Below are positions 1 through 64,000 of a DNA stretch of 64,000 nucleotides, piece after piece. Location of the stretch: positions 1 to 64,000 of the forward strand of contig JAQTXH010000007.1 of the NCBI GenBank assembly GCA_028688905.1. Direction: 5' to 3'. Position 1 is the stretch's first letter. Each line of letters opens with the position of its first letter. The notes below the pieces were generated by a model. That model worked only from the letters and a program-made list of their open reading frames with translations. It searched no databases and was not told the DNA's origin. Position numbers and translations under genes: made by a program. The DNA comes from Acidiphilium sp. Its GTDB lineage: Bacteria > Pseudomonadota > Alphaproteobacteria > Acetobacterales > Acetobacteraceae.

Positions 1-62
1 GTCTCGGCCTTGGCCAGCATATACCCGTCAACGAACGGGCCTTTCCATACGGAGCGTGTCAT
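1..62 (-). CDS. rpsS: 30S ribosomal protein S19, N-terminal fragment
   Basis: Only the first 20 codons are in the window; the gene runs off the left edge. They read MTRSVWKGPFVDGYMLAKAE, the typical S19 start, from the ATG at 62-60. S19 binds 16S rRNA in the head of the small subunit. The start lies 3 bp after the rplB stop, so it is the next gene of the S10-type operon. The identification rests on a short but very characteristic N-terminus. Confidence 0.93.
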   Translation of the reverse strand, partial: MTRSVWKGPFVDGYMLAKAE

Positions 63-65
63 CGA

Positions 66-899
66 TCAGCCCTTCCCGACCTTACGGCGCCGGATGATCA
101 GATCATCCGTCCGCTTGTTCGAACGTGTCTTGTAACCCTTGGTCGGCTTGCCCCACGGCGTCACCGGATGACGACCGCCCGACGTCCGGCCCTCACCACC
201 ACCCAACGGGTGATCGACCGGGTTCATCGACACGCCACGGTTATGCGGCCGCCGGCCCAGCCAGCGATTGCGCCCGGCCTTGCCGAGTTCCTGGTTCGAA
301 TGGTCCGGGTTCGACACCGCGCCAATTGTCGCCATGCACTCGCCGCGCACCAGGCGAAGCTCGCCCGACATCAGCTTGACCTGGGCATACCCCTGATCCT
401 TGCCGACCAACTGGGCGAAGGTGCCCGCCGACCGCGCCATCTTGCCACCGGCACCGGCCTTGATCTCGATATTGCAGATGATGGTGCCGACTGGAATCGC
501 GGCCAGCGTCATCGCGTTGCCGGGCTTGATATCAACCTTCAATCCCGACACTACCTGATCGCCCACCTTGAGGCGCTGCGGTGCCAGAATATAGGACAAC
601 TCACCATCGGCATATTTGATCAGCGCCAGGAACGCCGACCGGTTGGGGTCGTATTCCAGCCGCTCGACCGTCGCTGCGACATCGAACTTGCGGCGCTTGA
701 AATCGACCAGACGATAGGTGCGCTTATGTCCGCCGCCCCGGAAATAGCTGGTGGTGCGGCCATGGTTGTTGCGCCCGCCGGTGGAATGCTTGCCCTCGGT
801 CAAACCCTTGACCGGCTTGCCCTTCCACAATTCCGAGCGATCGATCAGAACGGTGCCGCGCAGGCTCGCCGTGACCGGTTTGAAATGTTTCAATGCCAT
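66..899 (-). CDS. rplB: 50S ribosomal protein L2
   Basis: This 277-residue protein is close to the usual ~275 for bacterial L2. L2 is a primary 23S rRNA binder needed for subunit joining and peptidyl transferase integrity. The C-terminal region carries [13 protein letters not shown] with the conserved histidine (about residue 229), followed by the basic [10 protein letters not shown] tail. It lies 10 bp after rplW and 3 bp before rpsS, the standard S10-operon order L3-L4-L23-L2-S19. Nothing looks broken. Confidence 0.98.
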
Positions 900-909
900 C
901 GATTTCGCC

Positions 910-1251
910 TCAAGCCAGACGCGTCGTGAAATCGATCGACTGGCCTTCGGCCAGCGTCACGAACGCTTTTTTCAGATCAGACCGCTTGCCCGGCCGACCC
1001 TTGAAGCGCTTCGCCTTGCCCTTCTGGATCAGCGTGTTCACACCGGTCACCTTCACGCCGAACAGCCCCTCGACCGAGGCTTTGATCATCGGCTTGGTCG
1101 CATCGATCGCCACCTTGAACCCAACCTGGTTCCGTTCGGACAGCGCGGTCGCCTTTTCGGTGATCAACGGCCCGCGGATCACGTCGAACATCGCCTCACG
1201 CGACAACACGGGCTTCTTCGCCACGGGTGTTTTGTTCACGGTCGTGCTCAT
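910..1251 (-). CDS. rplW: 50S ribosomal protein L23
   Basis: This 113-residue protein has the L23 core ([18 protein letters not shown], then [18 protein letters not shown]). L23 sits at the peptide exit tunnel and docks trigger factor and SRP. It has a Lys/Thr-rich N-terminal extension ([17 protein letters not shown]) of a kind common in alphaproteobacteria. Its ATG overlaps the rplD stop as ATGA, so it is probably translationally coupled to L4. Confidence 0.97.
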
Positions 1252-1907
1252 GCCGCGATCTCCTCATGCGAAGCTTCACCCACCAGAATCTTGCCAGCAA
1301 GGCGCAGCTTCAAACCTTCAAGACCGGCCGTGGTGATCGCCAGAATATCGTGGTGCAGAATGTCATAGACATTCGCCCCCACCACCGGCAACACATCGAT
1401 CCCGATCAGATTGCGGCTGGCGCGGGCAAACCCATCATCGACCACCTGATCCACAATCAAGGTGCGGCCCCAGCCGAGCTTCTTGATTTTGCTGCTCAGT
1501 TCAGCGGTCTTCGCCACGCCCGCGACCGAATCCAGCACCACCAGCTTGCCTTCGAGCGCCTTCTGCGACAGCGCGAAAATCAAACCCAGACGCCGGACCT
1601 TCTTATTCAGTGAATAGCCATGATCGCGCACGACCGGCCCATGAACCACCCCACCGGTGCGAAACTGCGGTGCCCGCAGCGAGCCCTGACGGGCATTGCC
1701 GGTGCCTTTCTGGCGGAACGGCTTTTTCGTGGTGCCCTGAACTTCGCCCATGCCCTTGGTTTTATGGGTTCCGGCGCGGCGCTTGGCCAACTGCCAATGC
1801 ACGACTCGCGCCAGAATATCCGGGCGCGGCGCCATGCCAAAATATTCCTCCGGCAGCTCAGCCTTACCGTTGGTCTCGGCGTCAAGATTGTAAATATCGT
1901 ATTCCAT
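1248..1907 (-). CDS. rplD: 50S ribosomal protein L4
   Basis: This 219-residue protein is full length for L4. The tunnel-loop region [24 protein letters not shown] is present around residues 50-75. L4 binds 23S rRNA domain I and lines the exit tunnel; in enterobacteria it also represses the S10 operon, which is not shown here. It lies 4 bp after rplC and overlaps rplW by 4 bp. Confidence 0.98.
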
Positions 1908-1911
1908 CGTC

Positions 1912-2586
1912 TCAGCCTTTCAACGCGGCGGGATAGACCGCATCGACCGGGCGGGGTTTTTTCACCGCATCGCACACAAATACATAGCCGTTCTTTGCAC
2001 CCGGAACCGCGCCCTTGATCATGATCAGGCCCCGTGCCTCATCGATCGCCGCGATCTCCAGGTTCATCGTGGTGATCCGCTTGTCACCGAGATGACCCGC
2101 CATTTTCTTATTCTTGAAAGTCTTGCCGGGGTCCTGCCGATTACCGGTCGAACCCAGCGAGCGATGGCTGATCGACACACCATGCGAGGCTTCAAGACCG
2201 GCAAAGTTCCAGCGCTTCATACCACCGGCGAAGCCCTTGCCCTTGCTGGTGCCCGCAACATCGACCTTCTGCCCCGGCGTGAAATGCGTCGGCGAAATCA
2301 CCGAACCCGCCTTGAGCACCGCATCGTCGGCCACGCGAAACTCGACCAGCCGCATCGCCGGCTCGACCTTCGCCTTGGCATAATGGCCCTTCATCGGCTT
2401 GGACACGTTCTTGGTCTTGGCATGGCCAAACCCCAGCTGAACCGCCGCATAGCCATCGGACTCGACCGTCTTTGCCGCCACCACCCGCACATCATCCATG
2501 TGCAGCACGGTGACCGGCACGTGGGTGCCGTCATCCCTGAACAACCGGGTCATCCCCAGCTTCTTTGCAATAATACCGGTGCGCAT
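1912..2586 (-). CDS. rplC: 50S ribosomal protein L3
   Basis: This is a ribosomal protein of 224 residues from the ATG at 2586; a GTG one codon upstream (2589) is an alternative start. It reads [20 protein letters not shown] and has the central [20 protein letters not shown] loop, which approaches the peptidyl transferase centre and contains the glutamine methylated by PrmB in relatives. L3 is an early assembly protein of the large subunit. It sits between rpsJ and rplD in the canonical order. Confidence 0.98.
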
Positions 2587-2605
2587 CACACTACTTCCAG
2601 ATTAC

Positions 2606-2914
2606 TCAGATCTTGATTTCGACATCGACGCCGGCCGCAAGGTCGAGCTTCATCAGCGCGTCGACAGTCTGCGGGGTCGGATCGACAATGTCGAGCAGCC
2701 GCAGGTGGGTGCGGATTTCGAACTGCTCACGGCTTTTTTTATCGACATGCGGCGAACGGTTGACGGTGAACCGCTCGATATGCGTCGGCAGCGGGATAGG
2801 CCCGCGCACCTGCGCACCCGTCCGCCGTGCGGTGTTCACGATCTCCTTGGTGCTGTTGTCGAGCACCAAATGATCATACGCCTTCAGGCGAATACGGATA
2901 TTCTGGTTGTCCAT
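2606..2914 (-). CDS. rpsJ: 30S ribosomal protein S10 (NusE)
   Basis: This 102-residue protein starts at the ATG (2914); a TTG two codons upstream would also be in frame. [15 protein letters not shown] and the loop [18 protein letters not shown] are diagnostic. S10 is a head protein of the small subunit and, as NusE, takes part in antitermination with NusB. It lies 90 bp downstream of tuf, so the S10 genes are probably read from the str-operon promoter. Confidence 0.98.
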
Positions 2915-3004
2915 CGTCAAAACCTGTCATCTTCACACGGTAGTTTCGCGCCCTTCCCGAAATTCCCGATCGGAATTCCAGGAAGGCGCATCTGGTCGGC
3001 TAAC

Positions 3005-4192
3005 TTACTTGGTCACTTTCGCAACGACGCCCGAACCGACGGTCCGGCCACCTTCACGAATGGCGAAGCGCAGCCCCTCGTCCATCGCGATCGGCGCGAT
3101 CAGTTCGACCGATACGGTCACGTTGTCGCCCGGCATCACCATCTCGACACCTTCCGGCAGGGTGACCACACCGGTCACATCGGTGGTGCGGAAGTAGAAC
3201 TGCGGGCGGTAGTTGGTAAAGAACGGGGTATGACGGCCACCCTCTTCCTTGGTCAAAATATAGACCGAACCACCAAAGTTGGTATGCGGGGTGATCGAGC
3301 CGGGTGCCGCCAGAACCTGGCCGCGCTCGACGTCTTCACGCTTGGTACCGCGCAAGAGCGCGCCGATGTTGTCGCCTGCCTGCCCCTGATCGAGCAGCTT
3401 GCGGAACATTTCCACGCCGGTGACGATGGTCTTCACCGTCGGCTTCAGGCCAACGATCTCAACTTCGTCGCCCACCTTGACGATGCCGCGTTCGACGCGA
3501 CCGGTCACCACGGTGCCACGGCCAGAGATCGAGAACACGTCTTCGACCGGCATCAGGAACGGCTTGTCGATCGGACGCTCCGGCTGCGGAATATACGCAT
3601 CCACCGCCGCCATCAACTCGATCACGGCCTGCTCGCCGATCTCCGGGTTCTTGTCTTCCAGCGCGCACAGCGCCGAACCCTTGATGATGGGAATGTCATC
3701 GCCAGGATATTCATACTTGTTCAGCAGATCGCGCACTTCCATCTCGACCAGTTCGACCAGGTCGGGATCGGCCATATCCATCTTGTTTAGAAACACGACC
3801 AGTGCCGGCACGCCGACCTGACGCGCAAGCAGAATGTGCTCGCGGGTCTGCGGCATCGGGCCATCGGCGGCGGACACCACCAGAATGGCACCGTCCATCT
3901 GCGCGGCACCCGTGATCATGTTTTTCACATAGTCGGCATGGCCGGGACAATCGACATGGGCGTAATGGCGGTTCGCAGTCTCGTACTCGACATGCGCCGT
4001 CGCGATCGTGATACCGCGCGCGCGTTCCTCGGGAGCCGCATCAATCGAGTCATAGGCGCGATAGGTCGCCCCGCCCGACTTTGCCAGCACCTTGGTAATC
4101 GCCGCGGTCAGCGACGTCTTACCATGATCGACGTGGCCGATCGTGCCGATGTTGCAATGCGGCTTGTTCCGCTCGAATTTAGCCTTGGCCAT
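3005..4192 (-). CDS. tuf: Elongation factor Tu
   Basis: This 395-residue GTPase brings aminoacyl-tRNA to the ribosomal A site. The G motifs are GHVDHGKT (about 18-25), DCPGH (about 80) and NKMD (about 135), followed by the beta-barrel domains 2 and 3 ending [14 protein letters not shown]. It starts 64 bp after the rpsG stop. In most alphaproteobacteria fusA lies between those two genes; here there is no room for it. Confidence 0.99.
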
Positions 4193-4256
4193 GGGTATCT
4201 CCGTCTCGTATTTGGTTCAGCGCCGCCATCTAATCCGGCGTCAGATCAGTTTCCGT

Positions 4257-4733
4257 CTACCAGCGATAATGGCTGAACGCCTTGTTGGCTTCGGCCATGC
4301 GATGCGTGTCTTCACGCTTCTTCACTGCCGCACCACGGTTATTCACCGCATCCAGCAATTCGTTCGACAAACGATCTTCCATCGTGTGCTCGCCCCGCTT
4401 GCGCGCACTCTCGATAATCCAGCGGATCGCCAGCGCCTGCCGCCGCTCGGTCCGCACTTCGACCGGCACCTGATACGTCGCACCACCAACCCGGCGCGAC
4501 CGCACTTCGATCGCCGGCTTCACGTTGTCCAGCGCCTCGTGGAACAACCGAACCGGATCGGCATTCTGCCCGCCACGCTTTTTGAGGCTATCCAGCGCCC
4601 CATAAACAATGCTCTCGGCGGCGGATTTCTTGCCGTCATACATCAGCACGTTCATGAAACGATTGATCACGATATCCCCGAATTTCGGGTCCGGCAAAAC
4701 TTCGCGCTTGGTCGCGCTATGACGTCTGCTCAC
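4257..4733 (-). CDS. rpsG: 30S ribosomal protein S7
   Basis: This 158-residue protein starts at a GTG (4733): [21 protein letters not shown]7 nucleates assembly of the small-subunit head and contacts E-site tRNA. The helical core ([13 protein letters not shown]) and the [20 protein letters not shown] segment are intact. It is 11 bp downstream of rpsL. The next gene downstream is tuf rather than fusA. Confidence 0.98.
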
Positions 4734-4744
4734 GAAATCTCTCC

Positions 4745-5116
4745 TTACTTCGGCCGCTTCGCGCCATACAGCGACCGGCGCTGACGACGCTTGGCAATGC
4801 CCTGGGTATCCAGCACGCCACGCAGAATATGATAACGCACGCCCGGCAAATCCTTGACGCGGCCACCACGGATCAACACGACCGAGTGCTCCTGCAAATT
4901 ATGCCCCTCGCCCGGAATATAACTCACCACCTCATAACCATTGGTCAGGCGCACCTTGGCAACCTTACGCAACGCCGAGTTCGGCTTCTTCGGGGTCGTG
5001 GTATAAACCCGCGTGCAGACGCCACGCTTCTGCGGGCAATTCTGTAACGCAGGCACCTTGTTGCGCTTGGCCCGAACTTCGCGCCCCTTGGCGATCAACT
5101 GATTGATAGTCGGCAT
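4745..5116 (-). CDS. rpsL: 30S ribosomal protein S12
   Basis: This 123-residue decoding-centre protein is full length. It has the conserved [18 protein letters not shown] segment and [12 protein letters not shown]; the lysines altered in classical streptomycin resistance are wild type (PKKPNS and RVKDLPG). It is the first gene of the str operon; the likely promoter is about 200 bp upstream (5319-5347). Confidence 0.98.
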
Positions 5117-5318
5117 GCACTCGTCGTCCTTCTGGCCTGATCATCTAGCCGGTGTCACCCGCCGCGCGCTCATACAAACACCGCAGGGCGGAGAACACTC
5201 CACCTGCGGCAACCCAGACCCGCGACCTAAGTCTGCCCATGAACCGGGCGACGGCGCCGCAAGCGTGAGAATAATGAACGGCGCGACCAGGTAAACCCCG
5301 CGTCTCGCTGAGGCGACA

Positions 5319-5347
5319 CCCTTAAGAGGCAGGCACGGGCGAGTCAA
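5319..5347 (-). promoter_or_regulatory. Putative sigma-70 promoter of the str operon
   Basis: On the minus strand TTGACT (5347-5342) and TAAGGG (5324-5319) are separated by exactly 17 bp. The -35 box is near consensus and the -10 is weak. It would give an rpsL leader of about 200 nt. It is the best match I see in the 614-bp rpsL/rpoC gap; no transcript data support it. Confidence 0.5.
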
Positions 5348-5442
5348 GCCGATTTCCCAAAAAAGCCCAGGACTCCCCATCCGGAGCCATTCCAGCGGTG
5401 AAGCGTGCCGCCGGAACCTTTGGCTCCTCCGCCCTGGACTCC

Positions 5443-5463
5443 GCTGGGGCCTTAGGCCCCAGC
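5443..5463. repeat. Perfect 9-bp inverted repeat in the str upstream region
   Basis: GCTGGGGCC and GGCCCCAGC flank a TTA loop. The hairpin is about 100 bp upstream of the proposed str promoter and has no adjoining T-tract, so it does not look like a terminator. The surrounding 5390-5490 sequence is GC-rich and codes for nothing I recognise. It may be an intergenic palindromic repeat or an operator. Confidence 0.55.
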
Positions 5464-5526
5464 CCCCGCTAGCAAGTCTTCAAGCGCGCGGCCACAGACA
5501 TCATCGCCGAAAAATCGTCAATATCA

Positions 5527-5554
5527 ATCGAGCGAGCGAAATCGAGCGAGCGAA
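5527..5554. repeat. Exact tandem duplication, 14 bp x 2
   Basis: The unit ATCGAGCGAGCGAA occurs twice head to tail in the rpoC/rpsL gap. It is non-coding and directly next to an AT-rich palindrome. It is one of several short exact tandem duplications in this window. Confidence 0.8.
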
Positions 5555-5564
5555 ATTCATAGAC

Positions 5565-5594
5565 GTTTTTTGCTTCTTTTTTACAAAAAAAGCC
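5565..5594. repeat. AT-rich palindrome family, degenerate copy A
   Basis: GTTTTTTGCTTCTTTTTTACA followed by AAAAAAGCC matches the right half of the elements at 14900-14935 and 15920-15954. It has lost the GA that would complete the AAGAAGC arm. It lies between the rpoC terminator and the str leader. No gene is visible in it. Confidence 0.7.
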
Positions 5595-5610
5595 TTCCCT
5601 TAATTCCCAC

Positions 5611-5641
5611 AAAAAAAGCCGGCACCCTCACGGCTGCCGGC
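5611..5641 (-). terminator. Intrinsic terminator of the rpoBC transcript
   Basis: On the minus strand GCCGGCA and TGCCGGC form a 7-bp GC-rich stem around a 10-nt loop, followed immediately by seven T (5617-5611). It lies 90 bp after the rpoC stop and separates the rplK...rpoC transcript from the str operon. Confidence 0.88.
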
Positions 5642-5649
5642 TTCCTTTA

Positions 5650-5714
5650 GAGCAATGAAATTGCTCGCAAAAATAGAAATAGTGCCTGTTCGTCCTTAAA
5701 CGATCAGGCTCTAT
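5650..5714 (-). repeat. Hairpin repeat, copy 1, in the rpoC 3' untranslated region
   Basis: At 5679-5714 a long hairpin has arms ATAG/CTAT, GCCTG/CAGGC and TCGT/ACGA around a 6-nt loop, interrupted by two single mismatches. On the minus strand it is followed by a T-rich run and then GCGAGCAATTTCATTGCTC, which itself contains GAGCAAT-TTC-ATTGCTC (5650-5666). The same layout recurs at 51328-51428, where the stem carries a compensating base change. It lies between the rpoC stop and its terminator. Confidence 0.75.
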
Positions 5715-5730
5715 ACCCCAACCCCGACCG

Positions 5731-9948
<4,218 letters not shown>

Positions 9949-9968
9949 TCAAACCCCGAAACCGTGGA

Positions 9969-14171
<4,203 letters not shown>

Positions 14172-14350
14172 GCCCATACCCCAATCTACATTTCGGTAAC
14201 GCCGCACCGGCCAACGAGGTGGTGCGGTGTCGCTTCAGCGACAGCGCGATCAAATCGCGCAACAGCAAACGGGCGGAGCGCCGAAGGGCACCCCGCCATT
14301 GTCAGTTCTAAAACGCCCCGATGAGCTGCCTCATGTGGCGTTGCGGAAAA

Positions 14351-14728
14351 TCATTCGATGCCGACAGATGCGCCCTGCTCTTCCAAGACCTTCTTGATCT
14401 TCTCGGCCTCGTCCTTGGTGATCGCCTCTTTCACCGTCTTCGGCGCACCTTCGACGAGATCCTTGGCTTCCTTCAGCCCCAGACCCGTGATGGTGCGGAT
14501 TTCCTTGATCACGTTGATCTTCTTGTCGCCCGCGGCCTTCAGCACAACGGTAAACTCGGTCTGCTCTTCCACCGGTGCCGCCGCAGCGCCCGCCGTGGGA
14601 GCCGCCGCCATCGCCACCGGCGCGGCAGCCGAAACACCCCACTTTTCTTCGAGCAGCTTGGAAAGCTCCGCTGCTTCGAGAACAGTGAGGGAAGAGAGTT
14701 GGTCAACTAAATTTGCAAGATCAGCCAT
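14351..14728 (-). CDS. rplL: 50S ribosomal protein L7/L12
   Basis: This 125-residue stalk protein starts at [22 protein letters not shown] (ATG 14728); the longer in-frame start at 14770 would add an unlikely 14 residues. An Ala/Pro hinge (about 35-55) separates the dimerisation domain from the C-terminal factor-binding domain [20 protein letters not shown]...[15 protein letters not shown]. It recruits EF-Tu and EF-G. An unusually long 221-bp repeat-bearing gap separates it from rplJ. Confidence 0.98.
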
Positions 14729-14770
14729 TTCGTCAGTTCCTATAATAGTCGTTGTGATGGTTCCATGCAA

Positions 14771-14787
14771 GCCCGAACCTTTCGGGC
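14771..14787. repeat. Perfect 7-bp hairpin upstream of rplL
   Basis: GCCCGAA and TTCGGGC flank a 3-nt loop, about 43 bp upstream of the rplL start. No T-tract follows on either strand. It may be part of the rplL leader, for example a processing or stabilising hairpin; no known family is recognised. Confidence 0.5.
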
Positions 14788-14819
14788 CTGCTCACGGCGA
14801 CGCCAAGGGGAAGCAAGCT

Positions 14820-14935
14820 CTTCTTTTTGTGAACAAAAAGAAGCAAAAAAACTTTATGAATCCAGCCCGTACCGGCGAAACCCCGGGGGACCCAACCCAA
14901 AAAAGTTTTTTGCTTCTTTTTTCCAAAAAAGAAGC
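14820..14935. repeat. AT-rich palindrome pair B between rplL and rplJ
   Basis: Two perfect 11-bp hairpins point at each other: CTTCTTTTTGT/ACAAAAAGAAG (14820-14843) followed by CAAAAAAACTTTATGAATC, and GCTTCTTTTTT/AAAAAAGAAGC (14912-14935) preceded by AAAAAAGTTTTTT. The 60 bp between them includes CAGCCCGTACCGGCGAAAC. The same composite is found at 15839-15954. On the transcribed strand each hairpin could pause or trim the rplJ-rplL message. Confidence 0.85.
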
Positions 14936-14949
14936 CTTCCTCCCTCCCC

Positions 14950-15498
14950 TCACGCCGCCTCAGCGCTCTCCTCAGCCCCATTCGCCTTGGCATATGCCGC
15001 GAAAACCCGCGCAAGTTGCCCCGCCGGCGCCTGCAGCACACCCGCAATTCGCGTCGCCGGTGCCTGGATCAGACCCATAAGCTTGCCACGCAATTGATCG
15101 AGCGACGGCAGTTCGGCCAACGCGCGAACACCCGATGCATCGAGCATCTGAGTCCCCAACGCGCCACCGACCAGCACGAACTTCTCGTTGGTCTTGGCGA
15201 ACTCGACCGCAGCCTTTGCCACCGCTACCGGATCATGCGACCACGCCAGCGCGGTCGGACCCTTCATCAGCGGCACCAGCCCGTCGAACTTGGTGCCTTC
15301 CAAAGCGATATGGGCCAAACGGTTCTTCGCCACTTTATATTGTGCGCCCGCCGCCCGCATCCGCACGCGCAACGCCGTCACATCGGCAACCGTCAACCCG
15401 TCATTACGAGTCACCACGATCATCGACGTCTCAGCGAACACGGTCGCAAGCGAGTCCACGAACTCACGCTTCTGTGCGCGATCCAATTCGGTCTCCAC
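14950..15498 (-). CDS. rplJ: 50S ribosomal protein L10
   Basis: This 182-residue protein starts at a GTG (15498): METELDRAQKREFVDSLATVFAETSMIVV. A TTG at the LDRAQ codon is a possible alternative. L10 anchors the L7/L12 dimers to 23S rRNA; the C-terminal helix ending AGQLARVFAAYAKANGAEES is the L12-binding part. It lies between rplA (476 bp upstream) and rplL (221 bp downstream), both gaps unusually long and repeat-filled. Confidence 0.97.
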   Translation of the reverse strand: METELDRAQKREFVDSLATVFAETSMIVVTRNDGLTVADVTALRVRMRAAGAQYKVAKNRLAHIALEGTKFDGLVPLMKGPTALAWSHDPVAVAKAAVEFAKTNEKFVLVGGALGTQMLDASGVRALAELPSLDQLRGKLMGLIQAPATRIAGVLQAPAGQLARVFAAYAKANGAEESAEAA

Positions 15499-15700
15499 TC
15501 GTCAGGCATCGCGCGTTTGGACCGCGCAACACCGGTTTGCCCAATGCGGCCAGGACCATCCCAGCCGCAGTTCGCCTGTCCGTGATTGGAACCATCGGTG
15601 CCTCAACACCTCCGACACCCCATCTACGGCCTGCGGAGTCACCCCCATTAAAGTCCGAAAGGACTACAAACCGTCTTGGACAGGTCCGGAACCACCAGCA
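15499..15700 (-). promoter_or_regulatory. Possible L10 leader upstream of rplJ
   Basis: This is the 200 nt before rplJ, where bacteria usually carry the structured L10 leader bound by the L10-L12 complex to repress translation. The stretch is free of the AT-rich palindromes found just upstream and can form several GC-rich hairpins. I call it from position only and did not recognise the kink-turn motif with certainty. Confidence 0.3.
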
Positions 15701-15762
15701 AAAGCCAGTAACCCCGTCATGGCCGAACCAAAGCCCGGCACATTCTCAATACAACCCCACCC

Positions 15763-15793
15763 CGTCATTGCGAGTCCTTGCGAAGCAATCCAG
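15763..15793. repeat. Dispersed repeat of the GTCATTGCGAG...GAAGCAATCCAG type
   Basis: CGTCATTGCGAG and CGAAGCAATCCAG are separated by a few bases. This imperfect palindrome resembles a short interspersed repeat that I know from many proteobacterial genomes. A related segment (CCCCGTCATGGCCG...CCCGGC, 15713-15740) lies beside it. Both sit inside the rplA/rplJ gap. Confidence 0.6.
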
Positions 15794-15838
15794 CCCCGCC
15801 ACAAACCCGCATCCGAAGTGATGCAAGCAAAGGAAAGC

Positions 15839-15954
15839 CTTCTTTTTGTGAACAAAAAGAAGCAAAAAAACTTTATGAATCTAGCCCGTACCGCCGAAAC
15901 GCCCACGCACCAAATTCAAGAAAGTTTTTTGCTTCTTTTTTACAAAAAAGAAGC
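15839..15954. repeat. AT-rich palindrome pair C between rplJ and rplA
   Basis: This is the same composite as the pair at 14820-14935: CTTCTTTTTGT/ACAAAAAGAAG (15839-15862), AAAAAAACTTTATGAATC, CAGCCCGTACCG-like middle (here TAGCCCGTACCG), then GTTTTTT and GCTTCTTTTTT/AAAAAAGAAGC (15931-15954). The total length is identical (116 bp) and the hairpin arms match base for base, while the middle differs. It begins 21 bp after the rplA stop on the transcribed strand. Confidence 0.87.
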
Positions 15955-15974
15955 CTTCCCTACCCCTAACTCCG

Positions 15975-16667
15975 TCAAGCCGAAAGCGTACTCACATCAA
16001 CCCGAACCCCGGGGCCCATGGTCGAAGACAACGCCGCCTTCTGCAAATACGTCCCCTTCGCCCCGGCCGGCTTCGCCTTCTGAATCGCATCGACCAACGC
16101 CTTCGCGTTCTCGATCAACAACCCGGCATCGAAACTCGCCTTGCCGATCCCCGCATGGATAATCCCGGCCTTCTCCGCCCGAAACTCCACCTGGCCCGAC
16201 TTCGCCGCCGTGACAGCACCTTTGACGTCCATCGTCACGGTGCCCAGCTTCGGATTCGGCATCAGCCCGCGCGGCCCGAGAATCTTGCCCAACCGGCCCA
16301 CCAGCGCCATCATGTCCGGCGTCGCAATGCAGCGATCGAACGCGATATTCCCGGCCTGCACCTGCTCGGCCAGATCGTCCGCCCCAACCACATCCGCACC
16401 CGCCGCAAGCGCCTCTTCAGCCTTGGTGCCGCGCGCAAACACACCAATCCGCAACGTCTTGCCCGTGCCGTTCGGCAGTGAAATCAGCCCGCGCACCATC
16501 TGATCGGCATGCCGCGGATCGATGCCCAAATTCAACGCCAACTCCACCGTCTCGTCGAATTTCGCTCCCGCATTGGTTTTCACCAACGCCATGGCATCCG
16601 CCAGCGGATACAGCTTCGTCTTGTCAACCAAAGCCGCCGCCTTAACCAAACGCTTGTTCTTCGCCAT
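15975..16667 (-). CDS. rplA: 50S ribosomal protein L1
   Basis: This 230-residue protein is normal for L1, which forms the mobile L1 stalk and helps release E-site tRNA. The conserved [19 protein letters not shown] segment and the C-terminal [13 protein letters not shown] are intact. It starts 2 bp after the rplK stop, so the two are coupled. In many bacteria L1 represses its own operon; no leader evidence was sought beyond position. Confidence 0.98.
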
Positions 16668-16669
16668 GA

Positions 16670-17104
16670 TCAGCCCTCCACCACCGAAAGACCCATCGAC
16701 CGCGCCGACCCGACCAACATCCGCACCGCGCCATCGACATCATTGGCGTTCATATGCACCATCTTGGTCGCCGCAATTTCCCGTAGCTGCGCCATGGTGA
16801 CCTTACCAACCGTAGCACCCTTGCCCGTGGTCGTAGACCCCTTGGTAATCCCGGCCGCCTTCTTCAGAAAATACGTGTTCGGCGGCGTCTTGGTAATGAA
16901 GGTGAAACTGCGATCGCCAAAAGCGGTAATCACCACCGGCACCGGCATCCCGACTTCCATACCCTGCGTGGCAGCATTGAAATCCTTGCAGAACTGCATG
17001 ATATTCAACCCGCGCTGCCCCAAAGCAGGCCCCACCGGCGGCGACGGATTAGCCTTGCCCGCCGGTATCTGTAACTTGATATAGCCAACAATCTTCTTCG
17101 CCAT
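16670..17104 (-). CDS. rplK: 50S ribosomal protein L11
   Basis: This 144-residue protein starts at [40 protein letters not shown] (ATG 17104). The open frame extends upstream but that part is not L11-like. L11 binds the GTPase-associated region of 23S rRNA and is needed for the stringent response. It is the first gene of the cluster. The usual upstream nusG is absent; an AT-rich island lies there instead. Confidence 0.98.
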
Positions 17105-17201
17105 CAGGCGCACTCCTATCCGCTGGCGCAAAACGCCAATAGACCGCGGTCCAACCGGCCAAAGCACCCATGCCCCAACCTCCCGCGTTCTGTGTGCGCC
17201 G

Positions 17202-17230
17202 CCTATATCGCCCCCGGCCCGAATTGTCGA
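17202..17230 (-). promoter_or_regulatory. Putative sigma-70 promoter of rplK-rplA-rplJ-rplL-rpoBC
   Basis: On the minus strand TCGACA (17230-17225) and TATAGG (17207-17202) are separated by exactly 17 bp, about 100 bp before the rplK start. Both hexamers are close to consensus. This would make the cluster independent of the missing nusG region. Confidence 0.55.
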
Positions 17231-17256
17231 GTCGGGGAGCCAGAGGCAAGCAAGCC

Positions 17257-17297
17257 CTGCTTTTTTGTAAAAAAGCAGCAAAAAACTTTTATAAATG
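17257..17297. repeat. AT-rich palindrome family, copy D
   Basis: CTGCTTTTTT/AAAAAAGCAG form a perfect 10-bp stem (17257-17278), followed by CAAAAAACTTTTATAAAT. The tail matches the AAAAAACTTTATGAAT that follows the hairpins at 14820 and 15839. It sits exactly where sequence composition changes from rplK upstream DNA to the AT-richer island. Confidence 0.75.
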
Positions 17298-17351
17298 TCT
17301 TTAGAGTGTCTGTAATTGGCAAAATCGTTTTGATTCGGCTAATCGGCTAAC

Positions 17352-17870
17352 ATGACTTTCTCATTCCAAAGCGTCATGAGTCTCGACAAAATGGTCGCTG
17401 GCAAACCGAACTGGTCCGAACCGGATGGCGCGGACAAACGTGTCAAGTTAGTTGCTCCCCTTATGATCGATCACCGCGTGCTTCGCGGTCTGGAGTTGAT
17501 AGGCAGAGCGGCAATTGAGCTTCGCAACGTCGACGTGAGTTTCACTTTGGTTTACCATCCAACGGATAATCGGCGGGACGCGATCCAAATTGCGAGAATT
17601 GATTGGAGACCAAAAACGCCACACGCCAACGATCATCCACGTACACCATCTCACTTGATGGGGGAGATCGTCGGGACGCATCATCATTCTTTCGCTCTGA
17701 ATTGGTCTGATTGTGCTGGTGGCCCGTTAAAATGGCTTCCCATCGCCGAAGAAATTGTCCCGGATTTCCAATCGTTCAGGAATCTTGTTGACGGGATGGG
17801 TGTTTTCTTTAGAATCCCAAATGCAGGCTTTGCGATTGAATCACCTTGGCCTAAGGATTTGTTTGGATGA
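17352..17870 (+). CDS. Unrecognised protein, first gene of an AT-rich two-gene cassette
   Basis: This is a soluble-looking protein of 172 residues with no signal peptide or membrane segment. Notable features are a basic/aliphatic first half (DKRVKLVAPLMIDHRVLRGLELIGRAAIEL), a His-rich centre (TPHANDHPRTPSH, then GEIVGTHHHSFALNW) and an aromatic C-terminus. The pattern of a strand with His near an H.H motif loosely recalls DUF6978-type proteins; that is a weak impression. The start is uncertain: no clear ribosome binding site precedes 17352, and ATGs at 17376 and 17391 are alternatives. Its stop overlaps the next gene as ATGA. Base composition is visibly AT-richer than its neighbours, suggesting transfer. 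Confidence 0.75.
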   Translation: MTFSFQSVMSLDKMVAGKPNWSEPDGADKRVKLVAPLMIDHRVLRGLELIGRAAIELRNVDVSFTLVYHPTDNRRDAIQIARIDWRPKTPHANDHPRTPSHLMGEIVGTHHHSFALNWSDCAGGPLKWLPIAEEIVPDFQSFRNLVDGMGVFFRIPNAGFAIESPWPKDLFG

Positions 17871-18640
17871 TAACCGCCTTCGAGGAGACGAGCAGTAGCT
17901 CTATTCATGACCTGCACATTCAGAGCGCAGTGTCTCAACTCGTGCGCGTGTCGTTTTGGGGCAATTTTTATCTGGTAACAACTCCATTAGTGTATCCATC
18001 TGGAAGCATGGTAGGCGTTCGGATAACGCCGGACAAAGCTGGCTATATAGTATCCGATTTTGCTATGGGTTACCGCGAGGCGGAAAGCGCGGAAGCACAA
18101 CGCTCTTTCGGAGCGCATGCTGGCCGACTGAAGGAACATCTGGGTATTGAATATTCAGACGGTCACGAAGTCAGACTCCATGTTCAAGAGAAACAGATTG
18201 CGTCAGCGATTAGGAGGGTAGCGTACGCATCTCATCGAATAATGATGAAGGTTTATGACTCAACTCCTGCGTGGGATGAGCAAGAGATAGGTGCGAGTTT
18301 ATTTCAACGGTTACGTGATATGTTTGGTGACACAAAAGTAAAAGGAGACGTAACCGTTCTGGGTGCGTCAAATATCGACTGGCATTTTACGGCAGAGGTT
18401 CAGAATACCCATAAACGGACGTTCTTTGATGTGGTTACGCCTCACCATTCGTCTGTTTTTTCTGCTGTAAGCAAATTCAGCGATATACGTCGCTTAGGCG
18501 GCGGCGTTCAACCGGTAGCCGTGGTTAGTGATCTAAATGGGATGGGGAAATGGTTGCCATTAATAGCGCAAGAAGCAGAAGTGATTCAGGACGACGCAAG
18601 TGAAGACACGATTCGTAATCTAGTCGCGGAAGCTGCATAA
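17867..18640 (+). CDS. DUF1828-like protein, second gene of the cassette
   Basis: This 257-residue protein starts at the ATG overlapping the previous stop (ATGA), so translation is probably coupled. Residues about 25-105 (FYLVTTPLVYPSGSMVGVRI...GYIVSDFAMGYREA...) follow the pattern of DUF1828: a strand-rich segment ending in a conserved 'sD.g' followed by helices. Residues about 140-240 (DWHFTAEVQ...RTFFDVVTPHHSSVFSAVSKFSDI) resemble the C-terminal domain often fused to it. The function of that family is unknown; such genes are often found in mobile or defence-rich regions. Composition is AT-rich like its partner. The family call is from pattern memory only. Confidence 0.75.
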   Translation: MITAFEETSSSSIHDLHIQSAVSQLVRVSFWGNFYLVTTPLVYPSGSMVGVRITPDKAGYIVSDFAMGYREAESAEAQRSFGAHAGRLKEHLGIEYSDGHEVRLHVQEKQIASAIRRVAYASHRIMMKVYDSTPAWDEQEIGASLFQRLRDMFGDTKVKGDVTVLGASNIDWHFTAEVQNTHKRTFFDVVTPHHSSVFSAVSKFSDIRRLGGGVQPVAVVSDLNGMGKWLPLIAQEAEVIQDDASEDTIRNLVAEAA

Positions 18641-18658
18641 TTACTTTGTATAGAAATC

Positions 18659-18686
18659 GTAGGATGGGTCTCCTTTGAGACCCATC
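18659..18686 (+). repeat. REP-type element: GTAG followed by a perfect 10-bp hairpin
   Basis: GTAG (18659-18662) is followed by GATGGGTCTC-CTTT-GAGACCCATC. A GTAG head on a short palindrome is the defining layout of REP sequences mobilised by RAYT transposases. It lies 18 bp after the cassette's second gene, so it may also act as its terminator hairpin, though no T-tract follows. A RAYT remnant is 130 bp downstream. Confidence 0.7.
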
Positions 18687-18814
18687 AATCCAACCACACC
18701 AAAACCCATCCACACACCCACCGCCCTGCATCACCCCCGCCGCGCCACGCAATAACAAACCAACCGCCACCCCACCACTTCCACGCCCGTCACAACCGCC
18801 CTACCCTCCCCGCC

Positions 18815-18955
18815 ATGACCGATTACCGCCGCAACCGAATCCCCGGAGGCACGTATGTCTTCACGGTCGACCTCCACGATCGCCGTTTCACTCTTCTAAC
18901 CTAACACATCGAAACCCTGCGCGACTCCATCCACAAAACCCGCGTGCCCCTTTCA
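18815..18955 (+). pseudogene. REP-associated tyrosine transposase (RAYT/IS200-like), N-terminal remnant
   Basis: Translation from 18815 gives MTDYRRNRIPGGTYVFTVDL, then HDRRFTLLT, a TAA stop (18902-18904), and in the same frame HIETLRDSIHKTRVP. This is the well-known RAYT N-terminus (xYRRxRxxGGTYFFTVxLxxRR...LL..hi..LR.a). After about 45 codons the similarity ends, and the rest of the transposase (HUH and tyrosine motifs) is missing. The region from 18956 to 18998 shows nothing further. Confidence 0.75.
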
Positions 18956-18998
18956 AGTTTCTCATTTTATCTGGCTATTCTGCAAATCAGGGCGACCG

Positions 18999-19991
18999 TT
19001 ACTTCGGGCCACTGGTCCTGCGCCGCAGCATTACCTGCGCGCATGCGGCAATCACGCTCGGATGTCGTACCGCGAAACGCACGGTCGTACCGATATCGAT
19101 CGACTGGCCGCGCCGCGCGCGATGCAGCAGCGTTCGCGCGTAACTCGTTATCATCCCACGCCGGGTTTCCTTGATATAGGCCTCGAGTTCATCCGAAACC
19201 GCCACTTCGCGCATCACCGCTGCCAGCATCTGATCTTGATCGAGCGCCACCCGCAACGAACGCCTGGTCCCCCACCCTGCCTTCTCGATCAGGCCCACGC
19301 CTTCGTAATATCGCGCCTCACACCGCGCCGAGACCGTGATCGGTGCCACGCCCCGCGTCGTGGAAATCCAGAACAGCAGATCCTCCGAAGCGCTGAGGTC
19401 ATTGCGAAATCGCTTTTTTTGGCAAATGGCCCGCGCGATGACCACTGTAGAGGTTCCGACCGGCGGCATACGCACAAGCTGGGACACAAAATCCCCCGCG
19501 AACCGATGGATCTCGATGCCGGCATCGAGCGTTGGATGCGCCGTCACATCGAATGCGCACTTTGCGAAACGCGTCTGCGCCTCACCATCCCGGATATGGT
19601 CCGAAAAATAGAACTGCGCTCCCGCCCTGAACGCCGCCGCCGCGTTCGCCAGATGCCCCGCCTCCCACACATCGTCCGGGTCGAGAAACGCGATCGCGCC
19701 AATTTCCTCCGGCATCGCATCGAGCGCCCGGTTTCGCGCCGCCGACACACCCGCGTTGCGCTGCTCGATCAACACGATATGCGCTCGCTCCTCAATGCTG
19801 AATGGCGCGAGTTCCGCCCGCGCCGGTAAGGGTGACCCGTCGTCTACGATGACGATAATCGACGCTCCCGCCCCCGCTTGCGCAAATACCGATCGTACCG
19901 CCTGCGCCAGCAGACCCGGATTCCGCTGAAAATAGGGAATCACGACACCGAATTTTTCAGCATTCCGGCTGTTTGTCACCGCCCCCAGCAT
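18999..19991 (-). CDS. Family 2 glycosyltransferase
   Basis: This 330-residue protein starts at the ATG at 19991. The GT-A domain occupies about residues 10-230: FGVVIPYFQR, SIIVIVDDGSP, NAGVSAARNRALD and FLDPDDVWE, the last supplying the metal-binding DxD-type acidic pair. The C-terminal ~100 residues are basic and helical and end VMLRRRTSGPK, possibly for membrane attachment. The acceptor is unknown. An open frame continues upstream to 20738, but there it only mirrors the aldo/keto reductase. It stands alone, divergent from that gene, next to the RAYT remnant. Confidence 0.9.
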   Translation of the reverse strand: MLGAVTNSRNAEKFGVVIPYFQRNPGLLAQAVRSVFAQAGAGASIIVIVDDGSPLPARAELAPFSIEERAHIVLIEQRNAGVSAARNRALDAMPEEIGAIAFLDPDDVWEAGHLANAAAAFRAGAQFYFSDHIRDGEAQTRFAKCAFDVTAHPTLDAGIEIHRFAGDFVSQLVRMPPVGTSTVVIARAICQKKRFRNDLSASEDLLFWISTTRGVAPITVSARCEARYYEGVGLIEKAGWGTRRSLRVALDQDQMLAAVMREVAVSDELEAYIKETRRGMITSYARTLLHRARRGQSIDIGTTVRFAVRHPSVIAACAQVMLRRRTSGPK

Positions 19992-20063
19992 GACAGCCTT
20001 GCCGGGGTTGGGCAAAGCCCGCCATCCGCCCATATCTCTGCCTGAACCCGCAAGGAGCACTCC

Positions 20064-21044
<981 letters not shown>

Positions 21045-21052
21045 AAACCCAC

Positions 21053-21086
21053 CTCACCCGATCCGGCATCGCGCAGATCGGGTGAG
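21053..21086. terminator. Convergent terminator between the aldo/keto reductase gene and ompW
   Basis: CTCACCCGATC and GATCGGGTGAG form a perfect 11-bp stem with a 12-nt loop. On the minus strand it is followed by GTGGGTTTTTAT, a T-tract suited to ending ompW. On the plus strand it begins 9 bp after the reductase stop but lacks a T-tract. Confidence 0.8.
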
Positions 21087-21100
21087 AGCCGGGCGGATGA

Positions 21101-21766
21101 TCAGAACCGGTAGCCGATACCGGCACCGACAATGGTCGGGTCAAGGTTGGTGTGGGCAATGACGGTGCCATGGCCAATGCTGGCCCTGGTCGCCACAAAC
21201 GTCTGCTTGACCACGAAATTGGCGTACCAGTTGCCCTTCAGATGATAGTCGAACCCCGCCTCGATCGCCGGACCGATGCCGGTGCGATAGGTCACGGTAT
21301 CGAGGCCAAGCGCCTGCAAATCAGCCGCGGTGTGCGAGTCATAAAACAGCATCAGCGACACGCCCGCGCCGACATACGGCACAAAATTGCCCATACCGCC
21401 AAAGTGGTACTGCACGGTCACGGTGGGCGGCAGCACCCACACGCTGCCGACCTTGACGGTACCCAACGCGGTGTCGTTAGCCCAGATGTTATGACGCGAG
21501 GTACCGGCAATCGCCTCGACCGAGATATGCGGCGTGAAAAAATAGGACAGGTCGAGTTCCGGGATCACGGTATCGGAGGCGTCGATTTTGCCCCCGATCC
21601 GCGAAAGATTGCTCGACATGTTCTGCGGCAACACGCCATCGGCGCGCAATCGCACCATGATGTCGCCCGCCTGGAATCCGGTGGGCTGGTTCCACCACTG
21701 AGCGTAGGCGGGGGCCGACAAGGCAAGCAAGGAAACAAGACCCAGGCTCGCAACTGTTTTACGCAT
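21101..21766 (-). CDS. ompW: OmpW-family outer membrane protein
   Basis: This 221-residue protein starts at MRKTVASLGLVSLLALSAPAYAQWW (ATG 21766), a signal peptide cleaved after AYA. The body shows FQAGDIMVRLRADGVLPQN, the OmpW first strand, then alternating strands including LSYFFTPHISVEAIAGT, and ends GIGYRF with the C-terminal phenylalanine of outer membrane barrels. OmpW forms an 8-stranded barrel with a hydrophobic channel. An FNR-like palindrome lies about 90 bp upstream, and a terminator follows. Confidence 0.93.
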   Translation of the reverse strand: MRKTVASLGLVSLLALSAPAYAQWWNQPTGFQAGDIMVRLRADGVLPQNMSSNLSRIGGKIDASDTVIPELDLSYFFTPHISVEAIAGTSRHNIWANDTALGTVKVGSVWVLPPTVTVQYHFGGMGNFVPYVGAGVSLMLFYDSHTAADLQALGLDTVTYRTGIGPAIEAGFDYHLKGNWYANFVVKQTFVATRASIGHGTVIAHTNLDPTIVGAGIGYRF

Positions 21767-21848
21767 GATCTGAGACCCTTCGTGGTTTCGCCGGCGCGTT
21801 CCCACGCCGGTCATGAAACGGGCCTAGAACGCTGCGATACCGCGTCCC

Positions 21849-21862
21849 TTGATCTAGATCAT
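21849..21862 (-). promoter_or_regulatory. FNR/FixK-like box upstream of ompW
   Basis: TTGATCTAGATCAT matches the TTGAT-N4-ATCAA consensus at 9 of 10 defined bases and contains the perfect palindrome TGATCTAGATCA. Its centre is about 41 bp from a point just after TTCTAG (21830-21825), a possible -10, which would fit a class II activated promoter. It lies between the gltX stop and ompW. Confidence 0.5.
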
Positions 21863-21872
21863 CCGGGCGTGA

Positions 21873-23273
21873 TCAATCCGCCAGTGTGGCAAAAATACGA
21901 TGCTCGACTTCGATGCGACCAAGTGCCGCCATCACCGCATCGATCGGCGGGCTGGTGGTGCTGCCGGTCAGCGCGGCACGGAGCGGCTCGGCGACCTTGC
22001 CGAGTTTTTTGCCGCTGGCCGCCGCATAGGCGACCATCGCCGCGTGAAGCGCCGGGGCGGTGTAGTCGGTCCTGGCGAAATCGAGCAGCATCGCCGACAT
22101 GTCGTCCCGCGCCTCTTCGGTGATCATCGCCGCCGCCTTTTCGGTGAACGGCAGCGGCACCTCATGGACCAGGAACATCGATGATTCCGCGAGTTCCGCG
22201 ATGGTGCGGGAACGTTCCTGCAAACGCGGCATCATCTGCGCGATCCGCCCCGCCGCGACCGTGCCGATTTTCGCACCCAGGGTTGCCTCGATCCGCTCGA
22301 TCACCAGCTTGGTCAGCCGGTCGGGCTCGGCCGCCCGCACCCATACGGCGTTGACCTGCAACAGCTTGGCATAGTCCATTTTGGCGGCACCGCGCCCGAC
22401 GCCTTCGAGGTCGAACAGTTTGATCTGATCGTCGCGCGACAGAATTTCCGAGTCGCCATGACCCCAGCCGAGGCGAAGCAGATAGTTGCACAAGGCTTCG
22501 GGCAGATACCCTTCATCGCGAAACTGCATCGTCGAAACCGCACCGTGGCGCTTCGACAGTTTTCCACCGTCGGGGCCGTGGATCAGCGGCAGATGAGCGA
22601 ATGCCGGGCGGGTCCAGCCCATCGCGTCGTAAATCTGCGCCTGACGGAAGGTGTTGGTCAGGTGATCGTCACCGCGGATGACATGGGTGATCGCCATGTC
22701 GTGATCATCGACCACGACGGCGTGGAGATAGGTCGGCGTGCCGTCCGAGCGGATCAGGATCATATCGTCAAGCTCGGCGTTCCGCACCCGCACCTCACCC
22801 TTGACCTTGTCATGAACGATGGTTTCACCGCTACGCGGGGCCTTCAGCCGGATGACCGGATCGACACCGGGGGGTGCTTCGGACGCATCGCGATCGCGCC
22901 AGCTGCTATCGTAGCGAAACGGTTTTTTCGCAGCGTCCGCCTCGGCGCGCATCGCGGCGAGTTCCTCGCGCGAGCAGTAGCAGCGATAGGCGGTGCCGGC
23001 CGCGATCATCGCTTCGGCAACCTCGCGATGGCGGACGTACCTTGTGGACTGAAACACCGGCGGCTGATCGGGAGTGAGATCCAGCCATTCCAGCACGTCG
23101 AAAATCACCTGGGTCGCTTCGGGTGTGCTCCGCGTCGTATCGGTATCCTCGATGCGGAGCAGAAATTCGCCGCCGTGGTGGCGGGCGAACAGGAAATTGA
23201 ACAGCGCGGTGCGGACACTGCCGATATGCAGCATGCCGGTGGGCGATGGCGCGAAGCGAACACGAATTGTCAT
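21873..23273 (-). CDS. gltX: Glutamyl-tRNA synthetase
   Basis: This 466-residue class I synthetase charges tRNA-Glu (and, in organisms lacking GlnRS, tRNA-Gln). The HIGH-type motif is HIGSVRTALFNFLF (about residue 16) and the KMSKS-type loop is GGKLSKRHGAVS (about 240). The C-terminal anticodon-binding helices are complete. It begins 24 bp after the HAD phosphatase stop, so it is probably the last gene of the minus-strand run starting near 26.5 kb. Alphaproteobacteria often carry two GltX paralogues. Confidence 0.97.
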   Translation of the reverse strand: MTIRVRFAPSPTGMLHIGSVRTALFNFLFARHHGGEFLLRIEDTDTTRSTPEATQVIFDVLEWLDLTPDQPPVFQSTRYVRHREVAEAMIAAGTAYRCYCSREELAAMRAEADAAKKPFRYDSSWRDRDASEAPPGVDPVIRLKAPRSGETIVHDKVKGEVRVRNAELDDMILIRSDGTPTYLHAVVVDDHDMAITHVIRGDDHLTNTFRQAQIYDAMGWTRPAFAHLPLIHGPDGGKLSKRHGAVSTMQFRDEGYLPEALCNYLLRLGWGHGDSEILSRDDQIKLFDLEGVGRGAAKMDYAKLLQVNAVWVRAAEPDRLTKLVIERIEATLGAKIGTVAAGRIAQMMPRLQERSRTIAELAESSMFLVHEVPLPFTEKAAAMITEEARDDMSAMLLDFARTDYTAPALHAAMVAYAAASGKKLGKVAEPLRAALTGSTTSPPIDAVMAALGRIEVEHRIFATLAD

Positions 23274-23297
23274 GCGCCGCGCGGTATCACGAAACCC

Positions 23298-24125
23298 CTA
23301 CCAGATGAACCCCGGTAAAATCGCGACAGGGTCGAGCATCGCCTGGGCGCAGTCGTGCCGCGCCTGTTCGGGGTTGGCGATATGGATGCCCGATAGGACA
23401 AGCACCGAGTCGATGCCCGCCGCCTTCGCCCCGGCAATGTCGGTCCGCAACGAATCGCCGAACGCAACGCTACGCTCCCGCGCGGTGCCAAGCAAAGCGA
23501 GCGTGGGGGCATACACCGCAGGGTCGGGCTTGCCGCGCCAGATCACTTTGCCGCCCCATTCTTCATAGCGCTGCGCCAGCAACCCGGCGCAGACGATCCG
23601 CTGACCATCGCGGATCACTTCGAGATCGGGGTTGGCGCAGACCATCGGCAATCCCGCCTTGAGCGATTCCGCCAGCAACACATCGAACGCCGCCGCGTCG
23701 TCCTGGGCTGCCAGATCGTCCGGCCCGGTATTCAGCATGAACTGGGCTTCGACCGGCGTGGCGACTTCGGTCAGGGCGAGCCCCTCGAACAAATTACGAT
23801 CGCGCGCCGGGCCGAGATGGACGAACCGGGAACCCAGATTCTTGAAATCGGGATCGGTCCGATCGATCAGGGCCGAGCGCACCGCCTCGCCGCTGGTCAT
23901 CACGCCATCGTAGGTGCCGGGTTCAATGCCCATGGTGGCGAGCGAATCCGCGACCGCCGCCGACCGGCGCGGCGCGTTCGACAGAAACACCACCCGTTTG
24001 CCCGCCGCACGCAAGCGGGCAAGGGCATCGATCACCCCAGGATAGGTATGGACGCCGTCATGCACCACGCCCCATAAATCAACGATGAACCCGTCATAGG
24101 CATCGGCGAGGTCGGCGATACTCAC
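23298..24125 (-). CDS. HAD-family phosphatase, TIGR01459-like (class IIA)
   Basis: This 275-residue protein starts at a GTG (24125) that overlaps the pyrD stop as GTGA. HAD motif I is FIVDLWGVVHDG (about 10-20), motif II is VVFLSNAPRR, and motif IV is SVAFGDSLRTDIAGAKAAG. The family resembles NagD-type sugar or nucleotide phosphatases; the substrate is unknown. It is coupled to pyrD upstream and closely followed by gltX. Confidence 0.9.
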   Translation of the reverse strand: MSIADLADAYDGFIVDLWGVVHDGVHTYPGVIDALARLRAAGKRVVFLSNAPRRSAAVADSLATMGIEPGTYDGVMTSGEAVRSALIDRTDPDFKNLGSRFVHLGPARDRNLFEGLALTEVATPVEAQFMLNTGPDDLAAQDDAAAFDVLLAESLKAGLPMVCANPDLEVIRDGQRIVCAGLLAQRYEEWGGKVIWRGKPDPAVYAPTLALLGTARERSVAFGDSLRTDIAGAKAAGIDSVLVLSGIHIANPEQARHDCAQAMLDPVAILPGFIW

Positions 24126-25189
24126 GGTTCCAGTTCCGCCAGCCGATCGGCGTCCCGCCCGATCACCTCGGCAAGCCCCGCGCATCCGTATTGATCGAGC
24201 AACCGGCCCAGCCCGGCGACAATCCGCCCGATCACCGCCGGGCCGTCATAGACAAAACTCGAATAGACCTGCACCAGATCGGCCCCCGCCCGCAGTTTGG
24301 TGAATGCCTGTTCGGGCGTGAACACCCCGCCAACACCAATCAGCGTCAGCCGATCGCCCGCCAATAGCCGCACCCGCGCCAGCATCCGGGTCGATCGCGC
24401 GAACAACGGCGCGCCGGACAAGCCCCCCGCCTCGCCGCGCGCCGCATGGCTCAGGTTTTCCGGCCTTGCCAAAGTGGTGTTGCTGATGATCAATCCGGCC
24501 AGACCGCGCGCAATCGCCAGCGAAACCAGATCGGGCAGCGCTGCCTCGTCCAGATCTGGTGCCAGCTTGACGAACAACGCCGGATGCGGCCCGGCGTCAC
24601 GCGCGATTGCCGCCAGAATCGCGTCCAGCCGATCGACCGCCTGCAAATCGCGCAGCCCTGGGGTATTGGGCGAAGAGACATTGATCACAATGTAGTCCGC
24701 GCAATCCGCCACCGCGCGCACCAGCAGCGGATAATCCGTCAGCGGATCGGCACCCTCCTTATTGAGGCCAAGATTGGCCCCCACCGGCACAACGGTGCGG
24801 TCGGCACGGCGCAAACCGGCGGCAAACGCTTCGATGCCGTGATTATTGAACCCCATGCGGTTGATCAACGCCCGATCCGCGGCAAGCCGGAATAACCGCG
24901 GTTTCGGGTTGCCCGGTTGCGGTCGGCGGGTGACGGTGCCGGCCTCGATGAAACCGAACCCCAGCCCCGCCAACCCGGCCAGCGCCACCGCGTTCTTGTC
25001 GAACCCTGCCGCCAGCCCAATGGGATGACGCAGCGTTTTGCCGAACCCCATCACCGTGAGGCGCGGATCGTCAACAACCTTGTTCCCACCGGTCAGCCCA
25101 TACCGCAGCGCGGCGATCGCCACATCATGCGCGGTCTCCGGGGTGAGCAGCCCCAGCCAGGGTGCCACCAGATCGGCAAGCGCCATCAT
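24122..25189 (-). CDS. pyrD: Dihydroorotate dehydrogenase (quinone), class 2
   Basis: This 355-residue protein starts at the tandem ATG ATG at 25189; a GTG five codons upstream (25204) is possible. The open frame to 25870 is spurious and overlaps the lipoprotein gene. It oxidises dihydroorotate to orotate with FMN and ubiquinone. Visible are AAGFDKNAVALAGLAGLGFGFIEAGTVT, NRMGFNNHG, INVSSPNTPGLRDLQ (catalytic Ser of class 2), LIISNTT and LIGVGGV. It lies 29 bp after the lipoprotein stop and is coupled to the HAD gene. Confidence 0.95.
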   Translation of the reverse strand: MMALADLVAPWLGLLTPETAHDVAIAALRYGLTGGNKVVDDPRLTVMGFGKTLRHPIGLAAGFDKNAVALAGLAGLGFGFIEAGTVTRRPQPGNPKPRLFRLAADRALINRMGFNNHGIEAFAAGLRRADRTVVPVGANLGLNKEGADPLTDYPLLVRAVADCADYIVINVSSPNTPGLRDLQAVDRLDAILAAIARDAGPHPALFVKLAPDLDEAALPDLVSLAIARGLAGLIISNTTLARPENLSHAARGEAGGLSGAPLFARSTRMLARVRLLAGDRLTLIGVGGVFTPEQAFTKLRAGADLVQVYSSFVYDGPAVIGRIVAGLGRLLDQYGCAGLAEVIGRDADRLAELEP

Positions 25190-25218
25190 TCCCGGACGCT
25201 TCACGCGCGCTTCACGCC

Positions 25219-25659
25219 CTATTTCGCGAAGACCACAATCTCCGGTGCCGCCGGCGCGGGCACATGCCGCAACCTGGTTGCGGCTCCGAGCGACACATTG
25301 GGCGGGGGGACCCCGTCCGCCGCGATCGCATCCGCCACTTGGGCCGCCTCGGGGGCCAGTTTCGCCATCATCATCTCGGATTGACTGGCAATCGCCGCCG
25401 CCGGTCCGGTGACATACACCCGGAACTGCGCCTTGGGATTGATTTTGAGCGCCTCGGTCACCGCATAGCGCACCGACGGTGCCCAGTCCTCGGTTCCCTC
25501 GGGAATCGTGATCAGCGGCAACTGGCCATTGAATTTGGTGAGTGCCGCGACATCGACCAGCGACGGCGCCTCGGCGTAGGGGGACATCTTGCGGCCGGGC
25601 AAGGCGCAGCCGGCGAGCGCGATCGGGACGAAGACGATGGGGATGAGAATACGACGCAT
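25219..25659 (-). CDS. Predicted lipoprotein of unknown function
   Basis: This 146-residue protein has a signal peptide ending in a lipobox, MRRILIPIVFVPIALAGC, so it should be acylated at Cys18. The mature part (FNGQLPLITIPEGTEDWAPSVRYAVTEALKINPKAQFRVYVTGPA...) alternates strands and helices and could be a small alpha/beta domain that works in the envelope. I do not recognise a named family. It is the gene immediately before pyrD in the same direction. Confidence 0.82.
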   Translation of the reverse strand: MRRILIPIVFVPIALAGCALPGRKMSPYAEAPSLVDVAALTKFNGQLPLITIPEGTEDWAPSVRYAVTEALKINPKAQFRVYVTGPAAAIASQSEMMMAKLAPEAAQVADAIAADGVPPPNVSLGAATRLRHVPAPAAPEIVVFAK

Positions 25660-25730
25660 GAGCCGCCTTTACTTGACGCGGCCCCCGACGACAACGGGGG
25701 GCGCAGGTTAACGAAGTTATATCCGCCGGG

Positions 25731-26576
25731 TTACCCGCCAACAAGCCGCTGCATTTGCTCGCCCAGGCCCTGAACCCCAAGGCGCATGGTCTGGCCCTGG
25801 CGCAAAAACACCGGGTTCGGCTTAATCCCCATCCCGACGCCGGGCGGTGTTCCTGTCGCGATAATGTCACCCGGCATCAGGGCGATGAACCGGCTGACGT
25901 AAGCGACCAACGTACGCACCCCGAAAATCATCGTGCGCGTATTGCCGTCCTGCATGCGTTTGCCATCGATTTCGCACCACAGATCGAGGTTTTGCGGGTC
26001 CGGCACCTCGTCGCGCGTCACCAGATAAGGGCCGGTGGGACCAAACGTCGGGCAGCCCTTGCCCTTGTCCCAGGTGCCGCCCCGCCGTGTCTGGTATTCG
26101 CGCTCGCTGACGTCGTTGACCACGCAATAGCCGGCGACATGATCGAGCGCCTGCGCTTCCGGCACGTAGGAACCCATTTTACCGATCACCACGCCGAGTT
26201 CGACCTCCCAGTCGGTCTCTTTCGAGCCGCGCGGGATCGTCACATCGTCGAACGGCCCAGAATAGGCGCTGCCGGCCTTGAGGAACACGATCGGCTCCTT
26301 GGGGACCGGCGCGCCGGTTTCCGCCGCGTGATCGGCATAGTTGAGGCCGATGCACACAAAATTGACCGGGCGCGGCAACGGTGCGCCGATCCTGGTCCCC
26401 TCGGGCACGACGGGCAGCGACGCGCAATCGATCATCGCGATTTTGCTCAGCCCGCCGGACGCCAGCATGTCGCCATCGATCGCCGCAATATGCCCGGACA
26501 GATCGCGTTTGATCCCGGACACATCGAGAATTCCGGGCCGCTCCGCCCCGATCGATCCATGCCGAAACAGTTTCAT
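25731..26576 (-). CDS. Fumarylacetoacetate hydrolase family protein
   Basis: This 281-residue protein starts at MKLFRHGSIGAERPGI (ATG 26576). The FAH fold is seen from about residue 70: FVCIGLNYADHAAE, EPIVFLK, the metal-binding ETDWEVELGVVIGK, CVVNDVSERE, and GDIIATGTPPGVG. Family members hydrolyse or decarboxylate C-C bonds of beta-diketo acids or act as ureidoglycolate lyases; this sequence resembles the ureidoglycolate lyase/FAHD subgroup, but the substrate is unproven. It is divergent from the aminotransferase gene. Confidence 0.92.
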   Translation of the reverse strand: MKLFRHGSIGAERPGILDVSGIKRDLSGHIAAIDGDMLASGGLSKIAMIDCASLPVVPEGTRIGAPLPRPVNFVCIGLNYADHAAETGAPVPKEPIVFLKAGSAYSGPFDDVTIPRGSKETDWEVELGVVIGKMGSYVPEAQALDHVAGYCVVNDVSEREYQTRRGGTWDKGKGCPTFGPTGPYLVTRDEVPDPQNLDLWCEIDGKRMQDGNTRTMIFGVRTLVAYVSRFIALMPGDIIATGTPPGVGMGIKPNPVFLRQGQTMRLGVQGLGEQMQRLVGG

Positions 26577-26631
26577 CCGCCCGCTCCTCGTCGCTGCTCG
26601 ATCGAGCGGATTTACCGCCCGGCATTCCATC

Positions 26632-26688
26632 CGCGACCACGCCATGGTCGCGAACAGTTTCGTCTCATGCGGTTGCCGCAAGGGCGTC
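26632..26688 (+). repeat. Hairpin repeat, partial copy 3, upstream of the omega-aminotransferase gene
   Basis: GCGAACAGTTTCGTC...CGGTTGCCGCAAGGGCGTC (26650-26688) aligns with the reverse complement of the queE-upstream repeat (51328-51367), with most positions identical. It is preceded by a perfect 8-bp hairpin CGCGACCA/TGGTCGCG (26632-26652), where the other copies carry a different hairpin. It lies in the divergent gap; I see no gene in 26577-26852. Confidence 0.55.
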
Positions 26689-26790
26689 GCCCGCAAGCGA
26701 TCTTGCTCTATGCGCGCACCGGCTTGCCAGCAAGAGCACGGTGAGGGTGATCAGAATATTAAACACAAAACAACCCCGATCCGCCCCAAA

Positions 26791-26819
26791 TTGGGTCTTG
26801 CGTAATTATCGCTTAAAAT
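26791..26819 (+). promoter_or_regulatory. Putative sigma-70 promoter of the omega-aminotransferase gene
   Basis: TTGGGT (26791-26796) and TAAAAT (26814-26819) are separated by exactly 17 bp, 33 bp before the start codon, with GGAAAGGA between. The -10 matches 5 of 6 consensus bases; the -35 is weaker. Confidence 0.45.
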
Positions 26820-26852
26820 ATTAAGCTTCCGCTCCCCGGAAAGGACATCCCG

Positions 26853-28178
26853 ATGAGTCAGGCTGCTGCGCGTTTCAACGAACCGATGAACCATCACTGG
26901 ATGCCGTTCACCGCTAACCGGCAATTCCACGAAGCGCCGCGCATCATCGCCCGTGCCGAGGGGGTGTATTATTGGAATTCCGCCGGTGAAAAACTGCTGG
27001 ATGCGGTTTCCGGACTCTACACCACCCCGGCGGGCCATGGCCGGCAGGAAATCCGCGAGGCGGTGACCCAGCAATTGCAGGAGCTTGACTACGCGCCGCC
27101 GTTTCAGTTCGGCACGCCCGGTTCGTTCCGCCTCGCGCATGAATTGGCACAGATGCTGCCCGAAGGGCTGAACCGGGTATTTTTCGCCGGCTCCGGTTCC
27201 GAAGCGGTCGAAACGGCGCTGAAAATCGCGATCCAGTATCACCGGGTGCGCGGCCAGGGGCAGCGGCAACGCCTGGTCGGTCGGGCGCGCGGCTATCACG
27301 GGGTGAATTTTGCCGGCTGGTCGGTGGGCGGCATGGTCAAGAATCGTGAGGCGTTCGGGCTTGGCCTGCCCGGCGTCGCCCATCTGCGCCACACCCATAT
27401 CGAGGCGAACCGGTTTACCATGGGCCAGGGCGAACATGGCGGCGTCGACCTTGCCGACGATCTCCAGCGTCTGGTCGATCTGCACGGCGGCGACACCATC
27501 GCCGCCTGTATCGTCGAGCCGATTGCCGGATCGACCGGAATTCTGGTGCCGCCCAAAGGATATCTGGAACGGCTGCGCGCCATCTGCGATACCCATGGGA
27601 TTCTGCTGATCTTCGACGAGGTGATCTGCGGCTTCGGCCGCACCGGTCATGCCTTCGCCGCCGATGCGTTCGGCGTAACGCCGGATATCATGACCCTGGC
27701 CAAAGCGATCACCAACGGCAACATCCCGATGGCGGCGGTGGCGGTGCGGCAGGGCATCCAGCAGGCGATTTTCGACGCCGCCGGGCCGGACGCCGTCGAG
27801 TTTTTCCACGGCTACACTTATTCGGCGCACCCTGTCGCCTGCGCCGCCGCCCTGGCGACGCTGAAAATCTATCGTGACGACGCATTGTTCGCGCGCGGTG
27901 CCGCACTGGTGCCGAAATTCCTGGAACAGATCGCCGGCCTCGCCGATATTCCGATCGTCACCGACACCCGCGGCTACGGGCTGCTGGGCGCGGTCGATCT
28001 GGCCACGCAGGGCGGTCCGGGACTCCGGGGTTTTGCCGTCATGCGCCGCTGCTTCGAGCAAGGGTTGGTGCTGCGGGTCGCCGGCGACACCGTTATTCTG
28101 GCACCGCTGTTCATCACCACCGAATCCCAGCTGGACGAGATGTTCACCCTGCTGCGGGGCGTGCTGAAATCGGTCTGA
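26853..28178 (+). CDS. Omega-aminotransferase, probably beta-alanine:pyruvate type
   Basis: This 441-residue class III PLP aminotransferase has NHHWMPFTANRQFHEAPR at the N-terminus, a stretch typical of beta-alanine:pyruvate/omega-amino acid transaminases (BauA/OAPT). Cofactor residues are visible: GSGSEAVETALK, RGYHGVN, FDEVICGFGRTG (PLP-binding Asp) and LAKAITNGNIPM (Schiff-base Lys). It starts 8 bp after GGAAAGGA. The next gene, 42 bp on, is a semialdehyde dehydrogenase, so the pair probably converts an omega-amino acid or diamine to a dicarboxylic acid. Confidence 0.92.
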   Translation: MSQAAARFNEPMNHHWMPFTANRQFHEAPRIIARAEGVYYWNSAGEKLLDAVSGLYTTPAGHGRQEIREAVTQQLQELDYAPPFQFGTPGSFRLAHELAQMLPEGLNRVFFAGSGSEAVETALKIAIQYHRVRGQGQRQRLVGRARGYHGVNFAGWSVGGMVKNREAFGLGLPGVAHLRHTHIEANRFTMGQGEHGGVDLADDLQRLVDLHGGDTIAACIVEPIAGSTGILVPPKGYLERLRAICDTHGILLIFDEVICGFGRTGHAFAADAFGVTPDIMTLAKAITNGNIPMAAVAVRQGIQQAIFDAAGPDAVEFFHGYTYSAHPVACAAALATLKIYRDDALFARGAALVPKFLEQIAGLADIPIVTDTRGYGLLGAVDLATQGGPGLRGFAVMRRCFEQGLVLRVAGDTVILAPLFITTESQLDEMFTLLRGVLKSV

Positions 28179-28220
28179 ACGTTAGATAAATTTGGCCAAA
28201 CACATACGAACAGGGTATCA

Positions 28221-29651
28221 ATGTACAAGGACGTATTGCTGCACATCGGCGGCGAGTGGATCGCGGCGCAATCGGGCCGCACCCTCGATGTGATCAACCC
28301 GGCGACCGAAGACGTAATCGGCACCGCCGCGCACGCCGCGCTCGCCGATCTCGATGCCGCGATTGCGGCCGCTGAGCAGGGGTTTACAATCTGGCGCGCG
28401 ACCTCGGCCTATGCGCGGGCAGCCCTGATGCGCAAAGCCGCCACCCTGATCCGTGAGCGGGCCGACGCCATCGCCCGGATTATGACGATGGAGGAAGGCA
28501 AGCCGCTGATCGAGGCCAAGGGCGAGACCATGCTCGCCGCCGACGTGATCGACTGGTTCGCCGAGGAAGCCAGGCGCACCTATGGCCGGGTCATCCCCGC
28601 CCGCGCCGAGGGGGTTTATCAGCTGGTGGTCAAGGAGCCGGTCGGCATCGTCGCGGCCTTCACGCCGTGGAATTTTCCGATCAATCAGGCGGTGCGCAAG
28701 GTTTCGGCAGCCCTTGCCGCCGGTTGCGCGGTAATCCTGAAAGGCCCCGAGGAAACCCCCGGCTCCTGCGCCGAACTGGTGCGCGCCTTCGCCGATGCCG
28801 GGTTGCCGGCGGGCGCGCTCAATCTGGTGTTCGGGGTGCCCGCCGAAATTTCGGAATATCTGATCCCGCATCGCGCGATCCGGAAAATCTCGTTCACCGG
28901 ATCGACCGCGGTGGGCAAGCATCTCGCCGCGCTGGCCGGGGCGCATATGAAGCGCGCGACCATGGAACTCGGCGGCCATGCGCCCGCCATCGTGTTCGCC
29001 GATGCCGATCTGGATGCCGCCGCCCTGATCCTCGCCGCCAACAAGTTCCGCAACGCCGGGCAGGTCTGCGTCGCCCCGACCCGATTTCTGGTGCAGGACA
29101 GTGTTTACGATCGGTTCATGGAGCGCTTCCTTGGTGCTGTCGCCCAAATCAAGGTCGGTAGCGGACTCGCCGAGGGCACCACCATGGGGCCGGTCGCCAA
29201 TGAGCGCCGCATTCCGGCGATCGAGGGGTTCATTGCGGATGCGCAGAAACACGGTGCCAAAATAGCGGCGGGCGGCAAGCGGATCGGCAACAAAGGGTAT
29301 TTCTTCGAGCCGACCGTCCTGACCGACATTCCGATCACCGCGCGGGTGATGAACGAGGAGCCATTCGGCCCCCTCGCCCTGGTCAACCGGTTTGCCACTT
29401 TTGACGATGCCATCGCCGAGGCCAACCGGCTCGATTACGGCCTTGCCGCCTATGCCTATTCACGCTCGGCTAAAACCGTGACGGCGCTGGGCCACCGGAT
29501 CGAGAGCGGCATGATCTCGATCAACCACCACGGCCTCGCGCTGCCGGAAACCCCGTTCGGTGGCATGAAGGACAGCGGCTACGGCTGGGAAGGCGGAGCA
29601 GAGGCGATCGACGCCTATCTGGCCACCAAGTTCGTCACCCAGGCTTCTTAA
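28221..29651 (+). CDS. NAD(P)-dependent aldehyde dehydrogenase, succinate-semialdehyde type
   Basis: This 476-residue ALDH is full length. Visible motifs are FTPWNFPINQAVRKVSAALAAGC, the cofactor loop SFTGSTAVGK, the catalytic Glu in MELGGHAP (about residue 250), the catalytic Cys in NAGQVCVAPTR (about 284) and NEEPFGPLA. It is most like GabD-type succinate- or malonate-semialdehyde dehydrogenases. It follows the omega-aminotransferase by 42 bp and is probably co-transcribed. The precise substrate is inferred from context. Confidence 0.9.
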   Translation: MYKDVLLHIGGEWIAAQSGRTLDVINPATEDVIGTAAHAALADLDAAIAAAEQGFTIWRATSAYARAALMRKAATLIRERADAIARIMTMEEGKPLIEAKGETMLAADVIDWFAEEARRTYGRVIPARAEGVYQLVVKEPVGIVAAFTPWNFPINQAVRKVSAALAAGCAVILKGPEETPGSCAELVRAFADAGLPAGALNLVFGVPAEISEYLIPHRAIRKISFTGSTAVGKHLAALAGAHMKRATMELGGHAPAIVFADADLDAAALILAANKFRNAGQVCVAPTRFLVQDSVYDRFMERFLGAVAQIKVGSGLAEGTTMGPVANERRIPAIEGFIADAQKHGAKIAAGGKRIGNKGYFFEPTVLTDIPITARVMNEEPFGPLALVNRFATFDDAIAEANRLDYGLAAYAYSRSAKTVTALGHRIESGMISINHHGLALPETPFGGMKDSGYGWEGGAEAIDAYLATKFVTQAS

Positions 29652-29719
29652 AAAGAATAGGTAGCACTTCTCTGGGTCATTGCCCGCGCCAGCGCCGCAG
29701 TTTCCGACCCAGAAAATAA

Positions 29720-29752
29720 AGAGTTTTTTGGTTCTTTTTCGCAAAAAAAACC
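29720..29752. terminator. AT-rich palindrome copy E, likely bidirectional terminator
   Basis: GGTTCTTTTT and AAAAA(A)AACC form a stem at 29730-29752 preceded by AGAGTTTTTT and followed by GCTTGCC. It lies between the convergent semialdehyde dehydrogenase and large glycosyltransferase genes. It belongs to the same repeat family as the elements at 14820, 15839, 17257 and 48679. Confidence 0.65.
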
Positions 29753-29773
29753 GCTTGCCTGAAACTTTGGAAT

Positions 29774-32700
29774 TCAGCCGACCGCGCGCAATCGGGACCG
29801 CCGCTTTGTGACGCGGCGGGCAGCCGCGTCCAGAGTGACCGGGCGGGCGGGCGTATCCAGAGTGACCGGCCGGGCAGCCGTGCCCAGAATGTCGCGCACC
29901 GTGGCATCGAAATGGGCGCGGCCGTTTTCGCGCGCCAGGCGGCGCAGGGCGGCGTCACGCATCGCTTGCCAGACAGTTTCATCGCGGTAGAGCCGGGCGA
30001 TTTCAGCGGCGAAGCGGGTCGCGTCGTTCACCGGCGCTTCCGCGATATCCACGCCGCTCTCCCACCCGAGCTGGCGCACCAGCAGCGACGTCGCGACACA
30101 GGGCAACCCGAATGACGCCGTTTCGTAAACCTTGTAGGGCGTTCCGGCGGCATAGCGCGTCGGTGCGACGAACACACGGTGGGAATTGTAGGCGGGGCGG
30201 ATGTCATCGACGCTACCGCGCACGTCGATATACGGGTTATCGGCCAACTCCGACAAATCGATATCGGGTGCCGCGTAGCCGATGAAGGTCAGAACCGGCG
30301 GTGTGCCCATTTCGGCGATCAGGGCGGGAAGGATTTCATCGCGATACCAGCGCAAGCTATCGAAATTCGGGCTGTCCTGCTGGTGGATGCTGGCGATGAA
30401 CAAAATCCCTTCCCGCGTGCCAAACCCCTTGGGCGTCGGATCGAGATCGCGAATGGTGCCGAGCATCGAAACATGGTCGAGTCCGATGCCGCGCAGCAGT
30501 GCGACCTCGGCGGCGTTCACCGCGGACACGTGCCGGCAGATGTGCGCGTGGCGGAATTCATGAGCCAATGCCTTGGGCAAATCGAACGCGCGTCTCTCCG
30601 GTCCACTGCCTGCGGAGTCGAGCGCCGCCGCCGCGGCATCGCGCGCCGCCTCGATCGCCTCGGTATCGAGAATGAAGGGGGTGCGCGCCGGATCGATCCC
30701 GGCTTCGGCGAAAATCGACAGGGTGCGGTCGAGATTATGGGTCCGTGAAATCCAGATGACATCGAAGAAATCGGCGCGTTCCGCCAGCAGCTGCGGCAAT
30801 GTGATGATGGTACGGTCGTGCAGCACCTCCACCGTGTCCGGCAGGTCGCCGAACAGGCTCATCACGTCGTGTCGCGCGCCGTTGATCGGCAGCACCGAAA
30901 CCCGCCAGCCGGCGGCGGCGATCGCGCGGACCGCATCGTTGGCGCGAACGAAGCCCGAACCGAGCCTTCGCACCGGCACGGTGTCTTCCAGGAATAAAAC
31001 CCGCTTGCCACGACCGTCGAGCGCGCGCGCCTTGATGATATTGTCGCTCGCGCATTCGAATTTGGTCTTGAGAAATTCAGCATGTTTGCGCTTGAAAATC
31101 TGTCGCCCCCGCCGCATCAGCGCCATGGAGGCTTCGGTATTCGCCGCACTGCCGAATTCGAGATGATGAACCACCACATCGGGGTCGTACACGATGCGGT
31201 AACCGCTCTCGATCATCCGCACGCATAAATCGACCTCCTCATAATAGGCCGGCTTGAACCCTTCATCGAATCCGCCGAGGCGCTTGACCAGATCGGTGCG
31301 GCACAGCAAAAACACCCCCGAACAATAATCGACGTCGCGCACGAAGTTGCTTTCCGGTGCTAACGGCGAGGCGTCGCGCAAATAGCCGATCGTGCTGCCA
31401 TCCGCCCAGATGATCGACCCGGCTTCCTGCAAGCGCCCATGGGTGCGGATGATTTTGCCGCCGACCGCGCCGATGGTGGCATCACTGTTCAACCGCGCCA
31501 GCGCCGCCGCGACCGCACCGAACCCAAGCTCGATGTCGTTGTTGAGATAGAGCATGGCGGGGGCGGCAACCGATTCGAGCGCCAGATTGCAGGCGCGGAG
31601 AAATCCCAGATTTTCCGGACTATGAACAATCGTCGCGCCGCGCACATAGGTCTCGATCCGCCGGGTATCGTCGGTCGAGGCATTGTCGATGATGACCAGA
31701 TCGATCGCGCCGCCGAAATTGTTGCGCAGCGACGCCAGCGCTAACATCGTCAGCTCGAATTTGTTATAGAGCACCATCACGACCGCAAGCGCTGCCTCGC
31801 TCTGCGGGGTGAAATCGAGCCGATGGCGCGCGAACAGGGCGATCTGGTTGCGCGCCTTGAGTTCGAACAGCTGCTTGGCCGCCGGTTCGGCGATATCCGG
31901 CACCCGCTCGGGCGGGCAGAAGGCGAGATTTTCTTTCAACCCGATGGTCCGCAAATGGGCGAAGGCGTCGCGCACCCGGCCAGCGTTCAAATCGTCGCGC
32001 ACCCGTGGGTTCATGTCGCGGTAGTACAGCAGGTCGATATCGCCGCGCGGCCGACGCAACTCGAACGCGCCGTACTGGACAAAATGGCGATAGCCGCTGA
32101 CGAAATGCCCCGCATCGACCGCGGCGGCAATGTCGGGGTACGCTTCGCGGTAAAAGGATTCTGAATAGTCCGGCACCGGATCGAACCCTTCGGCTTCGCC
32201 GAAAGCCTGATAGTGATGCAGGGCATTGCGGACTTGCCGCGCCTCGATGGCACTGCGCACGCTCTCATGCGTCGTCTTGTACCAATCCGGCGCAAAATAG
32301 GGCGAGCAAGGCAATTCCGGGCCGGTACCATACAACGCCCAGAGATAATGCGCGAACGGGCCGCGCCGGTCGAGATCGTCGAGCGCGCTGCCCGCCTCGA
32401 TCACCCGGGCGCGGTAATACTGCGGGTCGAACATGAAATGGCCGATCCGCGCCTCGCGCTGGCCCGATTTCAACCAATGATCGTATCGCCCGAAGCAACC
32501 ATGACGGTCGAGATTCTCCAGCGTCATGTCATCATAGAGGCGGCCATATAGCCCATCGTCGAACAACCAGTGCGGCGACAGGCCCCGGTGGCCGTACCGG
32601 CAGAAATGGTCGAACCCGGACCGATACTGTCCCGCGCGCACCAGCGCCGCAACGTCGAGATTCTGTTCGAGATAAAAACGTTCATCGAACAGCGGGCTGG

Positions 32701-32878
32701 GGCTATGGCCCAACCGGCAACCGGCGCGCAGATAATAATCGAGCGCCAGCGATGCTTCGTTTCCGCAACAGTTTGCCGCTTCCCCATAGACGGTCAGATA
32801 CCATTCAGCGTCGAACATCGCCCATGCAGGACGCATATTGTCCGGTGCGCATAATAATTCCGCCGCGGATTTCGACAA
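29774..32878 (-). CDS. Large two-domain glycosyltransferase with N-terminal repeats
   Basis: This 1034-residue protein appears to start at a TTG (32878) with AAGG seven bases upstream; internal ATGs at residues 15 and 21 are alternatives. Residues about 20-330 hold roughly six degenerate repeats of ~55 residues (FDxxYY...YxD...G....HYxxxGxxEGRxPxPxF). Residues about 360-600 are a family 2 glycosyltransferase (VVMVLYNK, VIIDNASTDD, LNNDIE, CSGVFLL, YYEEVDLC). Residues about 630-1000 are a GT-B domain (FIASIHQQDSPN, VFVAPTRYAAGTPYKVYETASFGLP). The last 35 residues repeat a 9-residue unit like TPARPVTLD. It likely builds or modifies a surface polysaccharide; donor and acceptor are unknown. No partner genes adjoin it. 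Confidence 0.9.
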   Translation of the reverse strand: MSKSAAELLCAPDNMRPAWAMFDAEWYLTVYGEAANCCGNEASLALDYYLRAGCRLGHSPSPLFDERFYLEQNLDVAALVRAGQYRSGFDHFCRYGHRGLSPHWLFDDGLYGRLYDDMTLENLDRHGCFGRYDHWLKSGQREARIGHFMFDPQYYRARVIEAGSALDDLDRRGPFAHYLWALYGTGPELPCSPYFAPDWYKTTHESVRSAIEARQVRNALHHYQAFGEAEGFDPVPDYSESFYREAYPDIAAAVDAGHFVSGYRHFVQYGAFELRRPRGDIDLLYYRDMNPRVRDDLNAGRVRDAFAHLRTIGLKENLAFCPPERVPDIAEPAAKQLFELKARNQIALFARHRLDFTPQSEAALAVVMVLYNKFELTMLALASLRNNFGGAIDLVIIDNASTDDTRRIETYVRGATIVHSPENLGFLRACNLALESVAAPAMLYLNNDIELGFGAVAAALARLNSDATIGAVGGKIIRTHGRLQEAGSIIWADGSTIGYLRDASPLAPESNFVRDVDYCSGVFLLCRTDLVKRLGGFDEGFKPAYYEEVDLCVRMIESGYRIVYDPDVVVHHLEFGSAANTEASMALMRRGRQIFKRKHAEFLKTKFECASDNIIKARALDGRGKRVLFLEDTVPVRRLGSGFVRANDAVRAIAAAGWRVSVLPINGARHDVMSLFGDLPDTVEVLHDRTIITLPQLLAERADFFDVIWISRTHNLDRTLSIFAEAGIDPARTPFILDTEAIEAARDAAAAALDSAGSGPERRAFDLPKALAHEFRHAHICRHVSAVNAAEVALLRGIGLDHVSMLGTIRDLDPTPKGFGTREGILFIASIHQQDSPNFDSLRWYRDEILPALIAEMGTPPVLTFIGYAAPDIDLSELADNPYIDVRGSVDDIRPAYNSHRVFVAPTRYAAGTPYKVYETASFGLPCVATSLLVRQLGWESGVDIAEAPVNDATRFAAEIARLYRDETVWQAMRDAALRRLARENGRAHFDATVRDILGTAARPVTLDTPARPVTLDAAARRVTKRRSRLRAVG

Positions 32879-32980
32879 TTCAATACCTTATGATAACAAT
32901 CTAATAAACCTTAATGAACAACAAAAAACGGTACGGTGCAAGCGATATGTCGCATTGCACAATGATCGGCGATGGCGAAA

Positions 32981-34171
32981 TCAGTTTCCGAGTGGATTAT
33001 GCCCAAGCTCTGCCATCGCCCCCCAAGCGGTCGGTGCCAGGGCGGGAACCCGGTAATAATTGAAGGTCTCGGAGTGTGCTCCCGGCCCAATGGTCAGGCC
33101 GGTCGCGAGCACTGTGGCGCTGGTGGTGAACAAAATGCCACCGGGGGCGCGTTGCTGGCGGAGCGTCGTGCGAAACTGTCGCGATTGCGGAGCGTCGCCG
33201 GCACGGCGCAAGGCGAGGGCGGCAAACGCCGTTCCCTCGGTCCAGATCCCTTGGCTGGCGGCGCTGAACCCGATCCCCGCCGGCTGTGCGCGTGGCCAAC
33301 CGAGAGTTGCAAGAGTGGGCGCGATCACCGCCGCGCCGGTCAGCCCGGCGAGATAGGGCCAAAGATTGGCGTCCGCCGCGATCAGCCCGTTGCGCCCGCC
33401 ATCCGGCGTCAGCCCGGCACCGAACAAGCCGGTTTTGGCGTCGCGCATCGCCCGTACCAGCGCCGCCGCATGGGCGGCCTCGTGAGCCATGCCAAGTCGC
33501 CCGAACGCGACCGCGAGATCGGTATTCTGCTCGGTGCTGACCCAGAGAAGTTTTTGCGGCTGCGGCGGAAATCCGAACACGCCACCGGTGAAGCCGCGCG
33601 CGTTGCCGCACTGCGCGACAATCCAGCCCGCCGCCCGCCGCGCCGCCGCATCGTAGCGGTCGCTGTTCACCCCGGCGTCGCGCAAGGCGGTCCAGAGCAG
33701 GATGGCCCAGGCGATCGGGCCTGCCTCGCTCCCCACCTGGTACGGATCTTCCGCCCAGATGTGGGCGCGCGCATCCCACCACCCGGGCAACGCGACCGGC
33801 ACCCGCACCGCACCGGCGCGATAGGCATTGCGTAACCGGCCGTCGCGATAATTCGGATCATGCGCCTGCGCCAGCGCGAACCCATCGGCAATCCGCGCGG
33901 CGTGCAAGGCGTGACCGCCCGCCAGCAGCGCTAGCCCCGCCAGTGCGTTGTCATACGTATAGGCCGCCGGGTCGTTCGCCGGCGCGAACTTCGCGAAGGC
34001 TGCATTCGCCGCCCGGTCCGGATAACTGGCGAGGAGGGCCGGGCCGGGCGGGAGGGCGTCTAGCTGGGTACCAATGGTGGCGATCAGTTGATCGGCGAAC
34101 GGCGGCACCGCCGCGCGCGCCACCATCGGCAGCACCGCGCCCCCCGCAAGCAGGGTGCGCCGCCCGATCAA
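32981..34171 (-). CDS. Exported alpha/alpha-barrel (six-hairpin glycosidase-like) protein
   Basis: This 396-residue protein starts at a TTG (34171) overlapping the previous stop as TTGA; no ATG would preserve the signal. MIGRRTLLAGGAVLPMVARAA is a likely Tat signal. The rest is repeated helix pairs with aromatic turns (YTYDNALAGLALLAGG, GWWDARAHIWAEDPYQVGSEAGPIAWAILLW, TEQNTDLAVAFGRLGM, IWTEGTAFAALAL), the look of an (alpha/alpha)6 toroid such as glycoside hydrolases or polysaccharide lyases. Catalytic residues cannot be assigned. It is coupled to the dienelactone hydrolase gene. Confidence 0.82.
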   Translation of the reverse strand: MIGRRTLLAGGAVLPMVARAAVPPFADQLIATIGTQLDALPPGPALLASYPDRAANAAFAKFAPANDPAAYTYDNALAGLALLAGGHALHAARIADGFALAQAHDPNYRDGRLRNAYRAGAVRVPVALPGWWDARAHIWAEDPYQVGSEAGPIAWAILLWTALRDAGVNSDRYDAAARRAAGWIVAQCGNARGFTGGVFGFPPQPQKLLWVSTEQNTDLAVAFGRLGMAHEAAHAAALVRAMRDAKTGLFGAGLTPDGGRNGLIAADANLWPYLAGLTGAAVIAPTLATLGWPRAQPAGIGFSAASQGIWTEGTAFAALALRRAGDAPQSRQFRTTLRQQRAPGGILFTTSATVLATGLTIGPGAHSETFNYYRVPALAPTAWGAMAELGHNPLGN

Positions 34172-34905
34172 CCGAGCGCGGCCACCAGGGCCTCGGCGGT
34201 GCGGCCATTGGCGATCGTCGCGGCACGGCGATCGTAGTGGACGCCATTCACCCGGGCAAAGGCGTGCTGCACCGCCGGGTAGACATGGGTTTCGATCTCG
34301 GGCTTGTCCTTGGCCCCCGCGAGCACCGCCATGCGGGCGGCCTGATTGGCGAATTCATCGTTCTCGGCCATGTGGATCAGGAGTTTGTGCCTGATACCGG
34401 CGAACTCGGAAACCAGTTTATCGAGCGCCACGCCGTAGTAGGAAACGTTCAAATCGGCGTCCGAGCGCGTCGCCATCATCACTGCGAGCCTGCCACCGAG
34501 GCAGAAGCCGACGGTGGCGACCCGACCGTTGCAGCCGGGCAGTTTGCGTGCCGCCGCCACCGTCGCCTGCAAATCCTCGATCCCTTTATCCTGATCGAAG
34601 GCGTTCATCAGCGCAAACGCCTTGTCCCATTCCGCCTTCGATTTATCGGTGATGTCCACACCGGGTTCGATCCGCCAGAACAGATCCGGGCACAGCGCGA
34701 TATAGCCCATTTCGGCGAGTTCGTGGCAGGTGGCGCGCATCGCGTCGTTGATCCCGAAAATTTCCTGGATCACGACCACGGCCCCCACCGGCGCATGTTT
34801 CGCGGCGGCATCCTTCGGCGTGACGATGTACGCTCTGAAACCGCCACTGCCATCGGTCGCCTCGATTTCGATGCGGCCGGTGGTGGTGGAATTAACCTCG
34901 GTCAT
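34168..34905 (-). CDS. Dienelactone hydrolase family protein
   Basis: This 245-residue alpha/beta hydrolase has the nucleophile in GFCLGG (Cys, about residue 125), the acid in HMAENDEFAN and the histidine in AVQHAFAR. The oxyanion region is VVVIQEIFGIN. Family members open lactone rings (carboxymethylenebutenolidase), but many have other esterase roles. It lies 57 bp after the decarboxylase stop, and its stop overlaps the next start by 4 bp, suggesting one operon of three genes. Confidence 0.92.
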   Translation of the reverse strand: MTEVNSTTTGRIEIEATDGSGGFRAYIVTPKDAAAKHAPVGAVVVIQEIFGINDAMRATCHELAEMGYIALCPDLFWRIEPGVDITDKSKAEWDKAFALMNAFDQDKGIEDLQATVAAARKLPGCNGRVATVGFCLGGRLAVMMATRSDADLNVSYYGVALDKLVSEFAGIRHKLLIHMAENDEFANQAARMAVLAGAKDKPEIETHVYPAVQHAFARVNGVHYDRRAATIANGRTAEALVAALG

Positions 34906-34962
34906 GCAAATCTCCCTGTGCGCTGAGGTGAACGCGCCGCCCTGCCGGACGGCGCGTTCCGA

Positions 34963-36093
34963 TCACAGATAGTGTTCTTGCGGCGGGAGAAAACCGTTGA
35001 ACCCCTGACTTGCGTAACTTGTCACATAGGCCCCGGTATCGTGGATCAGCACCCGGTCGCCGGATTTGAGCGCCGCCGGCAAGCGGTACGGCGTGTCGCG
35101 ATACATTACGTCCACCCCGTCGCACGAGGGTCCGGCGAGCACGCAAAGGGTCTCGGCCCCCCCGACGCGCGGGGCCGTGATGGCATAGCGGATCGCCTCG
35201 CCCTCGGTTTCGGCAAGGCCGCCGAACCGGCCGATGTCGAGAAAAACCCAGCGCCGGTCACCGTCCTCGCGGCGGGTGCAGGACAGCACGACTTCCGATA
35301 CCGCAACCCCGGCGTCGCCTACCATCGCCCGGCCGGGTTCGATCAGCAGATCGGGCAGGTCGTTGCCGAATGCCGCGCGCACCGAGGCCATGATGGCATC
35401 GCCAAACGCGCCGATCGGCGGAATGTCGTCGCGATAGCGGGTCGGAAACCCGCCGCCCAGGTTGAGCAGCCGCAAATCGATCCCGCGCGCCCGCAAATCG
35501 GAAAACACCATCGCCGCCTGGCCGATCGCGGTCTGATAGGCCCCCACGCCAGTCTGTTGGCTGCCGACATGAAACGACACGCCATGCGGCACCAAACCCC
35601 GGTCGCGCGCCGCAATCAGCAAATCCCGCGCATGCTCACCGGTGGTGCCAAATTTGCGCGACAATGGCCAATCCGCGCCCTCCTGGCTGACCGCGAGGCG
35701 GCAATAGACCTTGGCTCCCGGTGCCGCTTGCGCCAGTTTTTCCAGTTCTTCATCGGAATCGAACGCAAACAGATCGACCCCGCGCGCAAAAGCTTCGGCG
35801 ATCGCCGAAACCTTTTTCACGGTATTGCCAAAGCTGATCGCCGCGGGCGCTGCCCCGGCGTCAAGGCATGCGCGCACTTCCGCGATGCTCGCGGCATCGA
35901 AGCGCGAGCCGAGACCGACCAGCCGATCGATGATCGGCACCGCCGGATTGGCCTTCACCGCGTAATAGATCGCGGCATCGGGCAAGGCAGCCCGCAACGC
36001 GCCGAAATTCGCGGCAACGCGATCCAGATCAACGACGATCGCCGGGGTGGAGACCACACCGGAATCGAGAAAACGGGCGAGTTTCGGGGTCAT
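34963..36093 (-). CDS. Ornithine/lysine decarboxylase, alanine-racemase fold (PLP fold III)
   Basis: This 376-residue protein is full length for the alphaproteobacterial type. The PLP lysine lies in IYYAVKANPAVP (about residue 48), with FDSDEELEKL, SFHVGSQQ, LLNLGGGFP and LIEPGRAMVGDAG. The catalytic Cys of the partner subunit lies in GPSCDGVDVM. It makes putrescine from ornithine and/or cadaverine from lysine. GGGAAGGGAG precedes the ATG. An unusually long, structured leader of about 300 bp lies upstream. Confidence 0.94.
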   Translation of the reverse strand: MTPKLARFLDSGVVSTPAIVVDLDRVAANFGALRAALPDAAIYYAVKANPAVPIIDRLVGLGSRFDAASIAEVRACLDAGAAPAAISFGNTVKKVSAIAEAFARGVDLFAFDSDEELEKLAQAAPGAKVYCRLAVSQEGADWPLSRKFGTTGEHARDLLIAARDRGLVPHGVSFHVGSQQTGVGAYQTAIGQAAMVFSDLRARGIDLRLLNLGGGFPTRYRDDIPPIGAFGDAIMASVRAAFGNDLPDLLIEPGRAMVGDAGVAVSEVVLSCTRREDGDRRWVFLDIGRFGGLAETEGEAIRYAITAPRVGGAETLCVLAGPSCDGVDVMYRDTPYRLPAALKSGDRVLIHDTGAYVTSYASQGFNGFLPPQEHYL

Positions 36094-36418
36094 GAACCCA
36101 CTCCCTTCCCAGGTTTAGGCTTTGCGATGTGCGCAAAGCAGGTTGCGAAACGGTCGAACGAACCAGCGACCAGACTTGTGATGCCAGAACGCTTGACGTC
36201 GTTGCGTAACCCCCGTTGGAGGGCAGAGGCACGTGCGTTGCTGCGTGAACGGTGCGATAGACCTAAATGCCACGCAAACGCAAGTGACAATTTGTCTACC
36301 CGAAAGCAAGTCCTGCATTTTTGGAAGAAAGCGGCAAATGACTTTCGCTCCTTTCAGAAACAATATGACACCTCAATCGCCCTGCCGCCTACCGCCCCGA
36401 CACGCTATTGTAACAGCC
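36094..36418 (-). promoter_or_regulatory. Long leader/intergenic region of the ornithine/lysine decarboxylase gene
   Basis: This 325-bp gap is shared with the divergent response regulator gene. On the decarboxylase side a perfect 8-bp hairpin GCTTTGCG/CGCAAAGC (36139-36119) ends about 25 nt before the start codon, just ahead of the ribosome binding site. An open frame ending at 36115 (reading ...FRNLLCAHRKA then stop) runs into the hairpin. Polyamine-gene leaders with a short peptide and attenuating hairpins are known (speF), so this is a candidate regulatory leader. No promoter could be fixed. Confidence 0.35.
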
Positions 36419-37138
36419 ATGGAACCCATGCCGCATATTCTGGTGGTCGACGACGATCGTGACATTCGCGATCTGCTCGCCCGCTTTCTCGAACGCCAGC
36501 GCTTCCGCGTCACCACTGCGCGCGATGGGCGGGAAGCCCGGCGCGCGTTCCTCAACGGGCATTACCAGCTTGTGGTGCTCGACCTGATGCTGCCCGGTGA
36601 ATCCGGTCTCGACGTCGCCCGCTGGCTGCGCGGCGAAACCCAGGTGCCGATCATCATGCTCACCGCCATGGGCGAGGAACCCGACCGGATCATCGGCCTT
36701 GAACTCGGTGCCGACGACTACGTGACCAAACCCTTCAACCCGCGCGAACTGGTCGCGCGCATCCGCGCCGTACTGCGCCGGGTGGGCGAGAGCGGCGATC
36801 GTGGCCGCGACGCCCCTGCCCGGCTCTACCAGTTCGCCGGCTGGTCGCTGGAAACCGCGCGCCGCCGCCTCGTCGATCCGCAAGGCACCGATGTTGCCCT
36901 CACCGGCGGTGAATACGACCTGCTGCTCGCCCTGCTCGACCGCCCCAACCGCGTGCTCACCCGCGACATGCTGCTCGACCTGCTGCGCGGCCGGCAGGCC
37001 GGTCCGTTCGATCGCGCGATCGACGTCGCGATCTCGCGCCTGCGCCGCAAACTGGAAGACGACGGCCGCAACGCCCAACTGATCAAAACCGTGCGCGGCG
37101 GCGGCTACGTGCTGGCCGCCACGGTCGAGCGCGTATGA
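36419..37138 (+). CDS. OmpR-family response regulator
   Basis: This 239-residue protein starts at MEPMPHILVVDDDRDIRD (ATG 36419); a second ATG follows at 36428. The receiver domain has the acidic pair DDD, the phosphorylated Asp in VVLDLMLPGE (about residue 55) and the Lys in YVTKPFNPRE (about 105). The winged-helix domain occupies about 135-235 and ends LIKTVRGGGYVLA. Its stop overlaps the sensor kinase start as ATGA. The signal and targets are unknown. Confidence 0.95.
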   Translation: MEPMPHILVVDDDRDIRDLLARFLERQRFRVTTARDGREARRAFLNGHYQLVVLDLMLPGESGLDVARWLRGETQVPIIMLTAMGEEPDRIIGLELGADDYVTKPFNPRELVARIRAVLRRVGESGDRGRDAPARLYQFAGWSLETARRRLVDPQGTDVALTGGEYDLLLALLDRPNRVLTRDMLLDLLRGRQAGPFDRAIDVAISRLRRKLEDDGRNAQLIKTVRGGGYVLAATVERV

Positions 37139-38487
37139 TCCACCGCCATCTGCGGCTCTGGCCGCAAAGCCTCGCCTGGCGCACCGCCCTGACTTTGCTC
37201 GCCGGTTTCGCGGTGGTGCAGGCGATCGGACTCGGCATCCACACCCTCAATCAGATCGGGCTGAACAATATCATCACCGAACGCGAGATTGCCACGCGGG
37301 ATGCGATTCTCTATCGCCGCATCGCAATGGCCTCGCCGGACCGGCGTCCGCTCATCATCACCACCGAGGAAGGTGCCAAGGGCGACCACATCAGCCTGAA
37401 CCCGATTCCGCCGTTTTCCGGCACCTTTCCCTTGCCGCTGCCTGCCCGCCAGATCATCCGTGGTTCGATCCTTGCGTTCCCGATCCCGCGGGAATTCCGC
37501 CCGCAAGACGTGGTGATGCGCGGCTCGGTCGCACCGCCGCGCACCGTCCTGAGCTTCCGCATGCCCGACCAGGGCTGGCTGACCATCGAAAGTCCGTTCC
37601 ACCCCACCCCACCCTGGGCAACCCCCGGCTTTGCCAGCGCCTTTCTGGTGATGTTCGGCCTCGGGGCCGTTCTGATTTTCTGGGCAGTGTTCCGTCTCAC
37701 CGCCCCGGTGCGCACCCTGGCGGACGCCGCCGAACAACTGGGCCGCGACATCCAGCACGCCCCCGCCCTGCCCGAAAGCGGCCCCACCGAGATTGCCACT
37801 GCCGCGATCGCCTTCAACACCATGGCCTCACGGGTCCGCCGCTTCGTCGAAGACCGCACCTTCCTGCTCACCGCCATCGGGCACGACCTGCGCACCCCGA
37901 TCACCCGGCTCAAACTGCGCACCGAATTTCTGGAAGACGAACAGCAGCGCGAAAAATTCCTCGGCGATCTGGACGAGCTGGAAGCCATGCTCGCCTCCAC
38001 CCTCGCCTTCGGGCGCGACGTCGCCCAGACCGAAGCAAGCGTGCCGGTCGATCTCGCCATCCTGCTGCGCACCGTGATCGATGAAACCGCCGACATCGCC
38101 CCTGAATGTAGCGATGCGATGCGCTATGCCGGCCCTGACCATCTCATCCTGCGCGCCCGGCCGCTGGCGCTGAAACGCGCCTTCGCCAATCTGGTCGGCA
38201 ACGCCGTCAAATACGGCGATGCCGCCCGTGTCACCCTGCACGACGCCGATCGCCATACCCTGCGGATCGACATTGAAGACAACGGCGGCGGCATCCCGCC
38301 CGGCGAACTGGAGCGCGTGTTCGAACCCTTCCGCCGGGTGGAGACCAGCCGCAACCGCGAAACCGGCGGCACCGGCCTCGGCCTCGCCATCGCCCGCAAC
38401 GCCATTCGGGCGCACGGGGGGGACATCACACTAGCCAACCGGTCCGGCGGCAAAGGGCTGGTGGCGAGCGTGTATCTGCCGACCTGA
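37135..38487 (+). CDS. Sensor histidine kinase (EnvZ/OmpR type)
   Basis: This 450-residue membrane kinase has TM1 at about 15-35 ([21 protein letters not shown]), a periplasmic domain of ~125 residues, TM2 at about 160-185 ([21 protein letters not shown]) and a HAMP linker. The H box is [21 protein letters not shown] (phosphorylated His), the N box is [10 protein letters not shown], and the G boxes are DNGGGIPPG and GGTGLGLAI. It is translationally coupled to the response regulator. The input signal is unknown. Confidence 0.95.
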
Positions 38488-38496
38488 AAATCAGCC

Positions 38497-38520
38497 GCCC
38501 GATCAGCCGCCCAATCGGGC
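38497..38520. terminator. Weak convergent hairpin after the sensor kinase gene
   Basis: GCCCGAT and ATCGGGC form a 7-bp stem around 10 nt, filling the 33-bp gap between the kinase stop and the BMP gene stop. It is built from a 12-bp near-exact tandem duplication (38490-38513). No strong T-tract adjoins, so termination is uncertain. Confidence 0.4.
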
Positions 38521-39606
38521 TTAGGCCAGTTTACCTTGAATACCCCCCACCAGGGTTTGCAATCCGGAGAGCGTGCCATCGTCCATCACCTGTCCGGCAG
38601 GCAGAAAAATATGTCCGGATTGATCGGTCAGTGGCCCGACGAATATCTTGTTTTTCCCCGATTTGATGTCCGCAACGGTCTTGACCGCATAGGCGGCGGT
38701 ACTCGCCGGCATATTCCGAAACGGTGCCATTTGCAGCATGCCGGAGTTGAACCCGCCCCAGGTATTGGTGCTCTTCCAGGTCCCGGCCAGTACTTCGCCG
38801 ATGCGCTTGATGTAGTAGCCGCCCCATTCATTGACGATGGCGGTCAGCTGATCTTTCGGGGCGAATTTGATCATGTCGGTCGCTTCGCCGAACGCCTTGA
38901 TGTGGCGGGCGGCGGCGGTCTGCAACGGTGCCGGGCTGTCGGTGTGCTGGGTGATGATGTCGCACCCCTGATCGATCAGCGCCTTTGCCGCGTCACCTTC
39001 CTTGCCGGGATCGTACCAGCTGTCGATCATGACGAATTTCAGCCTCGCCTTCGGATTGACGCTTTGCATCCCGAGCATGAACGCGTCCATCCCCTGCACC
39101 ACTTCCGGCACCGGCACGGAGGCGACGTAACCGGCGACACCGGTTTTCGAGAGCTTGCCGGCAATCACGCCCTGGACATAACGCCCCTGATAGAAGCGTA
39201 TATCGTAGGTCGCCAGATTAGCCGCCCGTTTGTAGCCGGTGCAGCTTTCGAATTTGATCTTGGGATATTGCGCGGCGACTTTGACCATATAGTTCATGTA
39301 GCCGAACGATGTGCCGAAAATCAGTTGATTGCCCTTGGCGGCGAGATCTTCGAACACCGACTGGCATTCCGGCGCTTCCGGTACATTGGCGACATACGTG
39401 GTTTCGATGGCTTTGCCGAAATGCTTGGCCGCCAGCATGCGCCCGATATTATGCTGATATGTCCAACCGAAATCTCCGATCGGCCCAAGATAGACAAAGC
39501 CGATTTTCACGGGCCGGGCGGCGGCGCGCACGATAGCGGGTGCCGCGAGGCCCGCGGCTCCCAGTGCCAGCGTCGTGTTGAAGGCCCGACGTTTGATGGT
39601 TTTCAT
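38521..39606 (-). CDS. BMP-family ABC transporter substrate-binding protein
   Basis: This 361-residue protein has a Tat-like signal ([28 protein letters not shown]). The mature part is a BMP/PnrA-like purine nucleoside-binding fold: [61 protein letters not shown]. It should deliver the ligand to the ABC permeases encoded upstream (40315-42332). It is separated from the deaminase gene by 233 bp and so may have its own promoter, as highly expressed binding proteins often do. Confidence 0.93.
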
Positions 39607-39839
39607 TCATAACTCCTGTTGACGATTGGTAAATATCAATTCTGATTTGGATTTAGATCTTTTTGCTGGTGCAATAACAGCTTAGCTGGAATCGCGAAGC
39701 CATCTTCGGCGGATGAAATCGCCCCGATAACCACGGCCTTTCGGACCGCTAACATTGGCGTAGCCGATAGGGTCGAGATCGACCAGGCCGCCCGCGAAAG
39801 GGCCGACTGAAGCCCAAGCCCCCACCCCTTCGTCGCGGC

Positions 39840-40328
39840 TCATCGCCAGACGCCGTCATGGAGCGCCGCCGCCTCGTCCTCAAGCAAAGGGCCGATCACC
39901 TCCGTGGGACGCTGACCGGCCGCGAACACGGCACGGCACGGCAGATCGAGCGTGGGATTCTCGAGGTGATCGCCGGTGATGGCCTTCAGCCGGCGTTCGG
40001 ACAGACCAAAGACCACCCGCCCGACGCCGGCCCAATAGATTGCGCCCGCGCACATCGCACAGGGTTCCGCCGAGATATACAAGGTGCAGGCCCGCAGGCG
40101 CTCGGGTGGCAGCATGATGCTGGCGCGCGTCATCGCAACCCGCTCGGCGTGTCCGGTCATGTCCCGATGCGGCATGAATTGGTTGCCCTGCTCCATCAAG
40201 GTCGAGCCATCGGCCGCGGTCAGAACGCAACCGAACGGATGATTTCCCTCGCCGTGCGCCGTGCGTGCCACCGCGAAGGCGCGGCGAAGCAGCACCAAGT
40301 CATCCGCCGAGGCTTCATGCGACCGCAT
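39840..40328 (-). CDS. Nucleoside/guanine deaminase of the cytidine deaminase fold
   Basis: This 162-residue protein has the zinc motifs GHAERVAM (His ligand plus the catalytic Glu) and PCAMCAGAIYW (two Cys ligands). It is nearer to guanine/nucleoside deaminases than to TadA, whose TAHAE motif is absent. It overlaps the permease stop by 14 bp, so it belongs to the transporter operon. The likely role is deamination of an imported purine such as guanine to xanthine. Confidence 0.9.
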   Translation of the reverse strand: MRSHEASADDLVLLRRAFAVARTAHGEGNHPFGCVLTAADGSTLMEQGNQFMPHRDMTGHAERVAMTRASIMLPPERLRACTLYISAEPCAMCAGAIYWAGVGRVVFGLSERRLKAITGDHLENPTLDLPCRAVFAAGQRPTEVIGPLLEDEAAALHDGVWR

Positions 40329-41241
40329 GGAACGATTTACCCAGACACGCCGGTTGATTAAGCCTGATCCGCCGGCGATCCCGCGAGATCAGCACCAGGA
40401 CAACGACCGTGCCGATATAGGGCAGCGCCGAGACGAACGGTGCCGGAATCGGCACCCCGAGGCCCTGCAAATAAAGCGACAGGAAGGTGATGCCGCCGAA
40501 CAGATAGGCCCCGATCAGCAGCCAGAGCGGCCGCCACGCGGAAAACACCACCAGCGCCAAGGCGATCCAGCCGCGCCCGGCTGCCAGATCCTGCGACCAG
40601 AGCGGCGAATAATAAAGGGAAAGATAGGCCCCCGCGATGCCGGCCATCGCACCGCCGAACCCGATTGCGGCGTAGCGGATCGCCAGCACTTTGTAGCCGA
40701 TCGCATGAGCCGCGTCATGACTGTCGCCCACCGCGCGGAGGATGAGGCCGTAGTGGCTGCGGCGCAGGAACCAGGCGATGGTGCCGAGAATCGCCAGCGA
40801 GGCATAGACCAGAATGTTCTGGCCGAACACGATCGGACCGATCACCGGCAAAGTGGACAGGCCGGGAATGTCGAGATTAGGCAGCGTGGGGGCGGCGATG
40901 CCGACATAACCCGCCCCCAGCAGGGCGGCGAAACCATGGCCGAAAATGGTCAGGGCAAGGCCTGTCGCGATCTGATTGGCGAGAAGGCTCAATGTCAGAA
41001 CGGCAAATAACATCGAAATCGCGACCCCCGCCAGCGCGGCCGCCGCAACGCCGAGCATCGCGCTGCCCGTTGCGTGCGCGGTGGCGAAACCGGCGATGGC
41101 CCCCACCAGCATCATACCTTCGACACCCAGGTTGAGCACGCCGGATTTTTCGGTGACCAATTCGCCGGAGGCGGCAAGAAGCAAAGGTGTCGAGGCACTG
41201 ATGATGCTGACGATGAAACTCGTGAACTCCAGCGTCGTCAC
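40315..41241 (-). CDS. ABC transporter permease (BMP/nucleoside type)
   Basis: This 308-residue hydrophobic protein has about 8-9 membrane segments and belongs to the branched-chain/ribose-type permease family (LTEKSGVLNLGVEGMMLVGAIAGFATA, GWIALALVVFSAWRPLWLLIGAYLFGG). It starts at a GTG that overlaps the previous permease stop (GTGA). With the other permease it should form a heterodimeric channel for purines or nucleosides. Confidence 0.93.
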   Translation of the reverse strand: MTTLEFTSFIVSIISASTPLLLAASGELVTEKSGVLNLGVEGMMLVGAIAGFATAHATGSAMLGVAAAALAGVAISMLFAVLTLSLLANQIATGLALTIFGHGFAALLGAGYVGIAAPTLPNLDIPGLSTLPVIGPIVFGQNILVYASLAILGTIAWFLRRSHYGLILRAVGDSHDAAHAIGYKVLAIRYAAIGFGGAMAGIAGAYLSLYYSPLWSQDLAAGRGWIALALVVFSAWRPLWLLIGAYLFGGITFLSLYLQGLGVPIPAPFVSALPYIGTVVVLVLISRDRRRIRLNQPACLGKSFHAVA

Positions 41242-42332
41242 GTCAGTGCCTCGGTCGCAACGGGGCGGGGTGACGGGGCCAGGCGTTTGAACCGGTAGAG
41301 GATCAAAATATCGCAGGCCAGCAGATAGAACAACAGAATGCCCTGAAAAATGCCGGTCACTGCGTTGGGCAAATGCAGATCGATCTGGGCGGCATCACCG
41401 CCCAGATAGGAAAGTGCCAGCAACAGTCCGGCAAAAATCACCCCGATCGGTTGCAGCCGCCCGAGGAAGGCGACGATGACGGCGGTAAAGCCGTAACCAG
41501 GGGTCACGCTGGTGGTCAGTTGGCCGATCGGCCCCGTCACCTCGATAATGCCGGCGAGGCCGGACAGGCCACCACTGATCATCAAGGCAATCCATATCAG
41601 CCGGTTATTGCTGAACCCGGCGTAGCGGGCCGCGCGGGGGGCGGCACCGGCGACCCGCAATTGAAAGCCCAGCACCGAGCGCCCCAGGATTTGCCATAAT
41701 GCCAGTGCAAGTAAAATGGCGAGCAGGCTGCCGAGATCGATTGTGGTTCCGGGGATGATAATCGGCGTGGTGGCATTGGGCGAAAACATCGCCGATTGGG
41801 GAAAGCCGAACCCGCGCGGATCGCGCCAAGGGTCGGTCACCAGCCAGACCAGAAGCAGGGCGGCGATATAGGTCAACATCAGGCTGGTGAGGATTTCATT
41901 GGCGTTGAACCGGGTTTTCAGCACCGCGACGATCGCCGCCCACCCCATGCCCCCCAGAATGCCGCCGAGCAAAACCGCGGGGTACAGAACAAAAAACGGC
42001 GCGTTGGGAAAATGCAACGCCAGCCCCCCGCCGACAATCGCCCCCAGCGTGAACTGACCGTCGGCACCGATATTCCAGACGTTGGCCCGGTAACACAAGG
42101 CAAGCCCGATGCCGATCATGATCAGCGGGGTGGCGCGCAACGCGAGCGCCGAAATGCCGGCACTGCCCAGCAACGGGGCGATCAGAAAGGTATAAATCCC
42201 TTTGACCGGCGGCGCGCCCATCAGCGCGAACAATGCCATGGTCGTGACGATGGTCAACACGATCGCCAGAGCCGGCGAGGCATAGACCCAAAAAATCGCG
42301 CGTTCCCCGCGCGGCTCAAGCCGAAACTGCAT
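41238..42332 (-). CDS. ABC transporter permease (BMP/nucleoside type)
   Basis: This 364-residue protein has about 9-10 membrane segments. It contains the conserved cytoplasmic loop region NVWNIGADGQFTLGAIVGGG (EAA-like for this family) and VTPGYGFTAVIVAFLGRLQPIGVIFAGLLLALSYLGG. Its start overlaps the ATPase gene by 17 bp. It is the longer of the two permeases. Confidence 0.93.
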   Translation of the reverse strand: MQFRLEPRGERAIFWVYASPALAIVLTIVTTMALFALMGAPPVKGIYTFLIAPLLGSAGISALALRATPLIMIGIGLALCYRANVWNIGADGQFTLGAIVGGGLALHFPNAPFFVLYPAVLLGGILGGMGWAAIVAVLKTRFNANEILTSLMLTYIAALLLVWLVTDPWRDPRGFGFPQSAMFSPNATTPIIIPGTTIDLGSLLAILLALALWQILGRSVLGFQLRVAGAAPRAARYAGFSNNRLIWIALMISGGLSGLAGIIEVTGPIGQLTTSVTPGYGFTAVIVAFLGRLQPIGVIFAGLLLALSYLGGDAAQIDLHLPNAVTGIFQGILLFYLLACDILILYRFKRLAPSPRPVATEALT

Positions 42333-43905
42333 ATCGTGTCTCTGGTAACTTTACGTTATGATCCGGCATTGCGGTCCCGCCCATCTGCAACCCGATCTGC
42401 TCGATCGTCGCATCACGCACCGGAATCGGCACGGAAACCCGACCGGACGCGATCACCGCAATGCGGTCGCACAGCATCAGAATTTCATCGAGGTCCTGCG
42501 AGATGATCAGGACGGCGGCACCGTTGCGCGCCAGAGCGACGATAGCCTCGTAAATCGCCGCCGCCGCCCCGGCATCGACGCCCCAGGTGGGCTGGTTGAG
42601 CATCAGCAGGGTGGGCTGCTGCAACATTTCACGCCCGATCAGGAATTTTTGCAGATTGCCGCCGGAAAGCGAGCGTGCTTCGGCCTCCGGTCCGGTGGTG
42701 CGTACATCGAACGCCTTGATGATCGCGCGCGCGAACTCCCCGGTGCGCCGCCGGTCGATCAGGCCGAGACGCTGCAACGCACCGCGCACATGGCCGGAAA
42801 GGAAGCCATTTTCGGCGAGCGTCATCGACGTGACCGCCCCATGGCCGTTACGTTCCTCGGGCAGGAAGCAGCAGCCGCGCCGGCGGCGGTCGCGCGGGCC
42901 GTCATGGCCGATCGGCATGCCGTCGAGCGTGATGGTCTCCGGCCGGCCGGCGGGGATTTCGCCGGACAGCGCATCCATCAGCTCGGATTGACCATTGCCG
43001 GCAATCCCGGCGATTCCGAGAATTTCACCGGCGGCGATGCTGAGCGATATATCCTTCAAATCGGTGCCGAATTGCTGGTTCGAGCGGATGGTGAGCCGAT
43101 CGAGCACCAAGCGCGGCGTGCCCTGATTGTCGATGCTATGGGCAAAGCTTTGCGGTTGCAGGCGGGCGCTGATCATCAGTTCGGCAAGTTCGCGGGCCGA
43201 TTTTTCGGCGGGGATGCATTCGGCGACGACCTTGCCCAACCGCATGATCGTGGCCCGCCGGCATAGCGCGCGAATTTCTTCGAGCTTGTGGCTGATATAA
43301 AGGATCGAACACCCCTCGTCGGCCAACCGGCGCAACGTTGCGAACAGGTGAAAAACCTCCTGCGGGGTGAGCACCGACGTCGGTTCATCCATGATCAGCA
43401 GTTTCGGTTTTTGCAGCAGGCAACGGACGATTTCGATTCGCTGACGCTCGCCGACCGACAGATCATGCACCGAACGCGCCGGGTCGAGCGGCAGGCCGTA
43501 GCGACGCGAAATATCGGCAATCCGGTCGGCGAGGCCCACCCGATCGGCTTTGTCGGTCAGCCCCAGCGCCACGTTTTCGGTGACCGTCAGGGCCTCGAAC
43601 AACGAAAAATGCTGGAACACCATCCCAATGCCGAGCGCGCGGGCCTGTGCCGGGCTACCAATCAAAGCCGGTTTGCCTTGCCAGGCAATACTGCCGGCGT
43701 CGGGTTTCATTACCCCGTAAATGATTTTAACCAGCGTGCTTTTGCCCGCGCCGTTTTCGCCCAGCAACGCGTGAATTTCATGCGGCGCGATACTCAGATC
43801 GACATCGTCATTGGCGCGGCAACCCGGAAATTGCTTGACGATGCCTTGCAGGTGCAACAGGGGCGTCGCACCCGGATATCGCCCCGCCGCGCCCATTGCC
43901 ATCAT
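42316..43905 (-). CDS. ABC transporter ATP-binding protein, two-domain nucleoside type
   Basis: This 529-residue protein is two fused ATPase domains. Domain 1 has the Walker A GENGAGKST (about residue 55), the signature LSVGERQRIEIV and Walker B LLIMDEPTSV. Domain 2 has a degenerate Walker A (GIAGNGQSE), the signature LSGGNLQKFLIGRE and a Walker B-like LLMLNQPTWGVD. This asymmetric layout is typical of the BMP/RbsA group. It is the first gene of the transporter operon, 287 bp downstream of the 8-oxoguanine deaminase gene in the same direction. Confidence 0.94.
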   Translation of the reverse strand: MMAMGAAGRYPGATPLLHLQGIVKQFPGCRANDDVDLSIAPHEIHALLGENGAGKSTLVKIIYGVMKPDAGSIAWQGKPALIGSPAQARALGIGMVFQHFSLFEALTVTENVALGLTDKADRVGLADRIADISRRYGLPLDPARSVHDLSVGERQRIEIVRCLLQKPKLLIMDEPTSVLTPQEVFHLFATLRRLADEGCSILYISHKLEEIRALCRRATIMRLGKVVAECIPAEKSARELAELMISARLQPQSFAHSIDNQGTPRLVLDRLTIRSNQQFGTDLKDISLSIAAGEILGIAGIAGNGQSELMDALSGEIPAGRPETITLDGMPIGHDGPRDRRRRGCCFLPEERNGHGAVTSMTLAENGFLSGHVRGALQRLGLIDRRRTGEFARAIIKAFDVRTTGPEAEARSLSGGNLQKFLIGREMLQQPTLLMLNQPTWGVDAGAAAAIYEAIVALARNGAAVLIISQDLDEILMLCDRIAVIASGRVSVPIPVRDATIEQIGLQMGGTAMPDHNVKLPETRYAVSA

Positions 43906-44192
43906 GCGGCACCGCCGCGACAGGTGCCCGCGGTGGCGATGATTTCACAGAGACCCCATTGCATCGCATTGCACTCCAGTAAAACCGCCCCGCAGAACCG
44001 CCCAGAGAAACCTCCGGATAGCCGTCGCGTACAACCGTCAAAGCTGCGGCGATGCCATCGTCGCTGCGCAGACTATCCACTCAAAGTGTTGCCTGCAACA
44101 AAGAAATATTTTATCGATGTTGCCGAAACGGATACGTTGATACGGCAGCATTGGCATATGGTGGCTCTGGCATACGGCAGCTGCGGAGTGCC
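43906..44192. other. 287-bp gap upstream of the transporter operon, no gene seen
   Basis: I see no coding frame with support, no purine riboswitch core and no strong hairpin. The stretch 44087-44160 is AT-richer (AAAGAAATATTTTATCGATG) and may hold the operon promoter. Two near copies of TGGCATA(T/C)GG lie at 44152 and 44170. Confidence 0.4.
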
Positions 44193-45533
44193 TCACAAGA
44201 TGCCACGCAGCCGCCGCGCCGCCGCGTTATGCGCCGCCATCAACGCCGCGAGGTCGAGTCCTGGAATGGCACCGTCGATCACCCGCCATTGCCCGGCCAC
44301 CATCACCCGGTCAGCCCGGTGCGCGCCGCAGGTGATCAGCGCCGCGAGCGGGTCGTCCGCTCCGGAAAACCGCAGTTCATCCAGTTTGAACAGCGCCAGA
44401 TCGGCCTGCAAGCCGGGCCGGATCGCGCCCAGATCGTCGCGGCCGAGGCAGCGCGCCGAACCTTCGGTCGCCCAGCGGATCGGATCGCGAAATCCCGCGG
44501 CACCGATACCGCCCCCGGCACGCTGCAACAGCATCGCCTGGCGCAATTCCTGGATCATGTTCGACCCATCGTTCGAGGTCGAACCATCCACCGCCAGCCC
44601 CACCGCAACCCCCGCTGCCTCCAGCGCCCCCACCGCGCAAATGCCCGAGCCGAGGATCATGTTCGAGGACGGACAATGCGCCACGCCGATCCCGGCCCTG
44701 CCCATCCGCCGCATTTCATCGGGCGTGAAATGAATGCCATGGGCAAACCAGGTGCGCTCGGTCAGCCAGCCCAGGTCTTCCAGATAATCCAGCGGACGCT
44801 TGCCGAAGCACGCCATGCAATAATCGTTTTCATCCTCGGTTTCCGCCAGATGCGTGTGCATCCGCAACCCGAGGCGTCGCGCCTGATCCGCCGTTTCGCG
44901 CATCAGATCGGCGGAGACCGAGAACGGCGAGCACGGTGCCAGCGCCACCTGGCTCATCGCCCCTGGTCCGGTCTGGTGCCAGCATTGCGCCAGCCGCTCG
45001 CCATCGGCCAGAATGGCATCGATGCGCTGGGTCACCCCCGGCGGCGGCAAGCCGCCATCCTCGCTCGACAGATCCATCGACCCCCGGCACAGTACCGCCC
45101 GCATGCCCAGGGCCGCGGCCTCTTGCATTTCGATATCGATCGTGTGCCCCAGGCCCGGTGGAAATATATAATGATGATCGACCGCCGTGGTGCAGCCGGA
45201 CAGCAGCAGTTCCGCCAGCGCGACGCGGCACGCAACGCGGAACTGCGCATCGGTCAACTGCGCCCAGACCGGATAAAGTGTGGTCAGCCAGTCGAACAGT
45301 TTTTTGTCGAGCGCCGGGTGGAACGCGCGGGTCAGGGTCTGATAGAAGTGGTGATGTGTGTTGATCAGTCCCGGCAGCACCACATGGGTACCCGCATCGA
45401 ACACCGCGTCCACCGCGCCGGCCGGTTGTCCGCCGGCTGGAACGAGTTCGGCGATCAACCCGGCTTCGATCACCAGCCCGCCCTCGGCACCCGCCGGCAT
45501 CCCCGCCAGCGGATTCATGATCCACAAACGCAT
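44193..45533 (-). CDS. 8-oxoguanine deaminase-like amidohydrolase
   Basis: This 446-residue protein starts at MRLWIMNPLAG (ATG 45533); the in-frame TTG at 45539 is less likely. Metal motifs are GLINTHHHFYQTLTRA, HTHLAET (with an acidic residue after), WFAHGIHF and AVDGSTSNDGSNM. The family (ATZ/TRZ-like) includes guanine, 8-oxoguanine and S-adenosylhomocysteine deaminases. The KKLFDWL and SGCTTAVDHHYIFPPG segments point to the 8-oxoguanine group, which turns 8-oxoguanine into urate. The purine transporter downstream supports a purine substrate. Confidence 0.88.
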   Translation of the reverse strand: MRLWIMNPLAGMPAGAEGGLVIEAGLIAELVPAGGQPAGAVDAVFDAGTHVVLPGLINTHHHFYQTLTRAFHPALDKKLFDWLTTLYPVWAQLTDAQFRVACRVALAELLLSGCTTAVDHHYIFPPGLGHTIDIEMQEAAALGMRAVLCRGSMDLSSEDGGLPPPGVTQRIDAILADGERLAQCWHQTGPGAMSQVALAPCSPFSVSADLMRETADQARRLGLRMHTHLAETEDENDYCMACFGKRPLDYLEDLGWLTERTWFAHGIHFTPDEMRRMGRAGIGVAHCPSSNMILGSGICAVGALEAAGVAVGLAVDGSTSNDGSNMIQELRQAMLLQRAGGGIGAAGFRDPIRWATEGSARCLGRDDLGAIRPGLQADLALFKLDELRFSGADDPLAALITCGAHRADRVMVAGQWRVIDGAIPGLDLAALMAAHNAAARRLRGIL

Positions 45534-45542
45534 GCCCAACCT

Positions 45543-45572
45543 CCCACGACGATCATGCCCACGACGATCATG
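45543..45572. repeat. Exact tandem duplication, 15 bp x 2
   Basis: CCCACGACGATCATG occurs twice head to tail just upstream of the 8-oxoguanine deaminase start, in the 74-80 bp gap after aspS. It may alter the spacing of the translation start region. It is part of a pattern of short exact duplications in this window. Confidence 0.85.
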
Positions 45573-45613
45573 AGCGGCACAGTGGTGCCGAGCAAAAGGT
45601 TTCTGCGGTTACT

Positions 45614-47398
45614 CTATCGCGCTTGTTTCGCCGGCAGTGCCAGCGCCAGCGACAATTCCTTCAGGCGGCTGGGGGCGATGGGAGCGGGTGCGCCCATCAT
45701 GAGGTCTTCGCCTTGCTGGTTGAGCGGAAAGGCGATGACTTCGCGCAGATTAGGTTCGTCGGCGAGCAGCATAACCATGCGGTCGATCCCCGGTGCCGAA
45801 CCGCCGTGCGGTGGCGCGCCGTAGCGGAAGGCGTTCAACATGCCGCCGAACCGTGCTTCGACCTCTTCCGCGCCGTAGCCGGCGATTTCGAAGGCGCGCA
45901 GCATGACGTCGGGCCGATGGTTGCGGATCGCGCCCGAGGAGAGTTCGATCCCGTTGCAGACGATATCGTATTGGAAGGCCTTGATGGTCAGCGGGTCCTG
46001 CTGGTTCAGCGCCTCCAGGCCACCTTGCGGCATCGAGAACGGGTTGTGGCTGAACGCGATCTGGCCGGTTTCCTCATCCATTTCATACATCGGGAAGTCG
46101 ACGATCCAGCAGAACTCGAACTTCTGCGGGTCGATCAGCCCGAGATCGGTGCCAAGTCTGGTTCGCACCGCGCCGGCGAATTTGGCGGCGTCGAGCGGTT
46201 TACCGGCGGCGAAAAAGATCGCATCGCCCGGTTTGGCGTCGCAAGCGATGCGAATGGCGTCGCTGCGGGCGGGTTCGAGGTTTTTGGCGATCGGACCTTT
46301 CGCGCCATCGGGTTCATAGATGATGTAGCCGAGGCCCCCGGCTCCTTCGGCACGCGCCCATTCGTTGAGTTTGTCGAAAAAGCTGCGCGGGTTGCCACCG
46401 GTTCCAGGTGCTGGAATCGCGCGGACCACACCGCCGGCGGCGACGATTTTGGCGAACAGGCCAAAGCCGGAGTCGCGGAAATGCGCGGTTACGTCGGTGA
46501 TCAGCAGCGGATTGCGCAGGTCGGGCTTGTCCGAGCCATATTTGAGCAGCGCCTCGTCGTAGGCGATGCGGGGGAATGGCCAGTCATTGACCGTCTTGCC
46601 GCCGGAAAATTCGCGGAACAGGCCACCGAGCACCGGTTCGATGGTGGCGAACACGTCTTCTTGCGTCACAAAACTCATCTCGAAATCGAGCTGATAGAAT
46701 TCGCCCGGCGCGCGGTCAGCCCGGCTCGCCTCGTCGCGAAAACAGGGCGCGATCTGGAAATAGCGGTCGAATCCGGCGACCATCAGCAATTGCTTGAACT
46801 GCTGCGGTGCTTGCGGCAGAGCGTAGAATTTGCCGGGGTGCAACCGCGCCGGCACCAGAAAATCCCGCGCCCCTTCCGGTGACGATGCTGTCAGAATCGG
46901 CGTGGTGAATTCGGTGAAGCCGCGTGCCGTCATTTCCCAGCGCAACCACGCAATCACGTTGGCGCGGAGCATGATGTTGCGGTGCAGTTTTTCGCGCCGC
47001 AGATCGAGGAATCGGTAACGCAGCCGCAAATCCTCGGGGAACTGGGCATCGCCCGCCACCTGGATCGGCAGGATATCGGCGGTCGACTGCACCACCAGGC
47101 TTTCCACCCGCAACTCGATCTCGCCGGTCGGCAGGCGGGGGTTGATCGTGGTATCATCGCGCTCGACCACCGTGCCGGTCACGGTGATCACGCTTTCGAC
47201 CCGGAGTGCTTCCGCCTTATCGAACACCGGCGAGCCGTTCGGAAACACGCACTGGGTAATCCCGAAATGATCGCGCAGATCGATGAACAACAGCCCGCCG
47301 TGGTCGCGCTTGACGTTCACCCAACCCGACAGGCGCACGATGCTGCCGGCGTCGACCGCGCGGAGAGCGCCGCAGTGATGGGTGCGATATTCGTGCAT
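45614..47398 (-). CDS. aspS: Aspartyl-tRNA synthetase
   Basis: This 594-residue class II synthetase is of the bacterial long form. The N-terminal OB-fold starts [43 protein letters not shown]. Motif 2 is [24 protein letters not shown], the GAD insertion lies between about 285 and 415, and motif 3 is [19 protein letters not shown]. In organisms lacking AsnRS this enzyme also charges tRNA-Asn for GatCAB. It is divergent from rnd. Confidence 0.97.
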
Positions 47399-47481
47399 CG
47401 GGGACCAGTCCTGAATGAAATCAGGCGCAAATGACCGGCACGGGTCTTTCCTGTCAAGACAGGGCGTGCCACTGACCTGAC

Positions 47482-48663
47482 ATGAAGCCGAACGTACAAT
47501 TCGCCGAACCCGTCCTGATCACCACCACTGAAGCACTCGCTGCGCTGTGCGCACGCCTCGCCGCCGAGACTTACGTGACGGTCGATACCGAATTCATGCG
47601 CGAGCGCACCTACTACCCCGAATTATGCGTGGTCCAACTCGGCGGCGCGCAGGATGTCGCGGTGGTCGATGCGCAGGCGAAGGGACTTGACCTAGCCCCG
47701 CTGGGCACGCTGCTCGCCAACCCGGCGGTGGTCAAGGTGTTTCACGCCTGCCGGCAGGATATCGAGATTTTCCTGCTGAAATTCGGGACCGTGCCGACCC
47801 CGATTTTCGATACCCAGGTGGCCGCGATGGTCGCCGGATTCGGCGATCAGGTGGGGTACGACACCCTTGTATCGTCTTTGGCTGGCGGCAATATCGACAA
47901 GGCGCATCGGTTTTCCGACTGGCAGGCCCGCCCGCTCTCACCGGCACAGGTCGCCTATGCGGCGGCGGATGTGACGTGGCTGCGGCTGGTCTATGAGGCC
48001 CTGCGTGACCGCTTGCAGCGGGAGGGACGGCTGGAATGGGTCGCCGAGGAGGCCGCCATCCTCGACCAGCCCGGCACCTACCGGACCGACCCCGCCGATG
48101 CCTGGCACCGGCTGAAACTGCGTGGGACGAACCGGCGGCAACTGGCGATCATTCAAGCGATCGCCGCCTGGCGCGAGCGCGAGGCGATGCGGATCAACAT
48201 TCCCCGCCAGCGGGTGATCAAGGATGAACAAATCCCCGAACTCGCGGCCCTGGCCCCCTCCGACGCCGAGGGCCTGACCCGGGTGCGTGGCATCACGCGG
48301 GGATTCGCGGAGGGCAAATCCGGTCTCTCGCTCCTCGCGGTGATCGCAACGGCCAAGGCGCTGCCTGAACGCGACCTGCCGAGCCTGCCGCGTGGTAACG
48401 ACATGGCCAAGCCCTCGCCCGCCCTGGTGGCGCTGCTCAAGGTGCTGCTCGCCGAACGCGCCAACGCCAACCACGTCGCTGCCCGGCTGATCGCCTCGAG
48501 CGATGATATCGACACCCTGGCCGGCGAGGACGCACCCGATCTGCCCTGCTTGTCCGGCTGGCGGGCGGACGTGTTCGGCACCGATGCGCTCCGGCTGAAA
48601 GCGGGCAAAATCGCCCTGGCGGCGAAGGGCCGGCGGGTCGAGGTGGTGGAGTTAACGGGTTAA
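47482..48663 (+). CDS. rnd: Ribonuclease D
   Basis: This 393-residue 3'-5' exoribonuclease takes part in tRNA 3' maturation. The DEDD catalytic motifs are [22 protein letters not shown] (ExoI, Asp and Glu), [16 protein letters not shown] (ExoII, Asp) and [16 protein letters not shown] (ExoIII, Asp with the Tyr). An HRDC domain follows from about residue 210 ([19 protein letters not shown]). It ends 45 bp before the convergent phaB stop, with an AT-rich palindrome in between. Confidence 0.96.
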
Positions 48664-48670
48664 TGGCAAG

Positions 48671-48702
48671 GCAAGCGGTTCTTTTTTGAAAAAAGAAAAA
48701 CT
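48671..48702. terminator. AT-rich palindrome copy F, likely bidirectional terminator
   Basis: TTCTTTTTT-G-AAAAAAGAA is a near-perfect palindrome (48679-48697) flanked by GGCAAGCGG and AAACTTTTCATCAAT. It fills the 44-bp gap between the convergent rnd and acetoacetyl-CoA reductase genes. The flank GGCAAGCGGTTCTTTTTT matches the reverse complement of copy E at 29730-29757. Confidence 0.7.
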
Positions 48703-48707
48703 TTTCA

Positions 48708-49430
48708 TCAATACATATGCTGGCCGCCGTTGATCGACAGCGTCGATCCCGTCACGAACTCCGCGTCATCGGCGGTCAGAAACACCACGCCACGCGCAAT
48801 GTCCTCCGCATGACCCAACCGGCCCACCGGAATTTTTGCAATGATTTTTTCCAGCACGTCCGGCGGCACCGCGCGCACCATTTCGGTATCGACATAGCCG
48901 GGTGCGATCGTGTTCACCGTAATGTTGAACCGCGCGCCCTCTTGCGCCAGCGCCTTGGTGAAGCCGTGGATGCCCGATTTGGCAGCCGCATAATTCACCT
49001 GCCCATACTGTCCCGCCTGGCCGTTGATCGACCCGATATTCACCATCCGGCCGAATTTTTTCGCCTTCATGCCATCGAAGGTCAGTTTGCACAGGTTGAA
49101 ACAGGAACCGAGGTTGGTATCGATCACCGCATCCCACATGTCGCGCGTCATCCGCGACATCGTGCCGTCGCGGGTGATGCCGGCGTTGTTGACCAGAATT
49201 TCGATCGGACCTAGCCGATTGGTTATCGAGGCCACCGCATCCGAACAGGCCTGAAAATCGCTGGCGTCGAATTTTATCGCTTCGATGCCGTGAACTTCGG
49301 TGAAATTTTCCGCCGCCGTCTGGTTGCCGACGTAGCTCGCAACCACGGTGCGCCCCGCCGCCTTGAGCGCGATGCTGATGGCAGCCCCAATCCCCCTGGT
49401 GCCGCCGGTGACAAGTGCGATTCTTGACAT
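48708..49430 (-). CDS. phaB: Acetoacetyl-CoA reductase
   Basis: This 240-residue SDR family enzyme reduces acetoacetyl-CoA to (R)-3-hydroxybutyryl-CoA for polyhydroxybutyrate synthesis. The cofactor motif is ALVTGGTRGIGAAIS, with LVNNAGI, the catalytic Ser in VNIGSINGQAGQYGQ and the YxxxK motif YAAAKSG. It resembles PhbB more than FabG in GQYGQVNYAAAKSGIHGFTKALA and the C-terminal GGQHMY. It stands alone; no phaA or phaC adjoins. Confidence 0.92.
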   Translation of the reverse strand: MSRIALVTGGTRGIGAAISIALKAAGRTVVASYVGNQTAAENFTEVHGIEAIKFDASDFQACSDAVASITNRLGPIEILVNNAGITRDGTMSRMTRDMWDAVIDTNLGSCFNLCKLTFDGMKAKKFGRMVNIGSINGQAGQYGQVNYAAAKSGIHGFTKALAQEGARFNITVNTIAPGYVDTEMVRAVPPDVLEKIIAKIPVGRLGHAEDIARGVVFLTADDAEFVTGSTLSINGGQHMY

Positions 49431-49520
49431 TTTTTTCGCTCCCTACAGAAATTTAGCCCATGCAATGTGAACCCATACCGGCCCGCATGTCCATGATCAA
49501 AATCAAGGCAGCACCACCAA

Positions 49521-50243
49521 TCAGGCGCGGAATTGCGACAGTTTCGACCGCTGGTCACCGGAGGGAGAAAAATTGCCGGGATCGAGCCAGGCCAGGAACG
49601 CGGCTTTGACCGGCGGCCATTCGCCATCGAGAATCGAATACCAGGCGGTGTCACGATTCCGGCCCTGGGTCACCAGTTTCTGCCGGAACACCCCCTCCAG
49701 CCGAAAGCCGAACCGTTCGGCGGCGCGGCGCGAGGGCGCGTTCAGACTGTGGCACTGCCATTCATAGCGACGATAACCGAGTTCATCGAAGGCGCGGTGC
49801 ATCATCAGAAACATCGCCTCGGTCCCGGCGCGGCTGCGCCTGAGTGCCGGGGTATAGTTCACCGCCCCCACCTCGATCGTGCCGTGCTCCGGTTCGATGC
49901 CCATATAGGCGGCATGACCGAGCGCCCGGCCCGTCGCCCGATCGACGATGGCGTAGGCGATAAACCCGGCGCGCGCCGCCATCCGGGCGATGTCGGCATA
50001 AAACGCCGCCTCGTCCGTCGGTCTCGCGGTGCGCCACCAGGTCCAGTCCCGGTCATCGGGTGCCGCCATGAAGCCGGCGATCAAATCATCGGCATGGCGC
50101 GCGGGATCGAGACGTTCGAGGCGGCAATAGGTGCCTTCCATCGGCGCGGACGATGGGACATCGCACGGGACCCAGCCGGGCACCGCGGTACCGACCGGCT
50201 GGCCATATTTGTTGCGATCGTGTTTGTTGCGATCGTGCCTCAT
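49521..50243 (-). CDS. GNAT acetyltransferase, RimJ/RimL type
   Basis: This 240-residue protein has the layout of the ribosomal-protein-type N-acetyltransferases, with YCRLERLDPARHADDL near the start, GTIEVGAVNYTPALRRSRAGTEAMFLM (acetyl-CoA region) and YEWQCHSLNAPSRRAAERFGFRLEGVFRQ near the end. Its ATG overlaps the queD stop (ATGA). The N-terminus carries a 5-residue in-frame duplication (HDRNK twice) from an exact 15-bp tandem repeat at 50208-50237. The substrate is unknown. Confidence 0.9.
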   Translation of the reverse strand: MRHDRNKHDRNKYGQPVGTAVPGWVPCDVPSSAPMEGTYCRLERLDPARHADDLIAGFMAAPDDRDWTWWRTARPTDEAAFYADIARMAARAGFIAYAIVDRATGRALGHAAYMGIEPEHGTIEVGAVNYTPALRRSRAGTEAMFLMMHRAFDELGYRRYEWQCHSLNAPSRRAAERFGFRLEGVFRQKLVTQGRNRDTAWYSILDGEWPPVKAAFLAWLDPGNFSPSGDQRSKLSQFRA

Positions 50244-50611
50244 GGCGCACCGGGTCCGCGAAAGATGCAGGATTCGCCTTCGCTGTCACGCGACACCCTT
50301 ACTTGCGTCAGGGTCGGGCACGCGGGGTAAAGGGCGGACCAGATGAAACGGGCGAGGTTTTCCAGCGTGGCGGGGCCAAGATCCGCCACCTCGTCGAGAA
50401 ACCGGTGATCGAGGGCGTCGCGCAGTCGGGCCAGGTGTCTGCCCAGCACGCCGAAATCCATCACCATGCCATCGGTACCCGGCTCGCCGCGCAGGGTGAC
50501 GGTGGCGCGATACGAATGACCGTGGATGCGTCGGCTGGCCTCGGTTTCAATCGCCCGGTTCAGCGTGTGCGCGGCTTCGAAGCGGAATTCCTTGCTGATT
50601 GTGAACATCAC
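50240..50611 (-). CDS. queD: QueD/6-pyruvoyltetrahydropterin synthase-like protein, catalytic Cys replaced
   Basis: This 123-residue T-fold protein has zinc ligands in FEAAHTL and HGHSY and the catalytic pair in LDHRFL. In Escherichia coli QueD the catalytic Cys stands four residues before the first His of HGH; here that position is Ser (EASRRIHGHSY). QueD makes 6-carboxy-tetrahydropterin for queuosine. The gene overlaps queE by 4 bp and GNAT by 4 bp, so the context fits queuosine synthesis. Either this subgroup uses another residue or it has a related reaction. Confidence 0.85.
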   Translation of the reverse strand: MMFTISKEFRFEAAHTLNRAIETEASRRIHGHSYRATVTLRGEPGTDGMVMDFGVLGRHLARLRDALDHRFLDEVADLGPATLENLARFIWSALYPACPTLTQVRVSRDSEGESCIFRGPGAP

Positions 50612-51243
50612 GGAATCCCCAGATATTTATGCGTCTGCATCGATAGCCGCCAGCGCGGATGCGCCTGGCAATAGGCGATGGCGGCGACGGTATTGGCCGC
50701 GCGGTCCGCCCCGTCCATCGGTTGCAACAGGAAATTTTTGAAATCGAGCGCGGTGAACCGCTCCGGCATCGCATCTGCCTGCGGATAGACCAGTTTTAGT
50801 TCGTCGCCGCCCGGCACTGCGAGCGAAGCCAGCGCCTTGGGGCTGACGCACAGCCAGTCGATGCCGGGCGGCGGCGCGATGGTCCCGTTGGTCTCGACCG
50901 CGATGGTGAACCCTTCGGCGTGGATGGCGTCGATCAACGCCGTATCGAGTTGCAGCAACGGTTCGCCGCCGGTGATCACCACCAGCGCGTGCTCGGTGCC
51001 GGGTGCGATCCATGCCGCGCGGATCGCCCGCGCCAACGCCGCTGCATCGGCGAATTTGCCGCCACCCACCCCTTCGGTGCCGATGAAATCGGTATCGCAG
51101 AACCGGCACACCGCCGTCGCACGATCCCCCTCGCGCCCAGACCACAAATTACACCCGGCAAACCGGCAAAACACCGCCGCCCGCCCGGCATTGCTGCCCT
51201 CGCCCTGCAAGGTCAGAAAGATTTCCTTCACGCTATAACTCAT
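50608..51243 (-). CDS. queE: 7-carboxy-7-deazaguanine synthase
   Basis: This 211-residue radical SAM enzyme starts at MSYSVKEIFLTLQGEGSNAG (ATG 51243); the frame is open upstream but lies within repeat DNA. The iron-sulfur motif is the QueE-type C-X14-C-X2-C (GCNLWSGREGDRATAVCRFC). LVVITGGEPLLQLD and VETNGTIAPP follow. It converts 6-carboxy-tetrahydropterin to CDG on the way to preQ0. It is the first gene of a three-gene overlapping set; a repeat element and 13-bp tandem repeats lie directly upstream. Confidence 0.95.
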   Translation of the reverse strand: MSYSVKEIFLTLQGEGSNAGRAAVFCRFAGCNLWSGREGDRATAVCRFCDTDFIGTEGVGGGKFADAAALARAIRAAWIAPGTEHALVVITGGEPLLQLDTALIDAIHAEGFTIAVETNGTIAPPPGIDWLCVSPKALASLAVPGGDELKLVYPQADAMPERFTALDFKNFLLQPMDGADRAANTVAAIAYCQAHPRWRLSMQTHKYLGIP

Positions 51244-51280
51244 GGCGAAACATCCATGCGGGCGACCTATCGCAATCCAT

Positions 51281-51319
51281 CCGATTTGGCCACCCGATTT
51301 GGCCACCCAACTTGGCCAC
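51281..51319. repeat. Tandem repeat, 13 bp x 3, upstream of queE
   Basis: CCGATTTGGCCAC occurs twice exactly and once as CCAACTTGGCCAC, with a further partial unit. It lies 38-76 bp upstream of the queE start, within its probable leader. The function is unknown; it is too short for CRISPR. Confidence 0.85.
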
Positions 51320-51327
51320 CCGATGTT

Positions 51328-51428
51328 GACGCCCTTGCGACAACCGAAGGCGATGAAATTGCTCGCATAAAGATTGCTCGCATTAAAAAAGATAGCGCAT
51401 GTTCGTCCTGAAACGATCATGCTCTATC
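51328..51428 (-). repeat. Hairpin repeat, copy 2, between queE and the sulfotransferase gene
   Basis: At 51391-51428 the hairpin has arms GATAG/CTATC, GCATG/CATGC and TCGT/ACGA with a 6-nt loop and two single mismatches, matching the hairpin at 5679-5714. On the minus strand it is followed by TCTTTTTTAATGCGAGCAA, a near-duplicate 15-bp unit (51358-51387), then TTTCATCGCCTTCGGTTGTCGCAAGGGCGTC. The GCATG/CATGC stem versus GCCTG/CAGGC in copy 1 is a compensated change. Confidence 0.78.
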
Positions 51429-51464
51429 GTACTTGATCGGGGCGCAAAGTCGGGTGGGATTTTC

Positions 51465-52514
51465 ATGATGAGCGAGCAAGACACACGGCGGCGGGCGATT
51501 CTGGTGCTGGGCATGCACCGCAGCGGCACCTCGGCGCTGACGCGGGTCATGGCGCTGTGCGGGGCCGATCTGCCGGCGCATTTGATGGACCCGGCCGCGG
51601 ATAACAACGAAACCGGCTTCTGGGAATCCCAAGCGGTGGTCGATCTGCATGACGCGGCATTGCTGGCGATGGGATCGTCCTGGAGCGACACCAGCAGCCT
51701 GCCCCAATCCTGGTTCGATAGCGCCGAAGCCGTCGGGTTTCAGCACCGCCTGGCGGATGTGCTGGTCGCGGAATATGGCGATGCCCCGCTTTTCATCGTG
51801 AAAGACCCGCGCTTGTGCCGCCTGATGAAACTATGGCTGCCGGTGCTGGCAGCGCAATCAATCGCGCCCCGCGTCGTGATCCCGATACGCCACCCTCTGG
51901 AAGTCGCCGCCTCGCTGCACCGGCGGGAGGGGTTCGATCCCGCGCGGTCGCTGTTGTTGTGGCTGGGCCATGCCCTGGCGGCGGAACGCGATTCGCGCGG
52001 CTTGACGCGCTGTTTCGTCACCTACGATCAACTGATGGCCGATTGGTCTCGCGTGGTTGCGCGCATCGGCACGGCGCTGGACATCGACTGGCCAACCCGA
52101 ACCGACACCGAGGCTACCGCGTTTGCGGTCGCCGGCTTCCTGACCGACCGGCTGCGCCACCACGCGATCCCGGATGACGGACCATCGGTGATGCCGGAGT
52201 GGGTGGCTGGCGTTTATCGTGAACTCGCCGCCGCCGCGGCGGGTTGCGAACCGCCGCGCGAGGCGATCGACCGGATCGGGGCCAGATTGGCCGAAGCCGA
52301 AACCCACTTTGGCCCGGTCATCGGCGCGCTGGAAACCGACCTCGCGGCAAAGTCGGCGGCCTTGCAACACTGGATCGACGCTGCCGTGGAACGCTACGGC
52401 ATCATCGAAGACCTGCGCGCCGAAATCGCGCGCGTCACCTCCGATGCAAAACCCGTTGGAAAAAACATTTTTTCTCGAACCCTCACCGCACTGCGACGGT
52501 CACGTTCCCACTAA
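51465..52514 (+). CDS. Sulfotransferase family protein
   Basis: This protein of about 349 residues starts at the ATG ATG at 51465/51468, with GGTGGGA upstream; the frame opens earlier at 51399. The PAPS-binding P-loop-like motif is LVLGMHRSGTSALTRVMALCG (about 10-30), with FIVKDPRLCRLMKLWLPVL and VVIPIRHPLEVAASLHRREG supplying the 3'-phosphate site. A C-terminal helical tail follows. It would sulfate a carbohydrate or similar acceptor. It is divergent from queE and has no pathway partners nearby. Confidence 0.9.
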   Translation: MMSEQDTRRRAILVLGMHRSGTSALTRVMALCGADLPAHLMDPAADNNETGFWESQAVVDLHDAALLAMGSSWSDTSSLPQSWFDSAEAVGFQHRLADVLVAEYGDAPLFIVKDPRLCRLMKLWLPVLAAQSIAPRVVIPIRHPLEVAASLHRREGFDPARSLLLWLGHALAAERDSRGLTRCFVTYDQLMADWSRVVARIGTALDIDWPTRTDTEATAFAVAGFLTDRLRHHAIPDDGPSVMPEWVAGVYRELAAAAAGCEPPREAIDRIGARLAEAETHFGPVIGALETDLAAKSAALQHWIDAAVERYGIIEDLRAEIARVTSDAKPVGKNIFSRTLTALRRSRSH

Positions 52515-52609
52515 ATGGCGCGACGAACCGGCTCTCTCGGCTGGTGGCCGAGGGAAATACCCGTCTCCGGCTTTGTGGCCCCGCTTGGTGGTTCAACCGC
52601 CCGCCGTAG

Positions 52610-52635
52610 CAAAACTCGACATCAAAACTCGACGT
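52610..52635. repeat. Tandem duplication, 13 bp x 2, across the GST stop codon
   Basis: CAAAACTCGAC-AT and CAAAACTCGAC-GT lie head to tail. The second copy encodes the last residues of the GST (VEF) and its stop; the first is a duplicate just outside. It is another example of the short duplications in this window. Confidence 0.8.
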
Positions 52636-53293
52636 CCAGTTCGATGATCTCTTCCGGTTCCTCCTCGGCTTCGGCGACCCATTCAGCCATGTCGGGCCAG
52701 GCAAAAATCGTCTCGACATAGCGGGCACAGGCCGCATCGAGCGGGACGTCGTAGGTGCGGAACCGGCTGGCGACCGGGGCGAACATCGCGTCGGCAATGC
52801 ACGGTTTCGCGCCGAACAGAAACGGACCGCCCGACGCCTCGAAACAATCGCGCCAGATGATAAGGATGCGGTCGATATCGGTCTGGGCACCGGACCACAC
52901 CGTAAAGCCGGGCCGACGGGCGCGGATGTTCATCGGCAACGATGCCCGCAGGGCCGCAAACCCCGAGTGCATTTCGCCGCTGATCGAGCGGCAACGGGCG
53001 CGCGACACCACATCCTGCGGCAGCATCCCGGCCTTCGGATGGGCTTCGTTCAGATATTCCGCGATCGCGATGGTGTCCCATACCGTCACGTCGCCATCGA
53101 TCAGGCAGGGCAGCAGGATCGAGGCGGTTCGCATCAGAAGCTCGGCGCGGGCCTGGGCATCATCGGCGGCGGCGGCTTCGACGACGAAGTCGATCCCGGC
53201 AAGCCGGGCAAGCAGAAATCCGCGCAGGCACCAGGATGAGTAGTTACGGCTGGAAATGGCGAGGCGGGCAGGCGTTCTGTGCGGAGAGTTCAT
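52622..53293 (-). CDS. Glutathione S-transferase family protein
   Basis: This 223-residue protein has an N-terminal thioredoxin-like domain (LAISSRNYSSWCLRGFLLARLAGIDF, with the Ser/Cys region for glutathione, and LIDGDVTVWDTIAIAEYLNEA, the gamma-Glu binding part) and a helical C-terminal domain. The C-terminus is acidic (EAEEEPEEIIELDVEF). Its substrate is unknown. It is divergent from the PHA depolymerase gene and convergent with the sulfotransferase gene. Confidence 0.9.
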   Translation of the reverse strand: MNSPHRTPARLAISSRNYSSWCLRGFLLARLAGIDFVVEAAAADDAQARAELLMRTASILLPCLIDGDVTVWDTIAIAEYLNEAHPKAGMLPQDVVSRARCRSISGEMHSGFAALRASLPMNIRARRPGFTVWSGAQTDIDRILIIWRDCFEASGGPFLFGAKPCIADAMFAPVASRFRTYDVPLDAACARYVETIFAWPDMAEWVAEAEEEPEEIIELDVEF

Positions 53294-53513
53294 GCGGTGC
53301 TTTCCTTTTCAATAATTATCCGTCATGGTTAAAAATCGTCTCTAAGACAACTCTACCACAACGTAACCACATGGGCGGCATGATCAAAGCGGAATCCGGC
53401 GATAATGCAAAGCGGAAATGTCGCAACCACGTGGTCTTTACCCGCACACGACCCCATTTACGTCAATGGGATGTCAGATGACCCTTCGATGATCACCTTA
53501 TGAGAGGCACGCC

Positions 53514-54737
53514 ATGAATGCGATGTACCATGCCTATCAAACCCAGGAAGATATGATCGGGCCGCTCCGGTTCGCGGCCCGCAATATGGTTCCGATGGTC
53601 GATTTGTTCACGGGGGATCGTTCATTCGGCACCGTCGCGCGGGAAGTGCGGGCGGCCCTGGAAATATTTGGCCACAGCGGCATTTCGCACCAGCGGCCGG
53701 CATTCGGCATCACATCGGTCCAGCTCGGCAATCGCGAGGTGCCGATCATCGAAGAGGTCGCGCTTTCCCTGCCGTTCGGCGATCTGCTGCACTTTCGCAA
53801 GGACAGCGACCGGGTTCAGCCGCGCGTTCTGATCGCGGCCCCGATGTCGGGCCATTTCGCCACATTGCTGCGCAACACCGTCGAAGTATTGTTGCAGGAT
53901 CATGACGTTTTCATCACCGATTGGCATAACGCCCGCGACGTTCCCTTAAGCGCCGGGCGCTTCGGGTTCGACGATTACGTCGCCTATATCATGTCGTTTC
54001 TGCATGAAATGGGGCCGGGCAGCCACGTGGTCGCGGTGTGTCAGCCGGCCGTCGCGGTGCTGGCGGCGACCGCCCTGATGGCCGAAGCCGACGATCCCGC
54101 GACCCCACGCACCATGTCGCTGATGGGTGGCCCGATCGACACGCGGTGCAGCCCGTCCAAGGTCAATGTGCTCGCCAAAACCCGCGACATCGCGTGGTTC
54201 GAGAAAAACCTGATTTCCACCGTGCCCCAGCGCTATGCGGGGGCCGGGCGCAAGGTCTATCCGGGGTTCGTGCAACTGGCGTCGTTCGTTTCGATGAACC
54301 TCGACCGGCATATCGGCGCGCATCTGCGCCAGTTCCGCGCCATCGTCACCGAAGACGAGGTGAGCGAGGCGGCACACCGCAAATTCTATGACGAATATCA
54401 GGCGGTAATGGATCTGCCGGCGGAATTTTATCTCGAAACCGTCGAGCGGGTGTTCCAGCACCACGACCTGCCAATGGGAACCCTGGCCTGGCGCGGTCAG
54501 ACGGTGAAGCCCAAGGCGATCGGCAAGACCTTCCTGTTCACCGTCGAAGGCGAGCGGGACGATATCTGCCCGCCCGGCCAGTCGGTCGCCGCGCTCGATT
54601 TATGTTCCGGACTCAACGCCACGCGCAAGCGCAATTACCTGCAACTCGGCGTCGGTCACTACGGGATTTTCAGCGGCTCACGCTGGGCGCGCGAGATTTA
54701 TCCGCAGCTGCGCGAGATTATTGCACTGAACAACTGA
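53514..54737 (+). CDS. phaZ: Intracellular polyhydroxyalkanoate depolymerase
   Basis: This 407-residue alpha/beta hydrolase breaks down stored poly(3-hydroxybutyrate). It begins MNAMYHAYQTQEDMIGPLRFAA, typical of the PhaZ1 type. The nucleophile is a Cys in VVAVCQPAVAVLAA (lipase-like box with Cys), with Asp in EGERDDICPPGQ and His in GVGHYGIFSGSRW. There is no signal peptide. With the phaB gene 4 kb away, it supports PHB turnover. Confidence 0.94.
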   Translation: MNAMYHAYQTQEDMIGPLRFAARNMVPMVDLFTGDRSFGTVAREVRAALEIFGHSGISHQRPAFGITSVQLGNREVPIIEEVALSLPFGDLLHFRKDSDRVQPRVLIAAPMSGHFATLLRNTVEVLLQDHDVFITDWHNARDVPLSAGRFGFDDYVAYIMSFLHEMGPGSHVVAVCQPAVAVLAATALMAEADDPATPRTMSLMGGPIDTRCSPSKVNVLAKTRDIAWFEKNLISTVPQRYAGAGRKVYPGFVQLASFVSMNLDRHIGAHLRQFRAIVTEDEVSEAAHRKFYDEYQAVMDLPAEFYLETVERVFQHHDLPMGTLAWRGQTVKPKAIGKTFLFTVEGERDDICPPGQSVAALDLCSGLNATRKRNYLQLGVGHYGIFSGSRWAREIYPQLREIIALNN

Positions 54738-55589
54738 TCAGCCCGCGAACACCACGGTTTTGCTGCCGCTGATAAACACCCGCCGCTCCAGATGGTGCAG
54801 CACCGCTCGCGCCAGCACCCGGCGCTCGATGTCGCGGCCCTTGCGGACCAGAACCTCCGGGGTGTCGCCATGCGAAATCCGTTCCACATCCTGTTCGATG
54901 ATCGGCCCCTCGTCGAGCGCGCTGGTCACGTAGTGCGCGGTGGCCCCGATCAGTTTCACCCCGCGCGCATATGCCTGATGATAGGGTTTCGCCCCTTTGA
55001 ACCCCGGCAGAAACGAGTGGTGGATATTGATGCAGCGCCCCGCCAGCTTCGCCACCAGCGCGTCCGATAAAACCTGCATATAGCGGGCAAGGATGACGAG
55101 TTCCGCGCCCGATGCGCGCACCAACCGCCAGATTTCGGTTTCCTGCTCCATTTTGGTTCCCGCCGTGACCGGCATGTAATGGAAGGGAATGCCATCGAGA
55201 TCGAGGTGCGCGTAGGTATCGCGCGGATGATTGGCGATGATGCCGGCGGTCTCCATCGGCAGCTCGCCAGTGCGCTGGCGGTACAGCAAATCGACCAGGC
55301 AATGATCGAAGCGCGACACCAGAATCATGGTACGGGGCCGGTGCGACACCGGCGTCATCGCCCAGTCCATCCCGAAATCATCCGCGACCGGGGAAAATTC
55401 AGGCAGGGTCAGGCACCTCGCCGGATCCACCGGGGCGAACACCACGCGCATGAAAAACTGCCCGCTGGCCCGATCGTCGAACTGCTGCGCCTCACGGATG
55501 TCCAACCCATGCTCATGGAGAAAATTGCCGACCGCGCCGACAATGCCGGGGCGGTTGCGGCAGGAAAGCGTTAGAACGGCTGGGTACAT
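54738..55589 (-). CDS. purU: Formyltetrahydrofolate deformylase
   Basis: This 283-residue protein starts at [28 protein letters not shown] (ATG 55589); the frame is open to 55739 but that part is not homologous. The N-terminal ACT domain (about 1-80) senses Met/Gly balance in enterobacteria. The catalytic domain has the formyltransferase motif [20 protein letters not shown] and [18 protein letters not shown] (Asn, His and Asp active site). It releases formate for purine synthesis. Its stop codon abuts the phaZ stop. Confidence 0.95.
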
Positions 55590-55728
55590 GGTCGGTCCAT
55601 CTATGGTGGCAGCCACCGATGTCTCCGCATCGCAGACCCATCTGTCAACGTCAGGTCGATAAAGATATTCGCGAACAGGCTCTAGGACGGGGCTTGCCCT
55701 GGTCCAGGCTTCGTGATCGAACCGGCGC

Positions 55729-56559
55729 ATGGTTCTCACCGGTCACGCGCGTCTCGCCGGGGTGATCGGCTGGCCGGTCGCCCACTCTCGCTCGCCCCGA
55801 TTGCACGGCACTTGGCTGGCGCGCCACGCGATCGACGGGGCCTATCTGCCGCTGCCGGTGGCTCCCGCCGATTTCGCCGATTGCGTTCGCGCCCTGGCAC
55901 GGATGGGATTTGCCGGTGCCAACGTCACACTGCCGCACAAGGAAGCCGCCTTCGCCGTCTGCAACCGGGTGGACGCCGGCGCGCACCGCGCCGGGGCGGT
56001 CAACACGTTGATATTTCGCGGCGGGCGCATCATCGGCTCGAACACCGATGGCGTGGGGTTCATCGCCAATCTGCGCGCCCACGGCGTCAATCCCGCCGCC
56101 GGCCCGGCGTTGATCCTCGGTGCCGGAGGTGCCGCCCGGGCGATCGGCGTCGCCCTGGTCGAGGCGGGGGCCGCCGTCACGTTCTGCAACCGCACGGCGG
56201 ACCGCGCGGCGATGCTGGCGTCGTTGGTGCCGGGTGCCACAATCGGGTGGGAAGCCCGGCACGCCGCCGTGGCCGATCATGCCCTGGTGGTCAACACCAC
56301 CGCCCTCGGCATGGCCGGGCAGCCACCGCTCGACCTCGACCTCGATGCCGCGGAGCCGACGCTCGCGGTGGCCGACATTGTTTACGTGCCGCTGGAAACG
56401 CCCCTGCTCGCCGCCGCCCGCGCGCGCGGGCTGCTTGCGGTGGGCGGCCTCGGCATGCTGCTGCATCAGGCGGTGCCGGGGTTCGCCGCCTGGTTCGGAG
56501 TAACGCCGGTGGTCGATGAGGCGATCTACCGGATTGTCGCGGCCGATCTGCCGGCGTGA
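55729..56559 (+). CDS. aroE: Shikimate dehydrogenase
   Basis: This 276-residue enzyme reduces 3-dehydroshikimate with NADPH. Substrate residues are in [14 protein letters not shown], the catalytic Lys in [10 protein letters not shown] and the Asp in SNTDGVGF. The NADP site is [12 protein letters not shown] with NRTADRA. It is the first gene of aroE-coaE-dnaQ; its stop overlaps the coaE start as GTGA. About 45-65 bp upstream lies AACAGGCTCTAG, which resembles one arm of the hairpin repeat. Confidence 0.96.
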
Positions 56560-57176
56560 AAATCATCGGCCTCACCGGCGGCATCGGCATGGGCAAATCG
56601 ACCGCCGCCGCCGTGTTCCGCCGCCATAAAATCCCGGTCTTCGATGCGGACGCGACGGTTCGGGCGTTGCAAGTCCGGCACGGCGTGGCGATTCCGCCGA
56701 TCGCCGCCGCCTTTCCCGATGTGGTCCACGACGGCGCGCTCGACCGCGCGGCCCTGCGCGCCTGCATTCTGGCCGATCCCGACGCGAAACGGCACCTGGA
56801 AGCGATCATGCACCGCCTCGTCCGGGCCAAAGAGCGCCAATTCCTCGCACGAGCACGCCGTCGCCGCGTGCCGATGGTGGTCCTGGACATCCCGCTGCTG
56901 TTTGAAACCGGAGCGGAGCGGCGGGTGGACGTGGCACTGACGGTATCGGCACCGAAATCGGTGCAGCGGGCGCGGGTGCGCCGGCGCGGCCTGAAAGACC
57001 CCGAAATCGCCACCATCGTCGCGCTGCAAATGTCCGATCGTGAAAAACGCCGCCACGCCGACGCGGTGATCCCGACCGGATTGTCGCGCAACCACATGGT
57101 TCGAACCGTCGAACGCCTGATCCGCGCGATCGCGCGCTCCTCTCCTGCCCCCGCCCGCCGCCGGCCACGCCGGTGA
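56556..57176 (+). CDS. coaE: Dephospho-CoA kinase
   Basis: This 206-residue enzyme starts at a GTG overlapping the aroE stop. It makes the last step of CoA synthesis. The P-loop is GLTGGIGMGKSTAA, followed by FDADATVRAL, VVLDIPLLFETGAE (Walker B-like) and RVRRRGLKDPEIA in the lid. The C-terminus is Arg/Pro-rich ([12 protein letters not shown]). The aroE-coaE-dnaQ order is common in alphaproteobacteria. Confidence 0.96.
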   Translation: MKIIGLTGGIGMGKSTAAAVFRRHKIPVFDADATVRALQVRHGVAIPPIAAAFPDVVHDGALDRAALRACILADPDAKRHLEAIMHRLVRAKERQFLARARRRRVPMVVLDIPLLFETGAERRVDVALTVSAPKSVQRARVRRRGLKDPEIATIVALQMSDREKRRHADAVIPTGLSRNHMVRTVERLIRAIARSSPAPARRRPRR

Positions 57177-57237
57177 ACCGCAAAGCCGCCGGTGTTCCCC
57201 CTTGTCACCCGCCGCCGGTTCGGCGCACACAACGGCG

Positions 57238-57915
57238 ATGACCCGCGCTGTTTTATTCGACACCGAAACCACCGGCCTCGACCCGCTGCACGGCGACCGG
57301 GTGATTGAAATCGCCGCGATCGAACTGCATAACGATCTGCCCACCAGCAAAACATTTCACTGCCTGATCGACCCCGAACGCGACATTCCCGCCGACGCCA
57401 GCCGCATCCACGGCATCACCAGCGCCGATGTGGCCGGCAAGCCGACGTTCGCCGCCATCGCCGATGACCTGCTGGAATTTTTTGGCGAGGACCCGTTGAT
57501 TGCGCATAATGCGGCGTTCGATTTCGGCTTTCTCGATGCCGAGCTTGGCCGCATCGGCCGCCCCAGGCTCGACCGCGCGCGCATGCTCGATACGCTGGCG
57601 CTCGCCAAAACCCGCTTCCCCGGCATGCCGAACAGCCTCGATGCGCTGTGCCGGCGCTTCGAGATCGACCTTTCGGCACGCACCACCCATAACGCGTTGC
57701 TCGACTGCAAATTGCTGGCCGAGGTTTACGTCGAACTCACCGGCGGCCGGCAGCGCGGGTTCGACCTCAACGCCGACTCCGCACTGGCCCTGGTCGAATA
57801 CCAGCAAATCGGCGAGCGCGCACAGCACCTTATGCCGGTGAGCGAGGCCGAGGCCGCGGCCCATGCCGAATTCGTGGCGACGATCAAGAACCCGGTCTGG
57901 GCGGTAGGGCATTAG
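57238..57915 (+). CDS. dnaQ: DNA polymerase III subunit epsilon (proofreading exonuclease)
   Basis: This 225-residue protein starts at MTRAVLFDTETTGLDP (ATG 57238); an in-frame start at 57202 would add 12 residues. The DEDDh exonuclease motifs are LFDTETTGLD (Asp/Glu), LIAHNAAFDFGFLDAEL (Asp) and THNALLDCKLLAEVY (His, Asp). The C-terminal part is the alpha-subunit-binding tail. It follows coaE by 61 bp. The tRNA-Gly gene lies 66 bp downstream. Confidence 0.95.
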   Translation: MTRAVLFDTETTGLDPLHGDRVIEIAAIELHNDLPTSKTFHCLIDPERDIPADASRIHGITSADVAGKPTFAAIADDLLEFFGEDPLIAHNAAFDFGFLDAELGRIGRPRLDRARMLDTLALAKTRFPGMPNSLDALCRRFEIDLSARTTHNALLDCKLLAEVYVELTGGRQRGFDLNADSALALVEYQQIGERAQHLMPVSEAEAAAHAEFVATIKNPVWAVGH

Positions 57916-57981
57916 GCGGTAGCTTCCGGGCGAGACCCTGCGGTTGCGTCGCGCGCCGTGCCGCCGTAAAACAACGCGGCT

Positions 57982-58055
57982 GCGGGTATGATGTAATGGT
58001 AGCCTGTGAGCTTCCCAAGCTCGATGCGCGGGTTCGATTCCCGCTACCCGCTCCA
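57982..58055 (+). tRNA. tRNA-Gly (anticodon CCC)
   Basis: This 74-nt cloverleaf has the acceptor GCGGGTA/TACCCGC, anticodon stem TGAGC/GCTCG with loop TTCCCAA (anticodon CCC at 58014-58016), the T arm GCGGGTTCGATTCCCGC, discriminator T and an encoded CCA end. It reads GGG codons. It is transcribed in the direction of dnaQ. A tRNA is a possible integration site, but no integrase is visible nearby. Confidence 0.95.
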
Positions 58056-58119
58056 ATTCGATTCCCTTCACCGTCGATTCGCGCGGTTCACTCAGGTTCC
58101 GCTATGTGTTACCGTTAGT

Positions 58120-58626
58120 TCAGTCGCGCCGATCGACGCCCGGCGCGGTCGCCGCGGCCATTTGCGCCTGTTCGATCCGGCAGGAATGCGGCACCACGCC
58201 GGTATAGCGCATCCAATGCTGGGTCTGGCCGAAGATCGGCAACCCGATGTAGCCGCGCAATGCCAGCTCACCCGCGCGTGTGACGCGAAACTCGGCGCGA
58301 TATTCATTGCCGTTGCGCGGATCGACGATCCCGCCGTGCCACGCCATGCCCTGCGGTGCCGAAGGCCGGATCAGCTCGAACCCGCACTGCGGCTGGCCCT
58401 GCCAGTCCGACGGCATCGCGGCCCCGTTGTCGAGCATGATCCCCACGATGTGGCCGCACAGCCCGGCGGAACCCGTGCATGGCGCAATCTGCACCACCGC
58501 CCCGCCCCGCCCGGTCAGCCAGTCACCCACGGGCGACGCTCCGGTTGCCGCCGCGGCAGTACCACTTAGCACGGCCGCCCAAAGCGCTGCGATCGCGACT
58601 GCCGAGGTTAAAGTAAAACGCTTCAT
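58120..58626 (-). CDS. DUF2147-domain secreted protein
   Basis: This 168-residue protein has a signal peptide (MKRFTLTSAVAIAALWAAVLSGTAAAA). The mature domain follows the DUF2147 pattern: VGDWLTGRGGAVVQIAPC...LCGHIVGI, GGIVDPRNGNEYRAEF, LRGYIGLPIFGQTQHWMR. Two Cys (about residues 49 and 57) could form a disulfide. Family members are small periplasmic beta-rich proteins without settled function. It is divergent from the LpxR-like gene. Confidence 0.88.
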   Translation of the reverse strand: MKRFTLTSAVAIAALWAAVLSGTAAAATGASPVGDWLTGRGGAVVQIAPCTGSAGLCGHIVGIMLDNGAAMPSDWQGQPQCGFELIRPSAPQGMAWHGGIVDPRNGNEYRAEFRVTRAGELALRGYIGLPIFGQTQHWMRYTGVVPHSCRIEQAQMAAATAPGVDRRD

Positions 58627-58901
58627 AGTGAATTCCGATATTATCCTGAAAGATTTGGGGATGACCCCACGCGATTAACCAATTTTAACTTCGCCTTCAA
58701 ATCATAACATACGCTACGATCTAGGGGTTAAAATGGATGTTCGCTCATAGGTTCCATGCAATTCAGGACAGGAATTAGGCCATAGTGTGGCAGAATGCGC
58801 ACAGCCATCTTGCTTCGGACATGCAGCACGCCATACAGTTATGGTTTATCATCGATAATCTCGGGCGACCGGCGTCCGACATCAAAATCAGGACGTCTTG
58901 C
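58627..58901. other. 275-bp divergent gap, no gene seen
   Basis: This gap lies between the DUF2147 and LpxR-like genes and is AT-richer than the coding DNA. The LpxR frame is open back to 58785, but the signal peptide starts at 58902. A short GGGGATGACCCC palindrome is at 58657-58668. No promoter could be fixed with confidence. Confidence 0.4.
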
Positions 58902-59927
58902 ATGACAAAAAAACTGGCTCTGATCGCCCTTTGCGCCGCGCCCCTGTTCTGCGTGGCACGGGCCAGCGCCCAAGCGGCCCCGCCGCCCGACACCGAGGCC
59001 GCGGCAGGCTTCCCCGCCGGCACCTGGACCATTCAGGACGAAAACGCCTCGATCAGCACCCAGAGTCTGACCGACCGCTATTACGTCAACGGCCTGCACA
59101 TCGGCTGGACATCGCATGAGGGGGCGCTGCCGGACGCGGTCGCCAATGTCGGTCACGCCATTCTGGGCGAAGGCACCCAGCGCATCAGCGTCAGCCTGAC
59201 CCAGGACATTTTTACCCCGGCCGCCACCCAGGCGATCAACCCGCCAGCCAACGACGAACCCTACGCCGGTTCACTGCTGGGCACCTTCGAACTGATCCAG
59301 GACACGGCCAACACCCGCACCGTGCTGGGTGCCGATGCCGGGGTGGTCGGGCGCGATGCCGGGGCGGAAGTCGTGCAGAACGGGTTTCATTCGATCATCG
59401 GCCAGAGCGGCACCCACGGCTGGGCCTATCAATTACCGTCCGAACCCGCGTTCGACATTCTGGCCTCACGCACCTGGCGCATCGGCCTCGCGCATTTCGG
59501 CAATGGGTTGGAGGTCGATGCCCTGCCCCAGTTGTCCGGCATGCTCGGCACCACCCGGATCTATGCCGAACCGGCGGTCACCTTCCGGATCGGCGAGGGG
59601 CTGAACTCCGATTTCGGCTCGCCGCTGCTGCGCCCCGGCCCCTCGGGGTCGGATGCCTATCGCCAGACCCGCCCGGTCGTGTGGTACATATTCGGGGGCG
59701 TCGCCGGTCAACTGGTCGCGCATGACGAATATTTGCAGGGCACCGATTTCCAGACCAGCCGTTCGGTCGACCCCTATCGCGCGGTCGGCCAGTTGGACGC
59801 CGGTTTCGCGGTGATCTGGCATGGCGTGCGGTTCAGCTATACTCAGGTATTCCAGACCCGGCGCTATGTCGGGCAGATCGGGAGCATCCACGAATATGGG
59901 TCGCTGGCAGTCTCGGTAAAGTTCTGA
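58902..59927 (+). CDS. Lipid A deacylase, LpxR family (DUF2219)
   Basis: This 341-residue protein starts at MTKKLALIALCAAPLFCVARASAQA (ATG 58902), a signal peptide. The body matches the LpxR/DUF2219 layout: ENASISTQSLTDRYYVNGLHIGWTSHEG, RISVSLTQDIFTP, NDEPYAGSLLGTFELIQD, and a final barrel strand YGSLAVSVKF ending in Phe. LpxR is a 12-stranded outer membrane barrel that removes the 3'-acyloxyacyl chain of lipid A. The active-site residues were not individually verified. Confidence 0.88.
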   Translation: MTKKLALIALCAAPLFCVARASAQAAPPPDTEAAAGFPAGTWTIQDENASISTQSLTDRYYVNGLHIGWTSHEGALPDAVANVGHAILGEGTQRISVSLTQDIFTPAATQAINPPANDEPYAGSLLGTFELIQDTANTRTVLGADAGVVGRDAGAEVVQNGFHSIIGQSGTHGWAYQLPSEPAFDILASRTWRIGLAHFGNGLEVDALPQLSGMLGTTRIYAEPAVTFRIGEGLNSDFGSPLLRPGPSGSDAYRQTRPVVWYIFGGVAGQLVAHDEYLQGTDFQTSRSVDPYRAVGQLDAGFAVIWHGVRFSYTQVFQTRRYVGQIGSIHEYGSLAVSVKF

Positions 59928-60051
59928 TGGCGGCGGGTACCGGATCGCGGCCCGCCGATCACGGATAATCGCTCACCTCACGCAAATTTCCTCTTTCCCA
60001 TAGGGGCGGCGTGTGGATATGCTGCATCGTGTGAAGGATTGAGAAAAGGTT

Positions 60052-60381
60052 ATGTCTGGCTCTGATCGTCGTGGCACTGGCAATGGTCTGGGTACCGGGG
60101 TAGCAACCCGGACGCGCACCAAAACCCGCAAGCCAGCGCTATACAAGGTGCTGATGCTGAATGACGACTACACGCCGATGGAGTTCGTCATTCACGTCCT
60201 GGAGCGATTTTTCGCGAAAAGCCGCGATGAAGCGACTCGCATCATGCTGCATGTGCATCGGCGCGGCGTCGGGGTTTGCGGCGTATACACCTACGAGATT
60301 GCCGAAACCAAGGTGACCCAGGTGATGGATCTGGCCCGCCAGAGCCAGCATCCGCTGCAATGCACCATTGAAAAAGAATGA
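60052..60381 (+). CDS. clpS: ATP-dependent Clp protease adaptor ClpS
   Basis: This 109-residue protein has a flexible basic N-terminus (residues 1-28) and the ClpS core [24 protein letters not shown], with the hydrophobic N-degron pocket, then [34 protein letters not shown]. It delivers N-end-rule substrates to ClpAP. It lies 231 bp upstream of clpA in the same direction, so each gene may have its own promoter. GAAAAGG precedes the ATG. Confidence 0.96.
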
Positions 60382-60612
60382 AAATGCGGGTCGTCACGCT
60401 GCGTCAACCTCAAGCAACATTGCTCTAGTGGCAAATTCGCATGCGTGATTTGGTTTCAGTCATCATTGCGAAAGATTTTAGCGGTATTATGTCAGTGTTG
60501 TGATAGATTGATATTGGTTATGGTGACTGAGTTCGCGGCACACCGGCCGCATCGGGCTTGACCAAGGCGGCATGGGCCGCTTGCCGGAAGCCCGGCTAGG
60601 AGTGATTTGGAT

Positions 60613-62940
60613 ATGCTGTCTCGCAACCTGGAACAAACGCTGCATCGCTCGCTGGCCTTCGCGGCCGAGCGCCGGCATGAATACGCGACGCTGGAGCATT
60701 TGCTGCTCGGTCTGATCGACGACGCCGATGCCTTGACCGTATTGCGCGCCTGTGGCGTCGATATCGAGCGCCTCCGCCGCGAAAGCACCGAATTTCTCGA
60801 CAAGGATTTGGCGGGCCTCGCGACCGATCGTGCCGGCGATCCGAAACCGACCGCCGGCTTCCAGCGCGTGGTCCAACGCGCCGCGATCCATGTGCAATCC
60901 TCCGGTCGCGATGAAGTGACGGGGGCCAATGTGCTGGTCGCGCTGTTCTCCGAGCGCGAGAGCCACGCGGTTTATTTCCTGCAAGCCCAGGACATGACGC
61001 GGCTCGATGCGGTGAATTTCATCAGCCACGGCATCGCCAAATCGCCCGGCCGTTCGGTGCCGCGCACCCCCTCCGGCAATGCGGAAAACCCCGAGGCCGA
61101 GCAGGAGCAAAAACCCAAACGCGGTCAGGATGCGCTGGCGAATTACTGCGTCAACCTCAATAAAAAAGCGATGGCCGGCAAGATCGATCCCCTGATCGGT
61201 CGCGAAATGGAAATCGAGCGCACCATCCAGATTCTGTGCCGCCGCTCGAAAAACAACCCGCTGTTCGTGGGCGACCCCGGCGTCGGCAAGACCGCGATCG
61301 CCGAAGGCCTTGCCAAGCGTATCGTCGATGGCGATGTGCCGGAAGTGCTGGCCAAATCCACTATTTATTCGCTCGACATGGGGGCGCTGCTCGCCGGCAC
61401 CCGCTATCGCGGCGATTTCGAGGAACGGTTGAAAGCCGTGGTTTCCGAACTGGAAGCCTTGCCGGGTTCGGTCCTGTTCATCGATGAAATCCACACCGTG
61501 ATCGGCGCGGGCGCGACCTCGGGCGGGGCGATGGACGCCTCGAACCTGCTCAAACCCGCGCTGTCCTCCGGCGCGCTGCGTTGCATCGGCTCGACCACTT
61601 ACAAGGAATTCCGCACCTACTTCGAAAAAGACCGCGCTTTGGTGCGCCGGTTCCAGAAAATCGACGTCAACGAACCCTCGATCGACGATGCGGTGAAAAT
61701 CCTGCGCGGCCTCAAGGGGGTTTACGAGAAACACCACAAGGTTCGTTATACCGACGATGCGATCCGCGCCTCGGTCGAGCTGTCGGCCCGCTACATTCAC
61801 GACCGCAAACTGCCCGACAAGGCGATCGACGTGATCGACGAAGTGGGTGCCTCGCGGATGCTGCTGCCGGAAAACAAGCGCCGCAAGACCGTCACCTTGC
61901 GCGATATCGAGGAAATCGTCGCGAAAATTGCCCGGATTCCCCCAAAATCGGTGTCGGCCGACGACAAGGAGACCCTGCGCACCCTCGAACGCGACCTGAA
62001 ATCGATGGTGTTCGGCCAGGATGTCGCGATCGGTGCGCTCGCCGCCGCGATCAAACTGGCCCGCGCCGGTTTGCGCGATGCCGAAAAGCCGATCGGCTGC
62101 TATCTGTTCTCCGGCCCCACCGGCGTCGGCAAAACCGAGGTTGCCCGTCAGTTGGCAGGCACTTTGGGCATCGAACTGACAAGGTTCGACATGTCGGAAT
62201 ACATGGAGCGCCACTCGATTTCCCGCCTGATCGGCGCACCGCCCGGCTATGTCGGGTTCGATCAGGGCGGCATGCTGACCGATGCGATCGATCAGCATCC
62301 ACACTGCGTGCTCCTGCTCGATGAAATCGAAAAAGCCCACCCCGACCTGTTCAACATCCTGCTGCAGGTGATGGATCACGGCAAACTGACCGACCACAAC
62401 GGCAAGAACGTCGATTTCCGCAACGTCATCCTGATCATGACCACCAATGCCGGTGCCGCGGACATGGCCAAGGCCGCGATCGGCTTCGGCCGCGAAATGC
62501 GGGTGGGCGAAGACGAGGAAGCGATCAAACGGATGTTCACCCCGGAGTTCCGCAACCGGCTGGATGCGATCATCCCCTTCGCCGGGCTGACGCCCGAAGT
62601 CGTCGCCCAGGTCGTCGAAAAATTCGTCATGCAGCTCGAAGCGCAACTCGCCGACCGCAACGTGACGATCGAGTTGTCTTCGGCGGCCAAGGAATTCCTG
62701 GCCGAACGCGGCTACGATCCACTTTATGGCGCGCGGCCACTGGCCCGCGTGATCCAGGAACTGATCAAAAAGCCGTTGGCCGAGGAGCTGCTGTTCGGCA
62801 AACTCGCGACCGGCGGCGCGGTGAAGGTCAGCTTCCGCGACGGTGCCTTGGCGTTCGACATTGCGGAGGCCCCGAGGGCCGCTCTGCCGAAACCCGAAGG
62901 CGATCAGGAAGAGCAAACGCCGCCGCAGGAAGTTCAATAG
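60613..62940 (+). CDS. clpA: ATP-dependent Clp protease ATP-binding subunit ClpA
   Basis: This 775-residue AAA+ unfoldase starts at [34 protein letters not shown] (ATG 60613, AGGAG ten bases upstream); a TTG at 60607 is an alternative. The N domain spans about 1-145. AAA1 has Walker [14 protein letters not shown] and Walker [17 protein letters not shown]2 has [14 protein letters not shown] and [13 protein letters not shown]. It works with ClpP and ClpS. The tail ([18 protein letters not shown]) is acidic. Confidence 0.97.
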
Positions 62941-62948
62941 CGCGACAA

Positions 62949-62984
62949 TACCTGAGGTTGACGCGCGAGCGGCAATCTCAGGTA
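62949..62984. terminator. Convergent hairpin after clpA
   Basis: TACCTGAGGTTG pairs with CAATCTCAGGTA over 12 positions (one G-T) around a 12-nt loop, filling the 46-bp gap between clpA and the converging membrane protein gene. There is no T-tract on either strand, so it may act as an mRNA end-stabiliser or a rho-assisted terminator. Confidence 0.55.
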
Positions 62985-62986
62985 CG

Positions 62987-64000
62987 TCAATCCGGTTTGC
63001 GCCCGACAACCCGATAGAGGCGAAAGCCGGATGTCCGGCGGTGACCGACCAAAACGAGCCACGCGGGCGTGCGGCGCGTGCTCAGCATCGACCAGAGCGA
63101 TGACTTACGCCCGTTGCGGGCGAGCAGATTTTGTTGGCGACCGCGGCAGAACAGAACATAGGTGGCGCGGGTCGCCACAAACGCGGCTGGCTCTGCGGCA
63201 TTCCCTGGCGCGCGCCAGGCGCGCCAGGCGTGCAAATACCCGCCGATGCCATGCTGATACAGCGATCCCACCGCAATAATCCGGGTTCGATACAGCAGTT
63301 CCGGCACGTCCTCCACCGGCGTCAGCACCACCGCGCCGGCGGCGGGGCGCAGCAATGGTGCGATATGGCGCAGGGTGCAGCGGGGTGGCCCGGCCTTACG
63401 AATCGGCGCGGTCGCAGCCGTCGCAAAGCTGGGGGCATAGGGCACGATCAGCAGCAAGGCGATCATCCCCACCCTTGCGAACGCTGCCCGTTGGGGCCGC
63501 GTCGCCCAACGCGCTGAAACATCGCGCAATGCGACGGGAAGCAGACAGGCAGCAAACCCCGCTGGGTACTGCTGGAAAATCACAAAGCGCGCGGTAAGCC
63601 CGAGGCTCAGCGTCAAGCCCGTGCAAAATATCAGCCACGCCCCAGCGACGACGAACAAGCCCCGCGCGCGCCACGCCCGGTTAAGCCCATAAATCAACGC
63701 GAAAGACCCCGGCCCCAGCAATAACGCTACCGCCGCGACGCCGTGGACCGGCTGGGTTTCGGACATATTGCCAAAAAACACCCGCATGTCCCGCGCCGGA
63801 ATCACCCCATAAGGCCCCAGTGCGACCGTGGGATAACAGGCAAGCCAGACTCCGAACGCCGCCATTGCCCCGGCGATCCCCAATGCTGCGCGCGACCGCG
63901 CTGTGAAGCGGCACCGGTCGAGCCACGCCAGCCACCCCCCTGCCGCGCACACCGCGATGCCAAGGGCGGCATAAACGATCGATACCCGATCGATCTCCAC
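62987..64000 (-). CDS. Membrane protein, C-terminal part (cut by the window edge)
   Basis: At least 337 residues are in the window; the first codon visible (GTG at 64000) may be internal. About five or six hydrophobic segments (for example IVYAALGIAVCAAGGWLAWL, AALGIAGAMAAFGVWLACY, GVAAVALLLGPGSFALIYGL, IALLLIVPYAPSFA) precede a soluble C-terminal domain with VVLTPVEDVPELLYRTRIIAVGSLYQHGIGGYLHAWRAW. That motif resembles the 'p.llyrT.h.v..g.yHrn' segment at the C-terminus of uncharacterised bacterial membrane proteins, some related to PMT/ArnT-type glycosyltransferases. The function is not known. Confidence 0.8.
   Translation of the reverse strand: MEIDRVSIVYAALGIAVCAAGGWLAWLDRCRFTARSRAALGIAGAMAAFGVWLACYPTVALGPYGVIPARDMRVFFGNMSETQPVHGVAAVALLLGPGSFALIYGLNRAWRARGLFVVAGAWLIFCTGLTLSLGLTARFVIFQQYPAGFAACLLPVALRDVSARWATRPQRAAFARVGMIALLLIVPYAPSFATAATAPIRKAGPPRCTLRHIAPLLRPAAGAVVLTPVEDVPELLYRTRIIAVGSLYQHGIGGYLHAWRAWRAPGNAAEPAAFVATRATYVLFCRGRQQNLLARNGRKSSLWSMLSTRRTPAWLVLVGHRRTSGFRLYRVVGRKPD

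Follow-up and report, generated by a model that had tools for sequence, protein, structure and literature searches.

The two-gene cassette beside rplK in Acidiphilium sp. (assembly GCA_028688905.1, contig JAQTXH010000007.1; the whole analyzed stretch of 64,000 nt is called the window) is, judging from profile comparisons, a divergent branch of the pair formed by DUF6978-type and DUF1828/DUF1829-type proteins (PDC-M24, a PADLOC candidate), and this branch has so far been seen in alphaproteobacteria, where most of the searching was done. We consider the cassette to be probably a horizontally acquired anti-phage module of this kind, and comparison of loci in its relatives showed the pair to be a mobile, co-inherited module.

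Gene 1 (17352..17870, + strand; protein P1, 172 aa, a remote DUF6978-type protein) and gene 2 (17867..18640, + strand; protein P2, 257 aa, a remote DUF1828/DUF1829-type protein with a PADLOC PDC-M24B match) are coupled by an ATGA stop/start overlap at 17867..17870 (+ strand), and both reading frames are intact with zero internal stops. This arrangement and the AT-richness of the pair relative to its neighbors had been pointed out by an earlier reading made from the letters alone (the sequence-only reading), and both were confirmed. GC contents of genes 1 and 2 are 0.499 and 0.479, and their GC3 values 0.509 and 0.438; each is below the lowest value (0.572 for GC, 0.606 for GC3) of 41 other window ORFs, which have means of 0.627 (sd 0.030) and 0.734 (sd 0.058) and were picked greedily by length, so that some may be non-genes. 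In the presence/absence comparison with relatives, P1 had no match in any of 12 further genomes from the genus, which include incomplete ones (down to 78%).

At E ≤ 1, searches of Pfam and NCBIfam gave no model for either protein. P2 matched the PADLOC model PDC-M24B with an E-value of 2.7e-6 (25.2 bits, residues 17–193; judged by E-value and not by PADLOC cut-offs) and phrog_1960 with 6.3e-4, and P1 matched no PADLOC family, including PDC-M24A, at E ≤ 1. At the gathering cut-offs, and also below them, P1 gave no match to DUF6978 (PF22398, cut-off 29.6) and P2 none to DUF1828 or DUF1829 (PF08861 and PF08862); the first proteins of two other loci, L042 and L022, scored 23.6 and 24.1 against DUF6978, under its cut-off. 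When profiles were compared with canonical members, the P2 profile was similar to DUF1828/DUF1829-type proteins (E-value of 4.5e-5, probability 69%) and the P1 profile to DUF6978-type proteins, in an alignment that brought the H-x-N and H-x-H motifs into register (E-value of 7.7e-4, probability only 25%). The earlier label "DUF1828-like" therefore holds for P2 as a remote profile similarity but not as a Pfam assignment, and the proposed HMM check found a family for P2 but none for P1, which we call DUF6978-type on the basis of weak sequence similarity combined with gene order. The various family names are tied together by one canonical pair (L037): its first gene matches PDC-M24A (2e-56) and DUF6978 (2e-44), and its second gene matches DUF1828 and DUF1829. 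Our literature search found no paper naming PDC-M24; in the portions seen of PMC10821479 and PMC13210130 these DUF families are mentioned as table entries, and the portion seen of PMC11514479 contains no DUF1828, DUF1829 or DUF6978.

The pairing itself, which the sequence-only reading had proposed to check across species, is well conserved. In 34 of 36 loci the P2-type gene is adjoined upstream by an ORF of 144 aa or more on the same strand, whose end lies anywhere from 53 nt short of the P2 start to 67 nt beyond it; in the two exceptions the upstream ORF has 71 aa (L038) and 93 aa (L048). These 36 loci are not independent, because L095 and L096 belong to one genome and several phages are closely related, and similarity of the upstream ORF to P1 was checked for some of the loci; loci with partial P2 matches (L023/L033, L024, L047, L092 and L093) were excluded from the counts. 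Unannotated ORFs of 154 and 157 aa, the size of a first gene, were also observed just before position 3001, upstream of the DUF1828 gene, in L061 and L066. Distance matrices of the first and second proteins correlate with r of 0.85 for 20 aligned pairs, 0.88 for the 13 and 0.84 for the 9 closest pairs, and none of 5000 permutations was as high in any of the three cases; co-inheritance alone would explain this correlation. The family is rare among the searched genomes: with the own genome included in every count, P1 was found in 2 of 195 genomes and its profile in 4 of 398 genomes of the phylum, matches to the P2 profile came from 7 of 289 genomes of the class in one search and 12 of 385 in another, and the PDC-M24B model matched in 11 of 299 genomes.

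In six related copies of the pair in five genomes (L026, L027, L028, L031, L095 and L096), an IS1595-type transposase gene follows the pair on the opposite strand. The transposases of L026, L027, L028 and L031 contain PF12762 and PF12760, the frame of L028 ending early; that of L095/L096 was recognized by eye and then used as a query in the transposase search. Terminal inverted repeats (TIRs) enclose the pair and the transposase in all six copies, with 21–25 of 28 bases matching, and the 120 control positions tried at each locus reached at most 17 to 20. Perfect 8-bp target site duplications (TSDs) were found in three of the six copies (L027, L095 and L096), and random position pairs in the same loci matched in 7 to 11 of 2000 cases; L031 is ambiguous owing to a C-run, and no TSD was found at the element ends of L026 and L028. 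L095 and L096, located at two places in one genome, are 99.8% identical over 2451 columns and have different flanks and different TSDs, which argues strongly, at the sequence level, that IS1595 elements move the pair as cargo in these relatives. Insertion sequences can carry passenger genes according to the part seen of PMC3129680. A partial transposase adjoins L044/L099, and no IS1595 transposase was found in the window or at the other searched loci (e.g., L036, L025, L037, L039–L043, L048, L097 and L098). The window pair is an orphan having no transposase of its own, and since no transposase, TIR or 8-bp TSD was found in its flanks, the possibility that it keeps IS1595 ends was rejected. Elsewhere the genome (G000) has five matches to IS1595-family transposases, on contigs C6, C19 and C24, and two of the five are partial. 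Mobilization by these resident copies was also rejected, because the repeats around those examined are unlike the repeats of the cargo-bearing elements.

The window was compared by blastn with the rplK loci of six relatives (G006, G003, G011, G001, G010 and G007). Homology to G006 spans 16635–17292, stops, and restarts at 18654; the inserted segment, without blastn similarity to the upstream regions of rplK in these relatives, is approximately 17293..18653. An AT-rich palindrome at 17257..17278, which the sequence-only reading had taken for a boundary of the cassette, lies just left of the insertion and outside it, and is a dispersed repeat: it recurs in the window, and a similar palindrome is found upstream of rplK in G006 and G003, both of which are without the cassette, so that its role as a cassette end was rejected. 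The similar A/T-rich palindromes within the window are at about 14902 and 15921, in spaces around ribosomal protein genes. On the right side, the REP/RAYT remnant described earlier could be seen as a REP-like hairpin (about 18658..18686) and a remnant of a RAYT-like gene (REP-associated transposase; 18815..18944, + strand), the latter named by eye. From 18654 to 18944 the window aligns over 310 columns, with 73% identity, to a segment of G006 in which a longer open RAYT-like frame begins. A gene for a family 2 glycosyltransferase (PF00535; 18999–20045, − strand) is located between the RAYT-like remnant and an aldo-keto reductase gene.

The sequence-only reading had also placed the cassette where nusG-secE normally lies, but relatives carry other genes at this gap. 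Of 13 genomes of the genus, the own genome included, 12 gave an rplK match, and a divergent aldo-keto reductase gene is near it in 8 of the 11 relatives having the match; the distance from the rplK match to the start of this gene is about 235–255 bp in seven of the eight and about 1.06 kb in the other. This reductase gene is still there in the window, where the gap is 2.96 kb. No aldo-keto reductase was found in the compared stretches of the remaining three, G006, G003 and G011, which have the most similar rplK (99%); the ORFs they carry there are one of 199 aa together with a RAYT-like frame, one for a trypsin-like peptidase, and two of 94 and 213 aa. A search of the genome for SecE gave a single match, on contig C10, which is not the contig of the window; together with the gene content of relatives, this led us to reject a displaced nusG-secE. 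The gap is variable in content and probably a site of repeated gene gain: three relatives (L005, L006 and L007) have three different ORF sets there, suggesting that it may be a hotspot, and no clean empty site was found among the closest relatives. Absence in relatives, composition, conserved pairing and mobile carriers together uphold the earlier proposal of a coupled, transferred accessory module.

Phages and plasmids are further carriers of the pair, and their contexts come from 7 phage records out of 17 and 3 plasmid records out of 9. The pair lies between a repressor or regulator gene and the integrase gene in Lj965, Staphylococcus phage 37, Javan197 and Javan642; in Javan249, the satellite Javan357 and TMW 1.1365 P3 the integrase gene is downstream and the upstream order is less clear. 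Two IMG/VR contigs (L048, with its short first ORF, and L069, with genes recognized by eye) have a layout like those phages, the pair of L018 follows an S24-type gene, and in a prophage on a Pseudochrobactrum plasmid a single small gene on the opposite strand separates the pair from a nearby S24 gene. In L037 the pair is part of a type I restriction locus, with HsdS on one side and, on the other, an Abi_C protein and then HsdR; the pairs of L039 and L040 adjoin an MmeI-type gene and a reverse transcriptase gene, respectively, and the lone P2 gene of L038 adjoins a DNA methylase gene. The neighborhood analysis proposed earlier thus gave support in the restriction/Abi locus and in lysogeny modules, but no defense gene was recognized among the neighbors in L041 and L043. 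Another orphan, in Sphingomonas faeni (L036), is between sigma-factor and pseudouridine-synthase-like genes, both recognized by eye.

An AlphaFold model and structure comparison assigned a PD-(D/E)XK-like fold to residues 134–257 of P2 (Z to 10.8), the predicted domain having the alpha-beta-beta-beta-alpha-beta core of this fold; Can2, Card1, BstEII, PspGI and McrBC were among the matches. The fold of the N-terminal domain is uncertain. In an active PD-(D/E)XK nuclease, an acidic residue is on strand 2 and (D/E)xK on strand 3. The (D/E)xK motif was missing at the aligned place in all 29 aligned P2 proteins, and the strand-2 acid is kept in 20 of the 29 and replaced by Thr in the window P2. As for P1, the HxH pair is replaced in 2 of 10 aligned first proteins (L068 and L069), which weakens the earlier proposal that the His-rich protein is the effector.

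The carriers, namely lysogeny modules, transposons and a restriction locus, are more in keeping with an anti-phage or superinfection-exclusion function than with a metabolic or structural one. Defense, suggested in the sequence-only reading, is a probable function on the grounds of context (PADLOC candidate status, the L037 restriction/Abi locus, lysogeny modules). According to the part seen of PMC13092281, DS-6/HipAD is an experimentally validated anti-phage system whose B protein contains DUF1829, and protection needs a predicted catalytic residue of its partner, a HipA-type kinase. By analogy with this system, P2 may be a sensor or partner and P1 the effector, and we propose the following specific mechanism only tentatively. 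Coupled translation would yield P1 and P2 together, and the two would join in a complex; P2, consisting of the N-terminal domain and a catalytically dead restriction-nuclease fold, would bind nucleic acid or a phage product with the latter while holding P1; upon infection P1 would be released or activated, and growth or phage replication would stop. Carried in IS1595 transposons or temperate phages, the unit would shield whichever host harbors the element against other phages. It is possible, with the same reserve, that a dead restriction-nuclease domain (DUF1829) serving as the sensor that controls a small partner of unrecognized fold, spread between genomes both by autonomous IS-sized transposons, as their cargo, and by temperate phages, represents an undescribed immune architecture.

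Small overlapping gene pairs on many mobile elements also suggest a toxin-antitoxin (addiction) pair, in which P1 would be the toxin and P2 the antitoxin stabilizing transposons and prophages, with any anti-phage effect being secondary. The authors of DS-6/HipAD hypothesize a toxin-antitoxin system, in which the DUF1829 protein is the partner of a HipA-type toxin (PMC13092281, part seen). We think this explanation rather unlikely, because Pfam recognized no DNA-binding antitoxin domain in P2 and because a self-copying IS should have little need of addiction. In several phages the pair follows a repressor or an ImmA-like gene and precedes int, a position that would suit a lysogeny or superinfection-immunity regulator captured from prophages and acting on repressors rather than as defense; however, IS1595 elements and a restriction locus also contain the pair, and it occurs as chromosomal orphans with no phage genes recognized nearby, which makes this reading improbable. 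Similarly improbable is a decaying passenger having no present function in this genome: although the pair is an orphan of foreign composition adjoining RAYT-like debris and absent from all 12 genus relatives, both frames are intact, family-invariant residues are kept and the coupling is preserved. A horizontally acquired anti-phage module is the reading we prefer.

DUF1828, DUF1829 and DUF6978, Pfam families of unknown function, are now tied into one co-varying mobile unit, and DUF1829 gains a predicted fold and the concrete prediction that it binds instead of catalyzing. The loci also give sequence evidence for recent transposition of a candidate defense pair by a minimal IS1595 element, and the function of the pair can now be tested with one plasmid and one phage panel.

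Compared with PDC-M24, the window pair has the same two adjoining genes in equal order and of similar sizes, a second protein that matches PDC-M24B, and remote profile similarity in both proteins; it differs in that P1 has no PDC-M24A match and P2 no Pfam match, in that P2 is only 11–15% identical to seven aligned phage-contig members, and in that relatives of the pair ride in IS1595 carriers. DS-6/HipAD likewise consists of two genes with DUF1829 in the second protein, according to the part of the source seen, whereas its partner is a HipA-type kinase and its second protein adds DUF3037. The predicted fold of P2 residues 134–257 is shared with PD-(D/E)XK nucleases, from which the 29 P2 proteins differ in lacking (D/E)xK and the window P2 also in the loss of the strand-2 acid. 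Transporter insertion sequences of the IS1595 family share with the relatives' elements the transposase, the TIRs and, in three of six copies, the perfect 8-bp TSDs around the pair; the window copy is without all of these features, and the cargo of the elements described here is a candidate defense pair.
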